A stretch of 51,497 nt of DNA, taken from Clostridiaceae bacterium (GTDB taxonomy: Bacteria; Bacillota; Clostridia; Peptostreptococcales; Tindalliaceae). The notes under the pieces are model-generated. The model was not told the DNA's origin and did not search any database. It saw only the letters and a list, made by a program, of their open reading frames with translations. Numbering within the stretch: the stretch's first letter is position 1; every line of letters starts with the position of its first letter. Position numbers and translations under genes: made by a program. Shown in pieces: positions 1-51,497 of the stretch. The stretch covers positions 1 through 51,497 of the forward strand of contig JAABSW010000017.1 in NCBI GenBank assembly GCA_011390155.1, in the 5' to 3' direction.

Positions 1-80
1 TCGATGGCTTCCTGGGCTTTCCGGGCTCGTTGGATGAGTCCTGCCACGTAACTGACTGCTTCTTGGTTCATTTGATCCAT
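1..80 (-). CDS. N-terminus of an aldehyde dehydrogenase-like protein (cut by window edge)
   Basis: Only the first 26 codons are in the window, reading leftward from an ATG at 80. The segment contains YVAGLIQRARKAQEAI, which resembles the opening helix of acylating aldehyde dehydrogenases and AdhE (for example the LVERVKKAQREY stretch of E. coli AdhE). These enzymes reduce acyl-CoA to aldehyde with NADH. An AGGAGG ribosome-binding site at 88-93 sits seven bases before the ATG and fixes the start. A sigma-54 promoter lies about 55 bases upstream and a sigma-54 activator gene lies beyond it, an arrangement known for clostridial alcohol and aldehyde dehydrogenase genes. Reading frame and start are firm; the family call rests on a short segment and is tentative. 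Confidence 0.5.
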   Translation of the reverse strand, partial: MDQMNQEAVSYVAGLIQRARKAQEAI

Positions 81-132
81 AAGAACGCCTCCTGTCATTA
101 TTTAAGGTCATTAATTTTCACCTAATATTATA

Positions 133-148
133 TGCAATTCTTGTGCCA
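133..148 (-). promoter_or_regulatory. Sigma-54 (RpoN) -24/-12 promoter
   Basis: On the minus strand the sequence reads TGGCAC-AAGAA-TTGCA, matching the RpoN consensus TGGCAC-N5-TTGCW at every conserved position. It would start transcription near 121, about 40 bases before the ATG of the aldehyde-dehydrogenase-like gene. The adjacent upstream gene encodes a sigma-54-dependent activator, so the two probably form a regulator-target pair. No clear upstream activator sequence was recognised between 150 and 260. Confidence 0.85.
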
Positions 149-257
149 TATATCAACAAAGTAAGCGATTGTCACGATATTCATAATAATCCATTGCATT
201 ATAGCCATCCGGCGGAGAATAATGGTTCTGTCAGTTTATTTCGCTGTACAAATCTCA

Positions 258-303
258 AAAAAACAAATTCAGTTGATGCATTTTTGTATCACCAACTGAA
301 TTT
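258..303 (-). terminator. Rho-independent terminator after the sigma-54 activator gene
   Basis: A perfect 11-bp inverted repeat (AAATTCAGTTG at 265-275 and its complement at 293-303) is followed, in the minus direction, by a run of seven T. It lies about 80 bases past the activator stop codon. The dyad could also serve as an enhancer site for the activator, but the T-run favours a terminator. Confidence 0.7.
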
Positions 304-380
304 AGAATCGACATAATTGAAATTTTAACAATCATCGGCCCCATAACGTCTTTGAATAAAGATTGAATCAATAGATCCAA

Positions 381-2042
381 TTATGAATCGCCTATCCTGT
401 ATTTGTTTAATTTGCGAACGATGGTCGGTTGGCTAACATCCAGTGCTTTTGCAATTTCCCTTGTTGTCCTGTACTTTTCAGCTGCCGATGTCAGCACCTG
501 TCTTTCAACATCTTCCAGGGTTTGTTTTAATGAATTTCTCACAGATAATTTAACATCCTTTTGTTTGTGATCTTCACCCACGATAAACCCTGGTAAATTT
601 TCTGGCAGTATATCCTGGCCACGTGTGGTAATAACAATTCTCTCAATGATGTTTTCCAATTCTCTCACATTTCCCGGCCAACTATAATGTAACAAAATAT
701 CGACCGTATTGGAATCAAGTCTTTTTTCTGCATTAAATTTTTCGTTATAATTTTTCAAAAAGTATGTCACAAGGGGAAATATATCTTCTTTTCTTTCCCG
801 TAATGGCGGAATGTGTATGGGAACAACGTTTAATCGATAGTAAAGATCTTCTCTGAAAGTGTGTTGTTTAACCATCATTTCGAGATCCTGGTTTGTGGCC
901 GTTATGATACGCACATTCACAGGTATTGGCTTAACCCCTCCAACTCTTTGTATTTCTTTATCCTGAATAGCGTGCAATAATTTGACTTGAAGGTTAATGG
1001 GCAACTCTGAAATCTCATCGAGGAAGATGGTACCGTCCTGGGCCATTTCAAACATACCGGGTTTCCCCTGTTTTTTTGACCCTGTAAACGCTCCTGATTC
1101 ATAGCCAAAAAGCTCTGACTCCAACAGAGATTCAGGAATGGCTCCACAGTTTACTTTAACAAAGGGTCTGTCCTTGGTTTCACCAAACAAGTGAATAAAT
1201 TTCGCAATTTCGCCCTTACCCACCCCCGATTCACCTGTAATCAATACAGTGGAATCAATTTGTGACAATCTTTTGGCTAACTGAATAACATCCTTCATTT
1301 TTTTACTTTTTATGATCAGTGATCCGATTCGTTCTTGCTGTTCTTCCTTCAGTTCTTCCAAGGTATTATGAACATCTTCCAGTTGGTTTTTTAAAGATAT
1401 CAATTCTGTCATATCCCTGGATGTTGTAATGATCTTTTGAATGTTTCCCCGTTTGTCGAAAATGGGTGTTCCCGTGGTCATCAATCGCTTACCATTTCTG
1501 TTATTATGTAAAATGGTCACTTCTTGCTTTTTAGTGAAAGCCATTTTCGCAACAGAGGGATAGAATAGACCTGATTTTTCCTGTTCTTCAATGTTTTTTC
1601 CAATGACATCCTCTTTGGATACCTGGTATAATGCTGTTGCTGCCTTGTTCATCCATTGGGTGATTCCTTCTTTATCATCAATGAAAATAGCATCCTGGGC
1701 TGAATCGAAGATCATTTTAAACTCTTCTGTACTTGCCCTAGAAATTAAATTCGAGATGCTTTCAACATCCGAAAACATGACACCCAACACGCTATCGTTT
1801 TCTTCTTCAATGAGATAGGTTTGTATTAATATTTCACGGTCATCTGATTCCTGCCAGGTCTCCTGATTGTTTTCTCGTAGACTGATAAGAAAAGTTGCTA
1901 TTTCCTTTTCCGTTCCAATTTTATTCTGAAGAAGTTCTAAATAATATCCGGCTTTCTTATTCTTATAGATGATTTTGCCATTCTCTTTCATCATAAGTAT
2001 TCCGCCAGGAATCTGGTCAAGTAATCGATCCAGCAATTGCAT
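381..2042 (-). CDS. Sigma-54-dependent transcriptional activator, PAS - AAA+ - Fis-type HTH
   Basis: Enhancer-binding protein of 553 residues that uses ATP hydrolysis to open RNA polymerase-sigma-54 complexes. An N-terminal PAS-like segment is followed by a clear PAS domain (about 105-220) and a coiled-coil linker (LKNQLEDVHNTLEELKEE). The AAA+ domain carries Walker A GESGVGKG, the sigma-54 contact loop GAFTGS, Walker B TIFLDE, and a WPGNVREL motif. The C-terminus is a Fis-type helix-turn-helix (TREIAKALDVSQPTIVRKL). The ATG at 2042 is chosen because AGGAGG lies at 2050-2055; an upstream in-frame ATG at 2075 has no such site. There is no receiver domain, so the signal is probably a small ligand or redox cue sensed by PAS. 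The likely target is the divergently placed sigma-54 promoter at 133-148, downstream on the same strand. Confidence 0.93.
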   Translation of the reverse strand: MQLLDRLLDQIPGGILMMKENGKIIYKNKKAGYYLELLQNKIGTEKEIATFLISLRENNQETWQESDDREILIQTYLIEEENDSVLGVMFSDVESISNLISRASTEEFKMIFDSAQDAIFIDDKEGITQWMNKAATALYQVSKEDVIGKNIEEQEKSGLFYPSVAKMAFTKKQEVTILHNNRNGKRLMTTGTPIFDKRGNIQKIITTSRDMTELISLKNQLEDVHNTLEELKEEQQERIGSLIIKSKKMKDVIQLAKRLSQIDSTVLITGESGVGKGEIAKFIHLFGETKDRPFVKVNCGAIPESLLESELFGYESGAFTGSKKQGKPGMFEMAQDGTIFLDEISELPINLQVKLLHAIQDKEIQRVGGVKPIPVNVRIITATNQDLEMMVKQHTFREDLYYRLNVVPIHIPPLRERKEDIFPLVTYFLKNYNEKFNAEKRLDSNTVDILLHYSWPGNVRELENIIERIVITTRGQDILPENLPGFIVGEDHKQKDVKLSVRNSLKQTLEDVERQVLTSAAEKYRTTREIAKALDVSQPTIVRKLNKYRIGDS

Positions 2043-2090
2043 AGTAGGTCCTCCTCGCCAATCGATGAATTTCATGTTAATAACAAAAAA

Positions 2091-2119
2091 AGTGTATCAC
2101 ACTTACTACATGCCATCAA
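2091..2119 (-). promoter_or_regulatory. Sigma-A promoter for the sigma-54 activator gene
   Basis: On the minus strand TTGATG (2114-2119) and TACACT (2091-2096) are separated by 17 bases. Transcription would begin near 2084, about 42 bases before the chosen ATG at 2042, and would exclude the alternative ATG at 2075 from most of the leader. Confidence 0.5.
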
Positions 2120-2204
2120 TTGAATTAGATGTCTCTTATTTGAGATTATTCTCAGTAAGCTGTTTTGAATGCTTAGATAAAGATATAAATGAAATAGCAG
2201 GTAA

Positions 2205-2234
2205 TTGGTCACCTTGACGAAAATCGTTTATAAT
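2205..2234 (+). promoter_or_regulatory. Sigma-A promoter for the HD/NadD/PRTase gene cluster
   Basis: TTGGTC (2205-2210) and a perfect TATAAT (2229-2234) are spaced by 18 bases, giving a start near 2241 and a 30-base leader to the ATG at 2271. This supports 2271 as the start codon, since earlier in-frame starts would lie inside the promoter. Confidence 0.6.
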
Positions 2235-2270
2235 AAAAACATTAAACCATGCTTAAGGGGAGGGACAATT

Positions 2271-5200
2271 ATGAAAAAGAGTCACGAAATATTTGAGCTG
2301 ATTAAAACTCACTGGACACGTTCTCCAGCTCTTCAAGAATTAAATTTGGGAATAGATCAGGTTCATTCTTTTCTTGAAGATAAGCATTTTCAACAAAAAC
2401 TTGATAAAATGGTGAAAGAAAACCGCTATTCATGCCAGGCCATTTATGAGCTTTGTGAAAATATAATGGCCATTCTATGGAAAGATGACATTCCGGCCAA
2501 TCCACTTTATTATATTTACCAATATACTTTGTCCAAGTCACACCCACACGCAGTGGAAATAGACCTGAATACTTCGTTAAATCGTGGATGCCTCTTTTAT
2601 TTGGAGACCCTTCGCATATTAATACCGGTGCAGTATGAAAATGACCAGGAATCATTTCAGTCAAAATATCCCCTGAAACTGGAAGTAGAAGAACTGGATC
2701 TCAACAGCCCAGAAAACAAAGAATACAAACGTTTTGTTAAAGCATTTGACAAAGAATACATGATAGAAATGATGAAACTAAACTTTGAAGTAACGCAACA
2801 CAACACCATGGACCATATTTGCGGGGTTCATTTTCTTGCAGTGCGTATTGCACGACAACTTCATGCTTACGGCATTCCAGTTGATCTGGGAAAAATTTCC
2901 GGAGCTGCTGCTGGCCATGACCTGGGCAAATTTGGATGCCGTAGCTTTGAATCCAGAAGGGTTGCATACTTGCATTATTATTATACCGAACAGTGGTTTA
3001 AGTCCCACGATATTTTTAACATCGGCCACATTGCTTTGAATCACTCTGTATGGGACCTTGAGTTGGAAAACCTTCCACTGGAATCATTGATTCTTATTTA
3101 CAGTGATTTTCGGGTTAAAAACATTAAGAATGAACAAAATCAATATGAAATGAAATACTTTGATTTGGCAACATCTTTTGATGTTATCTTAAGTAAATTG
3201 GATAATGTTGATGCTGAAAAGGAAAAGAGATATGTACGGGTTTATGCAAAATTAAAGGATTTTGAAGATTATATGGTTGACCTGGACATTGAAGTAGACC
3301 CAGACAGGCCGATGACACTTAAAAACTTTCACAGTAAAAAATATTACTCACTTATGCAAGGTCGGGAGATCACTCAAAACCTGAAATATTTTGCAATCTA
3401 TCATAGTACACACTTGTTGTATAAATTCAGGGATGAAGATTCTCTCAGTGAAATCATTGAGGTTGTTCGTAATGAAAAAAACGATAAAATTTTGAGGGAA
3501 TACTTAGGATTGTTTGAAGAGTACACAGCCTATTTCACACAAAAACAGAAAATCGTTACCTTGCGGTTTCTGTACGAAAAATTAACACATCCCGAAGAAG
3601 ACATCCGTCGGCAATGTGCTGAACTGATTGGTCAAATCATCAGCAGCTTTGATGAAAATTACCGTAAAGAATTGCCTGAAGACGTTGAATTGCCTTCGCC
3701 GGATATAACAAGCTTTGATTTATTAAGAGAGTACATGAAACTCTTTTTAAAGCCTGATCATAAAATTACCGATCTTCATGCCCTTTGGATTCGCTACAGT
3801 GTACAGCACATGATTTCAAAATTATTAAGTCGTTGTGAACAAAAATACATCAGTCAATACAAAGAAATCATTCTTGAATTTTACGAAGCATCGCGGCAAA
3901 ATGATAAAGAACCGGACCCTTACCTGTTAGGTACGATTCAAAAAATACCCATCTTTCCAGGCGATCCAACCTTGGATGCTTTTTATCAATATGCAGCAAA
4001 ATCGATCAACCATAAAAAACTTAAGGAAATTGAAGACATAGATTTGCGTATGTCTATTTTAGAGTGTCTGAATTATCTGGTTGATTATTATCCCGCGGAC
4101 AGTGAAGAGATCAAGGAAGTCAAAAACCTGTTTTCAATGAAACCTGGAAAATCTCAAGTACCAGCTGAAAACTATCTGATGTACAAGATCGCACGAAAAC
4201 TTTTTGTCGACGAAGCCATGATTACGCCCTATAGTGAATTCTATGAACTGGACATTCACAAGGTTGCCGATATACATCTGACCAACCTTAAATCTGCCAC
4301 CAATTGGGTCACCAAGCGTATTCATGTGGAGCTTTTGCAAGATTATTTGGAGCAAAACCCCACCCTCAACAAATTATACACGGCCATGCATTATTGTAAC
4401 CTTCTGAAAGTCAGTTCCGTAGAAAGCGTGCGCATACAAGCTGGAGAATCACTGGTCAGATTATTTCCATTACTACCCTTAGAACAACGAAATGACGTTG
4501 CCATTGAGTTATTGAGAGCACTGGAAATTGATGGTGCTCAACACACAAAGTACATCCCGGATTATCTGGGACAAATCATCATTTATCTTCAACCTGTTGA
4601 ATTGGATGAAATCATTACTGATTTAATGGATAAAATCAAGCAGAGCAACACTGAGATAAACTCACTGTTGCTTAAAACCATTGGAGTCTTTATTGAAAAT
4701 TACCCCCGGTATAAAGAATTTTTTAATGAAACTGCAGAAAGTTATCAGGTTCGTTTACAAAAAATGCTGGGCATACTGCTGAATGGATTGGTTCATCACC
4801 AGCTTCAGATACAGCAGATCTCATTTAGTGTTCTTGGTAAAGATGTTTTTGGCTCAGCCAAATTAACCCTTCAGGAAAAACACCAACTTTTTGTTAAAAC
4901 AGCCAAAAAAATACTCACATTGTCCCGTGAAACAGAAGAAAACGAATTGATCTTTCTGACAAATTCATCCGGGCTTAACCACATTTACCGTTTTATTTCA
5001 GATTATGCCTTCTTCAATGAACCAATTGAAATTCCACTTCCAGCAAAAGTAGCCTTTTTCCCCGGCTCTTTTGACCCATTTACCCTGGGCCACAAAGAAA
5101 TCACCAAAGCCATTCGCGACCTGGGTTTTGAAGTTTACCTGGCAGTTGACGAATTTTCCTGGTCAAAGCGCACACAACCAAATCTAATACGAAAAAACAT

Positions 5201-7175
5201 TATCAATATGTCCATCGCAGATGAATTGGGTATCTACCTTTACCCGGAAGAACTGCCTGTCAATTTAGCAAATCCCGTTGATTTAGGCTATCTCAAAAAT
5301 AATTTTCATGACTCGACTGTTCACCTGGTTGCCGGAAGCGATGTATTAATTAACGCTTCTGCTTATAGTAATCCACAAAACAACATCATATTCAGTTTTC
5401 CCCACATTTTGTTTGAAAGGCGTAACGCCAGTTATTCACTTGATAACCAGGCACGGTTAAACCTGCTCATGAAAAAAATGGAACATGAAGCCATTAAACT
5501 AAACCTTCCACCTCAATATGAAGACATTAGCTCTACCCGAATTCGTAATTATATTGATGAAAACCGGGATATCTCAAAAATGATTGATCCATTAACCCAA
5601 CATTACATTTATAAACAGAACTTGTACCGAAATGAACCCCAGTATAAAACAATGATTCAAACGGTCTCTCTTGATGTTGACGTACGTGACCATGTTACTT
5701 ACGAATTAATCAACAACATCGTTTCCACATTTCACCAGGATTATACTTATTCCTTCAAGAATATTGAACAAGTATTCAGCAAACCCAATGGTCGTTTGAT
5801 TCTCATCAGAGATGTGAACCAAAACGGCAGAATACTTGCTTATGCTGCATTGCACTGGATTCCATCTGAACAGATTTACCAGGAATTTCAAAACCGAAAC
5901 ATTTCCCAGCATGTCAGAGAAAATTATACTGGGAGAATTATGTTGATTGATGGCATGTTTTCTGTTAAAGATCATTCTTTTGAAAACTTAAATCAGGTCA
6001 TTTTAACAGAAACCCTCACCTATTGTTTAAAGCAGGACTATGGATATGCCATATTCCAGAACAAAATTGACGAAAGCACCACACCTGATATATATGAAAT
6101 ATTAGACCTGCATGGATTTCAGGAGTTAAAGGAAATCACCACCGACCAACCCGTGTTTACCGTCGACATGTCCAACCCATGCACGTTAAACCTGGATATT
6201 ATGACAATTATCAAGGAACCTTTTAAAAGCAACCGACATGTTCAAAAAGTCATCAACCGCACAAGGAATCGCATGCAAAAAGTACTTACCCAGCTTTATC
6301 CAGGCCACTTACTGTTATCTTTTGACAGAAGTATCATCGACGAAACCCTCATCAAAAAAATATGTCACGAGAACGAAATTCCACCCGTACCCTTAACACC
6401 AAGACGGTTGGGCAACTCGATGTGTGTGCCCTTTGGTAATGTGCTTAACCGTACCATTGTTCCCAATACCATTACAAAATCATTGCACACAGAAAAAATG
6501 TTTAATCCTGACATGAAGGACTTTACCATACGGTCTTTTCCCTATTACCTGGATATGAAACACCAGATCCGAATGATTAAATCCTTTGATCGACCAGTGA
6601 TTCTGGTGGACGATTTGCTTAACAAAGGCTATCGAATTCGTGCGTTGGACCCTCTGCTAAAAGAAGAAAATCTCAATGTGAAAAAAATCATTGTCGGCAT
6701 ACTCTCTGGCAGGGGAAAAGAGTTGATGGAAATTCAAAACAGAGCTGTTGACAGTGCATACTTCATTCCAAAACTTCGCTTGTGGTTTAATGAAGCCTTA
6801 TTGTATCCTTATGTTGGCGGAGATTATATGTGGCGTGGCGAATACCCAAAGAGTAATTTATTGCCATCCGTTAATTTAATTCTACCCTACACTTCACCTG
6901 CTTTTATTAAAGGCGTTACAAATCGCCAGCTCTATAATATGTCTGAAGTGTCTATCCTTAATGCCATCGAAATTTTGATGGTGCTGGAAAAGGAATACCA
7001 AAAACTCTATGAAAGAAAACTAACCCTGGCTTTGTTGGGAGAAGTGTTTATCTATCCCAGGTACCCTGACAATGGGCCTCATATGGAATATGACTTCAAT
7101 GTATCTGCTTCCGAACACCTGAAAAAAGACATGGAGCTTCTTAAACGTTTGGAGCTCATGGTAATTACTTCATAG
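2271..7175 (+). CDS. Giant multidomain protein: HD - helical repeats - NadD-like adenylyltransferase - GNAT-like - PRTase-like
   Basis: 1634 residues; the ATG follows AGGGGAGGG. An HD-type domain (about 170-300) carries H216-D217 in GHDLGKFG. A long helical region (about 300-920) has HEAT-like stretches. At about 925-1115 lies a nucleotidyltransferase of the nicotinate-mononucleotide adenylyltransferase type: GSFDPFTLGH (932-941) matches the (H/T)xGH class, and ISSTRIR (1086-1092) matches the NadD C-terminal motif. Next comes a GNAT-like segment (about 1130-1290). The C-terminus holds a phosphoribosyltransferase-type PRPP motif, VILVDDLLNKGYR, with D1447-D1448. HD domains usually hydrolyse phosphoesters, NadD-type domains transfer AMP to a mononucleotide, and PRTases make or break N-glycosidic nucleotides. 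The combined job is unknown; salvage or modification of a pyridine-like nucleotide is my inference. It heads a packed three-gene unit. Confidence 0.8.
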   Translation: MKKSHEIFELIKTHWTRSPALQELNLGIDQVHSFLEDKHFQQKLDKMVKENRYSCQAIYELCENIMAILWKDDIPANPLYYIYQYTLSKSHPHAVEIDLNTSLNRGCLFYLETLRILIPVQYENDQESFQSKYPLKLEVEELDLNSPENKEYKRFVKAFDKEYMIEMMKLNFEVTQHNTMDHICGVHFLAVRIARQLHAYGIPVDLGKISGAAAGHDLGKFGCRSFESRRVAYLHYYYTEQWFKSHDIFNIGHIALNHSVWDLELENLPLESLILIYSDFRVKNIKNEQNQYEMKYFDLATSFDVILSKLDNVDAEKEKRYVRVYAKLKDFEDYMVDLDIEVDPDRPMTLKNFHSKKYYSLMQGREITQNLKYFAIYHSTHLLYKFRDEDSLSEIIEVVRNEKNDKILREYLGLFEEYTAYFTQKQKIVTLRFLYEKLTHPEEDIRRQCAELIGQIISSFDENYRKELPEDVELPSPDITSFDLLREYMKLFLKPDHKITDLHALWIRYSVQHMISKLLSRCEQKYISQYKEIILEFYEASRQNDKEPDPYLLGTIQKIPIFPGDPTLDAFYQYAAKSINHKKLKEIEDIDLRMSILECLNYLVDYYPADSEEIKEVKNLFSMKPGKSQVPAENYLMYKIARKLFVDEAMITPYSEFYELDIHKVADIHLTNLKSATNWVTKRIHVELLQDYLEQNPTLNKLYTAMHYCNLLKVSSVESVRIQAGESLVRLFPLLPLEQRNDVAIELLRALEIDGAQHTKYIPDYLGQIIIYLQPVELDEIITDLMDKIKQSNTEINSLLLKTIGVFIENYPRYKEFFNETAESYQVRLQKMLGILLNGLVHHQLQIQQISFSVLGKDVFGSAKLTLQEKHQLFVKTAKKILTLSRETEENELIFLTNSSGLNHIYRFISDYAFFNEPIEIPLPAKVAFFPGSFDPFTLGHKEITKAIRDLGFEVYLAVDEFSWSKRTQPNLIRKNIINMSIADELGIYLYPEELPVNLANPVDLGYLKNNFHDSTVHLVAGSDVLINASAYSNPQNNIIFSFPHILFERRNASYSLDNQARLNLLMKKMEHEAIKLNLPPQYEDISSTRIRNYIDENRDISKMIDPLTQHYIYKQNLYRNEPQYKTMIQTVSLDVDVRDHVTYELINNIVSTFHQDYTYSFKNIEQVFSKPNGRLILIRDVNQNGRILAYAALHWIPSEQIYQEFQNRNISQHVRENYTGRIMLIDGMFSVKDHSFENLNQVILTETLTYCLKQDYGYAIFQNKIDESTTPDIYEILDLHGFQELKEITTDQPVFTVDMSNPCTLNLDIMTIIKEPFKSNRHVQKVINRTRNRMQKVLTQLYPGHLLLSFDRSIIDETLIKKICHENEIPPVPLTPRRLGNSMCVPFGNVLNRTIVPNTITKSLHTEKMFNPDMKDFTIRSFPYYLDMKHQIRMIKSFDRPVILVDDLLNKGYRIRALDPLLKEENLNVKKIIVGILSGRGKELMEIQNRAVDSAYFIPKLRLWFNEALLYPYVGGDYMWRGEYPKSNLLPSVNLILPYTSPAFIKGVTNRQLYNMSEVSILNAIEILMVLEKEYQKLYERKLTLALLGEVFIYPRYPDNGPHMEYDFNVSASEHLKKDMELLKRLELMVITS

Positions 7176-7191
7176 CAAAGGCGGTGTTACA

Positions 7192-8451
7192 GTGCTGAAT
7201 TATTATCAGTTAGAACAAGGCATTGGCATTAGTAAGTATCTGTTTCCTGATCTTTCGCCCATTAACCAAAAATCTGCTGAAGCTTCAAAAGACACCGTTT
7301 ATCTGTTAGATAAAATCGACATCAGAAAAAACCAATGTTGCAGTCTTGTGCAGCAACTGTCACAGGTCATTGACAATGAAAGCTTTGCTTCTTTTAGGAA
7401 GGATTCACCACTCAATAAGATGTCAACCGGATATCCTCAATGGGCCCTGGATCGAATTAATCAAAGGAAAGTATATCGGGTTAACACAACACATCCCCGC
7501 TGGAAGCACCGAATCGGGCTTCGTTATTCTGATAAGAAGAGGGTGCATATTGCAGGATTAGGCGACGTAGGCAGCACTTTATTAACCGGACTTAGACTTT
7601 TGGGAAGCGATACCATTGAGTCAATCGGTATTTTTGATTTATCATCTCAAAAAGTACAGCGTTGGCTTCATGAAGGTAATCAAATTGCTTCCATTAACTA
7701 CCAGGCTTATCCCACAATTAATTCCATTGATGAGAATGACTTGTTTCATTGTGATGTGTTCGTCTTTTGTATCGCCAAACAAGTGCCAGCGTTAGATGCG
7801 ACGAATGTTGATGTGCGCATGGCACAGCTGGAAGCCAATGCAGGCATTGTGCGTCATTATGCCCAACTGGCACGAAAACACGAATTTGATGGTCTTTTTG
7901 CAGTTGTTTCTGACCCAGTTGATCAGTTGTGCCAAGTTGCTTATGTTGAAAGTAACCACAATGAAAAAGGGGAATTTGACGGACTGGGATTGTATCCGGA
8001 GCAAGTCAAAGGTTTTGGGTTGGGTGTCATGAATGCCCGTGCACATTTTTATGCTTCTTCCCGCGAAGACTTAGCCCACTTTCATCATGAAGGAAGGGTC
8101 TTTGGACCACATGGAAAAGGTTTGGTTGTTGCCAACAGTCTCACTGATTATAACCCAACCTATTCAGAATGGTTAACCGATCAAACATTGAAAGCCAATT
8201 TGGTTGTCCGCGAAATTGGGTTTAAACCATACATTGCACCGGCACTTTCTTCAGGCAGTTTATCTTTACTGGCAACGATGAATGGAAGCTGGCACTATAG
8301 CACCGTTTTCATTAATGGTGTTTATTGGGGATGTCTAAACCGAACAGAACATCTTACACAGGAGTGGGAAATTCATGATTACCCACAAACTCTGTATGCA
8401 GAAATTGAAAAAACATATAGACAACTGGAGGCTTTTTCATGGTCATACTGA
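7192..8451 (+). CDS. Malate/lactate dehydrogenase-like Rossmann protein with altered active site
   Basis: 419 residues from a GTG start behind AAAGGCGG, 16 bases after the preceding gene. A novel N-terminus of about 115 residues precedes an NAD-binding Rossmann fold with GLGDVGS (122-128) and an acidic residue ending strand 2 (IGIFDLS). The LDH/MDH family layout continues with a NAGIVRHYAQLARKH helix, VVSDPVDQL, and GPHGKG around H307, equivalent to the catalytic histidine. The usual LDxAR active-site motif is MNAR here: N281 replaces the catalytic aspartate while R283 is kept. Known family members interconvert 2-hydroxy and 2-oxo acids with NAD(H); the substitution suggests a changed reaction or a binding role. 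Its stop overlaps the next start, implying translational coupling. Confidence 0.75.
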   Translation: MLNYYQLEQGIGISKYLFPDLSPINQKSAEASKDTVYLLDKIDIRKNQCCSLVQQLSQVIDNESFASFRKDSPLNKMSTGYPQWALDRINQRKVYRVNTTHPRWKHRIGLRYSDKKRVHIAGLGDVGSTLLTGLRLLGSDTIESIGIFDLSSQKVQRWLHEGNQIASINYQAYPTINSIDENDLFHCDVFVFCIAKQVPALDATNVDVRMAQLEANAGIVRHYAQLARKHEFDGLFAVVSDPVDQLCQVAYVESNHNEKGEFDGLGLYPEQVKGFGLGVMNARAHFYASSREDLAHFHHEGRVFGPHGKGLVVANSLTDYNPTYSEWLTDQTLKANLVVREIGFKPYIAPALSSGSLSLLATMNGSWHYSTVFINGVYWGCLNRTEHLTQEWEIHDYPQTLYAEIEKTYRQLEAFSWSY

Positions 8452-9509
8452 TGGCATCAACCGTTTCTTCTGATTTGGAAGCTTATGTGATGGATTTATG
8501 TAAAGATGTCGCCTATACACGCATATCCAACACCGAGATGTTACACGATTACGCCGACAAAAATCAGGAAAACAGTCCTTCACACTATATGTTTGTGGCT
8601 GACCTGGATATTTTTGGTATTGATTTATCCTTTTCAGCACTTATCCAAAGATTAATGTCTGATTATCCTTCCAAATTCATAAATTCAACTGGTTTACTGA
8701 TTGTGAAAAGCGATAACCAATGGCATACCAAAACATTTTCTTCTTGGCTCATGTTTAACCTGAACACTTTAGGTTGCAGGTTTATTGGACACCCTGTGAT
8801 AGAAATGACGAAAAACCTTAATAACTTAAACCAATGGGAAAAAACCACAGGATTAGACCGCGAGACATTACTTCATCAACTCAGCCATAAAACCTTTGAT
8901 CGGTTTCAGAAACTTGAGACGGTATCTGATCATTCCAAACCAAAAATCACTGTCCTTCACGCCAGTTCCCGCAGTACTTCCAATACCCTTTCATTATGGA
9001 ATATGGTGAAAAATCACTTAAATGGGTGTGCTGTAGAAGAATATCACGTCGCCAATGGTACCATTATGGATTGTATCGGCTGTCCCTATCAAACCTGTCT
9101 TTACTTCGGAAGACAGCAAAGCTGTTTTTATGGCGGCGATATCATTAAAGAACTTTTTCCAGCCATCGAAAAATCAGATTCACTTCTATGGGTATGTCCC
9201 AACTACAATGATTCATTGTCCGCAAATTTAATGGCCGTCATAAACCGTTTAACCGCTCTTTATCGAACGCGAAGTTTTTATGATAAAAAAATGTATGCTG
9301 TTATTGTCTCCGGCAATTCCGGCAGCGACGCAGTAGCCCGTCAGTTGATTGATGCTTTGTGCATAAATAAGGGTTTTCAACTCCCTCCGCATTTTTGCTT
9401 AACCGCGACAGCCTATGATCCTGGCAGCATCTACCATGTGCCTGAAATCGAAAAAAGAGCAGCTGATTTCGCTGCTCTCATGGAGAATGAATTATGTTCT
9501 ATTTGTTAA
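8439..9509 (+). CDS. Flavodoxin-fold (NADPH-dependent FMN reductase/Isf-like) protein with a four-cysteine motif
   Basis: 356 residues; the ATG at 8439 overlaps the previous gene by 13 bases and has GGAG at 8427-8430. A second ATG at 8451 in a TGATG overlap is a weaker alternative. The C-terminal half (from about 168) looks like an NADPH-dependent FMN reductase: KITVLHASSRSTSNT for the FMN phosphate loop, then DCIGC and further cysteines in a C-x2-C-x4-C-x8-C pattern, then a VCPNYNDSLSANL segment equivalent to the SPVYxxxxSA strand-loop. Iron-sulfur flavoproteins have a compact cysteine motif in the same place, so an Fe-S cluster is possible. The first 150 residues look like a degenerate copy of the same fold. 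Probable electron-transfer partner of the two upstream genes. Confidence 0.7.
   Translation: MVILMASTVSSDLEAYVMDLCKDVAYTRISNTEMLHDYADKNQENSPSHYMFVADLDIFGIDLSFSALIQRLMSDYPSKFINSTGLLIVKSDNQWHTKTFSSWLMFNLNTLGCRFIGHPVIEMTKNLNNLNQWEKTTGLDRETLLHQLSHKTFDRFQKLETVSDHSKPKITVLHASSRSTSNTLSLWNMVKNHLNGCAVEEYHVANGTIMDCIGCPYQTCLYFGRQQSCFYGGDIIKELFPAIEKSDSLLWVCPNYNDSLSANLMAVINRLTALYRTRSFYDKKMYAVIVSGNSGSDAVARQLIDALCINKGFQLPPHFCLTATAYDPGSIYHVPEIEKRAADFAALMENELCSIC
9451..9478 (-). terminator. Rho-independent terminator of the M16 peptidase gene, inside the flavoprotein coding end
   Basis: Minus-strand AGAGCAGC, a seven-base loop and GCTGCTCT form an 8-bp stem directly followed by at least five T. It lies just past the peptidase stop at 9499 and inside the last 20 codons of the convergent flavoprotein gene (8439-9509). 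Confidence 0.8.
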
Positions 9510-12429
9510 CATTCAGGATGTGATGGAAAAGTGAAGCGGCTTCATTGATTTTTGTTTCATTTCCAACCACACAATAGATATTGTCTTGCATCATTTTTTC
9601 AATCAACTCACTGTACCCACGCAGATCATCAACAGTGGTGTGAATGACCTGGCTTCTTTCCAACAACTCATCTTCCCAGGTATAGTTAGCAAGATACAAA
9701 TGATCCGCTTTATCACCTTTCATAGAGGGGGTCAGGGGCAGATCCATTCGGCTCATGGTACCAATGATATATTTTGTCATTTCCCGGTCGCTTGCCTTAA
9801 ATGAGGTTAGATATGCAGGCATATCATTATAAACCTGAAGTGTTTCCTTTAAATTTGGATCTCTGTATGAAACAAAGAAACTGTTTCCATTTCGCGAAAA
9901 ACCCGCCATAGCGCCGTATGCTCCACCTGCAACACGAATTTTTTTCCACAAATAATCAAGGCTTACAATTGTTTTTAATACCTGCATGTTACCCGAGTAG
10001 TCAAAACCGTGTTTTTTAAAGTTGGAAGCCTTTGCGACATATTGTACCTTACTTGACAATACCAACCCTTCATTTCCCTGGGCCAGAGGCTTGTAAGCCA
10101 TTGTTTTCTTTTCATTGTCATTGATGTCTAACCTATCCATAAAGAGTTTCAAATACTTGAAAAATTCTTCGTAATGCTGTTCTTCTCCTGTGTAGCTGAC
10201 AATACTTTTATCTTTAATGAGCACCTTGTTAAGAATGCGCTTCATGCGGAGGATGACTTCATCTATCTCTTCTTCAAACCGTTGGTCCAATTCGCTTATA
10301 AAATGATAGAAAGAAACACCACCTGTCAACTCATTGAAAGCTGCTTCTTCTGAGAAGGACGCCAGAATTCTTCTGGCTGCCACCATATGGCCTTCCTGAT
10401 GAAGACTCATTTCCAAACGTGATTTAATTTCTCTTATTACTTCCCGAATCCGGTCCATGTCTTCCCACTGGGTACTGGTGTATATTTCATCAACCAAATG
10501 CCAAAATGCTTTGCTTTTTGCAACAAGTGACTTACCTTTGATCTTCAATAAAAATTTGTTTGATGCTGATTGATTCAATACGGAAACAACATCCGTTGAC
10601 GTATGAATACCTCCAGTGTGAAGGTTTAGTTCGTTGGATAATTCTTCGTAGGTGTAAGAACGGGTATTAAGCCTGCCAAGCATTCTAACCAACAAACCCA
10701 AATAGGGGAGATCTTCTTGCGAAACCGCGCTTGTGTCGAAATACATACTGGTGTACTGAATTTGGTTTGTAAAAAGATCATGCTTTAACACCTCAAATGC
10801 GTTTGAGGTGTCAATGTCCGTTGGAATTCTTTCCGGTTCTTCGTCCAAATCCTCCAGTGTTAATACTGGGATTGATGCCAATTCTTTCTCTGTGTGTGGT
10901 TGGTCCTGCCATTGCTGAAGGTGTTGATTTATATTAATCAAATCCAATACTTCTTCTTCCTTCATGGAAGTTTTTTTATCCTCCAGTAATTCTTTCAACT
11001 CTAACTCTTTCTTTTCATTAAATCCTTTTTCCGGCACTACTACCAACAGGTTTCTGTGGTTATTGTTAAGCAGCATTGACTGAATCAGATTTTCAAAATA
11101 CGGGGTCGTCAGGGCTTTTTTTACCTTCGCCAGTGTTTCTTCATAGCATAAATGTGTTGCTGGGTTTTCGTCGTACAACCAGCTTTCCATCAGTTTCATA
11201 CCATAGATTAAGCCCTTTGGATACCTGCCAAAATCAGCTTCCCTTAATTTAAACTCATGAATGTTTATAACAGACTCTACCAATTTTTTATCAATGCCTT
11301 CTTCCACTAATCGCTGAAGCGTGCCTTCAACCAATTTGGTGAACTTTTCTTTATTCTCTTCATCACTGTTCTTGACGATGATGCTGAACACAGGCTGCAG
11401 AATACTGCTGTCATAAGACCCAAAAACATCTTTACCAATGCCCGCTTTTAGCAAATCTTTTTTCAAAGGGGCCGCAGAGGTACCCAACAACAGATAGTTA
11501 AGCATCTCCATGGCAAGCTGCATTTCAGGATCAGTGGTATTGCCCGTTACATAATTCAGACTGATGTACGTCTTTCCTTCAACTTCTTCTTCTCTTCCCA
11601 CCGGATATGGAATGGTCACTTCCTCAGGTTTTTCAAAGGGTTTCTGAAATGGAATTGCGGAATTAATGTCCATCTTTTCAAAGCGGCACAAATAGTGCTC
11701 ATTGATATGTGCCAGGTGCTTTTCTAAATCTCCATTGCCATATAAATAGAAGTATGCGTTGGAAGGATGGTAGTACCTTTTATGAAATTCAATAAAATTT
11801 TGCTGTGTCAGATCAGGTATATTGTCTGGGTCTCCTCCCGATTCGAAACCATAGGGGGTGTCAGGGAACAAGGTTTCCTGAATTTTACGGAATAACACTT
11901 GTTCAGGAGACGAAAAAGCCCCTTTCATTTCATTATAAACAACACCTTTGATTTCAATGGGTTCTTCCGGTGTTGTTAAATGATAATGCCACCCTTCCTG
12001 TTGAAGGATTTCTGGTTGGCGAACCAGGTTTGGGAAAAAAACGGCGTCCATGTACACATCCATCAAATTCATAAAATCCTGTTCATTTCGACTTGCGATG
12101 GGGTACATTGTTTTATCAGAAAATGTCATGGCATTTAAAAACGTGTTCAGTGATCCTTTTGCCAGTTCAACAAAAGGGTCTTTCAATGGATATTTTTCTG
12201 ACCCACAAAGCACGGAATGTTCAAGTATATGAGGCAATCCTGTACTGTCATTGGGGGGTGTTCTAAAAGAGACAGCAAACACTTTGTTGTCATCCTCAGA
12301 TTGAAGATAATAAAGCTTTGCCCCGCTTTTGTCATGAACCATTTCATAGCCAGTGGCTTTCAGTTCTTCAATATGTTGAATTCTTATTACCTTAAAACCA
12401 TGTATAACCTGGTGTAATACCATTGCCAT
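9499..12429 (-). CDS. M16C zinc metallopeptidase (presequence protease/Cym1-like)
   Basis: 976 residues, the full length of the M16C/PreP family, which degrades peptides inside a clamshell chamber. The inverted zinc motif HxxEH is H67-I-L-E70-H71, followed by the family-typical stretch with GSLNTFLNAMT and the NEMKGAFSS segment, near the expected third zinc ligand. There is no signal peptide or membrane segment, so it should act in the cytoplasm, where bacterial relatives probably recycle peptides. AAAGGAG lies seven bases before the ATG. It follows the chemoreceptor gene by 33 bases on the same strand. Its 3' end overlaps the convergent flavoprotein gene by 11 bases, and its terminator lies within that gene. 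Confidence 0.92.
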   Translation of the reverse strand: MAMVLHQVIHGFKVIRIQHIEELKATGYEMVHDKSGAKLYYLQSEDDNKVFAVSFRTPPNDSTGLPHILEHSVLCGSEKYPLKDPFVELAKGSLNTFLNAMTFSDKTMYPIASRNEQDFMNLMDVYMDAVFFPNLVRQPEILQQEGWHYHLTTPEEPIEIKGVVYNEMKGAFSSPEQVLFRKIQETLFPDTPYGFESGGDPDNIPDLTQQNFIEFHKRYYHPSNAYFYLYGNGDLEKHLAHINEHYLCRFEKMDINSAIPFQKPFEKPEEVTIPYPVGREEEVEGKTYISLNYVTGNTTDPEMQLAMEMLNYLLLGTSAAPLKKDLLKAGIGKDVFGSYDSSILQPVFSIIVKNSDEENKEKFTKLVEGTLQRLVEEGIDKKLVESVINIHEFKLREADFGRYPKGLIYGMKLMESWLYDENPATHLCYEETLAKVKKALTTPYFENLIQSMLLNNNHRNLLVVVPEKGFNEKKELELKELLEDKKTSMKEEEVLDLININQHLQQWQDQPHTEKELASIPVLTLEDLDEEPERIPTDIDTSNAFEVLKHDLFTNQIQYTSMYFDTSAVSQEDLPYLGLLVRMLGRLNTRSYTYEELSNELNLHTGGIHTSTDVVSVLNQSASNKFLLKIKGKSLVAKSKAFWHLVDEIYTSTQWEDMDRIREVIREIKSRLEMSLHQEGHMVAARRILASFSEEAAFNELTGGVSFYHFISELDQRFEEEIDEVILRMKRILNKVLIKDKSIVSYTGEEQHYEEFFKYLKLFMDRLDINDNEKKTMAYKPLAQGNEGLVLSSKVQYVAKASNFKKHGFDYSGNMQVLKTIVSLDYLWKKIRVAGGAYGAMAGFSRNGNSFFVSYRDPNLKETLQVYNDMPAYLTSFKASDREMTKYIIGTMSRMDLPLTPSMKGDKADHLYLANYTWEDELLERSQVIHTTVDDLRGYSELIEKMMQDNIYCVVGNETKINEAASLFHHILNVNK

Positions 12430-12462
12430 AATGTAACTCCTTTCAATACAAGTGGTTTGTTT

Positions 12463-14568
12463 TTACTCTTTAAACTGCTCAACCAGAAATTCCAACTGCT
12501 GTGCAACTTTCGATAAACTTTGCGCTGATAGGCTGACAACGTCAGCCTGGGTGGCTGTATCCCCTGAGGATTTTTGTATTTCTTCAATGTCTTCATTGAT
12601 AACAGCCAGGTCGTTTGAAATTTTTAAAGATGATGCCGCAATTTTCGAGACATTTTGAGAGGATTGTTCGGTGCGCTGGGCCACTTCTCCAGAAGCTTCA
12701 GACAACTCCGTCACAGATCTGGCCACCTCTCCCACGGCCCGGTACGTCTCTTCGGTTCGAAGAGAGGCGTCCTGCATTTTATAGCCAATCTCTTCAATAC
12801 GTGTGGTAATGGTGTTGACTTGACCTGCTGCCGCCACAACAGCATTGGATATATCGCCTGTGCTTGCCGATTGTTGCGTAACGGCAGCCGCAATTAAAGA
12901 AGTTATTCCTGTTATTTCCTGAATAACGTTGGTAATTAAATCAACAGATTCCACTGCATCTTTTGTTTTCAATTGCATTTTATCAATTTGTCCTTTAATT
13001 TCCTGGGTAGCTTCAGAGGTTTGTTTTGCCAATTCTTTCACCTCATTGGCAACAACTGCAAACCCTTTTCCAGCTTCACCTGCTCCGGCAGCTTCAATGG
13101 CTGCGTTTAATGCCAGGAGGTTTGTTTGATTAGCAATGTCGTTGATCACTTTAATAATCTTGCCAATTTCCTTTGACATGGTGTTTAGTTCATCGATACT
13201 GACATTTGTGTGATCAGCTTTCTGTTCCGCATCCTGGGTAATCTCCATGGAACGTTCGCAGTTTCGACTGATTTCGTTCAATGAAATGTTAATTTCCTTT
13301 ACCACGGTGGCAATGCTAGTCACTGAATCAGAAACTTCTTTTGATGCCCCTGTGACATCTTCAACATTATCTGAAAGATCCTGTACTGTACCTGAAACAG
13401 CCTGCACGTTTTCAGCCGCTGTATCAGCTGACTGTGCTATGTTTTGAATGGTGGCAGTCATTTCTTCAACGGCAGAAGCCATGCTGTTGGCATGATCACT
13501 TGTTTGGCCGGCTGATTCAGCTGTTTCTGCCGTGTTTTGAGTGATTCGTTGAATGACTTGGTTAACCTGTGTTGTTTTGTTGTTCATTTGTTGGCTATTG
13601 GTAGACATTTCCTTGGAAATACCAAGTAATTCATCCGAAGCACTGCTTAAGTCCATGGTAGTGTTGTACACCCGTTGCATGACCAACTGCATGTTTTCGA
13701 TAAAACCGTTACAATTTTCACCCAAAACTTCAATGTCATTATCTCCACTAATTTCAATGCGTTGACTCAGTTCAACGGCGCCTGTAGAAAAACTTTTCAT
13801 CATTTTCTTTACATACAGCGCTGGTGAAATGTACCGTCTGTAGAATGATATGGCCAAGACACCATTCAGTCCAAAAGTGAGAAGCAACATGGGTGCCAGC
13901 CATTGCGGAGCAAGTTCCTGAGTCGAAAAAAGAATGCCACCTGCCAGTACTAAAACAGATGAGGACAGTAACACAATACTGCCGAAGTGAACCCCCATAC
14001 TTTTCCAGTTAAACAAACTGACCTTTTCCTGGGGTATAGGGTCTGCAAAACTCAATTTCATTTTACAGGTGTCTCCACTTTGCTCAAGTTCTTTTATGAT
14101 CACCTTTGCATTAAAGTGCCTTGAAACCCCTTCCAATATACCCTTCATATAGGAAAACATTCGTCTTGGTGATTGGTAGACAAACACAGCTTCATTTTGG
14201 GACACGATTTGTAAATCTACGTGGGGCGGCGTGGCACCACTAATTTTACGTGTCATCATATGGTGAATATTCTGCAGTGAAGCCAAAAAAGGAACCAAAT
14301 GCTTATGCTGAAAAAAATACGGGTAATTGTTGAAGAATGTTTGAGCGTTTCTTTGACCAATCCCATACCAAAATGCGCCTGTGTCAATGGATTTTTCCCC
14401 GGCCACTTCTTCTGCAAATTGCCAGATGGCATCATCAGACACATCTTCTGAAGACCTAAAAATGTGTGACGGCTCCCAACCTGCTTTTCTCATTGAAATA
14501 TCTACCAAGTCTTCGCCATAAATCTCCCGCGAGGTTTGCACCCAAGTAGCTACCAAAGTTCCCTTCAT
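12463..14568 (-). CDS. H-NOX haem-sensing methyl-accepting chemotaxis protein
   Basis: 701 residues. Residues 1-180 are an H-NOX (haem nitric oxide/oxygen binding) domain. It has the proximal haem ligand H102, the Y131-x-S133-x-R135 haem-propionate motif and P115. The three distal residues that hold O2 in Caldanaerobacter (Tt) H-NOX are all present at the same numbers: W9, N74 and Y140. Two membrane segments follow (about 194-214 and 224-243), then a linker and a cytoplasmic MCP signalling domain with the conserved tip around [20 protein letters not shown]. The domain order matches Tar4-type oxygen chemoreceptors of thermophilic anaerobes. It should report O2 (possibly NO) to CheA. GGGGAGG lies ten bases before the ATG. 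mtaD and recJ lie upstream on the same strand. Confidence 0.95.
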
Positions 14569-14617
14569 GTATCATCAGCCTCCCCATCTCATCTGATTGT
14601 TGCTAATCGAAGTGTCC

Positions 14618-15898
14618 TTAGTTAGAAAGTTTATTTGTAATTCGCTTTATTTCATAATATGTTTTTTCCAAATCAATGGTTTTTAGTTCACCCTTTTCCA
14701 TCACTATTTTCCCATTCACAATGACCGTTCTTACATCAGAAGCCTGGGCTGAATAAACCAGAGAGGCGTCTAACTGATAATGAGGGTACAAATGTGGTTG
14801 TTCCAAATCTACCAGTATAACGTCTGCCTTCATACCAGTTTGAATTTTACCGGTTTCTGACCCCAGGTTCAATGCTGCAGCCCCATTTTTTGTTGCCATT
14901 TCAAGTGCCTGGTAAGCTGGAAGAACAGCAGGGTCACGGGTGGATCCCTTTGCAAGCAGAGCTGCCAGATGGATTTCTTCAAACATATTCAGGTTATTGT
15001 TACTGCAAGATCCGTCTGTGCCAATGGAAACATTGACACCGGATAGCAACAACCTGGAAACCGGCGAAATACCGTTACCCAGTTTCAGGTTGCTGGATGG
15101 GTTATGTACCACATGTACTTGGTTTTCTCTCAAGATTTCAAAATCTTCGTCACGCAAATGAACACAATGGGCCGCCAGGGTATGTTGCTTGAATAATCCC
15201 AAATGATTCATGTGTTGTATGGGTGATCGTCCATGTTTTTCCAAGCTGTCTTTTACTTCTTTTTCACTCTCCGACAAGTGTGTGTGAATGGGTAAATTCA
15301 GCTCTGCGCATAATTCAATCACCTTTGTGAGAAAAGCATCATCGCAGGTATAGGGGGCATGCGGCCCCGCCATAACTGTAATAAGGCCGTCACCTGTCAT
15401 GTGCCATTCCCGGTACAATTGCCGGGTTGCCTCCAATTTTTCTTTGTCTTTATCTGATGAACCAATAAGGCCCTGGGCGATGGAACAACGCAGCCCAGCT
15501 TCCAGTGATGCTTTGGCGGTTTCAGCCGAATAAAAATACATGTCAGCATAGGCAGTTATACCCGACCTAATCATTTCAGCATTGCTCAGCATGGTGCCCC
15601 AGTAAACCTCTTCTGGTCCCATCTTTTCTTCCACTGGCCACACTTTTTCTGTCAACCATTCCCAAAAAGGCAGGTCATCTGCATAATTTCGCAGTAATGA
15701 CATTGAACTGTGTGTATGTGCGTTAACAATGCCAGGCATAGCGATATGCCCTTCACCATCAATGACGATGTCAGCCTCATAACCCTCTGGTGCATTACCT
15801 ACAAAGGTGAACCGATCATTCTCGATCCCAATCTCTTTTCTTTCAATCGGTTCGCCTGACATGGTAAGTACTTTTGCGTTTTTGATAAGTATCTTCAC
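14618..15898 (-). CDS. mtaD: 5-methylthioadenosine/S-adenosylhomocysteine deaminase (amidohydrolase)
   Basis: 426 residues, cytoplasmic, amidohydrolase superfamily. Zinc ligands are visible in NAHTHSSM, the HTHLSESEKE segment, AAHCVHL and SIGTDGSCSNN. The early MPGIVNAHTH and the DLPFWEWL stretch are typical of the MtaD/SsnA-like group, which deaminates methylthioadenosine, S-adenosylhomocysteine or adenosine to inosine forms. The start is a GTG with AGGAG inside the end of recJ, only six bases downstream of the recJ stop, so the two are co-transcribed. Substrate specificity cannot be read from sequence; related chlorohydrolase-type enzymes are the alternative. Confidence 0.88.
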   Translation of the reverse strand: MKILIKNAKVLTMSGEPIERKEIGIENDRFTFVGNAPEGYEADIVIDGEGHIAMPGIVNAHTHSSMSLLRNYADDLPFWEWLTEKVWPVEEKMGPEEVYWGTMLSNAEMIRSGITAYADMYFYSAETAKASLEAGLRCSIAQGLIGSSDKDKEKLEATRQLYREWHMTGDGLITVMAGPHAPYTCDDAFLTKVIELCAELNLPIHTHLSESEKEVKDSLEKHGRSPIQHMNHLGLFKQHTLAAHCVHLRDEDFEILRENQVHVVHNPSSNLKLGNGISPVSRLLLSGVNVSIGTDGSCSNNNLNMFEEIHLAALLAKGSTRDPAVLPAYQALEMATKNGAAALNLGSETGKIQTGMKADVILVDLEQPHLYPHYQLDASLVYSAQASDVRTVIVNGKIVMEKGELKTIDLEKTYYEIKRITNKLSN

Positions 15899-15904
15899 GA
15901 TCGA

Positions 15905-17668
15905 TCACTCCTGTTCTGTCGTTTTAACATCTTTTATAAGAAGCTGTATGCTTTTCTTTCCTCTAAATTCATTGATTTGGGGATAAAAGACAAGGTTGAA
16001 TGGCTGTTTGGAATGAATAATATGTTTAACCTGATCATCCACACTAAACCCAATCATTTCCACATCATGATTGATTTTTGCCTGGTTCTGAAGAAATTGT
16101 TCCACCTTTATATGTTGCTTGTCTTTACCCAGTGGCCTTACATTACTTTTTTCGTCTGTTTCAATGTTTTCACATAAAAAATAAGGTTTTTCATTGCCCA
16201 TGCCATAAGGTTCCAGGTTCGTAACCAGTTTCACCAAAGACTCGTCCAACTCTTTTGCATCAACCCTATCCACTATTCTTATTTCCTTTGACAATAGATC
16301 GGGGTTGCTTTCTTCAGCTATTGATACCCTATCATGCAGGTGTTGTCTCAATTTATGAATATTTTCCTTCTTTATTTTCAGACCACATGCATTTGCATGT
16401 CCTCCAAATTTTTCCATAAGGTCTTTCACCAACTGTAATTCATTAAACAAATGAAAACCATCAACGCTTCTGCCACTGCCCGTATAAAGATCAGGGTTCT
16501 GTGATGGTGTCAGAACAATGGTCGGCCGGTAATATTCATCTCTAATCCGGCCAGCAATGATGCCGATAACCCCTTCATGCAACCCCTCCGCTTCTACCAG
16601 AAGAAATGGATCCTCCATATATTGTTCCTGTATTCGATCACGACAAAGGTTCAGTCCCGTTTCTTGTATTTCTCGACGCTCCTGGTTTAACTTTTGGAGG
16701 CGAGCAGATATCAATTCTGCGGTTTTGAGGTTCTTGGTTACCAGTAACTGAACCCCCAGCCTGGCATCATCCATTCTACCAGAGGCGTTGAAGTGAGGCC
16801 CTAGAACAAAACCTAAATCCCTCACATTAATTTTTTTTTGGTCCAATGAAAGTACCCGAAACAATGACAATAATCCTTGTCGTTTCGTGTTGTGCATTTT
16901 TTTTAGCCCGTATTTTAATAATGTCCGATTTTCATTAATTAGTGGCACCACATCACACACTGTGGCCATGGCAACCAGATCTAACAAGTCAGTGACATTT
17001 TTTTTAGGTAATCGAAACTCCATCTGCAGTGCCTGTGCCAGTTTAAAAGCCACCCCACACCCACAGAGTTCTTTAAAGGGGTATTGACACATGGGTTGCT
17101 TCGGGTTAATCAGTGTGGCGTCAGGCAACTTCTCCCCCGGACTGTGGTGATCTGTAATAATAATATCTAACCCTATACTTTTAGCATATTCAATTTCATC
17201 AATGGCACTGACACCACAGTCAACCGTTATGACCAAGTCAGCGCCATACTCTTCACGAATTTCCTTTAGTGCCTCCGGGTTTAATCCATAGCCTTCTTCC
17301 TGCCGCAAGGGAATATAAAATTCAATATTATTCGTTATAGGAAAGAAAAAATCAACTAAAAGTGCAACGGATGTTATGCCATCAACGTCATAATCACCAT
17401 AGAACACTATTTTTTCATTGTTTTTAATGGCTTTTTTGATACGCTGAACCGCTTCTTTCATACCTAAAAGCTGAAGTGGATCATAGGTTAATTGGGGTTT
17501 ATCCGATAAAAACTCCATCATTTCATCAGCATGGCGTATTCCTCTGTTCACCAGTATTCTTTCAATCAGGGGATGATGCACACCGGGCATTTCAACGCTT
17601 TCCAATGCATCAAACAGTTTCCATTTTGTATGATACAGCCTTCCAGCAGGCTGGTTAGGTACTTCCAT
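15905..17668 (-). CDS. recJ: Single-stranded-DNA-specific 5'-3' exonuclease RecJ
   Basis: 587 residues, DHH phosphoesterase family; similar in length to other clostridial RecJ and E. coli RecJ. Motif I FYGDYDVDGITS, the VITVDCG strand, the DHH signature in IITDHHSPGEKLP, and the GPHFNASGRMDDARLGV block in the DHHA1 region are all present. It degrades single-stranded DNA 5' to 3' in recombination and repair using Mn2+. AGGAG precedes the ATG. It heads a same-strand series of recJ, mtaD, H-NOX chemoreceptor and M16 peptidase with gaps of 6, 49 and 33 bases. Confidence 0.95.
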   Translation of the reverse strand: MEVPNQPAGRLYHTKWKLFDALESVEMPGVHHPLIERILVNRGIRHADEMMEFLSDKPQLTYDPLQLLGMKEAVQRIKKAIKNNEKIVFYGDYDVDGITSVALLVDFFFPITNNIEFYIPLRQEEGYGLNPEALKEIREEYGADLVITVDCGVSAIDEIEYAKSIGLDIIITDHHSPGEKLPDATLINPKQPMCQYPFKELCGCGVAFKLAQALQMEFRLPKKNVTDLLDLVAMATVCDVVPLINENRTLLKYGLKKMHNTKRQGLLSLFRVLSLDQKKINVRDLGFVLGPHFNASGRMDDARLGVQLLVTKNLKTAELISARLQKLNQERREIQETGLNLCRDRIQEQYMEDPFLLVEAEGLHEGVIGIIAGRIRDEYYRPTIVLTPSQNPDLYTGSGRSVDGFHLFNELQLVKDLMEKFGGHANACGLKIKKENIHKLRQHLHDRVSIAEESNPDLLSKEIRIVDRVDAKELDESLVKLVTNLEPYGMGNEKPYFLCENIETDEKSNVRPLGKDKQHIKVEQFLQNQAKINHDVEMIGFSVDDQVKHIIHSKQPFNLVFYPQINEFRGKKSIQLLIKDVKTTEQE

Positions 17669-17702
17669 TTAAAATCAGCTCCTTTTTGTCATTAATGCAT
17701 TG

Positions 17703-17729
17703 TTTGTCATAAGTACTTGATGTGACAAA
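17703..17729. repeat. Inverted repeat TTTGTCA...TGACAAA between recJ and the motor genes
   Basis: A 7-bp inverted repeat (17703-17709 and 17723-17729) with a 13-base spacer lies in the divergent region upstream of recJ; a further TTTTGTCAT copy lies at about 17684-17692. The arrangement suggests a protein-binding site, but no known regulator was matched. Confidence 0.35.
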
Positions 17730-17800
17730 TACATCCGATTAATATCATACCACATGACATGAAAGAACAGGTTTTTCATTTTGTTTTTTGTATAGTATGT

Positions 17801-17806
17801 TATAAT
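17801..17806 (+). promoter_or_regulatory. Probable -10 element for the ZorAB-like genes
   Basis: TATAAT at 17801-17806 lies about 50 bases before the ATG at 17859. The -35 region is weak (ATTTTG at 17778-17783 with a 17-base spacer). A good AAGGAGG precedes the start codon. Confidence 0.45.
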
Positions 17807-17858
17807 ATATAAAGTCGTAACCAATCATATTCACAACAGACTCAAGGAGGAACAATTT

Positions 17859-18806
17859 ATGAATATTGTAAATCAGCTTAACCCCTTGGCCATTGCCATC
17901 ACTGTGTTTATACTTATCATCTTTTTTAGTGCCGTGATCGTGTCCATTACAATTAGAAGTAAATATCACCAACTGGGTGCCAGCCTTCGAGAAATGAAAG
18001 ACAATCAGCAAGGTCATTCAGTGTTAGAAGGTATTTTTGAGAGCTACCGAACGGCTGCAAAAGGTAACCATTCTGAAGTAAATACCCAGGCCATCATTGA
18101 AAGACATTTTAATCAGGATTTCAGGTCCCTGAACCTGGGCGAACGTTTCGTTAAATCGGCGGTTTCCTTAATGATCATCCTTGGTCTGCTAGGTACCTTC
18201 TATGGTTTAACACTGTCCATCAGTAACCTTGTTGAACTGTTAAGTGTCGGCCAGAACACTGAAATGCTTACAAGCATGGACTCCATCATCGGCGGATTGA
18301 TTGACTCTGTCAGAGGCATGTCCGTGGCCTTCGTCACATCCCTGTTTGCCATCGCATCAGCTGTTCTGCTAACCCTGTTCTCGATTTTTAACAACATTGA
18401 AGCTACCAGAGAGAAATTGTTTATCGACCTGGAAGAGTATTTGGATAATGTTGTAGCTCTGGAAATCTCCAAAGAACTGGACAGCGAATATGAAATGTTA
18501 AACAATGCGCTAAAAGGTACCCTTGACGATTTTTCAGCCAATATGGAAAAAAGCTTCTCCTATGTGGTGGAAAGTTTCCAGGGCCCTCTGACGGCTGCTA
18601 CTTCCGAGATTGGTAATGCTTCAGACCAGTTATTAAAAAGCATCGCTCTTTTCGACAGATCTTTAAATAATTTTAGGGAAAACACCAGGGATTTTGCCGA
18701 ATTTAACCATCACCTGCGTACCAACATCGATCGAATGAATGTTGGCTTTGCCGATTTAACAGAAGCATTAAAAGAATCGGCCCGCCAAACTGATCAATCC
18801 AGCTAA
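17859..18806 (+). CDS. MotA/TolQ/ExbB-family stator protein, ZorA-like
   Basis: 315 residues with three predicted membrane helices (about 10-31, 100-121 and 153-177) and the conserved GLLGTFYGLTLSI region typical of MotA/TolQ/ExbB ion-channel subunits. It has three transmembrane helices rather than the four of MotA, and a helical cytoplasmic tail of about 135 residues, the layout described for ZorA of the Zorya anti-phage system, though ZorA tails are usually longer. The tail contains alternating helical stretches (for example the SEIGNASDQLLKSIALF region). Such proteins form pentameric proton- or sodium-driven rotors. The partner gene 70 bases downstream encodes the MotB-like subunit. No ZorC, ZorD or ZorE gene flanks the pair, so defence is not established. 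Confidence 0.85.
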   Translation: MNIVNQLNPLAIAITVFILIIFFSAVIVSITIRSKYHQLGASLREMKDNQQGHSVLEGIFESYRTAAKGNHSEVNTQAIIERHFNQDFRSLNLGERFVKSAVSLMIILGLLGTFYGLTLSISNLVELLSVGQNTEMLTSMDSIIGGLIDSVRGMSVAFVTSLFAIASAVLLTLFSIFNNIEATREKLFIDLEEYLDNVVALEISKELDSEYEMLNNALKGTLDDFSANMEKSFSYVVESFQGPLTAATSEIGNASDQLLKSIALFDRSLNNFRENTRDFAEFNHHLRTNIDRMNVGFADLTEALKESARQTDQSS

Positions 18807-18876
18807 TCAAAAATTCAGTCCAAAGGCATCCTGTTTATGGAATTGATGAAAAAAGCTTTTTGAAAGGCGGTTCCTT

Positions 18877-19830
18877 ATGAAAATCCGAAGAAGAAACTTT
18901 CGAAAGAGTGCCGAACCCGAAAATTTTTGGCCTTCTTTTACAGATTTAATCTCAACCATTGCATTAGTGCTTTTCTTTCTAATGTTATTGGCTTACCTAC
19001 AAAACATCATTTCAGGAAAAAACCTTGAATTTGCCCAGCGCCAGGTGATCGATACCCAGCGACAACTTGAAGTGGCCAACGCGGAAATCAGCCAGGCTGA
19101 AAAAAACCTGCGGCTACTCATGGACAGAATAGAAGAGGTGAAGGCTGAAGTTGAGTTAGGGGAAATTGCACTCACTCTTTCTGAAGAACAAATTGAAGAA
19201 CAGCGGCAGATCATCGCTGAAAGTAACCGGGAATTAGGCCAGCTGAGAGCTCGTCTGACAGGCATTGCTTTACTTAGACTCGAGGTGTTGGAGCAGGTAA
19301 AAGCCAATATCGAAGCTGAACTGGGCAGAACAAATGAAGCTGGTGAAGAACTGGTATCCATTGCCAATAATGGTAACATTGTTATTAACGAAGGTCTCGT
19401 TTTTAATTATAATTCTTTTGCCATTAAACCCGAGGGACGCCAACTGCTGACTCAGTTAGCCACTGCGCTGGAGCGAGTGCTTGACGATGTGAGTACCCAG
19501 GCTAATATTGATGCCATCAGCATTCAGGGCCACACCGATTCCACGGGTAGTGCTGCTTATAACCGCGATCTTTCTACAAAAAGAGCCACCGCTGTGGTGA
19601 CCTTTATGATGGCTGAAAACCCCAGCCTGGAAAGAAAATACGGCTCTTATTTTGCAGCCAGTGGATATTCTGAGTTCCGCCCAATTGCTACCAATGAAAC
19701 AGAAGCTGGCAGAGCACAAAACCGACGCATCGAAATTGCAATCATTCTCAAAGACGACCAGGTTCGAAACATTATTGATGATTACCTGGAAGATTCATTG
19801 GAAGTGTTTAATTCACCAAGAGATAACTAG
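18877..19830 (+). CDS. MotB/OmpA-family stator partner, ZorB-like
   Basis: 317 residues: a basic N-terminus, one membrane helix (about 21-43) beginning with FTDLIST, where D23 is in the position of the ion-carrying aspartate of MotB/ZorB, a long coiled coil (about 48-150), and a C-terminal OmpA-like peptidoglycan-binding domain (about 170-300) with the signature GHTDSTG and a conserved NRDLSTKRA helix. The protein should anchor the channel subunit to the cell wall. The coiled coil is long compared with flagellar MotB. GAAAGGCGG precedes the ATG. It ends one base before the convergent response-regulator stop codon, leaving no room for a terminator between them. Confidence 0.88.
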   Translation: MKIRRRNFRKSAEPENFWPSFTDLISTIALVLFFLMLLAYLQNIISGKNLEFAQRQVIDTQRQLEVANAEISQAEKNLRLLMDRIEEVKAEVELGEIALTLSEEQIEEQRQIIAESNRELGQLRARLTGIALLRLEVLEQVKANIEAELGRTNEAGEELVSIANNGNIVINEGLVFNYNSFAIKPEGRQLLTQLATALERVLDDVSTQANIDAISIQGHTDSTGSAAYNRDLSTKRATAVVTFMMAENPSLERKYGSYFAASGYSEFRPIATNETEAGRAQNRRIEIAIILKDDQVRNIIDDYLEDSLEVFNSPRDN

Positions 19831-19831
19831 T

Positions 19832-21112
19832 TTACTTTTCCATTGAATCACAGTCCATTGAAGCACACACCTGGTTACGCCCTTGATTTTTTGCCATATA
19901 CAGCCTGTCGTCCACACGTTTTATCAGGTCGTCAGGCTGATCACCTTTTTTGTACATGGCTACACCAAAACTGCAGGTCAGCTGTTCCCCATGGCTGAAA
20001 TCGTAATCTGCTATCTCCTGTCTAAGTTTTTCAGCCACCACCTTTACCCCTTCCAAATCAGTTTCCGGAGTTAAGATGATGAATTCCTCGCCACCAAATC
20101 GGGCAAAAATATCCACTTCACGAACGTTTTTCTTAACCACATCAGTCAGTTCAATCAGAATTTTATCGCCCAGTTGATGTCCATGGGTATCATTTATCCT
20201 TTTAAAAAAATCTATGTCAAACATCAGTAACGCAAAAACACTGTGATATCGTTTCGCTTTTTGGATTTCTTCACTAAGTGATCGGTTGAACTGTACACGA
20301 TTGTAGGTTTGGGTTAATGGGTCAATGATGGCAAGTTTTTTATAATATTGGCGTTCGTTTTCCAATTCCGTTACATCTGTAAAAGAAATTATTTTCAGTT
20401 CTGGCTGATTTGGAAAACGATCTGCTTTCACATGAAAATAATAATATTCGTCAGTTTCTTTATCGATTAATTTAACTTTCAACACATCATCCATTAAAAT
20501 TTGCCAATCTTCTTCTTTGTATTGATGAAAGGCCGGCACTTCATCACTGTTTGAAAATATATCGACCAGAGGAATGGATGGCTTTTCCTCCAATGATATG
20601 TCAAAAAACTTCTTAAAACGCTGGTTTGCGTCCAACAAACTGGCTCCATCCGTCACGATTACTAAACTCTCCTGAAAATCAATGACGGTTCTAACATATT
20701 GTCGCTGGCGTTCCAATTCTATTTCCATGGTAAATATTTGATGAATCTTATCCATTGCCCGATCCAATCGTTCAATGTTCAATGGTTTGATTAGAAAATT
20801 TGATACCCCTAATTCAATGGCCTGCAATAAATAGTCGGTTTCATTGTAGGCTGTAATAATGAGAATGGCAATTTTACTGTTGACTTTTCTTATTTTTTCA
20901 ATCAATTCTAATCCAGATATATCGGGTAAATTTAAATCTGTTATGACAATGTCCGGTTGATAAAATCTGAATTTTTCCCATCCATCCTGGCCATTTTCAG
21001 CCACTCTAACATAACTAAACCTTCTTTCCAGAAGTCTAGAGACCCTCTCCCTGGTTCCTTTTTCATCTTCAATAAACAAAACTTTTAATGGATCAAGACG
21101 TTTATTATTCAT
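19832..21112 (-). CDS. Response regulator with REC, PAS-like and GGDEF (diguanylate cyclase) domains
   Basis: 426 residues. The receiver domain (about 8-125) has the phosphoacceptor D59 in IVITDLNLP and K109 in FLIKP. A PAS-like domain (about 140-255) ends in a DVTELENE linker. The cyclase domain (about 258-415) has DPLTQTYNR, the intact active site G340-GEEF344, and an RxxD inhibitory site (R331-E-V-D334) five residues before it, so it should both make c-di-GMP and be inhibited by it. Its ATG overlaps the end of the LOV histidine kinase by eight bases behind a GGAGG site, showing that the kinase is its cognate partner. Output is therefore a second messenger rather than direct DNA binding. 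Confidence 0.93.
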   Translation of the reverse strand: MNNKRLDPLKVLFIEDEKGTRERVSRLLERRFSYVRVAENGQDGWEKFRFYQPDIVITDLNLPDISGLELIEKIRKVNSKIAILIITAYNETDYLLQAIELGVSNFLIKPLNIERLDRAMDKIHQIFTMEIELERQRQYVRTVIDFQESLVIVTDGASLLDANQRFKKFFDISLEEKPSIPLVDIFSNSDEVPAFHQYKEEDWQILMDDVLKVKLIDKETDEYYYFHVKADRFPNQPELKIISFTDVTELENERQYYKKLAIIDPLTQTYNRVQFNRSLSEEIQKAKRYHSVFALLMFDIDFFKRINDTHGHQLGDKILIELTDVVKKNVREVDIFARFGGEEFIILTPETDLEGVKVVAEKLRQEIADYDFSHGEQLTCSFGVAMYKKGDQPDDLIKRVDDRLYMAKNQGRNQVCASMDCDSMEK

Positions 21113-23051
21113 TCATCGGTACCTCCAATATAAAGTTGACACCTTCCATTGTGTTGATGGCAGACAATTTCCCCTGCATGGCATTTTCAATAATCATTTT
21201 ACTGATGTATAATCCAAGACCAGCACCTTGATGGTTATCTTTCGTTGAATAATACTGGTCAAAAATATGCTCCATTGACTGATCAGCTATTCCACCAGCA
21301 TTGTCTTCAACCATGATCACAGCAGTCTCTTCTTTTGCAGTAATGCGTATGGTAATGTAGGGTTTGGCGATTTTGCGCCTTACAAAGGCGTCCCTGGCAT
21401 TGTTCAGCAAATTCAGCACAACCTGGGCAAACTCCCTTGCATAACCATCAATGCTAACAGGGTCTTCTTCAACAATATTAATATAAATACCCAGTTTATT
21501 AAAATGAGATTCTACCAGGTCAACACTTTGCTGAACCACTTCTGCTATTTGAAAACTTCCTTTCTGATGTCCTCCCACAAAAAATCTTCGAAAATCATCA
21601 ATGGTTCCTGACATTTGCTGAAGCAACTCCATACCGTCTTTTGTGCTGGTCACAATGTATGTTTCATCCAATTCTTTACAAAGAAAAGCGTCTCGCAGGT
21701 CCTGAAGAATGAGGCCCAATTCATTAATCGGTTGACGCCACTGGTGTGCCATATGACCGATTAATTCTCCCATGGCAGCCTGTCGGGCCTGGTAAAACAT
21801 CAGTTGATCAACTTTCTGATATTCTATGGCACTGCTAACAGTTGAGGTCAAATCACGAAGCATTGTAATTTCTTCATCAATAAAACCTTCTTCATGATGG
21901 GTATAAATTGATAAATACCCAAAGGCTGAGTGCGGTTGCATGTGATAAAGCAGTGGTATCATCACCCAATGTCCCAACAGCCTGTTCTTTCCACGCATTA
22001 TTCCCTTTGCTTTTGCTTTTTTATCCAACCTTTTACGAATGTCCTTCATGTATTTGTGTTTTTTGGTTGGTTCAATTGTTTCTTTTCCCATGGCATATTC
22101 TTTGAAGACCTGCTCCTGGTCAAGTAAACCTATCCACACATACTGGTAAGGAGGATTTTCGATGAGCTTTAGACACATATTCCGGAATATATAAGCAGGG
22201 TTTTTAGCCGTTCCAATCATTTTGTTTAAATCTGCAATGGAAGCCATGATGTAGCGCAGGTATTTTTCTTTCTCATAATAGGCTTTCAGTTTCTGTTGCA
22301 ATTCCACTTTTTCGGTGACATCATATTGAACACCAATGAAGTGTGTCACAACACCGCTTTCATCCCTGATGGGTGATATGTAGATATGGTTATAAAATAA
22401 TTCGCCATTTTTTTTGTAGTTTCTAAGGATCACATTTGCTTTCTTTGATTGTTGAATGGCCTCTCTTAAAATGTTAAGTCCTTCCTGAAACCGATCTCTG
22501 CTCTGCAAAATTCGACAATTTTTACCCAACACTTCTGCAAACGTATAACCAGTCAGTTCTTCAAAAGCATGATTGGCAAATATAATGGGCATGGCTGGCT
22601 GTTGTGCATCAACAATGATGATGCCATTATTCGCACTGTTAATGGCAGAACGAATCAGCTTCAATTCTTTTTCCACAGTCCTTTGTGCTGATATGTCCTG
22701 TATCGTTCCGTCAATCCTGATTAAATTGTCATCAGCATCTCTAACAGCCGTTGCAGAATCTTTAAACCATTTCACAGTGCCATCTTTACAAACAAAACGG
22801 TACTCCACGTTTACCTTGTCGTTTGTTGATAAACCTGCAATTTTTTCACGGTAGAGGTCTCGGTCAGAGGCGTGTATATAACTCAACCACCTTCGATCAT
22901 TGCCCATAAAAGAATCTGCAGAATAACCTGTGAAATCTTCGCATTGTTGACCAATGAACAAATAGCTGTTCCTATGATCCATTGAGTATATGAGAATATT
23001 AAGGTTTGCAAGAATTTCTCCGACTAACTCCTTCTTATCGAATGGGTTCAC
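21105..23051 (-). CDS. LOV-domain (blue-light) sensor histidine kinase, PAS-LOV-GAF-HisKA-HATPase
   Basis: 648 residues, no membrane segments. Residues 10-125 form a PAS domain. Residues about 133-247 are a LOV domain with GKNCRILQ at 176-183. The photoactive cysteine C179 and the FMN-contacting N211, N221 and Q242 align with Bacillus YtvA without gaps between the cysteine and the first asparagine. A GAF-like domain (about 265-412) follows. The kinase core has an HQWRQP phosphoacceptor box (H436) and a C-terminal HATPase with DNAGGI and a GAGLGLYI ATP lid. Blue light would form a flavin-C179 adduct and alter kinase activity. The start is a GTG behind AGGGGGG. The gene sits 19 bases after a photolyase and overlaps the cyclase response regulator. 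Confidence 0.92.
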   Translation of the reverse strand: MNPFDKKELVGEILANLNILIYSMDHRNSYLFIGQQCEDFTGYSADSFMGNDRRWLSYIHASDRDLYREKIAGLSTNDKVNVEYRFVCKDGTVKWFKDSATAVRDADDNLIRIDGTIQDISAQRTVEKELKLIRSAINSANNGIIIVDAQQPAMPIIFANHAFEELTGYTFAEVLGKNCRILQSRDRFQEGLNILREAIQQSKKANVILRNYKKNGELFYNHIYISPIRDESGVVTHFIGVQYDVTEKVELQQKLKAYYEKEKYLRYIMASIADLNKMIGTAKNPAYIFRNMCLKLIENPPYQYVWIGLLDQEQVFKEYAMGKETIEPTKKHKYMKDIRKRLDKKAKAKGIMRGKNRLLGHWVMIPLLYHMQPHSAFGYLSIYTHHEEGFIDEEITMLRDLTSTVSSAIEYQKVDQLMFYQARQAAMGELIGHMAHQWRQPINELGLILQDLRDAFLCKELDETYIVTSTKDGMELLQQMSGTIDDFRRFFVGGHQKGSFQIAEVVQQSVDLVESHFNKLGIYINIVEEDPVSIDGYAREFAQVVLNLLNNARDAFVRRKIAKPYITIRITAKEETAVIMVEDNAGGIADQSMEHIFDQYYSTKDNHQGAGLGLYISKMIIENAMQGKLSAINTMEGVNFILEVPMNE

Positions 23052-23070
23052 TTGATTTCCCCCCTAAACA

Positions 23071-24432
23071 CTACAAATTGCCTACATATTCAATATACCC
23101 ATCCACATCAAATTTACGACGACAACCTTTTTCATTCATATACCTTATTTTTCCAAACACTGGTCTTTCGGCCCAGGCTCTGTCATGTATGCCCCCAACA
23201 CTCCAGGCGATGCCTGCATACCCGTTGGGATCTCTTCCATCCAGAAGATAAGTATCATTCAGGTAAATTGCAATTTGCTGGGCTGTCTCAGCATTGGGTG
23301 TCCATTCAACGATTTTCTTTGCCCAGTACATGCGTAAATAACCATGCAGGTACCCAGTCAGTTTCATTTCTTTCTGAGCCGCATTCCATAACAGGTCATG
23401 GGTAAGACACTGGTCTAATTCTTCCATCGTATAAAGATATTCCCTGTGGTCATGCTCATGAGCAGCCAGGGTTTTTTTAGCCCAGTCTGGGAAAGCCAGG
23501 GTTTTATCATAAAACGGTTGATAATAACAGAAATTATCCGATAATTCTTTTCGCACAATCAGCTGTTCCAGGAAATTTTCCCTGTTCTCATCAACTTCAG
23601 CGTGCTTCATAATTTCGATGGCACATCTGGCAGACGAGATTTGTCCAAAATGAAGGTAAGGTGATAACTTAGAAACAGCGCTTTCCATTGGGTTATTACT
23701 GAAAGAGGCATACCGACGTAAGCCATTATCCAGAAAATCATCCAAACCAACTTTTGCAGCCTTCGTCCCAGACGGTGGATGCAGGCCATTGTGTTTATAT
23801 TCAGAAGCAAGGTGCTTCATCCAGTCATGGTTCGATGCCCAGGTTTTTTCATATTTTTGTTCTTTAAGAACAGGGTATTCCACCAGAAATTCGGTAAGTT
23901 TTTTCAGGATACGCGGTCGGAAAGTATAGGCGGCATATTCGCATTTTGGGGAAGCCTCCCAGCAAGGAACAATGTTGTGACTATCCACCTGATGAACCGG
24001 ACAATCTACCTGTTCAATTACTTTTTCTTCCCAATCCCGTTTAATTCGCAATGGGTTAAAATCTGTCACCAGCAAGGGTGTGTTCCACTCATCACAGATT
24101 TCTGGTATCACTGTTTCTGGCGATTGCGAAAACAAATGGAATGGAATGCCTTTTTCCTGTAAATAAATGGCAGCTTCTTTCAAGCCTTCAAGCATGAAAC
24201 GGTAGTGAGACTCAACTGCCCCTAAGAAATTCTTTTGCAGACAAAAGACCACGACAAATGGCACTTTCATATTTTCGGCCATTTTTTGAGCATAAAGAAG
24301 CCCCCAGTTATCTTGTCCCCGCTGATCTCTGTTCATCCAATAGATGACAGGACCATTAAAAAGACGGTTAGACTGGCGGCCGAAAGACAGTACTTTCATA
24401 CGTTTTAACAGAGTATTTTCAGCAATGTGCAC
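23071..24432 (-). CDS. phr: Class II CPD photolyase
   Basis: 453 residues. This light-driven FADH- enzyme splits cyclobutane pyrimidine dimers. The N-terminal photolyase fold begins with SNRLFNGPVIYWMNRDQRGQDNW, here recognised by its RDQR and DNWGL elements typical of class II. The FAD-binding half has KLSPYLHFGQIS, TGYLHGYLRMYWAKKI, LLDGRDPNGYAGIAW and the AWAERPVFGKIR C-terminal signature of class II enzymes. The start is a GTG behind a GGGGGAGGG site; an ATG 11 codons in is possible. The LOV histidine kinase follows after 19 bases, so repair enzyme and light sensor are probably co-transcribed. The DUF368 gene lies 32 bases upstream. Confidence 0.95.
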   Translation of the reverse strand: MHIAENTLLKRMKVLSFGRQSNRLFNGPVIYWMNRDQRGQDNWGLLYAQKMAENMKVPFVVVFCLQKNFLGAVESHYRFMLEGLKEAAIYLQEKGIPFHLFSQSPETVIPEICDEWNTPLLVTDFNPLRIKRDWEEKVIEQVDCPVHQVDSHNIVPCWEASPKCEYAAYTFRPRILKKLTEFLVEYPVLKEQKYEKTWASNHDWMKHLASEYKHNGLHPPSGTKAAKVGLDDFLDNGLRRYASFSNNPMESAVSKLSPYLHFGQISSARCAIEIMKHAEVDENRENFLEQLIVRKELSDNFCYYQPFYDKTLAFPDWAKKTLAAHEHDHREYLYTMEELDQCLTHDLLWNAAQKEMKLTGYLHGYLRMYWAKKIVEWTPNAETAQQIAIYLNDTYLLDGRDPNGYAGIAWSVGGIHDRAWAERPVFGKIRYMNEKGCRRKFDVDGYIEYVGNL

Positions 24433-24464
24433 CCTAGATCCCTCCCCCTTCTTCAGTTCATACC

Positions 24465-25211
24465 CTAAGATTTACCACTCCACACCCACACAGCGGTAAA
24501 TCCAATGATGAAAAGAATTGGCATAAGCAGAGAAAAATCATTTGGTATCAATGCCCGGGAAGAACCCAGAATTAATCCGGCAAAAAAATATGAAATTAAA
24601 CCTCGGTACATGTTAAATATTTTTTCAAGCAATTTTACTAAAAGTACCATTCCAGCTAAACTTCCTGCACCAAATACGATGAGTCTTGTCCATATCAATT
24701 CACTTAAATAAAAGAGCACTGTATCGTAGATGCCCATGGCGATCAGCACCGAACTGCCTGGTAAGCCCGGAAGCACCATGGTGGCACTTGCCAAAGCACC
24801 TCCAACAAACAAATACGTTAAACCAACTTCTTCAATGGAAACAGTACCTCCGATAGGGTCTGCACCCAATAAAAATCCCAAAGCTACACCCGCAAGAAAA
24901 AAAACAAACCGACTAATTTTAATATCGTAATAACCTTTAAGTACAGCACGGATCGATGCTAATAAACATCCAAGCAAAAAAATAACTGTTTCATCACGGT
25001 ATGTCTGAAAAAACAGGGAAAATAGCGACCCACTGATATAAATGCCAATCAGCATTCCTCCAAACAAAGTAAAGTATGGTTTTAATCTTAAACGTACTAA
25101 ATCCCGAACAAGGTCTTCGTATATGCCAAAGATAACAAAAACCGTACCGCCACTCATGCCAGGTAATACCAGAATAAACCCCAGTAAGACCCCTTTAAAC
25201 CAAGAAATCAT
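24465..25211 (-). CDS. DUF368/PopT-family polyprenyl-phosphate transporter
   Basis: 248 residues, mostly hydrophobic with about eight membrane segments. Both internal-repeat signatures of DUF368 are visible: LPGMSGGTVFVIFGIY near residue 17 and LPGLPGSSVLIAMGIYD near 147. Members were recently assigned (PopT) to recycling undecaprenyl phosphate across the membrane for cell-wall synthesis, and several are linked to alkaline or salt conditions. GGAGG precedes the ATG. It lies 23 bases after the Memo-AMMECR1 gene and 32 bases before the photolyase, within a same-strand series; no functional link to either neighbour is evident. Confidence 0.88.
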   Translation of the reverse strand: MISWFKGVLLGFILVLPGMSGGTVFVIFGIYEDLVRDLVRLRLKPYFTLFGGMLIGIYISGSLFSLFFQTYRDETVIFLLGCLLASIRAVLKGYYDIKISRFVFFLAGVALGFLLGADPIGGTVSIEEVGLTYLFVGGALASATMVLPGLPGSSVLIAMGIYDTVLFYLSELIWTRLIVFGAGSLAGMVLLVKLLEKIFNMYRGLISYFFAGLILGSSRALIPNDFSLLMPILFIIGFTAVWVWSGKS

Positions 25212-25234
25212 GAAAGCCCCTCCAGCTGTTTTGT

Positions 25235-26572
25235 TTAGTGATAACGCGTGACCATGAACCGATACATCTGGTATTTTTCTGACAAACTAATCCCTGCCTT
25301 CCGACAGGCTATGGCAATTTGCTGTTCAACAGTATCAACGCCTTCAAGTGCCGGAAGCAACAACCCGCGGCGATAACCCGATTCTACCACGATGCCATAT
25401 TTTTGTACATCTAATTCTTTCTTACTTTGCACCTGCTCCAAGGGACCCATTTCATCCACTTTAATCTCCAGTTCATCCAGCTCACTTGCATCGATGGGGT
25501 GAAACCTGGGGTCTCTGGTGGCTGCTTCAATGGCATTGGCAACAATTTCCTGCAATAAGTTTTCATGCACGCTTTCAATGGTGCCAATACATCCACGTAA
25601 ATTACCCTTGGAATGAATTGATACAAAAGCGCCCGCTTTTACCTTGGACCCTCTTTCCATAAATGGGTCATCCGGAAAGGTTTCTTTGAAGGATGCCACG
25701 TCCAACACGACGTTTTTCTCAACATATTGTTTCATGGCTTCCCGTGCTAATAATACGGCCGGATGAGGGGTTTTTTCCACATCGATTGTGGCAAATCCAC
25801 ATAAATAGCCCACACCATAGGGGTTTTGATAACTGTAGCATGTCGTATTCACAGTAAGTTCCTTCAACATACCTGATGCAATGAGAAAGGGCATCAGACC
25901 ACACTGCCCAGCTTCTTCAATGACATCTTCCTCAATGTCCAGTAAGCTCTGTAATTGATTTGTATCAAAAGCTTCTTTAATTTTTTCATCAAAGAGTGGA
26001 CCCTTGGGATGAAATCCATAGGGACCGGTTTCCTTCAGTCTGTGGGACAGGTCACCACTGGCAATCACCACAATGTTTTTGTCATACTCTTTGCAGAGTG
26101 AACCCAACATAACACCTGTCTCGTAAGCTTCCTGGGAATCTGACCAGCCAACGGAAAGATGAACCATAGGTAAAGTAATACCTTCTTTTTTCAAAAAATA
26201 CAGGGGTACCAAAGCGCCATGGTCCAATGTGATTTTATTGCCAGTTATTGACAATTTCTTTTTAGTTCCAAATGCCAGTATTTTTTCTCGCAACATCTTC
26301 TCACTGTCGGCTTCCAAAGCCAATCGCGGGAACCCAAAATCAACAAAATTCCCCCTGTACACATCAGATTCATTGACAGCTATCAAATGATGGGAAGCGC
26401 TGCCGTGGGGTGTTAATAAAATCAGTACATCAGGATGAGCGCCTTTGATCTCGTCAATAACTTTTGAGAACCCATCCTGAGTTATTGAAGCTTTTCTTTC
26501 CTCTCCATTACCTATTTCTGGAATAAGTATCGGCGGATGTGGCAAGTATGCTGCTCCTGTTATGGGAGTCAT
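25235..26572 (-). CDS. AmmeMemoRadiSam fusion protein: Memo (LigB-like) + AMMECR1
   Basis: 445 residues. The first 265 or so form a Memo/class III extradiol-dioxygenase-like domain: YLPHPPILIPEIG, LTPHGSASHH, ITLDHGALVPLYFL, VVIASGDLSH with metal-type histidines. The rest is an AMMECR1 domain with the conserved LRGCIG motif and ATRDPRFHPI. In many bacteria and archaea these two occur separately or fused next to a radical SAM enzyme, as here 65 bases upstream; the set is known as the AmmeMemoRadiSam system and its reaction is unresolved to my knowledge. AGAAAGGGTGA precedes the ATG. The protein is soluble. Confidence 0.93.
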   Translation of the reverse strand: MTPITGAAYLPHPPILIPEIGNGEERKASITQDGFSKVIDEIKGAHPDVLILLTPHGSASHHLIAVNESDVYRGNFVDFGFPRLALEADSEKMLREKILAFGTKKKLSITGNKITLDHGALVPLYFLKKEGITLPMVHLSVGWSDSQEAYETGVMLGSLCKEYDKNIVVIASGDLSHRLKETGPYGFHPKGPLFDEKIKEAFDTNQLQSLLDIEEDVIEEAGQCGLMPFLIASGMLKELTVNTTCYSYQNPYGVGYLCGFATIDVEKTPHPAVLLAREAMKQYVEKNVVLDVASFKETFPDDPFMERGSKVKAGAFVSIHSKGNLRGCIGTIESVHENLLQEIVANAIEAATRDPRFHPIDASELDELEIKVDEMGPLEQVQSKKELDVQKYGIVVESGYRRGLLLPALEGVDTVEQQIAIACRKAGISLSEKYQMYRFMVTRYH

Positions 26573-26637
26573 TCATTTCACCCTTTCTGATTCAATGATC
26601 TCTGGATTTTTTAAACAAAGTTAGATGACCCTTTTGT

Positions 26638-27474
26638 TTAGATGTTACCTGTGTACACATAGTTTAAAGATTTAGAAGCCATTTCCCCAATTTCAATGAC
26701 CTTTTCAACAGGGGTTGGTGGTTCATGGTATTGATAGTGAGGAAAATACCGACTGATATGAAGTGGTATGTCCCTGGAAATAGAAGCAAGCCATTTTATC
26801 ATTTCCTGGAGTTCATTATTTGTGTGTAACCCAGTTACCAGCAGTGTGGTCACTTCAACATGACAGTTTTCAACTGATTCTTCAATGGTTTTCATCACCG
26901 GTTTTAAACTGCCCCCGCAAATTTGCCGGTATGACTCTTCTCGAAATGACTTAAGGTCAATGTTCATGGCATCAATAACAGGGAGCAGTTCCTGCAGCGG
27001 CTCCCTGTTAATGTAACCATTGGTCACCATGATGGTGGACAAGTCATTCTCTTTCGCCAGTTTAGCTGTTTCCAATACAAACTCAAAGGACACAATGGGT
27101 TCATTATAGGTAAAGGATATGCTTGGCAGACCCTGCTTCATTGCATTTGCAACAACTTCTTTCGGGGTCATTTTTCTGGTGATTGGAATTTCTTTGGCAA
27201 TATGATAGTTTTGGCAAAAAGGACAACCTAAATTACAACCATAGCTGCCAACTGAGTAGGTCCAGGTGCCGGGCATAAAGCGGGCCAATGGTTTTTTTTC
27301 AACCGGATCTACCTGCACTGAGCTGATTCGCCCATAATTTAGACTTATCACGCCTTCATCATCTGCTTTTCGCACAGCGCATATGCCCGTACTGCCTGTA
27401 CGCAACAAACATAAATGTGGACACAGTTGACATCTAAATGCATTTTTTTCTTTTACCACATATTTAGCCTGCAT
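26638..27474 (-). CDS. AmmeMemoRadiSam system radical SAM enzyme
   Basis: 278 residues. The radical SAM Fe4S4 motif is C80-x3-C84-x2-C87 in GCNLGCPFCQN. An N-terminal cysteine set (C15, C18, C22 and C32 in CQLCPHLC and GICAVR) is usual for this pyruvate-formate-lyase-activase-like family and may bind a metal. FTYNEPI and the IDLKS motif support the SAM-binding barrel. The substrate is unknown; the partner Memo-AMMECR1 protein is encoded immediately downstream. A GGAGG site precedes the ATG. It begins a run of six same-strand genes ending at 19832, with gaps from 65 bases down to overlaps. Confidence 0.93.
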   Translation of the reverse strand: MQAKYVVKEKNAFRCQLCPHLCLLRTGSTGICAVRKADDEGVISLNYGRISSVQVDPVEKKPLARFMPGTWTYSVGSYGCNLGCPFCQNYHIAKEIPITRKMTPKEVVANAMKQGLPSISFTYNEPIVSFEFVLETAKLAKENDLSTIMVTNGYINREPLQELLPVIDAMNIDLKSFREESYRQICGGSLKPVMKTIEESVENCHVEVTTLLVTGLHTNNELQEMIKWLASISRDIPLHISRYFPHYQYHEPPTPVEKVIEIGEMASKSLNYVYTGNI

Positions 27475-27532
27475 TAGGTTGCCCTCCTTTATCCGAAGAC
27501 GAGCACCGTCTGGTGATCCCTTTGTTTGTATC

Positions 27533-30151
27533 TTATCCTAAAGCAGGCCCCTCATTCATATATTTTGATACAATTTTTAACTCATCATTTTCTACTGTTA
27601 CTGTCACATGATGATGGGGGCCAACATTTCCTGCCAACAAGTGTCTTCCCAGTTTTGTTTCCAGTTCTTTTTGAATGAAACGCTTGATTGGCCTAGCCCC
27701 ATACATAGGCGTGTAGGCACGTTCCAGAATAAGCTCTTTGGCATCTTTGGACAATTCGATGGTGATTTGATGGTCTTTTAATCGATGTTCAATTTCCTGC
27801 AGCGAGAGATCAATGATTTCAAAAATTTCTTCCCTTGTTAATGATTTAAACAGCACCGTCTCATCAACCCGGTTTAAAAACTCCGGCCTAAAGCTGTGTT
27901 GTAATTCCCGCTGTATCAATTTTCGTGTTTCCTCAGATATTTCACTGGCTGTTGTTAAATCTTCCAGTATCAACTGACTTCCAATGTTGGACGTCATGAT
28001 AATAATGGCATTCTTAAAGTCGACTGTTCTGCCCTGGCTGTCTGTTAAACGGCCATCATCAAGTATTTGAAGCAAAATGTGAAACACATCAGGATGGGCT
28101 TTTTCAATTTCATCTAACAAAATCACACTGTATGGTTTTCTGCGTACAGCTTCAGTTAACTGGCCGCCTTCTTCATACCCAACGTATCCGGGAGGGGCAC
28201 CCACTAAACGTGAGACAGCAAACTTTTCCATATACTCGCTCATGTCAATCCGTACCATATTGTTTTCTGAATCAAAGATGGAGGCGGCCAAGGCTTTGGC
28301 CAGTTCAGTTTTACCCACTCCTGTAGGACCTAAAAACAGAAAGGACCCGATGGGTCGCTTAGGGTCTTTCAACCCCGACCTGGCACGAATCACGGCATCC
28401 GTAACTGCCTCCACCGCTTCGTTTTGTCCGATGACCCTTTTATGAAGCATTTTATCCAATGACAACAATTTTTCCCTTTCACTTTCCAATAGACGGGAAA
28501 CGGGAATGCCCGTCCATTTAGAAACAATTTCGCTGATTTCTTCCTCCGTGACTTCTTCTTTCACCATTCCATCGCTTTCCCCAGTATCTGCCTTCTTTTG
28601 CAAGGCTTGTAACTGTTTTTCCAAATCAGGCAACTCTCCGTATTTTAAGCGGGCCAGGGTTTCAAGGTCATACTGGCGTTCGGCGTTTTCGATCTGTACC
28701 TTCAATTGTTCAATGGCTGCTTTGATTTCTTTCTGTTTTACCAGGGATTCCTTTTCCTGGTTCCAACGAGCGCTGAGTTGTTCTGTGTTTTCCTTTAACT
28801 GGTTGATTTCTTTTTCCAGTACTTTAAGCCGTTCTTTGGAAGCCTGGTCTTTCTCTTTTAACAACGCCTGTCGTTCAATTTCCAGTTGCATGGTACGTCG
28901 CTGGTATTCATCCAATTCTGCCGGCATGCTGTCAATTTCAGTACGAATCATGGCTGCTGCTTCATCCATTAAATCGATGGCTTTATCCGGTAAAAAACGA
29001 TCAGTGATATAGCGATCTGATAATACAGCACAAGCGACAATGGCATTGTCAGTGATGCGCACACCATGGTGAATTTCAAATCGTTCTTTTAGGCCTCTCA
29101 GAATGGATATAGTGTCTTCCACCGAGGGAGGATCCACCAGCACCTTTTGAAACCTTCGTTCCAGTGCTGCATCTTTTTCAATATGTTGACGATATTCGTT
29201 GAGGGTTGTGGCACCAATACAGTGAAGTTCACCCCTGGCCAGCATAGGCTTGAGAATGTTCCCGGCGTCCATGGCACCTTCTGCTCTTCCTGCCCCTACA
29301 ATGGTATGAAGTTCGTCAACAAACAGGATAATTCTGCCATCAGAATCCACTATTTCTTTTAGAACCGCTTTCAAACGTTCTTCAAATTCGCCCCTGAATT
29401 TTGCACCTGCGATCAACGATCCCATGTCCAGGGAAAAGATGGTTTTGTTTTTAAGCCCTTCCGGTACATCGCCTTTGACAATACGTTGTGCCAATCCCTC
29501 TGCAATGGCAGTTTTACCAACCCCCGGTTCACCAATCAAGACCGGGTTATTCTTTGTGCGACGTGTCAGGATCCGAATCACTCTTCTGATCTCCGCGTCT
29601 CTTCCAATAACAGGGTCCAATTTTCCTTTTTGGGCTTGTTCATTTAAATCACGACCATATTTATCTAACACCTGGTAGGTATCTTCCGGATTCTCAGTGG
29701 TTACCCGTTGACCGCCTCTGATTTTTTTCAACGCTTGTAAAAAGCCATTTTCCGTCACGTGAAACGCCGCAAAAAGTTTGCTGGAAGGCGACTCTTTTTC
29801 ATCCAATAAAGCCAGGTATAAATGTTCCACTGCCACAAAGTCATCCTGGTACATTTTTGCCTTATCTTCAGCTTTGATCATTAATTCATTAAACCGCCTG
29901 GTGGCATAAAGTTGCACGCTTCCACCATGTACACCTGGCATTTTCTCAAGTATTTTGTTAACCCCATCCCGCAAACTATTTAAATCGACATTCATCTCCT
30001 TTAGAATGGTGGAGATTAAACCGTTTTCCTGGTTTAATAAAGCAGCGTGTAAATGTTCTCCGTCAATTTGTTGGTGAGAATGACGCACAGCCAATTCTTG
30101 TGCTAATTCCAATGCTTCTCTTGACTTTTGCGTAAACTTTTCAAGTTGCAT
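27533..30151 (-). CDS. clpB: ATP-dependent disaggregase ClpB
   Basis: 872 residues, standard ClpB length. It has an N-terminal Clp repeat domain (1-145), first AAA+ module with Walker A GEPGVGKT, a long coiled-coil M-domain (about 395-530) that distinguishes ClpB from ClpC, second AAA+ module with GPTGVGKT, pore motif GYVGYEEGG, and the D2 small domain. It works with DnaK and J-proteins to resolubilise aggregates. It lies 65 bases downstream of the J-protein gene cbpA and probably shares its CtsR-controlled promoter. AAGAGGTGA precedes the ATG. Confidence 0.98.
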
Positions 30152-30216
30152 AACCCAATCACCTCTTAATCAAAATATTCTTTACACTTTTATTTTATGA
30201 TCCTGTTTATAACCCA

Positions 30217-31188
30217 CTACCGCTGGGGTTCATAGGAAGATAACGCCTTCCATTTTTCCAGTAGTTCCTTTTCTTCTTCCTTCAACGCTGGTGGCACCAC
30301 TATTTTTGTTTCAATGTACAAATCGCCGGTTTCACCTTTTCGATTTTTATAGCCTTTCTTATTCAATCGAAACCGCTTTCCACTGTCAGTACCTGGTGGC
30401 ACTTTTAACTTCACAGCTCCTGAAAGTGCGTTAACTCGAATTTCACTTCCCAACGCAGCTTCCCAGGGTGTAATGGGTACCACCTTGGTTAGATCAAGCC
30501 CCTCCATTTTCAAACTGGGGGTGTCTACAATTTTTATGTGCAGGTACAAGTCCCCTGAAACACCTGAGGAATGAATGGTTTGTCCCTGACCTTTTAATTT
30601 AATTTTTTCACCCGATAGTATACCCGCAGGTATTTTGACGCTTAAGGTTTTGTCATGCTGGTCGATGTGTATCTTAAATTTCTTTCCCACACCCTGGTAG
30701 GCTTCTTCTGGTGTCAGGGTCAATTCTGCTTCCACATCCGCTGCAGCATAGTCTCGTTCACTGCTTCCCCTGCCAAATTGAGCATTTGACTGAAACTGAC
30801 TTCCTGAACCACCAAAAAGATCATCAAAGTTCAAATTACTCTGGTCTCCAAAAAAGGCTTCAAAAAAATCACTGAAGTCGCCTGAAGATTTGTAATGTCT
30901 GGCTCCTCCCTGGCTCGAGAAATCGTAACCGAATGCGGAAGGATCAAAATCGGCCCCATTACTCCTTGCTGCCCGACTGGATAATTGATCATATTTCTTT
31001 CTTTTATCAGCATTTCCCACCACTTCATAAGCTTCATTGATTTCCTTGAACTTTTCCGTTGCTTTGCTGTCATTAGGGTGTTTGTCCGGATGATATTTTT
31101 TTGCCAGTTTTCGATATGCCTTTTTGATGGTATCCTGATCAGATTTCTTATCGACTCCCAGGATTTTGTAATAGTCTTTATATTGCAC
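30217..31188 (-). CDS. cbpA: CbpA-type J-domain co-chaperone (DnaJ class without zinc fingers)
   Basis: 323 residues. The J-domain (1-70) has the HPD motif in [10 protein letters not shown] Gly/Ser/Phe-rich linker (about 75-145) follows, then two CTD substrate-binding domains ([36 protein letters not shown], and [11 protein letters not shown]). The four CxxCxGxG zinc repeats of DnaJ are absent, placing it with CbpA/DnaJ-class B. It stimulates DnaK ATPase and would deliver aggregates to ClpB. The start is a GTG behind AAGGGGGTGG. The promoter upstream carries a CtsR box. Confidence 0.93.
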
Positions 31189-31208
31189 GGAAATCCACCC
31201 CCTTATTG

Positions 31209-31225
31209 TTTGACTTTCTTTGACC
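31209..31225 (-). promoter_or_regulatory. CtsR heptad-repeat operator
   Basis: The minus strand reads GGTCAAA-GAA-AGTCAAA, matching the CtsR consensus RGTCAAA-NAN-RGTCAAA in full. It lies directly downstream of the -10 element and over the predicted start of transcription, a typical repressor position. CtsR represses clp genes in Firmicutes until heat inactivates it. Spacing and orientation are as expected; ctsR itself is not in the window. Confidence 0.88.
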
Positions 31226-31233
31226 TTAACATT

Positions 31234-31261
31234 ATTATAGCATTTTTGTTCTTAAAATCAA
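31234..31261 (-). promoter_or_regulatory. Sigma-A promoter of cbpA-clpB
   Basis: Minus-strand TTGATT (31256-31261) and perfect TATAAT (31234-31239) are separated by 16 bases. The predicted start near 31227 abuts the CtsR operator. Confidence 0.8.
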
Positions 31262-31473
31262 TAGTTATGCCTATGAATTCATGGTAAAGTTTTTGAAGGG
31301 TAACGTTTTTGAAAAAACATCTGATAATATTTTAGTTTACGTTTCTTTTAACAAAATACCCTTTCAGACCAGACAATAACTGGTTTTATCAACAAACAAG
31401 GGCATCGGCGTGTTTAATCGGCTGATTTTGAGGTAAAATCTTAAAGAATAAATATAATTCAGGAGGGATTTCA

Positions 31474-32469
31474 ATGAGTCAATTGAACAGTAATTTATAC
31501 GGTATCCCACTTAAAAATCCATTGGTGGCAGGTGCTTCATCATTCACGGCACGTCCAGAAAAAGTGAAGGAAATGGAATCTGCAGGAATTGCAGCGATTA
31601 TCATAAAATCCATTTTCGAAGAAGAATTACAATTGGAAGAATATAAATTGGATGAATCATTGGAACAGTACAATCATTTACACGCAGAAATGATCACCAC
31701 TCATCCTAACCTTGAGTATTCAGGTGATCAAGAGCACCTATTGATGGTTAGGAAAGTCAGAGAAGCTGTCTCCATCCCAGTCATCGCCAGCATTAACGCT
31801 GTTACCCGGGAAGGCTGGGTAAAATATGCAAAAGACCTGGAAGCCGCCGGAGTTGACGGCCTGGAATTAAACTTTTATGCCTTACCTCTCACAGAAAATA
31901 TTTCTGCAGAAGAAATTGAAACAGGGCACATAGAGATTTTAAAAGCAGTCAAATCCGCTGTTAAAATTCCCGTAGGTGTTAAGTTAAGCCCTTACTACAC
32001 CAATATTACCAGTTTTGTGAAAAGACTTGATGATGCAGGCGCAGACGGCGTCACCTTATTCAATCGTTTCTTCCAGCCAAATATTGATATCATTAAAGAG
32101 AAAGAATCTGTTACTTTTTCATTCAGCCAGGTAGGCGACAATTTGCTGCCCCTAAGATGGACAGCACTGCTCAGTGATAGAATGAGTTGTCCTATTACGG
32201 CTGCCAATGGTATACTAGACGAAGAAGATGTGATCAAATCTTTGTTGGTTGGTGCATCCTCCGTACAGATTGTCAGCACACTCTATAAGAATGGCATTCA
32301 ACAGATCACAGAAATGATTGAAGGCCTGGAAAAATGGATGGAATTGAAAGGCTACGCTTCCATTGAAGAGTTTAGTGGTAAAATGAGTAAAGACAAGCAA
32401 CAGGACCCATGGGCTTTTGAACGGGTTCAGTATATTGAAATGCTTATGAAAAAGAGCATCATGTTCTAA
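31474..32469 (+). CDS. Dihydroorotate dehydrogenase-like flavoprotein
   Basis: 331 residues, TIM-barrel FMN oxidoreductase of the dihydroorotate dehydrogenase group. IPLKNPLVAGASSFTA opens the barrel; VDGLELNFYALP stands where PyrD has LNxSCPN, and IPVGVKLSPY and ITAANGIL match the FMN-binding strands. Proteins of this subgroup are usually annotated as dihydroorotate dehydrogenase-like because the NCSCPN loop is changed and they are not next to other pyr genes. No pyr gene is in the window. AGGAGGG precedes the ATG. A FliL-like gene follows after 13 bases. Confidence 0.82.
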   Translation: MSQLNSNLYGIPLKNPLVAGASSFTARPEKVKEMESAGIAAIIIKSIFEEELQLEEYKLDESLEQYNHLHAEMITTHPNLEYSGDQEHLLMVRKVREAVSIPVIASINAVTREGWVKYAKDLEAAGVDGLELNFYALPLTENISAEEIETGHIEILKAVKSAVKIPVGVKLSPYYTNITSFVKRLDDAGADGVTLFNRFFQPNIDIIKEKESVTFSFSQVGDNLLPLRWTALLSDRMSCPITAANGILDEEDVIKSLLVGASSVQIVSTLYKNGIQQITEMIEGLEKWMELKGYASIEEFSGKMSKDKQQDPWAFERVQYIEMLMKKSIMF

Positions 32470-32482
32470 TTGAGGTGTATTA

Positions 32483-32917
32483 ATGAGTAAGTTCAATGAA
32501 CGACTGATTTTTGTGATTATTATCGTGATCACCCTGCTGTCATCCGTGGCTGCCATGCTGCTGGTGACTGCTTATGACGTCTCCATTGGTATGCCCGGTC
32601 TATCTTCAAATGGACAGCATTACAGTGAGCCAATTACCATTTTAACGCAGAGTGCTCCTGGGTTGGACGGCCGAAATGCGTATGTCAAGATGACCTTGGT
32701 GGCTGCTTCCGATGAAAGCTCAACATCACGAAAACTGTCTGAACAGGATGCTACGGTAAAATCGATCATAACCTTGGTTCTTACCCGGCATTCACCGGAA
32801 AGCATGTTGGAACCAGAGGAATTGACAAACATTCAGAATGAAATTGCTCAGAGTCTCTCTGAAGAATTGGCATTGCCCATCAGCCAGGTATATTTTGACA
32901 GAATCACCGTCCAGTAA
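32483..32917 (+). CDS. FliL-like single-pass membrane protein
   Basis: 144 residues: a short cytoplasmic N-terminus, one membrane helix (about 8-30) and an extracytoplasmic domain. The pattern of an early YVKMTLVAA strand, a helix around ATVKSIITLVLTRHSPESM, and a terminal VYFDRITVQ strand follows FliL, the stomatin-like protein that assembles around flagellar stators. Flagellar FliL is normally encoded inside a flagellar operon, yet no flagellar gene is nearby, so this is either a stray copy or a FliL-fold paralogue with another stator (a MotAB-like pair lies at 17859-19830). GAGGTG precedes the ATG. Confidence 0.6.
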   Translation: MSKFNERLIFVIIIVITLLSSVAAMLLVTAYDVSIGMPGLSSNGQHYSEPITILTQSAPGLDGRNAYVKMTLVAASDESSTSRKLSEQDATVKSIITLVLTRHSPESMLEPEELTNIQNEIAQSLSEELALPISQVYFDRITVQ

Positions 32918-32963
32918 TGGTCATCAAAACGAGTACCAAGATACAACCAAATAGGGAGGTTAC

Positions 32964-33473
32964 ATGATGAACAATCCAAAGGAAATTATTGCCTTTGCCA
33001 TGAACATGGAAAAACAAGGCCAAAAATTCTATGAAAGTTTCGTTCAGCAGGTTAATAATACAGACGCCAAAAGATGGTTTGAAACCTTGGCAGAAACGGA
33101 AAAAGAGCATTATGAAATTCTGGAAAAACAGTTGAATCAGCTAAACGCAGGTACCGGCTGGATGTCCCTGGAGGAATTTCAATCTGGTAATGACCCCGAA
33201 TTATTCAAAAAACGGCAACAAGCTGAAGACATTGACCCTAATGACAACAAATATACTTTGTCCGATTTGTCTGTATTAAGAATGGCTTATTTAATTGAAA
33301 ATGACTTTGCAGAATACTATTTGAAAGCCATTGACCAAGTGGATGACGAAGAAGGCAAAAAAATGTTAAAAACTCTTTATGAATGGGAAAATGAACACCG
33401 CCGTGTTTTTCATGAAGCCTATCAAGAAGCCATGCAATCCAACTGGTTTGAGCAGGGCTTTGCACCATTCTAA
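32964..33473 (+). CDS. Ferritin-like diiron protein (rubrerythrin family, no rubredoxin domain)
   Basis: 169 residues, mostly a four-helix bundle. Carboxylate and histidine ligand motifs appear on the four helices: MEKQGQKFYESF, ETEKEHYEIL, ENDFAEYYLK and EWENEHRRVFHE. The C-terminal rubredoxin module of classic rubrerythrin is absent. Such proteins in anaerobes reduce peroxide or handle iron. It would be soluble. GGGAGG lies four bases before the ATG at 32964; a second ATG follows immediately. A strong terminator closes the unit. Confidence 0.85.
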   Translation: MMNNPKEIIAFAMNMEKQGQKFYESFVQQVNNTDAKRWFETLAETEKEHYEILEKQLNQLNAGTGWMSLEEFQSGNDPELFKKRQQAEDIDPNDNKYTLSDLSVLRMAYLIENDFAEYYLKAIDQVDDEEGKKMLKTLYEWENEHRRVFHEAYQEAMQSNWFEQGFAPF

Positions 33474-33506
33474 GGGTATTACACCCATAAACCATCAACA
33501 AAAACC

Positions 33507-33535
33507 AACAGACCTCATCTTTGAGGTCTGTTTTT
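33507..33535 (+). terminator. Bidirectional rho-independent terminator
   Basis: AACAGACCTCA and TGAGGTCTGTT form an 11-bp stem with a four-base loop, followed by T5 on the plus strand and by GGTTTTTG on the minus strand. It separates the ferritin-like gene from the convergent serine-hydrolase gene. Confidence 0.9.
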
Positions 33536-33587
33536 AGATTGGAGGCATAAGGAATGGACTGCTTGGGTTATAAGTTCTTTTGATACA

Positions 33588-34631
33588 TTATAACTGAAAG
33601 GCATCACTGAGCATGCGCATCAATTTTCGTGTGGAAGCTTTCTGAATGTTTGCCAGTACCACTATGCTCATCTTTTGGCTGGGAACAATGACATAAGTGG
33701 TACGAAATCCAACATCATTGCCTTCATGACCGATAAATCTTTCTTTCCGGTAATCACTCAAAAACCAGCCCAACCCTACGGCTTCATTGTTTTTGATGCC
33801 CGCTTGCGTCTGCAACATTTTTTGAAGTGTTTCCTGTTTTAAAACATCTTCCCTGCCATCTTCCAGAGTGTCCAAGATCACTTTTGAAAAGATGAATAAA
33901 TCTTCCATTGTGGAGTAAAGGGTGGAGCTGGGCGCGTGGGATCTGTTGTAAGGAAATATGCTGCTCCTTATGACCTTATTATTGTTGTCTTTGATATGAG
34001 GCTTAACCAGCAGCTCATCAGGCACATTTGCTTTTAAAAAGTCACTGCGCTTCATGCCCGCAGGTTTAAATATATGCGTCCGACAATAATCCTCGAAACC
34101 CATCCCTGAAACTCTTTGAACAACATGCCCCAACATTTCATAAGCGATGTTACTGTATAAAAACCTTTCACCTGGCTGGTGAACGAATTGAAGATTCTCC
34201 TGAGCCTTCACATAATCACCCAGGGCCTGGTCGTCGAACCGGGCCTGTTCCCACTCGTAATCTTCACAGTCAGGCAACCCAGATGTATGACATAACATGT
34301 GCCTTAGTGTAACCTCATCAAAGGTTGACGACGCAGGGCGAAAATCAGAAAGAAAATCCAGCAGTCGATCATCAATGTTCAAATGCTTTTTTTCCTGCAA
34401 CTGCATGATGGCTGTTGCTGTGAATAGCTTTGAAATGGAAGCCATGTGAAATATATCATCTGTTTTCATGGGTCGCTTCATGTCAAGGTCTGCCACTCCA
34501 AAGGCTTCTTCGTACAACACAGCCCCCTCACACCAAACACCTGTCACCAAACCTGGAATGTCCAGGTAATACATCTGCTCTTCTATTTTTTTCTTCATCT
34601 CAATTTGTTGATTATCAGTAAGGTTAATCAT
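33588..34631 (-). CDS. Cytoplasmic beta-lactamase-fold serine hydrolase
   Basis: 347 residues of the class C beta-lactamase/esterase family. The nucleophile motif SxxK is SISK in HMASISKLFTATA, the YxN triad element is YSN in FLYSNIAYEMLG, and an HxG-type element appears as HEG in RFIGHEGNDVGF. There is no signal peptide or membrane anchor, so it is not a periplasmic drug-resistance enzyme; esterase or D-amino peptidase activity in the cytoplasm is more likely. Its ATG overlaps the end of the Nnr gene by four bases (ATGA), which implies coupled translation. Confidence 0.85.
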   Translation of the reverse strand: MINLTDNQQIEMKKKIEEQMYYLDIPGLVTGVWCEGAVLYEEAFGVADLDMKRPMKTDDIFHMASISKLFTATAIMQLQEKKHLNIDDRLLDFLSDFRPASSTFDEVTLRHMLCHTSGLPDCEDYEWEQARFDDQALGDYVKAQENLQFVHQPGERFLYSNIAYEMLGHVVQRVSGMGFEDYCRTHIFKPAGMKRSDFLKANVPDELLVKPHIKDNNNKVIRSSIFPYNRSHAPSSTLYSTMEDLFIFSKVILDTLEDGREDVLKQETLQKMLQTQAGIKNNEAVGLGWFLSDYRKERFIGHEGNDVGFRTTYVIVPSQKMSIVVLANIQKASTRKLMRMLSDAFQL

Positions 34632-36226
34632 GAGTTTTTTCCTGAATCGAAAAGTTTTTTCATAACCTGTGATATTTCTTTTATCATATCTGTTGCGATC
34701 AAGCTCAGCTCTCCTACTTTTTCTGCCGCAATGTCGCCGGCTTTTCCGTGAATCCAGCAGCCAAGCACAGCCGCTTTGTATGGGTTCATACCCTGGGCCA
34801 ATAGCGCCCCAATGATACCAGCCAGCACGTCACCACTGCCGGCAGTGGCCATACCAGCATTCCCTGTGTTGTTAATCATCACATCACCTTCTGGTGAGGC
34901 GATCACTGTTCCGGCTCCCTTAAGCACAACCACTGCCTTCCATTCTCTGGCTGCCTGGGAAGCAACCTCCACCCTGTTATTGTTAATCTCTTCTATGTCT
35001 ATTCCCGTCAACCGTGACATTTCACCTGGGTGGGGTGTTAAAACAGCTGGCAGTTTTCTTTCTTTTAACAAGTCTAACATTGGTTTTAACAGGTTCAGTG
35101 CGTCCGCATCAAGGAGCAAGGGTTTGTTTTCCATAGAAATCAGCCCCTGCAAGACGCCTGTCCACTCGTCACCATTTCCCCATCCTGGGCCTGCAACCAC
35201 AGCGTTGACACTTCCCGCCAAGTGTTGAATGGTCTGTAACCCTTTTTCTGATATTTGAGAAGTCGTATTTGTTATATTCACGGGAGATTCTTCAAGGGGT
35301 ATGGTGACAACTTCCGGCAGCGAATGTTCATAGACCTGGTTCACACTCTTTCGGACAGCTGTTTTGACCAATCCCACACCACTCCGTTGTGCTGCCATGG
35401 CGGCCATCACACCTGCCCCTGAATAGCTTTCCACACCACCAAGGATTAGCAGTGTACCGAAGGTACCTTTATGCCCGTCTACTGGACGTTGGGGCAGCCA
35501 TCCTGACATTTTTTGTGTTGTTGGCATTTCAGCCGCCACTTTACTATTCTCAATAAGTTCCCTTGGAATTCCGATGGAAACAACCTTCAGTTCTCCGTTA
35601 TACGCAGCACCGGGATAGCTCACATTACCTACCTTTGGCAGTTGAAAAGCAACCGTGTTGGTAGCCCTCACAGCTTCTCCCATCACTTTACCAGTGTCAC
35701 CATGAACACCGGAGGGTATGTCAATGGCCAGTATCTTTGATTTTTGTGCATTGATCCAGCGAATGGCTTCTATGTATTCTCCCTCCACGGGACGCTGAAT
35801 ACCGGTACCAAATAGTGCATCGATGATCAATCGTTTACTCATATCACCCACTAAGGCAGTGATCAGGTCTTCGATTTTACGCACCCTCATGGCTTTCCGG
35901 CAGGTGAGCATATGATAATTTTCCAGTGCATCACCACGCAGTGACTGCGGATCAGCCAGTAGTAATACTTTTACATCCATTCCTTCGGCTTCCAAATGAC
36001 GGGCCACCGCCAGTCCGTCTCCACCGTTGTTTCCAGGCCCAACAAAAATAACAACTTCTTCCAGTTGATGCTTTCTGATAAGTTCAAGGCTTACACTGAA
36101 CACTTCCAAACTGGCTCGTTCCATCAACAGTAATCCGGAAACCTTGAACTCTTCAATGGTTTTCTCATCTAATTGCTTCATTTGATCATTATTGACAACT
36201 TTATATGCATCATTCATCATGTTCAT
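34628..36226 (-). CDS. nnr: Bifunctional NAD(P)H-hydrate epimerase / ADP-dependent dehydratase
   Basis: 532 residues. The N-terminal YjeF epimerase domain (1-220) has FVGPGNNGGDGLAVARHL. The C-terminal ribokinase-like dehydratase domain (about 240-525) has LLDADALNLL, LTPHPGEMSRLTG and GSGDVLAGIIGALLAQG. Together they repair damaged NADHX and NADPHX back to NAD(P)H. GAGGAG lies 11 bases before the ATG; ATG codons at residues 3 and 4 are alternatives. It overlaps the serine hydrolase by four bases and follows the cation exchanger by 56. Confidence 0.96.
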   Translation of the reverse strand: MNMMNDAYKVVNNDQMKQLDEKTIEEFKVSGLLLMERASLEVFSVSLELIRKHQLEEVVIFVGPGNNGGDGLAVARHLEAEGMDVKVLLLADPQSLRGDALENYHMLTCRKAMRVRKIEDLITALVGDMSKRLIIDALFGTGIQRPVEGEYIEAIRWINAQKSKILAIDIPSGVHGDTGKVMGEAVRATNTVAFQLPKVGNVSYPGAAYNGELKVVSIGIPRELIENSKVAAEMPTTQKMSGWLPQRPVDGHKGTFGTLLILGGVESYSGAGVMAAMAAQRSGVGLVKTAVRKSVNQVYEHSLPEVVTIPLEESPVNITNTTSQISEKGLQTIQHLAGSVNAVVAGPGWGNGDEWTGVLQGLISMENKPLLLDADALNLLKPMLDLLKERKLPAVLTPHPGEMSRLTGIDIEEINNNRVEVASQAAREWKAVVVLKGAGTVIASPEGDVMINNTGNAGMATAGSGDVLAGIIGALLAQGMNPYKAAVLGCWIHGKAGDIAAEKVGELSLIATDMIKEISQVMKKLFDSGKNS

Positions 36227-36282
36227 AGCTTCATCTCCTCAACTTTTTCATCGTACAAGGAAATTTGAAATAGGTTGTCATA

Positions 36283-37296
36283 CTATGTTGCGGTGACAAA
36301 CAGGATATACATCATCACCAGATAGCCAAGCAAGATGGCCATAGAATCCCATCCCAAGGTAAAAATAGTTCTTTTAGAACGATAGAAGAGGCCAATCACA
36401 GCAATGCTGCTGAAAATAATTCCTGCCACAGCGGTGATCATGTGCTGCATGTTCACCGCATGATACACCGATCCCCCCGTATAGGCCACATCAGTAACAA
36501 CAAGAATCATAATGTTAAAAACATTACTGCCCAGCACATTGCCCACTGCCATGTCATAGGCACCAATACGAATGGAGGCTATGGCGGCCACCAATTCTGG
36601 TAATGAAGTGGCTCCGGCAACCAGCAGTGTTCCTACGAAAGTCTGTCCCAATCCTGTTTGCAGTGCAATTCTATCTGCCATGACTGATAACATAATGCCC
36701 GCAATGACAATGACAACCGCCATGGCTGCAAAACCTGTAATGGCATGTTTTAATGTTTTTCCCGGAAGGTCCGTTGCGCTTTCTTCTTCAACCGTTTTTT
36801 CATCTAATTGTGTTCTTGTTTTTCCTTCATAACGCATCATGATGACGACTGAAAAAACATACAGGGCCATGAGAACCACACTATAACTGCTGACCCATCC
36901 GATGGTGAACTCAAGTATGCCATAGGGTGCTATCCAAATTGAAAGGATGCTGAACCCCGTGAGCAATATGCCAAACATGGCGGTTAAAATATGACTCTCC
37001 CGTACAATTTGTAAAAGGCCGCCCTTTCCCTGCACAATGTCGACAATGGCTAAAATCATCAAGTTAAACACATTGCTACCGTAAACATTACCAAAGGCAA
37101 TGTCCGGCGCACCAATGACCGCTGCCGATATACTGCTGGAAAACTCCGGCAAGCTGGTAACGCCTGCAATCAGAATGCCACCCACCAAACCTTGTCCAAG
37201 GGACGTATGGGCTGCCAATGTATCCCCATAACCTGCCAACCTGTTTCCTGCTAATATAACCAGTAATGCACTGAACGCAAAAGCGATGTATACCAT
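36283..37296 (-). CDS. Sodium/calcium exchanger-family membrane protein (CaCA, YrbG-like)
   Basis: 337 residues with about ten membrane segments in two inverted halves. Each half has the family's alpha-repeat: GVTSLPEFSSSI with GNVYGSNVFN in the first, and GATSLPELVAAI with GNVLGSNVFN in the second. The loop between the halves is short and charged. These antiporters move Ca2+ against Na+ or H+. The gene lies 92 bases after the SH3-domain gene and 56 before nnr on the same strand. Ion specificity cannot be told from sequence. Confidence 0.93.
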   Translation of the reverse strand: MVYIAFAFSALLVILAGNRLAGYGDTLAAHTSLGQGLVGGILIAGVTSLPEFSSSISAAVIGAPDIAFGNVYGSNVFNLMILAIVDIVQGKGGLLQIVRESHILTAMFGILLTGFSILSIWIAPYGILEFTIGWVSSYSVVLMALYVFSVVIMMRYEGKTRTQLDEKTVEEESATDLPGKTLKHAITGFAAMAVVIVIAGIMLSVMADRIALQTGLGQTFVGTLLVAGATSLPELVAAIASIRIGAYDMAVGNVLGSNVFNIMILVVTDVAYTGGSVYHAVNMQHMITAVAGIIFSSIAVIGLFYRSKRTIFTLGWDSMAILLGYLVMMYILFVTAT

Positions 37297-37388
37297 TCTC
37301 TTCTACTCCTGTCTTTTGTAACTTATATTCATCAGGGGTTTCGAAACTCTGTGCCACGGCGCTGTTCCAGATCAGAAGCCGTCCTCTA

Positions 37389-38009
37389 TTAGGGTCGACA
37401 TTTTTCGTAACGCTTGACATTTTTTTTATGAATGAAACCGATGACCCCATTCTCCGTTCGTACCTTTAACCATTTTTCATGGGTTTCATATACGACCAGC
37501 TGATCCCCCGGCACCAGGGTAACCTGAAACAAAGGTGCCTTAATCGTTGGTTCCTGCCTGATCACGGCTTCTTCAACGATCACCTCAGCTATGAGCCTGC
37601 AAACTCTTTTTTCTTCCATGATGAGCATTTGATCTTCTTCACGGTAAATCCAGTCAATGTTTAGGAAAGAGTCTATGAATGCTATGGGCAGGTATGGTTC
37701 ATTGTTATGCATTTGAACTGGTACCTCTATGTCCACAGGCCGGTTGTTTTCCATGTAGACGGCTGTCTCTGGCTGGAATTGAAAAACCTTATCTGTATAT
37801 GCTTCAACATATGATGCTTTTAACAAAAGTTCACCTTGTTCTTCTATAAAAACATCCCGTTGTGTCTGGAGAATTCCTTCCATATAAACCATCTGCGTAT
37901 TTTGTGGGTTCATCTCCGCTATTTCATCGGAGGGCCAATAATTTGTATAACCATAATAACCCGCTCCTGCCAACAATATGAGTGCCAAAAACACGATAAA
38001 TTTCTTCAC
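37389..38009 (-). CDS. Membrane-anchored SH3-domain protein with copper-amine-oxidase-like stalk domain
   Basis: 206 residues from a GTG start, chosen because AAGGGA lies eight bases upstream (38018-38023); the frame is open to an ATG at 38117. An N-terminal membrane helix (VKKFIVFLALILLAGAGYYGY) anchors an extracytoplasmic region. The middle part, ending with YLPIAFIDSFLNIDWIY, resembles the stalk domain found in many Gram-positive surface proteins. The end (about 145-206) is a bacterial SH3 domain with AVIRQEPTIKAPLFQ, KWLKVRT and IGFIHKKNV. It probably binds cell-wall peptides or glycans. Confidence 0.72.
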   Translation of the reverse strand: MKKFIVFLALILLAGAGYYGYTNYWPSDEIAEMNPQNTQMVYMEGILQTQRDVFIEEQGELLLKASYVEAYTDKVFQFQPETAVYMENNRPVDIEVPVQMHNNEPYLPIAFIDSFLNIDWIYREEDQMLIMEEKRVCRLIAEVIVEEAVIRQEPTIKAPLFQVTLVPGDQLVVYETHEKWLKVRTENGVIGFIHKKNVKRYEKCRP

Positions 38010-38135
38010 CAGAATCATTCCCTTCAACATAGCAGAAAAACTAAGATAGCCTGTACTGAAGTGCCTTCCAAATTGCCATAGAGCTATTTTCTCACAAAAT
38101 GAAGGGTAATACAACATGATCGATCAATGATCTAT

Positions 38136-38173
38136 CAAATCATAATCCATCTAACAAATCGTTATCCATCTAA
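38136..38173. repeat. Tandem 19-bp direct repeat over the korB stop codon
   Basis: Two adjacent copies (38136-38154 and 38155-38173) differ at two positions. One copy includes the last codons and TAA of korB, the other lies just beyond. A partial third unit may follow. It looks like a local duplication. Confidence 0.7.
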
Positions 38174-39034
38174 TCGAAAGCGTGCTGTCCACCGCTGAAA
38201 CTTCTCAGCCGTAGGTTCCAAAGGAACTTCTATCATCGGTGGATTATTGGCAAGGTGATGGTTCTCTTCAAAGGTTGGTTCCCCAGTTTTCCTAAAGATA
38301 ATGCCCCTCATAAGTCCCTGGGTTTCCTGAAGCACTGACAGGGCACTTGTCAGGTTTTCCGGATCATCATGGCCAGCTTGTTCACATGTCACCAGATGCT
38401 TACGAAACCAATCATAGGTATTGGTTTTGTTGTAGGTAATACAGGGGCTGAATATATTGATGAGTGAAAACCCCTTATGGTCTATACCCGCTTTGATCAG
38501 TTCCACCAGTTCTTCCTGTTCAGCGGAAAAACCCTGGGCATAAAAACTGGCGCCGGCTCCCAATGCCAGCAAACCAGGGTGTACAGGTGTGTCCTGGGCG
38601 CCTTCAGGTGCCGATTTTGTCTTTAGTCCCACTTGACTCACAGGAGAGGTGTGACCTTTTGTCAGCCCGTACACCTGGTTGTTCATGACCAGGTATGTTA
38701 TGTTCACATTTCTGCGAATGGCATGAAGGGTATGACTCATGCCGATGGCATAAGCATCGCCATCTCCACCAGCTGCCACCACTGTCAAGTCTTTGTTGGA
38801 AAGTTTCACACTTTGTGCAACAGGTAAACTCCTGCCATGTACACTATGAAACCCATAGGTATTCATGTAGCCCGATATACGCCCTGAACACCCAATACCA
38901 CTGACCACTGCCATCTTCTCTCTTGGAATTTCCAAATGAGCTGCAGCAAGCTGAATCGAACGCAACACTGAAAAGTCACCACAACCAGGGCACCAGGTGG
39001 GGTGTACGCCATTGCTATAATCCTTCATATTCAT
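38162..39034 (-). CDS. korB: 2-oxoacid:ferredoxin oxidoreductase, beta subunit
   Basis: 290 residues. This is the thiamine-diphosphate subunit: HPTWCPGCGDFSVL with C15 and C18 early on, and the TPP/Mg motif GGDGDAYAIGMSH ending at NNQVYGLTKGHTSP. With KorA it oxidatively decarboxylates a 2-oxoacid (2-oxoglutarate-type) to acyl-CoA while reducing ferredoxin. The start overlaps the korA stop by four bases, so the subunits are translationally coupled. There is no separate ferredoxin (delta) subunit, as in two-subunit KorAB enzymes. Exact substrate not resolved. Confidence 0.93.
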   Translation of the reverse strand: MNMKDYSNGVHPTWCPGCGDFSVLRSIQLAAAHLEIPREKMAVVSGIGCSGRISGYMNTYGFHSVHGRSLPVAQSVKLSNKDLTVVAAGGDGDAYAIGMSHTLHAIRRNVNITYLVMNNQVYGLTKGHTSPVSQVGLKTKSAPEGAQDTPVHPGLLALGAGASFYAQGFSAEQEELVELIKAGIDHKGFSLINIFSPCITYNKTNTYDWFRKHLVTCEQAGHDDPENLTSALSVLQETQGLMRGIIFRKTGEPTFEENHHLANNPPMIEVPLEPTAEKFQRWTARFRLDG

Positions 39035-40740
39035 TCATTGCACCACCTTTCCAGTTGCGCTGCCACGTCTTTGGTGCGAAAAGCCTCACCGTCATATTTT
39101 GTGAGACTGATGATTTTATCATGAAAACCCAGTTCCTGCTTAATGATCCCTGCCAACTGACCCCTCTGGTTTTGTTCCATAATAACGATTTTACTGTACC
39201 TGGAAAACAGTTTTTTAAGCTGGTCCACAGGCAAAGGTTTAATTCGTGCTATATGGGCAATGTCAACCTTCAAACCAAAGTCTTTCACTGTTGTTTTCAA
39301 CACTCCCCAGTTTGAACCAAAGGTAAGGCACAAAATCTTTCCTTCCCGTTCTTCGACGGAAAGGCTGTTTTGATCCTGTAAAGAGGCAAATTTCCTGTTT
39401 CGTTTGTTCATCATCTTCGCCCTGTTGCCTTTTCGATCAGAAGGCCTGCCGGTAACGGTATGCTCCAGACCAGTGACTTTATGGATGCCCCCCTTTGTAC
39501 CTGGAAAAACCCGCGGCGAGATGCCCGTTTCTGTTAAGGCATACCGCTCAAAGGCATCTTCATTATCTTCCATCAGGTCTTTTTCAACGGCTATCACACC
39601 CCTGTTGATGTCAGGTTGCCGGTATCTAATGGCTTCAATGGTCTGAGGCGATAAGCTGAGGTTAAAATCGGACAACAAAATTACTGGGCACTGGTACTCT
39701 TCTGCAAGGTTAAAGGCATCTATGGTTAACTCATAACATTCTTCAATGGTGGAAGGCGAGAGAATGATCATCGGAAATTCACCATGGCCCGCATGGTAGA
39801 GTGCGGCCAAATCACTTTGTTCATTTCTTGTTGGCATGCCTGTGCTGGGACCAGATCGCTGGGCATCAACCACCACCAGTGGTGTTTCAGTCATACCGGC
39901 AAGGCCCAGGCCTTCCATCATCAATGTAAGTCCCGGACCCGATGTGGCTGTCATGCTTCGCACCCCGGCATAAGAAGCACCAATGCACATGGTCACAGCT
40001 GCAATTTCATCTTCGGCCTGTATCATTAATCCTTCTTCGTCAGGAAGAACACGGCTCATGATCTCCATTATGTCTGAAGCCGGTGTAATGGGATAGGCCG
40101 CCACAAAACGACATCCCGCCATTAAAGCACCCAAGGCAATGGCATCATTTCCCATAAGCATCATGACCTCCTGCTTGCTTTGGGATAGAACAGGTATTCC
40201 TTTACGTCCTTCCAGCTTTTCCACCTGTGTGGTGTAAGCCCCATGAAGCACCAACATGTTTTCATTGACCACCTTTTCACCTTTTCGCTGGTATGACCTT
40301 TTGATGGATTCTTCCAGCACACCTCTGTCAATGTCCAGCATTTTCCCTAAAAACCCAATGGCACAGGTGTTTTTCATCAGCGGTGATCCATGTTCTTTTG
40401 CCAATTTTGTCAGGGGCAATGAAACAATTGCCGCGTCTTCCATTCCCAGCTTTTCATCCGCCAGCATTAAACCATCTTCAGATAATAAATGCCTGTTTTC
40501 GTCTATGGTTTCATGATCAAAGGCCATTATGATGTTAATGTTTGAAGTGACACAGGTTACTGGCTCATCACTGATGGTGATCATAATATGGGTGTTGCCG
40601 CCTTTGATTCTTGAAGAAAACTTACGTTCTCCATATGTATAATATCCAATGCCCGAGAGGGCTTTCATTAAATTAATTCCAGTACTTGCAACCCCTTCTC
40701 CCTGGATGCCACCTATCAATATGGTTCTTTTCCAACTCAC
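39031..40740 (-). CDS. korA: 2-oxoacid:ferredoxin oxidoreductase, fused gamma-alpha subunit
   Basis: 569 residues from a GTG start set by AAAGGAGG directly upstream; an ATG six codons earlier overlaps that site and is unlikely. The N-terminal gamma domain (about 1-185) has GGIQGEGVASTGINL and SSRIKGGNTHI. The alpha (pyrimidine-binding) domain follows with GNDAIALGALMAGCRFVAAYPITPASDI, read here in parts, and MTATSGPGLTLM. The C-terminal domain has LTFGSNWG and VIMEQNQRGQLAG. It pairs with korB immediately downstream. The fusion of gamma and alpha is standard for this KorA type. Confidence 0.93.
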   Translation of the reverse strand: MSWKRTILIGGIQGEGVASTGINLMKALSGIGYYTYGERKFSSRIKGGNTHIMITISDEPVTCVTSNINIIMAFDHETIDENRHLLSEDGLMLADEKLGMEDAAIVSLPLTKLAKEHGSPLMKNTCAIGFLGKMLDIDRGVLEESIKRSYQRKGEKVVNENMLVLHGAYTTQVEKLEGRKGIPVLSQSKQEVMMLMGNDAIALGALMAGCRFVAAYPITPASDIMEIMSRVLPDEEGLMIQAEDEIAAVTMCIGASYAGVRSMTATSGPGLTLMMEGLGLAGMTETPLVVVDAQRSGPSTGMPTRNEQSDLAALYHAGHGEFPMIILSPSTIEECYELTIDAFNLAEEYQCPVILLSDFNLSLSPQTIEAIRYRQPDINRGVIAVEKDLMEDNEDAFERYALTETGISPRVFPGTKGGIHKVTGLEHTVTGRPSDRKGNRAKMMNKRNRKFASLQDQNSLSVEEREGKILCLTFGSNWGVLKTTVKDFGLKVDIAHIARIKPLPVDQLKKLFSRYSKIVIMEQNQRGQLAGIIKQELGFHDKIISLTKYDGEAFRTKDVAAQLERWCNE

Positions 40741-40880
40741 CTTAATTCCTCCTTTCAAGGGTTATCCTCTTTACATACATACCATCAGGAACAATACTCA
40801 AACGTTAATCATCTGTCATTCAAAGTGTTCTCACCATGGAGTGTTTATTGCATTCAAAAACCAATTCCATTCAAAACCAC

Positions 40881-40909
40881 TTGAATTTCTCGGTAGAGTT
40901 TCGTAGAAT
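40881..40909 (+). promoter_or_regulatory. Sigma-A promoter of the bacteriohemerythrin gene
   Basis: TTGAAT (40881-40886) and TAGAAT (40904-40909) are separated by exactly 17 bases, placing the start near 40916, about 49 bases before the ATG at 40965. Confidence 0.6.
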
Positions 40910-40964
40910 AGGTGTTGAGGATTTTTACTTACATCAGTCGATACATCAGACAAGGAGGTTGATC

Positions 40965-41378
40965 ATGTTTAAATGGCAAGAGAGTTTTAGCAGTAACGTG
41001 AAGGAATTTGATGAACAGCATAAAAAATTGTTCGCTTTGGGCAATCAATTACTGGATGTGGTACATGCCAGTCGTAACACAGATCATTATGACGATATCA
41101 TGGAGGCGTTGGATGAACTGAAAGAATACACCGTCTACCATTTTAATGCTGAAGAAGAACTGATGCTAACGTATAATTACCCAAAATTGATGTCACACAA
41201 GATGCAGCATAAGAAATTTCTCGGCAAAGTGGAAGAACTGTTAAGCAAAGACATTGACAAAAACCAGGTTGACGTGACCCTTGAATTGCTAACATTTTTG
41301 GCTGACTGGATTCAAAACCACATTCTTGTGACCGACAGTCAGTATGGTGATTTTTTTAATAAACATGGAGAATATTAG
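40965..41378 (+). CDS. Bacteriohemerythrin (single-domain O2-binding diiron protein)
   Basis: 137 residues, usual single-domain length. The seven diiron ligands are all visible: H19 (DEQHKKLF), H59 and E63 (YHFNAEEE), H78 and H82 (SHKMQHKKF), H119 and D124 (QNHILVTD). It reversibly binds O2 and probably delivers or buffers oxygen, or serves as a scavenger in an anaerobe. The ATG at 40965 is chosen because CAAGGAGG lies eight bases upstream; the frame is open further upstream but crosses the promoter. A bidirectional terminator follows. Confidence 0.95.
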   Translation: MFKWQESFSSNVKEFDEQHKKLFALGNQLLDVVHASRNTDHYDDIMEALDELKEYTVYHFNAEEELMLTYNYPKLMSHKMQHKKFLGKVEELLSKDIDKNQVDVTLELLTFLADWIQNHILVTDSQYGDFFNKHGEY

Positions 41379-41386
41379 CTTTTATG

Positions 41387-41414
41387 AAAAAACTGCCCCT
41401 TAAGGCAGTTTTTT
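41387..41414. terminator. Bidirectional rho-independent terminator
   Basis: AAAACTGCC, a six-base loop and GGCAGTTTT form the stem, with T-runs on both strands. It ends the hemerythrin transcript on the plus strand and the MFS-selenoprotein transcript on the minus strand. Confidence 0.9.
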
Positions 41415-41418
41415 ATTA

Positions 41419-41443
41419 TCTGTCGTATGTTGTCTGTCGTATG
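41419..41443. repeat. 11-bp direct repeat with 14-base period
   Basis: TCTGTCGTATG occurs at 41419-41429 and again at 41433-41443, just beyond the stop of the selenoprotein gene. No function assigned. Confidence 0.6.
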
Positions 41444-41444
41444 C

Positions 41445-41726
41445 TTAAGCTTTCGTCTCAAAGATCGTGTAAAACCACAAAAAGTGGCTGACATGTAACG
41501 TCACCCTCTTTTTTTTGTTCATCAATGATGAGTGGACGTACACTGTGATGTTTTCATTTGTTGTGATGGTTGTATAGAGTGATTCATCTTCCGGGGGTTC
41601 TGTCGTCACCGACGACGTGATAGGATTACCTCAACACCCTTTGGCTTTTGGCAGCTGAAGGGTTAAGGTATCCAACCCTCTTTTTTTCATAAAGCGCACC
41701 AGTTTATCAGTAAGCATTACTTCCAT
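41445..41726 (-). CDS. Probable selenoprotein of the small CC/Se-motif family (in-frame TGA = Sec32)
   Basis: A 93-codon frame starts at an ATG with GAGGG six bases upstream, meets a TGA at codon 32 (41631-41633) and continues 61 sense codons to TAA. The residue before TGA is cysteine, giving G-C-U-G-N-P. The segment before (DKLVRFMKKRGLDTLTLQL) and the segment after (ITVYVHSSL, then VTLHVSHFLWFYTIFE) have the strand-helix pattern I recall for the clostridial CC/Se-motif family, where the position is Cys or Sec in a Cys-Cys/Cys-Sec pair. A stem-loop of bacterial SECIS type begins 15 bases after the TGA. A redox role is inferred. The gene begins 46 bases after the MFS gene and ends at a shared terminator, so both ends make sense as a real transcription unit. 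If selenocysteine were not inserted the product would be a 31-residue stub. Confidence 0.75.
41602..41633 (-). other. Sec TGA codon with putative bacterial SECIS hairpin
   Basis: TGA at 41633-41631 is followed after 14 bases by GTCGTC-GGT-GACGAC (41616-41602), a perfect 6-bp stem with G first in the loop. The loop lies 21-23 bases beyond the TGA, inside the 16-37 base window described for SelB-binding elements. The stem is in the coding frame. Confidence 0.65.
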
Positions 41727-41772
41727 TAATAACCCTCATTTCAATCGTCACATTCCATCCAATCAGAACCTA

Positions 41773-42951
41773 TTAAATGGTGGATGCACCCGCTTTGGGT
41801 GGCAGTTTTCCATCAATCACTTTTAGATAAATCAATACCATTAATCCAGCTAACGTAGATAAACCAAAGAATAAGTACACCGATAAGATGTTTGACACAT
41901 CCAGCAACACCCCGCCAAAAAACTGACAAAAGATGCCACCCATGCCAATACCCGCAGAAGAATACAGTGTCATGGCGGTGGTCTTCAATTCAGGCACAGC
42001 TGCCTCAGACACATACTGGGCAGCACTGACAATGTATAACCCCACAGACAGGCCCTGGACAATAAACAGCAACAGCATAAATTGTGGGGACGGCCCTGTG
42101 CTGTACCATATCCATCGAGCTGCAGAAAGGGCTGTGGCAAATATCATGGTGTTTTCCAGGCCCATTTTTTTTATGATAGGGCCAGAAAGTTTCATCATGG
42201 GCGCCTCGCTGCCGGAAAACAGGAGAAACGCCAAGCCAATCCCAGCCAGGGAACCTCCCACATGCTCAAAGAGCAGGCTGTAATAGTTATTATTGGCCAC
42301 AACTGGGCCGAAGACAAAAAAAGTGCCCAATAAAATTAACCGGTACCTTGGTAAAATGATCAACTTTTTCAAACCAGGAATCAGGGCAATTCTCATTTCT
42401 TCATTTACTTCTTCTTTTTGCCTAAAACCCAGTGAAGCCACCAGGTATGCAAGAAAATAAAAAGGAAAAATGACCCATAAACCAACCCACTCACTGACAT
42501 TACTGACAGTGAACACAGCGATGGCGAATCCGATGGCACCATATTGTCGAAAGTTACCAAAAGTAAGGTTCAGCTTTGCCGCTGCTTTTATGCCCAAAGT
42601 GTCTGATATGGGAGCGTTTGCCCCTTGAAAGATGTGTACCAAGGAGTATAGAAAGAGAAAAATCCAAAAAGAACGAATGAAGGGCAGTATTAAAGCCAAA
42701 CTTCCAGCTATTAAAAGAGAAACTTTCAACACCGTCACCGTTCTTCTAGTTTTGTCACAGATTAAACCCCACAAAGGCTGGGCAAAGATTAACATCAAAG
42801 AGCCCGCAGACATAACCAAACCTATTTGAGTACCTGTAAAACCAATTTGTTCCAAATATAATGCCAGCAGCGAGTACAGCGCACCGATGGCGAAATAAAT
42901 TCCTGCAAATAATAAACGATATTGATTTTGTATATTAATCACTTCCCACAT
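41773..42951 (-). CDS. MFS transporter (LacY/nucleoside-symporter-like, MFS_1_like)
   Basis: 392 residues with about twelve membrane segments. The opening FAGIYFAIGALYSLLALYLEQIGFTG and the first-loop motif PLWGLICDKTRRT are typical of the MFS_1_like group that includes LacY, NupG and HcaT relatives. The transported compound cannot be told. The ribosome-binding site before the ATG is weak; a GTG at codon 4 is an alternative. The selenoprotein gene follows after 46 bases, probably on the same transcript. Confidence 0.85.
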   Translation of the reverse strand: MWEVINIQNQYRLLFAGIYFAIGALYSLLALYLEQIGFTGTQIGLVMSAGSLMLIFAQPLWGLICDKTRRTVTVLKVSLLIAGSLALILPFIRSFWIFLFLYSLVHIFQGANAPISDTLGIKAAAKLNLTFGNFRQYGAIGFAIAVFTVSNVSEWVGLWVIFPFYFLAYLVASLGFRQKEEVNEEMRIALIPGLKKLIILPRYRLILLGTFFVFGPVVANNNYYSLLFEHVGGSLAGIGLAFLLFSGSEAPMMKLSGPIIKKMGLENTMIFATALSAARWIWYSTGPSPQFMLLLFIVQGLSVGLYIVSAAQYVSEAAVPELKTTAMTLYSSAGIGMGGIFCQFFGGVLLDVSNILSVYLFFGLSTLAGLMVLIYLKVIDGKLPPKAGASTI

Positions 42952-42984
42952 TTACTTAATCATTGTTGTTCCTTATCGTTGTTT

Positions 42985-43020
42985 CTTAAACACATTCCAT
43001 GAATCAAAGGAATGTTTAAG
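42985..43020. repeat. Inverted repeat downstream of the YjbQ gene
   Basis: CTTAAAC(AC)ATTCC and GGAATGTTTAAG pair over 12 bp with a two-base bulge and a ten-base loop. It lies just past the YjbQ stop and before the MFS start. No T-run follows, so it may be a weak terminator or an operator. Confidence 0.5.
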
Positions 43021-43027
43021 AATTCGT

Positions 43028-43444
43028 CTATTCACCAATGATTTTAACCAATACCCGTTTGCGGCGCTTGCCGTCAAATTCTCCGTAAAAGATTTGTTCC
43101 CATGGTCCAAAATCCAGTTTGCCCTCTGATACTGCCACCACCACTTCTCTGCCCATGATGGTCCGTTTCAAATGCGCGTCGGCATTGTCTTCATACCCAT
43201 TGTGACGGTATTGTGTATGGGGTTTTTCAGGAGCGAGTTTTTCCAGCCAGATTTCAAAATCATGGTGAAGGCCTGACTCATTGTCATTGATAAACACACT
43301 GGAAGTAATGTGCATGGCGTTACATAACAACAAACCTTCCTGAATACCACTTTCACGAAGGCAAGCTTCAACCTCAGAGGTTATGTTTAACAACTGTCTT
43401 CGATTGGGTACGTTAAACCACAACTCTTTTCGATATGAATTCAT
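43028..43444 (-). CDS. YjbQ/UPF0047 family protein (secondary thiamine-phosphate synthase type)
   Basis: 138 residues, cytoplasmic. The family's conserved elements are visible: [20 protein letters not shown], read in parts, the [12 protein letters not shown] segment and the C-terminal [16 protein letters not shown] stretch, with histidines that form a metal site in solved relatives. Some members complement thiE-deficient E. coli, but the true role is uncertain. The ATG at 43444 is chosen because AAGGAGGG lies eight bases upstream; TTG codons just before it are less likely. Confidence 0.92.
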
Positions 43445-43614
43445 CAACAATCCCTCCTTCAGTACATTCTATCCCATCGTACTAAAAAGTCAATCCGGTA
43501 CATATCAGTTATTCAGCAAAACCCCTTGTTTACACTTGGTATGTTTTCATCGCTGGAAATGCAGTGAATTAAATGTACACCATGGGGATGACCACATCAT
43601 ATTACCCTTATTTC

Positions 43615-43644
43615 TTGACAATAAACGAGTTTACAGTTTATGAT
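43615..43644 (+). promoter_or_regulatory. Sigma-A promoter with TAAAC/GTTTA half-sites
   Basis: Perfect TTGACA (43615-43620) and TATGAT (43639-43644) are 18 bases apart. AGTTTAC (43628-43634) and its complement GTAAACT (43657-43663) flank the -10 element, with another TAAAC at 43622-43626, so a repressor could bind here. It should drive the coiled-coil, deacetylase and DegV genes. Confidence 0.7.
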
Positions 43645-43692
43645 AAATGAGTTAGCGTAAACTGGCATCCGCCCTAATGGAGGAAATAATAA

Positions 43693-44007
43693 ATGAACAT
43701 CATGGGTAAAGAAAAAAAATGGATCTTTGTATTTACCATCCTTGCCATATCACTGCTGATCAATACCGTTTTTGCTGTACAAATATACCAGCGCCAGGAA
43801 AAAATGCATGCAACCAGTTTGCAGGAGTTGGATGAACTTAACCGACAATGGAGTGATGAGTATTCAACCCTAAGCAATGATTTTCTTGAAACCGTATCTG
43901 AATTGCAAATGCAACTGACAGAACAGGAAAAAACATTGGCAGATACCACCGCTCGGCTGGAATGGCTTGCCGAAGAAAATGAACTGCTAAAAAAAAAATT
44001 ACAATAA
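43693..44007 (+). CDS. Membrane-anchored coiled-coil protein, probable N-terminal part of the deacetylase gene
   Basis: 104 residues: short basic N-terminus, one membrane helix (about 10-30, WIFVFTILAISLLINTVFAV) and an extracytoplasmic coiled coil to the end (QEKMHATSLQELDELN, LTEQEKTLADTTARLEWLAEENELLKK). GGAGG precedes the ATG. The frame ends just after an A10 run at 43989-43998. Alone it would be a small FtsL/DivIC-like anchor, but the deacetylase 14 bases downstream lacks any export signal and lies in the -1 frame, open from the A10 tract onward. The two are best read as one membrane-tethered enzyme split by an indel or joined by slippage. Confidence 0.8.
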   Translation: MNIMGKEKKWIFVFTILAISLLINTVFAVQIYQRQEKMHATSLQELDELNRQWSDEYSTLSNDFLETVSELQMQLTEQEKTLADTTARLEWLAEENELLKKKLQ

Positions 44008-44021
44008 AGCAGGGCAGTTTC

Positions 44022-44693
44022 ATGGTTACTGGTAAGGAAAACACCCAACGAACAGCCTACCTTACCTTTGATGACGGTCCCAGTACCAACACCCTGCACA
44101 TATTGAACATTCTCAGGGAACACAATGTACCTGCCACATTTTTTGTTGTTGGTAATGAAAGCGATTTTGCACGTCGTGTGTACCAACGTATCGTTAACGA
44201 AGGACATGTACTGGGTAACCATACCTATTCCCATGATTATGAGAAAATATACCAATCGGCTGATGCCTTTATGCAAGACGTAATCCGTATGCAGGATTTT
44301 TTGGAAAACACCACTGGCAGTCGACCTGAGGTATTTCGTTTTCCCGCTGGCTCCAATAACCAGGTGCATCGACAGGTGCAGACGGAAAACCCCTATATCA
44401 TGGTGGAAATACTGGAAGCCCTCCGAGAAGAAGGCCTTCAGTATTTTGACTGGAATGTCAGCTCTACAGATGCGGCAGCTGTCACACTTGAAACAGAATT
44501 TATTATTGAAAACACGCTTTATAACATGGGTGGCCGTCGTAACGCCATCTTGTTGTTTCATGATTCAACTCCCAAAACCAGCACCGTGGAAGCATTGCCT
44601 GAAATCATACAATCATTGAAAGAACAGGGATATACGTTTAAAAGCTTGTCCCCGGATTCCTTTTATGTCCATTTCCGCCATCTTGTCTTTTAA
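44022..44693 (+). CDS. Polysaccharide deacetylase (NodB domain), catalytic part
   Basis: 223 residues. NodB motifs are intact: motif 1 TFDDGPS with the paired aspartates, motif 2 HTYSH, motif 3 RFPAGS, a later FDWNVSSTD and LFHDS. Such enzymes remove N-acetyl groups from peptidoglycan or other glycans outside the cell. As written from the ATG at 44022 there is no signal peptide, and the ribosome-binding site (CAGGGC) is weak. The frame is open back to the A10 tract that ends the upstream membrane coiled-coil ORF. A -1 shift at that tract would yield a full-length anchored deacetylase. Confidence 0.88.
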   Translation: MVTGKENTQRTAYLTFDDGPSTNTLHILNILREHNVPATFFVVGNESDFARRVYQRIVNEGHVLGNHTYSHDYEKIYQSADAFMQDVIRMQDFLENTTGSRPEVFRFPAGSNNQVHRQVQTENPYIMVEILEALREEGLQYFDWNVSSTDAAAVTLETEFIIENTLYNMGGRRNAILLFHDSTPKTSTVEALPEIIQSLKEQGYTFKSLSPDSFYVHFRHLVF

Positions 44694-44723
44694 CGAATCA
44701 AAAACACAAAGGAGGATTGAAAG

Positions 44724-45584
44724 GTGAACATACAACTGGTCACTGACAGTACTGCTTACATACCGGAATCACTTCGCAAGGAACATCAAATTCATGTTGT
44801 TTCCCTGGGTGTACATTACAATGACCATCACCAGGATGAAACAGATCTGGATTATGCTGACTTCTATCAACACCTGGAAAAGACTGATACGCTCCCGACC
44901 TCATCTCAACCCCCCACCGAAAAGTTTTTCACTCTTTTTTCAAATGCTGCAAAGAACAATGAACCTGTTGTTGGCATTTTCATTTCAACGGATATGAGCG
45001 GCACCTTCAGTACTGCCATTTTGGCTAGGGAAATGGTGTTGGAAATCTTTCCTGAGGCGGAAATACACCTCATCGATTCCAGAACCAATTGTATGGAAAT
45101 GGGGTTTGCCGTGCTGGAAGCCGCCACCTTACGCGAAACCCAGCGAACAGCTCTGGAAATAGCCACTTCCATCAAAAACTTTGTCAATCGGTCACGCTTT
45201 GTCTTTGCTCCTAAAACCCTTGAATACCTTAAAAAAGGAGGTCGCATCGGTGGTGCCTCTGCATTAATCGGTTCTGTTTTGAAAATTTTACCGATTCTTA
45301 CCGTGGAGAATGGGCAAACAGCCATTTTAACCAAAGTGCGCACGCAACGAAAAGCCATTCAAACCATGCGCAACGAAATGATGTCTGATTTTGATAAATA
45401 TGGATGTGGTCAAGTGGCGGTTCATCATATTCATGACGAAGAAGCTGGGAATTCTTTGGCAAGAGAGCTTGAAAAGAAATTAAACAGAAAAGTACCTGTG
45501 ATTCCCATTGGGCCCGTTATTGGTCTTCATGTGGGCCCTGGAACCATTGGCATTGCCTATACAACACAAAAAAACCGACAATAG
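44724..45584 (+). CDS. DegV family fatty-acid-binding protein
   Basis: 286 residues. The family opening VTDSTAYIPESL, the TSSQPP motif, the SGTFSTA helix start, and the EYLKKGGRIG-ASALIGSVLKILPIL block all match DegV/FakB-type proteins. They bind a fatty acid and in some bacteria present it to FakA kinase. It is cytoplasmic. A GTG start follows AGGAGG by eight bases. It is the last gene of the unit, ended by a bidirectional terminator. No fakA is present in the window. Confidence 0.93.
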   Translation: MNIQLVTDSTAYIPESLRKEHQIHVVSLGVHYNDHHQDETDLDYADFYQHLEKTDTLPTSSQPPTEKFFTLFSNAAKNNEPVVGIFISTDMSGTFSTAILAREMVLEIFPEAEIHLIDSRTNCMEMGFAVLEAATLRETQRTALEIATSIKNFVNRSRFVFAPKTLEYLKKGGRIGGASALIGSVLKILPILTVENGQTAILTKVRTQRKAIQTMRNEMMSDFDKYGCGQVAVHHIHDEEAGNSLARELEKKLNRKVPVIPIGPVIGLHVGPGTIGIAYTTQKNRQ

Positions 45585-45595
45585 GTCGGTTTTTT
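45568..45595. terminator. Bidirectional rho-independent terminator
   Basis: A stem of ACCGAC/GTCGGT flanked by A7 on one side and T6 on the other, overlapping the last codons of degV. It ends both degV (+) and the convergent CoA-transferase gene (-). Confidence 0.9.
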
Positions 45596-45600
45596 CTGTG

Positions 45601-47097
45601 CTACCTGCTTTTCATTGTTCCCTCTTTAATAAACCGGGCATGCCAGCTGAGGGCTTCTGAAGGTTGATGGCCGATGTGATGATGTTGAAAATACGTCTCA
45701 GCATATTCTTGTAAAGCTTCACGATAATCCGGGTGTGCACATTCGTTGATCAGCTCTTTTGCTTTTTCTTTCGGGCACTTACCTCTTAAATCTGCCACTC
45801 CCTGTTCTGTCACCACCACATGTACGTCATGCTCTGTGTGATCACAATGGGAAACAAAAGGCACAATGGCAGAAATATCTCCATTTTTGGCTGTGGATGG
45901 TGTCATGAAAATAGAAAGGGCTGCATTACGGGTAAAATCACCTGACCCGCCAATGCCATTCATCATACGATTTCCCATGATATTGGTTGAATTCACATGT
46001 CCACACAAATCCACTTCAATGGCTGTGTTCATACTAATAATGCCCAGTCGACGAATGACTTCAGGGTGGTTGCTGATCTCTTGTGGTCTTAACATGATAT
46101 GATTACGATAATCCTTCATGTGACCATAAAAGTGGTCTCGTCCTGATTTGGACAATGTTAATGAAGTGGCCGATGCAAAGGAGAAAGTCCCGGAATCAAT
46201 CAGGTTGAGCACTGAATCCTGTATCACTTCTGAATAAAACTGTAAATCTTTAAAACCAGATGCCTGCAATCCTGCCAACACAGCATTGGCCGTGGCCCCC
46301 ACACCTGACTGCAGTGGTCTTAGGTTGGCCGGCATACGCCCTGCCTGCACTTCTTTTTCAAGAAAAGAAATCAGATGCTGCGCCATGCATTGACTCATTC
46401 CATCAGGCGCCTTAAAATCACCAACACTGTCTTCCACATCACTGTAAACAATGGCCGCCACCTTTTCCGGGTCTATCTGATAATACGGACTTCCTATTCT
46501 GTCCGAGGCTGATAAGATGGGTATTGGCTTTCGATGCGGCGGCATCTGGGGCATATAGATATCGTGAAAACCCTCAAGGGCTTCTGGCTGACTGGTGTTA
46601 ATCTCGATCATGATCTTTTGGGCCTGGTCCAGAAAAACCGGCACATTGCCAACAGATGTGGAAGGAATGATTTCTCCCTGTTCTGTGATGCCAACGGCTT
46701 CAATAATGGCCACATCCACTTTACCCAGGTATCCATACCGTAACTGGTCAGGCACATGACTCAGGTGCATGTCCAAATAACAAATTGATCCGTCATTAAT
46801 TTGATTTCTCACATCATTTTGTGTCTGGTAAGGAAGACGACGATGAATTACCTTTCCCCTGGCCAGTTCACCATCTAACTCGTCACCCACTGAAGCTCCT
46901 GTATAAAGGTTCACCGTGTTTTCCTTCGATAATGACGTTAACTTTTTGGCCAACGCAGGTGGTATCACCTTGGGATGTCCGGCAGGTGTAAAGCCGCTGG
47001 TGCCCAATGTCATCCCAGGTTCGATCATGGATGCAGCTTCATCAGGTGTCATTATTTTTGAAGCCCACACCGAATCCTTTGATTTAATGCGATCCAT
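45601..47097 (-). CDS. Acetyl-CoA hydrolase/succinyl-CoA:acetate CoA-transferase family
   Basis: 498 residues, the size of the Cat1/AarC-type class I CoA-transferases. Features include GTSGFTPAGHPKVIP near the start, the FYSEVIQDS segment with the catalytic-type glutamate, GIGGSGDFTRNA and the VVVTEQGVADLRG motif. It transfers CoA between succinyl-CoA or acyl-CoA and acetate, allowing an anaerobe to conserve the thioester. GGAGG precedes the ATG. It is transcribed away from the flavodiiron gene. Hydrolase versus transferase activity cannot be told from sequence alone. Confidence 0.9.
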   Translation of the reverse strand: MDRIKSKDSVWASKIMTPDEAASMIEPGMTLGTSGFTPAGHPKVIPPALAKKLTSLSKENTVNLYTGASVGDELDGELARGKVIHRRLPYQTQNDVRNQINDGSICYLDMHLSHVPDQLRYGYLGKVDVAIIEAVGITEQGEIIPSTSVGNVPVFLDQAQKIMIEINTSQPEALEGFHDIYMPQMPPHRKPIPILSASDRIGSPYYQIDPEKVAAIVYSDVEDSVGDFKAPDGMSQCMAQHLISFLEKEVQAGRMPANLRPLQSGVGATANAVLAGLQASGFKDLQFYSEVIQDSVLNLIDSGTFSFASATSLTLSKSGRDHFYGHMKDYRNHIMLRPQEISNHPEVIRRLGIISMNTAIEVDLCGHVNSTNIMGNRMMNGIGGSGDFTRNAALSIFMTPSTAKNGDISAIVPFVSHCDHTEHDVHVVVTEQGVADLRGKCPKEKAKELINECAHPDYREALQEYAETYFQHHHIGHQPSEALSWHARFIKEGTMKSR

Positions 47098-47124
47098 ATG
47101 TCTACCTCCATTCTATTCCATTTA

Positions 47125-47153
47125 ATCATATAGTATAATTTAAAGGATCACAA
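47125..47153 (-). promoter_or_regulatory. Sigma-A promoter of the CoA-transferase gene
   Basis: Minus-strand TTGTGA (47148-47153) and TATGAT (47125-47130) have a 17-base spacer. A perfect palindrome lies six bases upstream of the -35 element. Confidence 0.65.
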
Positions 47154-47159
47154 GAGAGG

Positions 47160-47173
47160 GGTGATTAATCACC
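47160..47173. promoter_or_regulatory. 14-bp palindrome GGTGATTAATCACC in the divergent region
   Basis: A perfect palindrome between the CoA-transferase and flavodiiron genes, beside the -35 element of the former. The form TGATTAATCA is reminiscent of CRP/FNR-family operators, but the match is not exact. A regulator shared by both genes is inferred. Confidence 0.5.
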
Positions 47174-47249
47174 TTAATTGGTGGTATTTACAAACCTAGA
47201 AGTCTCTTACCAACGATATCATTATGACTAAAGAAAAAGGAGTGTTCTC

Positions 47250-48488
47250 ATGCTAACCACCGTCAACATTACCAATGAAATTCATTATATTGGAGTCAAT
47301 GACCGGGAAACCTGCCTCTTTGAAAATTTATGGCCCCTGGACCATGGCGTATCCTACAACGCCTATTTGATTGATGATGAAAAAACCGCTGTTTTTGATA
47401 CAGTCAAAAACACAAAGATGAGTGTGTTTATCGAAAAAATCAATGGCATTCTTAAAAACAGGCCCCTTGACTACCTTGTCATTAACCACATGGAACCCGA
47501 TCATTCCGGTTCCATCAACGCATTGCAGGATAAATACCCTGACTTAACCTTGGTTGGTAATGCAAAAACCTTTGAAATCCTTGAAAACTTCTATGGCCCT
47601 TTAAAAAATTACCATGTTATAAAGGATGGAGACACCCTTTCCTTAGGAAAACATACCTTGAACTTCTATTTAACACCCATGGTCCACTGGCCGGAAACCA
47701 TGATGACCTATGAATCATCCACCGGTACCCTCTTTTCCATGGACGCCTTTGGTGGTTTTGGCACCCTGGACGGCGGGATTTTTGACGATGAAGTGAACCT
47801 GGAATTTTACATGGACGAAACCCGACGCTATTATTCCAATATTGTTGGCAAATATGGTGCCATGGTGCAAAAAGCACTTAAGAAACTGAAAGATGCAGAA
47901 ATTCCCATTAACATTATCGCACCCACCCATGGACCTGTGTGGCGCAGTGCCCCCAGCTGTATCATCGATTATTATGACAGGTGGTCACGGGCTGAAACTG
48001 AAGAAGGCGTAGTGATTGTCTATGGTTCCATGTACGGCAACACACAAAAGATGGCAGATGTGATTGCCCGCAGATTATCTGAAAAAGGCATTAAAAACAT
48101 ACGTATCTATGATGCCTCAAAAACCCATGTATCCTATCTGGTCAGTGACATCTGGCGTTTTAAAGGCGTGATCCTAGGCAGTTGTGCTTACAACACAGGA
48201 TTGTTCCCCACCATGGAAACACTGGTGAATAAACTGGAAAATTCACAGCTTAAAAGCCGGCTCCTAGGTATTTTCGGTACTGCTTCCTGGAGTGGCGGTG
48301 GTGTTTCAAGTTTAAACAAATTTGCTGAAAAAATTAAATGGCAACAGGTCGGTGAATCCGTTGAAGCCACCTCTTCTCCCAAAGGTGAAGATTTTCAAAA
48401 ATGCATTGAAATGGCCGATGAAATGGCGGATTTGCTTATTAAAGAACGAAAACCTGGTACGAATGCTTTTTGCAGTTTTATCTACTAA
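47250..48488 (+). CDS. fprA: A-type flavodiiron protein (O2/NO reductase)
   Basis: 412 residues, the usual length. The N-terminal metallo-beta-lactamase-like diiron domain has the ligand motif H80-M-E82-P-D84-H85, TPMVHWPE, SMDAFGG and APTHGPVWR. The C-terminal flavodoxin domain begins near residue 257 with VIVYGSMYGNTQKMA, the FMN phosphate loop. It reduces O2 to water (or NO to N2O) using rubredoxin or another donor, protecting an anaerobe. AAAAGGAG precedes the ATG. A strong plus-strand terminator follows, so it is monocistronic. Confidence 0.97.
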   Translation: MLTTVNITNEIHYIGVNDRETCLFENLWPLDHGVSYNAYLIDDEKTAVFDTVKNTKMSVFIEKINGILKNRPLDYLVINHMEPDHSGSINALQDKYPDLTLVGNAKTFEILENFYGPLKNYHVIKDGDTLSLGKHTLNFYLTPMVHWPETMMTYESSTGTLFSMDAFGGFGTLDGGIFDDEVNLEFYMDETRRYYSNIVGKYGAMVQKALKKLKDAEIPINIIAPTHGPVWRSAPSCIIDYYDRWSRAETEEGVVIVYGSMYGNTQKMADVIARRLSEKGIKNIRIYDASKTHVSYLVSDIWRFKGVILGSCAYNTGLFPTMETLVNKLENSQLKSRLLGIFGTASWSGGGVSSLNKFAEKIKWQQVGESVEATSSPKGEDFQKCIEMADEMADLLIKERKPGTNAFCSFIY

Positions 48489-48519
48489 CATAGACTTCCA
48501 CTTTTCATCCATAATTTCT

Positions 48520-48549
48520 CCCCTCCATATTGGTGGAGGGGTTTTTTTA
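48520..48549 (+). terminator. Rho-independent terminator of fprA
   Basis: CCCCTCCA, a six-base loop and TGGAGGGG form a perfect 8-bp GC-rich stem followed by T7. Confidence 0.93.
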
Positions 48550-48584
48550 TGGCAATTCCAACCCCTTTGTAGCCCAGTGATTGC

Positions 48585-48607
48585 AATGCATAAAAAAGAT
48601 ATGCATT
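48585..48607. repeat. Inverted repeat AATGCAT-N9-ATGCATT upstream of folC
   Basis: A perfect 7-bp inverted repeat with a nine-base spacer, 16 bases before the -35 element of folC. Possible operator; no regulator recognised. Confidence 0.4.
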
Positions 48608-48622
48608 CACGAAAAAAATAGA

Positions 48623-48651
48623 TTGCAGTATGCCTCAACAGCACTTATAAT
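48623..48651 (+). promoter_or_regulatory. Sigma-A promoter of folC
   Basis: TTGCAG (48623-48628) and perfect TATAAT (48646-48651) with a 17-base spacer. The start near 48658 lies about 50 bases before the ATG at 48709. Confidence 0.75.
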
Positions 48652-48708
48652 TAATCTGTTCTAATTCTTTTATTCTGTTTCAATTTCAAAGATCAGAGGA
48701 GGTTTTGT

Positions 48709-50031
48709 ATGAGCTATACTGCTGCCATTGAATTTATTGAATTTTCCCATGCCTTTGGCACACGTCTGAACTTGCACACCATGAAACACATTCTTCAACA
48801 ATTAGGCAGCCCACATGAACGGCTAAACATCATCCATGTGGCCGGCACCAACGGAAAAGGTTCCACCTCTTCTCATCTGGCCAGCATGCTCATGGCACAG
48901 GGATACCGTACAGGCTTATTCACCTCCCCCCACATGCATTGTTACACCGAACGCATCCGCATCAATGGTGTTAACATCAGTCAAGAAGATTTTATGTCTA
49001 TTTTTGAACAGGTGAAAGCCTTGGTGATGCCCCTTGTCACAGAAGGATTATGCCCTTATCCTGCCATGTTTGACTGGATGACATTGATCGGTTTTGTCCA
49101 TTTTGACAGAATGTTGTTGGATGTCGTTGTGTTAGAAGTTGGACTGGGTGGGTTGGAAGACGCCACCAATGTCATTGACCATCCCCTGGCTGCTGTGATC
49201 ACACCCATTGACATCGACCATGTGGACATTCTTGGTGCCGAACTTTCTGGCATCGCAGCCCATAAAGCAGGTATTATCAAAGAGGGGTGCCCCGTTATCT
49301 TTCATCACCAGCTTCCTGATGCTGATGTGGTAATTCGGCAAACTGCCATGAAACACAGTGCTCCATCCTATTGCCTTGAAGCAAATCACATACAACCCCT
49401 TCAGGCTGATTTAAAAGAGCAAGTATTCAATTTTAGTCACCCCGTGCACCCTATGAATGAAATCACCATTCGTATGATGGGCGTTCATCAAATGAATAAT
49501 GCATCCCTTGCCCTGCTAACCTTATTGGTTCTACGACAAACAGGCATTCTGCACATCACTGATGATGCCCTGCGATCCGGTTTACAGCAAAGTTTTTGGG
49601 CAGGCCGGCTGGAAGTGGTCAGCCAAATGCCATTGATCATCATTGATGGGGCTCACAACTTACAGGGTGCTGATATACTGTATAAGTTCCTGCTGGAAAA
49701 CTTTGCCGACAAAAAAATCAACTTTCTCATGGGTATGTTGAACAACAAAGACGTTGACGGTGTACTGAATAAACTGACCCCTCTGGGCAATAAGCTTTAT
49801 TTCACCAGAGCCCACAACCCCAAAGCAGTAAACCCGGTTGACATGGCTGACAGAATTCACCTGTTGGGAAAAGAAGTGCACGCCATTGAAGACATGACAG
49901 AGGCTGTTCAATTGGCTGTGGCAGAGACCACCACAGACGAGGTGCTTGTGATCACAGGCTCCCTTTACTTGGTGGGCGATGCGAAGGCCATTCTACTGCA
50001 AACCATGGACGAACAAAAAGAGGCCAGTTAG
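48709..50031 (+). CDS. folC: Folylpolyglutamate/dihydrofolate synthase
   Basis: 440 residues of the Mur ligase family. The ATP loop is HVAGTNGKGSTSSHLASML; LFTSPHMHCYTERIRING is the FolC signature; EVGLGGLEDATNVI and IDGAHN in the C-terminal half are further family motifs. It adds glutamates to reduced folates in the cytoplasm. AGAGGAGG precedes the ATG. The gene has its own promoter and a bidirectional terminator, so it is probably monocistronic. Confidence 0.95.
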   Translation: MSYTAAIEFIEFSHAFGTRLNLHTMKHILQQLGSPHERLNIIHVAGTNGKGSTSSHLASMLMAQGYRTGLFTSPHMHCYTERIRINGVNISQEDFMSIFEQVKALVMPLVTEGLCPYPAMFDWMTLIGFVHFDRMLLDVVVLEVGLGGLEDATNVIDHPLAAVITPIDIDHVDILGAELSGIAAHKAGIIKEGCPVIFHHQLPDADVVIRQTAMKHSAPSYCLEANHIQPLQADLKEQVFNFSHPVHPMNEITIRMMGVHQMNNASLALLTLLVLRQTGILHITDDALRSGLQQSFWAGRLEVVSQMPLIIIDGAHNLQGADILYKFLLENFADKKINFLMGMLNNKDVDGVLNKLTPLGNKLYFTRAHNPKAVNPVDMADRIHLLGKEVHAIEDMTEAVQLAVAETTTDEVLVITGSLYLVGDAKAILLQTMDEQKEAS

Positions 50032-50065
50032 GCAACAAGCCTCTATGAGGTTTCCATTTAGCGTT

Positions 50066-50109
50066 AAAAAAACTGCTTTGAGATATGAAAAATCTCTTGG
50101 CAGTTTTTC
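50066..50109. terminator. Bidirectional rho-independent terminator
   Basis: Outer stem AAAACTGC/GCAGTTTT and inner stem GAGAT/ATCTC with flanking A- and T-runs on both strands. It lies between folC and the convergent lipid-kinase fusion gene. Confidence 0.88.
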
Positions 50110-50160
50110 TTTTTCTGATCCATGACTTCAATACGAAGTTTTCTACTCATATAAACAGGA

Positions 50161-51497
50161 TCAATTGTGTTGTCTATTTTCCAGTAAATCTTTAACAAGG
50201 TGTTTGCTGCAATATTGAATTTTCCTTTCATAATCAAGTTCAATAAAATCCATTGGTCTGACGTGTTCTGGTGTTTTATCAAAATAATTCAGTCCTACTC
50301 GTTGCAACATTGCATAGACAAATTGGGAACATACCATAATATTGTTACGGTGTGAATACGGTATAAATAAGCCCAACACATTGTACGAACTACCTTCATC
50401 GTTGATTTTGCGAATTTCATCTAACACATTTTTCTTTGCTTCATAACTACATGCCATCTTATAAGTAATCAAATGAGCTGTTTCTTTCTTATAAAACGAG
50501 TCTAGTGCTTCAGCGTTCAATCCCGGAAAATGCACACCATCACCACCATTGTAGGAGATGAGGGTTTTTAAGTTTTCATCAAAGGATAATGAAACGTGCG
50601 AGTATGGTTTTTGTGTGGCAGCAGCAATTGCTTCAGCAGCTGCACTGCCCGTACTGGATAAGACAAGGTATAAATATCCGTTGTTCAGTGTTTGTTCAGC
50701 TGTCCGAAAATATTCCTCGTTTATTGCCCTCGTGTTTTTATAAAACAACGCATCATGCCGTGGTAAATCTTTTATTAATGCTCCCACATTACTTAACATA
50801 TCCCTTGAAACAGCTCCCGTTGGCAAGTTGGAGGCTCTTAAGGTGATGGCTTTACTTACCCCTTCCAACATTTGTTTCACTTCTTTGATGTCGATTGCTT
50901 GATGGAGTTTACCTGTTGAAACTTCATCGTTGTTGCGTGTCACTACACGTAATTGAGTTGGATTAATTCCAATATTTAATGGAAAGTCGGGACCCGGTTC
51001 GCCGTCAACCTCGATTGATAAGGGCAGGTCAGTTTCAACAACCAGGTTTGACGCCTGAAAACTCACCACATGTTTACTATCAATGTGATTACCCGCTTGT
51101 GCTTCAGCCAGTAATACTAACAACTCGTGCACATGGCAATCTTTAAACACCAGCACATCCAGCAGCGAATCGTTGACAGATGCTGACGGTGCCATATGGT
51201 TAAACCCACCCGCTGAATGTCCATTCAGAACAAGAACCAGTAACACTTCTCCAGCGAAAACGCTTTTTAGTGCAGTACCACTCATTGCTGCAGCCTTAAT
51301 GGTAATGTTGACAGGAGATACATTGGGTATTTCAGCCAGTGCATTTAGATAATAAGCAAACACGCCAAAATTTTTCTTGCCAAAGAGTGACGTTTTTTGG
51401 CTAATATCAGTTAAAATACCAAAACTGACAACATTAATGAAACATTTGTCATTGACAACACCAACGTCTGCAAAGGAGCAATTGTCCTGTAATAAAA
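50161..51497 (-). CDS. Lipid kinase (DAGK/YegS-like) C-terminal half fused to a permuted papain-like (YiiX/LRAT-type) domain, 5' end cut
   Basis: The frame stays open to the right window edge, adding about 44 residues before the GTG at 51363, so the true start lies outside. The first part (DVGVVNDKCFINVVSFGI..., then GGFNHMAPSASVNDSLLDVLVF and PLSIEVDGEPG) matches the C-terminal beta-sandwich domain of diacylglycerol kinase-like lipid kinases. After a linker, the last 190 residues form a papain-like fold with histidine before cysteine: SHVSLSFDE and IMVCSQFVYAML. This order is typical of the permuted YiiX/NlpC-P60/LRAT-like group, several of which act on lipids. A fusion of lipid kinase and lipid-type acyl hydrolase or transferase is inferred. 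The catalytic nucleotide-binding half of the kinase is not in the window. Confidence 0.8.
   Translation of the reverse strand, partial: LLQDNCSFADVGVVNDKCFINVVSFGILTDISQKTSLFGKKNFGVFAYYLNALAEIPNVSPVNITIKAAAMSGTALKSVFAGEVLLVLVLNGHSAGGFNHMAPSASVNDSLLDVLVFKDCHVHELLVLLAEAQAGNHIDSKHVVSFQASNLVVETDLPLSIEVDGEPGPDFPLNIGINPTQLRVVTRNNDEVSTGKLHQAIDIKEVKQMLEGVSKAITLRASNLPTGAVSRDMLSNVGALIKDLPRHDALFYKNTRAINEEYFRTAEQTLNNGYLYLVLSSTGSAAAEAIAAATQKPYSHVSLSFDENLKTLISYNGGDGVHFPGLNAEALDSFYKKETAHLITYKMACSYEAKKNVLDEIRKINDEGSSYNVLGLFIPYSHRNNIMVCSQFVYAMLQRVGLNYFDKTPEHVRPMDFIELDYERKIQYCSKHLVKDLLENRQHN

Follow-up and report, generated by a model that had tools for sequence, protein, structure and literature searches.

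Among described systems, the family nearest to the protein studied here is NF041239, the 'CC/Se motif family (seleno)protein', which the accessible sections of a 2026 review catalogue with the motif CxxU and a single selenocysteine (Sec; PMC13188914). Those sections, and the accessible ones of PMC9312934, present it as a hypothetical protein predicted in Moorella thermoacetica and state no functional role for the family; the part of PMC1794560 available to us does not mention the NF041239 protein, and the word Moorella is absent from PMC2398784 and PMC5029168. Here, we analyzed a window—the whole stretch of 51,497 nucleotides from contig JAABSW010000017.1 of a Clostridiaceae bacterium—in which the minus strand between 41726 and 41445 very probably holds, judging from sequence conservation, a gene for a small selenium-containing protein that ordinary annotation would truncate at an internal stop. 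The preliminary description of this locus had pointed to a resemblance to a 'CC/Se motif'. The kinship is genuine, as NF041239 is a real NCBIfam family related to the window protein, although the protein itself scores 36.9 bits, short of the 40-bit cut-off. Its orthologues in the genus also fall below that value (38.9 and 36.3 bits), and two paralogues lie above it (L023, 52.4 bits; L027, 41 bits).

The frame has the layout first proposed for it: 93 codons read from an ATG to a TAA (41445..41726, minus strand), with a sole in-frame TGA at codon 32 (41631..41633), where relatives align Cys or Sec and which we read as putative Sec. It is directly preceded by the TGT codon of Cys31 (41634..41636), the only cysteine of the protein and the partner residue of Sec32. 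Both the ribosome-binding-like GAGGG located 6 nt 5' of the ATG (41733..41737, minus strand) and the terminator-like hairpin (41387..41414, unstranded) situated between the selenoprotein gene and a convergent hemerythrin-domain gene (40965..41378, plus strand) were found, in line with the preliminary description; they are recognized by consensus likeness only, and the GAGGG is retained in the nearest orthologue. Upstream, 46 bases from the ATG, lies a gene for an MFS_1_like transporter (41773..42951, minus strand). The hemerythrin and MFS genes are separated by 394 bases, instead of the 350 bases initially given, and an Rfam scan over 41200-42000 returned nothing at gathering score—only weak matches.

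An open frame of this kind is unremarkable by itself: the window holds five ATG-to-TAA/TAG frames of at least 93 codons with one internal TGA, a count that excludes 41726-41445, since a TGA directly before its leader makes this frame extend upstream when TGA is ignored. A count of frames with Cys before the TGA gave zero in the window and was discarded, since it had missed the 41726-41445 frame itself. Chance is excluded because of homology. The NF041239 profile matches residues 1-87 at model positions 1-85 of 91 (E 2.8e-9, 36.9 bits), and 15 of 41 genomes, counting that of the window, contain relatives whose alignment spans the TGA, with the best relative in another genome reaching an E value of 3.2e-43. 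Orthologues in two other genomes of the genus share 79% and 47% identity, and dN is lower than dS on either side of the TGA. On its 3' side, the three orthologue pairs gave dN/dS values of 0.18/0.50, 0.64/2.73 and 0.64/1.22, the last two being near saturation. Homologues spanning both sides of the TGA, counterparts with Cys in place of Sec (the CC-type relatives described below) and a non-random pattern of substitutions after the TGA, all of which the preliminary description had set out as checks, are thus present. So are selA, selB, selC and selD: contig C28 of the same genome carries selB, selA, the gene for tRNA-Sec (anticodon TCA) and selD within 24.3-30.9 kb. The selD gene (L046, G000:C28:29966-30886) has one in-frame TGA and probably encodes a selenoprotein itself, and one in-frame TGA also occurs in a gene for a HesB-like protein of this genome, a TIGR01911 copy (L111, G000:C94:65342-65575).

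The SECIS-like hairpin (gtcgtc-GGT-gacgac, 41602..41616, minus strand) is a perfect 6-bp stem that begins 15 bases past the TGA, and base 21 past the TGA is the first of its GGU loop—the spacing first reported. The 65-base region around the TGA has an ordinary stability (z +0.49, with 135 of 200 shuffles folding equally well), and 1% of 200 synonymous shuffles matched the hairpin score. The stems of the three genus orthologues read gtcgtc/gacgac, gtcgtc/gacgat and acatcatc/gatgatgt, with a GGU loop in each; from the first to the third, A-T has replaced G-C at two pairs, and the changes on the 3' side cost two Thr to Met replacements. Across 20 distinct CU-type sequences (those with Cys followed by Sec, as in the window), 104 of 140 cells pair, 27 of them with changes on both sides, against maxima of 90 and 14 for slid versions. 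In the 28 CC-type sequences, 76 of 196 cells pair, inside the slid range of 72-91. In CU-type relatives, the hairpin is thus retained with substitutions in both of its arms, and it is not seen in CC-type relatives. Over the family, the mean hairpin score is 14.6 in 121 Sec members (10.5 in synonymous shuffles) versus 9.0 in 34 non-Sec members (8.3 in shuffles), and a Mann-Whitney test on per-locus fractions separates the two groups at p 5e-6, a value uncorrected for sequence kinship. Taken singly, many hairpins of Sec members are unremarkable, with a median fraction of shuffles of 0.19; the fraction is at or below 0.05 in 24% of those with Sec and in 9% of those without. Counted from the UGA, the loop lies at about 23 bases when that codon is at the first motif position (site 1) and at about 20 when it is at the second (site 2)—that is, the hairpin position is fixed relative to the protein while the UGA shifts by one codon.

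To place the window gene in its family, we read 158 loci (28 from the search of 41 genomes, 30 from a sample of the phylum and 100 fetched in addition), 157 of them distinct, of which 122 have an in-frame TGA and 35 have none. A sample of 398 genomes from the phylum contained 89 with an NF041239 match at E up to 1e-5; the matches from this sample left unread are the TAA and TAG copies of G422, two of G091 and one each of G191, G079 and G119 (contig C14), the last of which was subsequently seen in a class-level search. The G422 copies (G422:C13:31701-31967 and 28056-28307), which contain an in-frame TAA and TAG, have probably decayed. One further candidate, L054, was rejected as spurious, its frame lacking the motif. 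Alignment and tree comprise 155 members, fragments L208 and L213 being excluded, and sites 1 and 2 were assigned from an alignment that treated Sec as Cys. In this alignment, 95 Sec residues fall at site 1, 32 at site 2 (the adjacent column) and one elsewhere. The motif occurs as CC in 28 members, UC in 28, CU in 21 and UU in seven; among the others, Sec is accompanied by another upstream Cys (31) or another downstream Cys (14) or stands alone (20), five members have neither residue and one has a different arrangement. The tree requires at least 43 state changes, whereas shuffling gives 102.5 on average; with 83 columns and 67 of the 152 inner branches unresolved, the topology is uncertain and the figure of 43 a lower bound. 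Of the 122 Sec members, 101 have exactly one partner residue, a Cys or another Sec, no more than four positions away (offsets -4 to +4), and 20 have none; the frequency of Cys or Sec is 10.7% within that distance and 0.33% elsewhere. The genome under study contains at least four members, namely the window gene (CU) and copies on contigs C83 (CU), C1 (CU, plus a C-terminal CLC) and C32 (UC). Beside the Sec-type locus L014, we observed a second copy (L072:7043-7333) whose motif contains Ser and has neither Cys nor Sec, as is also the case for L152, L166, L195, L197 and L212.

The UU state deserves separate treatment. Two consecutive in-frame TGA codons are present in seven loci (L199, L200, L214, L215, L217, L218 and L219), in which 44 of 49 hairpin cells pair. 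In the class to which one of these loci belongs, two TGA codons were found in 11 loci from 10 of 26 genomes, adjacent in all 11; the loci of this kind include L260-L269 and L273, and G085, outside that class, has such a pair as well. The UU members form one group on the tree (SH-aLRT 89), beside CC members, and both of those scanned pass the NF041239 cut-off. Going by these sequences, both motif positions appear to hold selenium in some bacteria. A precedent for adjacent Sec-Sec was sought in the literature, and nothing relevant was found among the matches listed, which is weak evidence of absence. On the whole, we consider it quite probable that the family represents an exchange series on one HesB-type scaffold (CC, UC, CU and UU), in which the window protein is the swapped CU form and UU members would read two UGA codons with one hairpin, giving a vicinal Sec-Sec pair (a diselenide).

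Profile and model comparisons indicate that the window protein is likely a divergent member of the HesB/IscA fold. A PDB search by sequence gave two weak, unrelated matches for query A1 and, for the family profile (A8), nothing at E values of 1 or below. An AlphaFold2 model built on six sequences had a pLDDT of 71 and a pTM of 0.61, and its six top Foldseek matches in the PDB were IscA (two entries), SufA, AQ_1857, a Lactobacillus Fe-S biosynthesis protein and the ODPA-YneR model, whose matched chain we take to be YneR. These six have probabilities of 0.82-0.98 and E values of 0.014-0.22, none reaching 0.001, and the later matches listed have probabilities of 0.08 or less. Alignment with VIA-align yielded Z scores of 5.1-6.3 to nine entries of the IscA/HesB fold, in a range (below 8) that can reflect a common arrangement. 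The family profile A8 matched HesB-like selenoproteins over residues 1-89 with a probability of 97.4 (E 9.6e-12), and the three E. coli carriers IscA, SufA and ErpA with a probability of 32. In the profile alignment, the Sec of HesB pairs with Cys31, not with Sec32, and the family alignment likewise puts Cys31 at site 1. Neither TIGR01911 nor PF01521 matched the window protein at E up to 1, and PF01521 matched three of 28 relatives weakly, with a best E value of 0.011. Six loci (L006, L008, L010, L020, L024 and L027) have a C-terminal DPETICLCGG-like tail that resembles, by eye, the CGCG end of IscA.

The genes surrounding the relatives offer a lead on function. Thioredoxin models are the top Pfam family among 91 nearest neighbours, drawn from 47 of 58 loci after removal of 11 near-duplicates: nine of the 91 match, compared with one of 262 genes located beyond 1.5 kb. 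Seven of these nine come from one genome family (L075, L079, L081, L086, L089, L090 and L093), with thioredoxin directly 3' of the gene, and collapsing these one-lineage cases leaves three of 85 (p=0.047). At L103, the upstream gene matches both Trx and TrxB queries; at L102, a Trx-like gene is followed by one that is CcdA-like by eye; and more distant thioredoxin cases are L123, L076 and L097. A separate count within 1.5 kb (nine of 57 loci versus one beyond) was set aside as biased, five loci having been chosen after thioredoxin was seen; without these (L250, L251, L252, L258 and L259), the figures are four versus one. The TrxB match at L058 is circular, its own TrxB, chosen by eye, having served as the TrxB query. 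No thioredoxin gene lies beside the CULAP-type and window-type genes of the genus, the window gene included. At the C1 paralogue, a Trx-like gene and a gene that is TrxB-like by eye are found 0.85-1.5 kb upstream. Genes related to sulfur were also noticed by eye near relatives, i.e., CoA-disulfide-reductase-like, TusA-like and DsrE-like genes at L066 and NifS-like and ThiI-like genes at L063 and L073.

Bringing these elements together, the explanation that we favour, with moderate confidence in it as a whole, combines Sec read at UGA 32, a HesB/IscA-like fold and thioredoxin-fed redox cycling of a Cys-Sec pair. UGA codon 32 would be read as Sec by means of the downstream hairpin and the SelA, SelB, SelC and SelD of the genome itself, a step for which the gene-level evidence is strong. 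According to the profile and model comparison, the Cys31-Sec32 pair would sit in the loop that bears the conserved Cys or Sec of HesB-like proteins. The adjacent residues may then cycle between a reduced thiol/selenolate and a selenenylsulfide, with a thioredoxin-type donor feeding the pair, which in turn would act on a substrate. We propose a reversible Se-S bond because most Sec members have a single partner near the Sec, because CC can replace the pair, and because thioredoxin genes are found nearby. As no thioredoxin gene adjoins the window gene, we infer from the relatives that its product is a thioredoxin-linked thiol/selenol redox protein.

Alternatively, though this is unlikely, the selenoprotein could carry iron or iron-sulfur clusters in the manner of the A-type proteins, liganded by Cys31 and Sec32 and possibly bridging two subunits of a dimer, in keeping with the HesB/IscA-like fold and profile and with a clade of CLCGG/CLCSG C termini (similar by eye to the CGCG of IscA) that includes a paralogue from the same genome. 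However, Cys31 is the sole Cys of the window protein, so the two C-terminal ligands of IscA (the CGC cysteines of A-type carriers) are absent; the protein has no PF01521 match, and the CLCGG-clade profile left the C terminus of the E. coli carriers unaligned (probability 0.5). Vicinal Cys/Sec residues suit soft metals, and it is conceivable, if distinctly improbable, that the pair binds such a metal, or carries sulfur or selenium, instead of passing electrons; some relatives do adjoin sulfur genes (the by-eye cases L066, L063 and L073), but these are single cases, and no family is as common as thioredoxin among the 91 sampled neighbours. A role shared with the MFS transporter, as suggested in the preliminary description, found no support and is highly improbable: the two genes share a strand and are closely spaced both in the window and in G001, and no terminator-like site occurs on their strand within the gap, yet a Cache/histidine-kinase gene of opposite direction stands between them in Anoxynatronum buryatiense, and MFS is outside the 25 commonest of the 120 Pfam families found among the 91 neighbours. 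Finally, the idea that the TGA is a true stop (dividing two short frames, or lying in a decayed gene) or has been reassigned to another amino acid can practically be set aside, for although one-TGA open frames are common by chance in the window and the two halves of 41726-41445 appear as separate entries in the frame list, conservation runs across the TGA, the only other in-frame stops among the listed NF041239 matches are the TAA and TAG of G422, TGA ends five of 33 long window frames and is therefore a stop in this genome, and the genome encodes its own tRNA-Sec.

These findings turn an annotation gap into a gene and indicate that the curated NF041239 model narrowly misses one branch of a selenoprotein family. 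The occurrence of CC, UC, CU and UU on one small scaffold makes the contribution of selenium at each position directly testable, as the UU pairs do for the reading of two adjacent UGA codons, and the HesB-like fold, together with the thioredoxin neighbours of relatives, provides a concrete lead on family function.

In comparison with known systems, the window protein resembles IscA, SufA and ErpA in its predicted fold, but differs from these A-type carriers in the missing PF01521 match and C-terminal cysteines and in the weak profile match. The HesB-like selenoproteins of TIGR01911 are likewise small, with one Sec, and similar at the profile level (probability 97.4), yet they have their own motif, UxGP in the accessible sections of the review (PMC13188914), and their model does not match the window protein. 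With NF041239 it shares length, the match over residues 1-87 and a motif of neighbouring Cys and Sec; it departs from that family in scoring below 40 bits, as its genus orthologues do, and in having Sec at site 2, whereas most aligned family Sec residues are at site 1 (95 vs. 32). The same sections of the review assign NF041239 one Sec (PMC13188914), in contrast to the two candidate Sec residues of UU members. The family was thus already known by name; the present analysis contributes the likely HesB-like fold, the pair with its four states and the UU branch, part of which may be familiar to the NF041239 curators.
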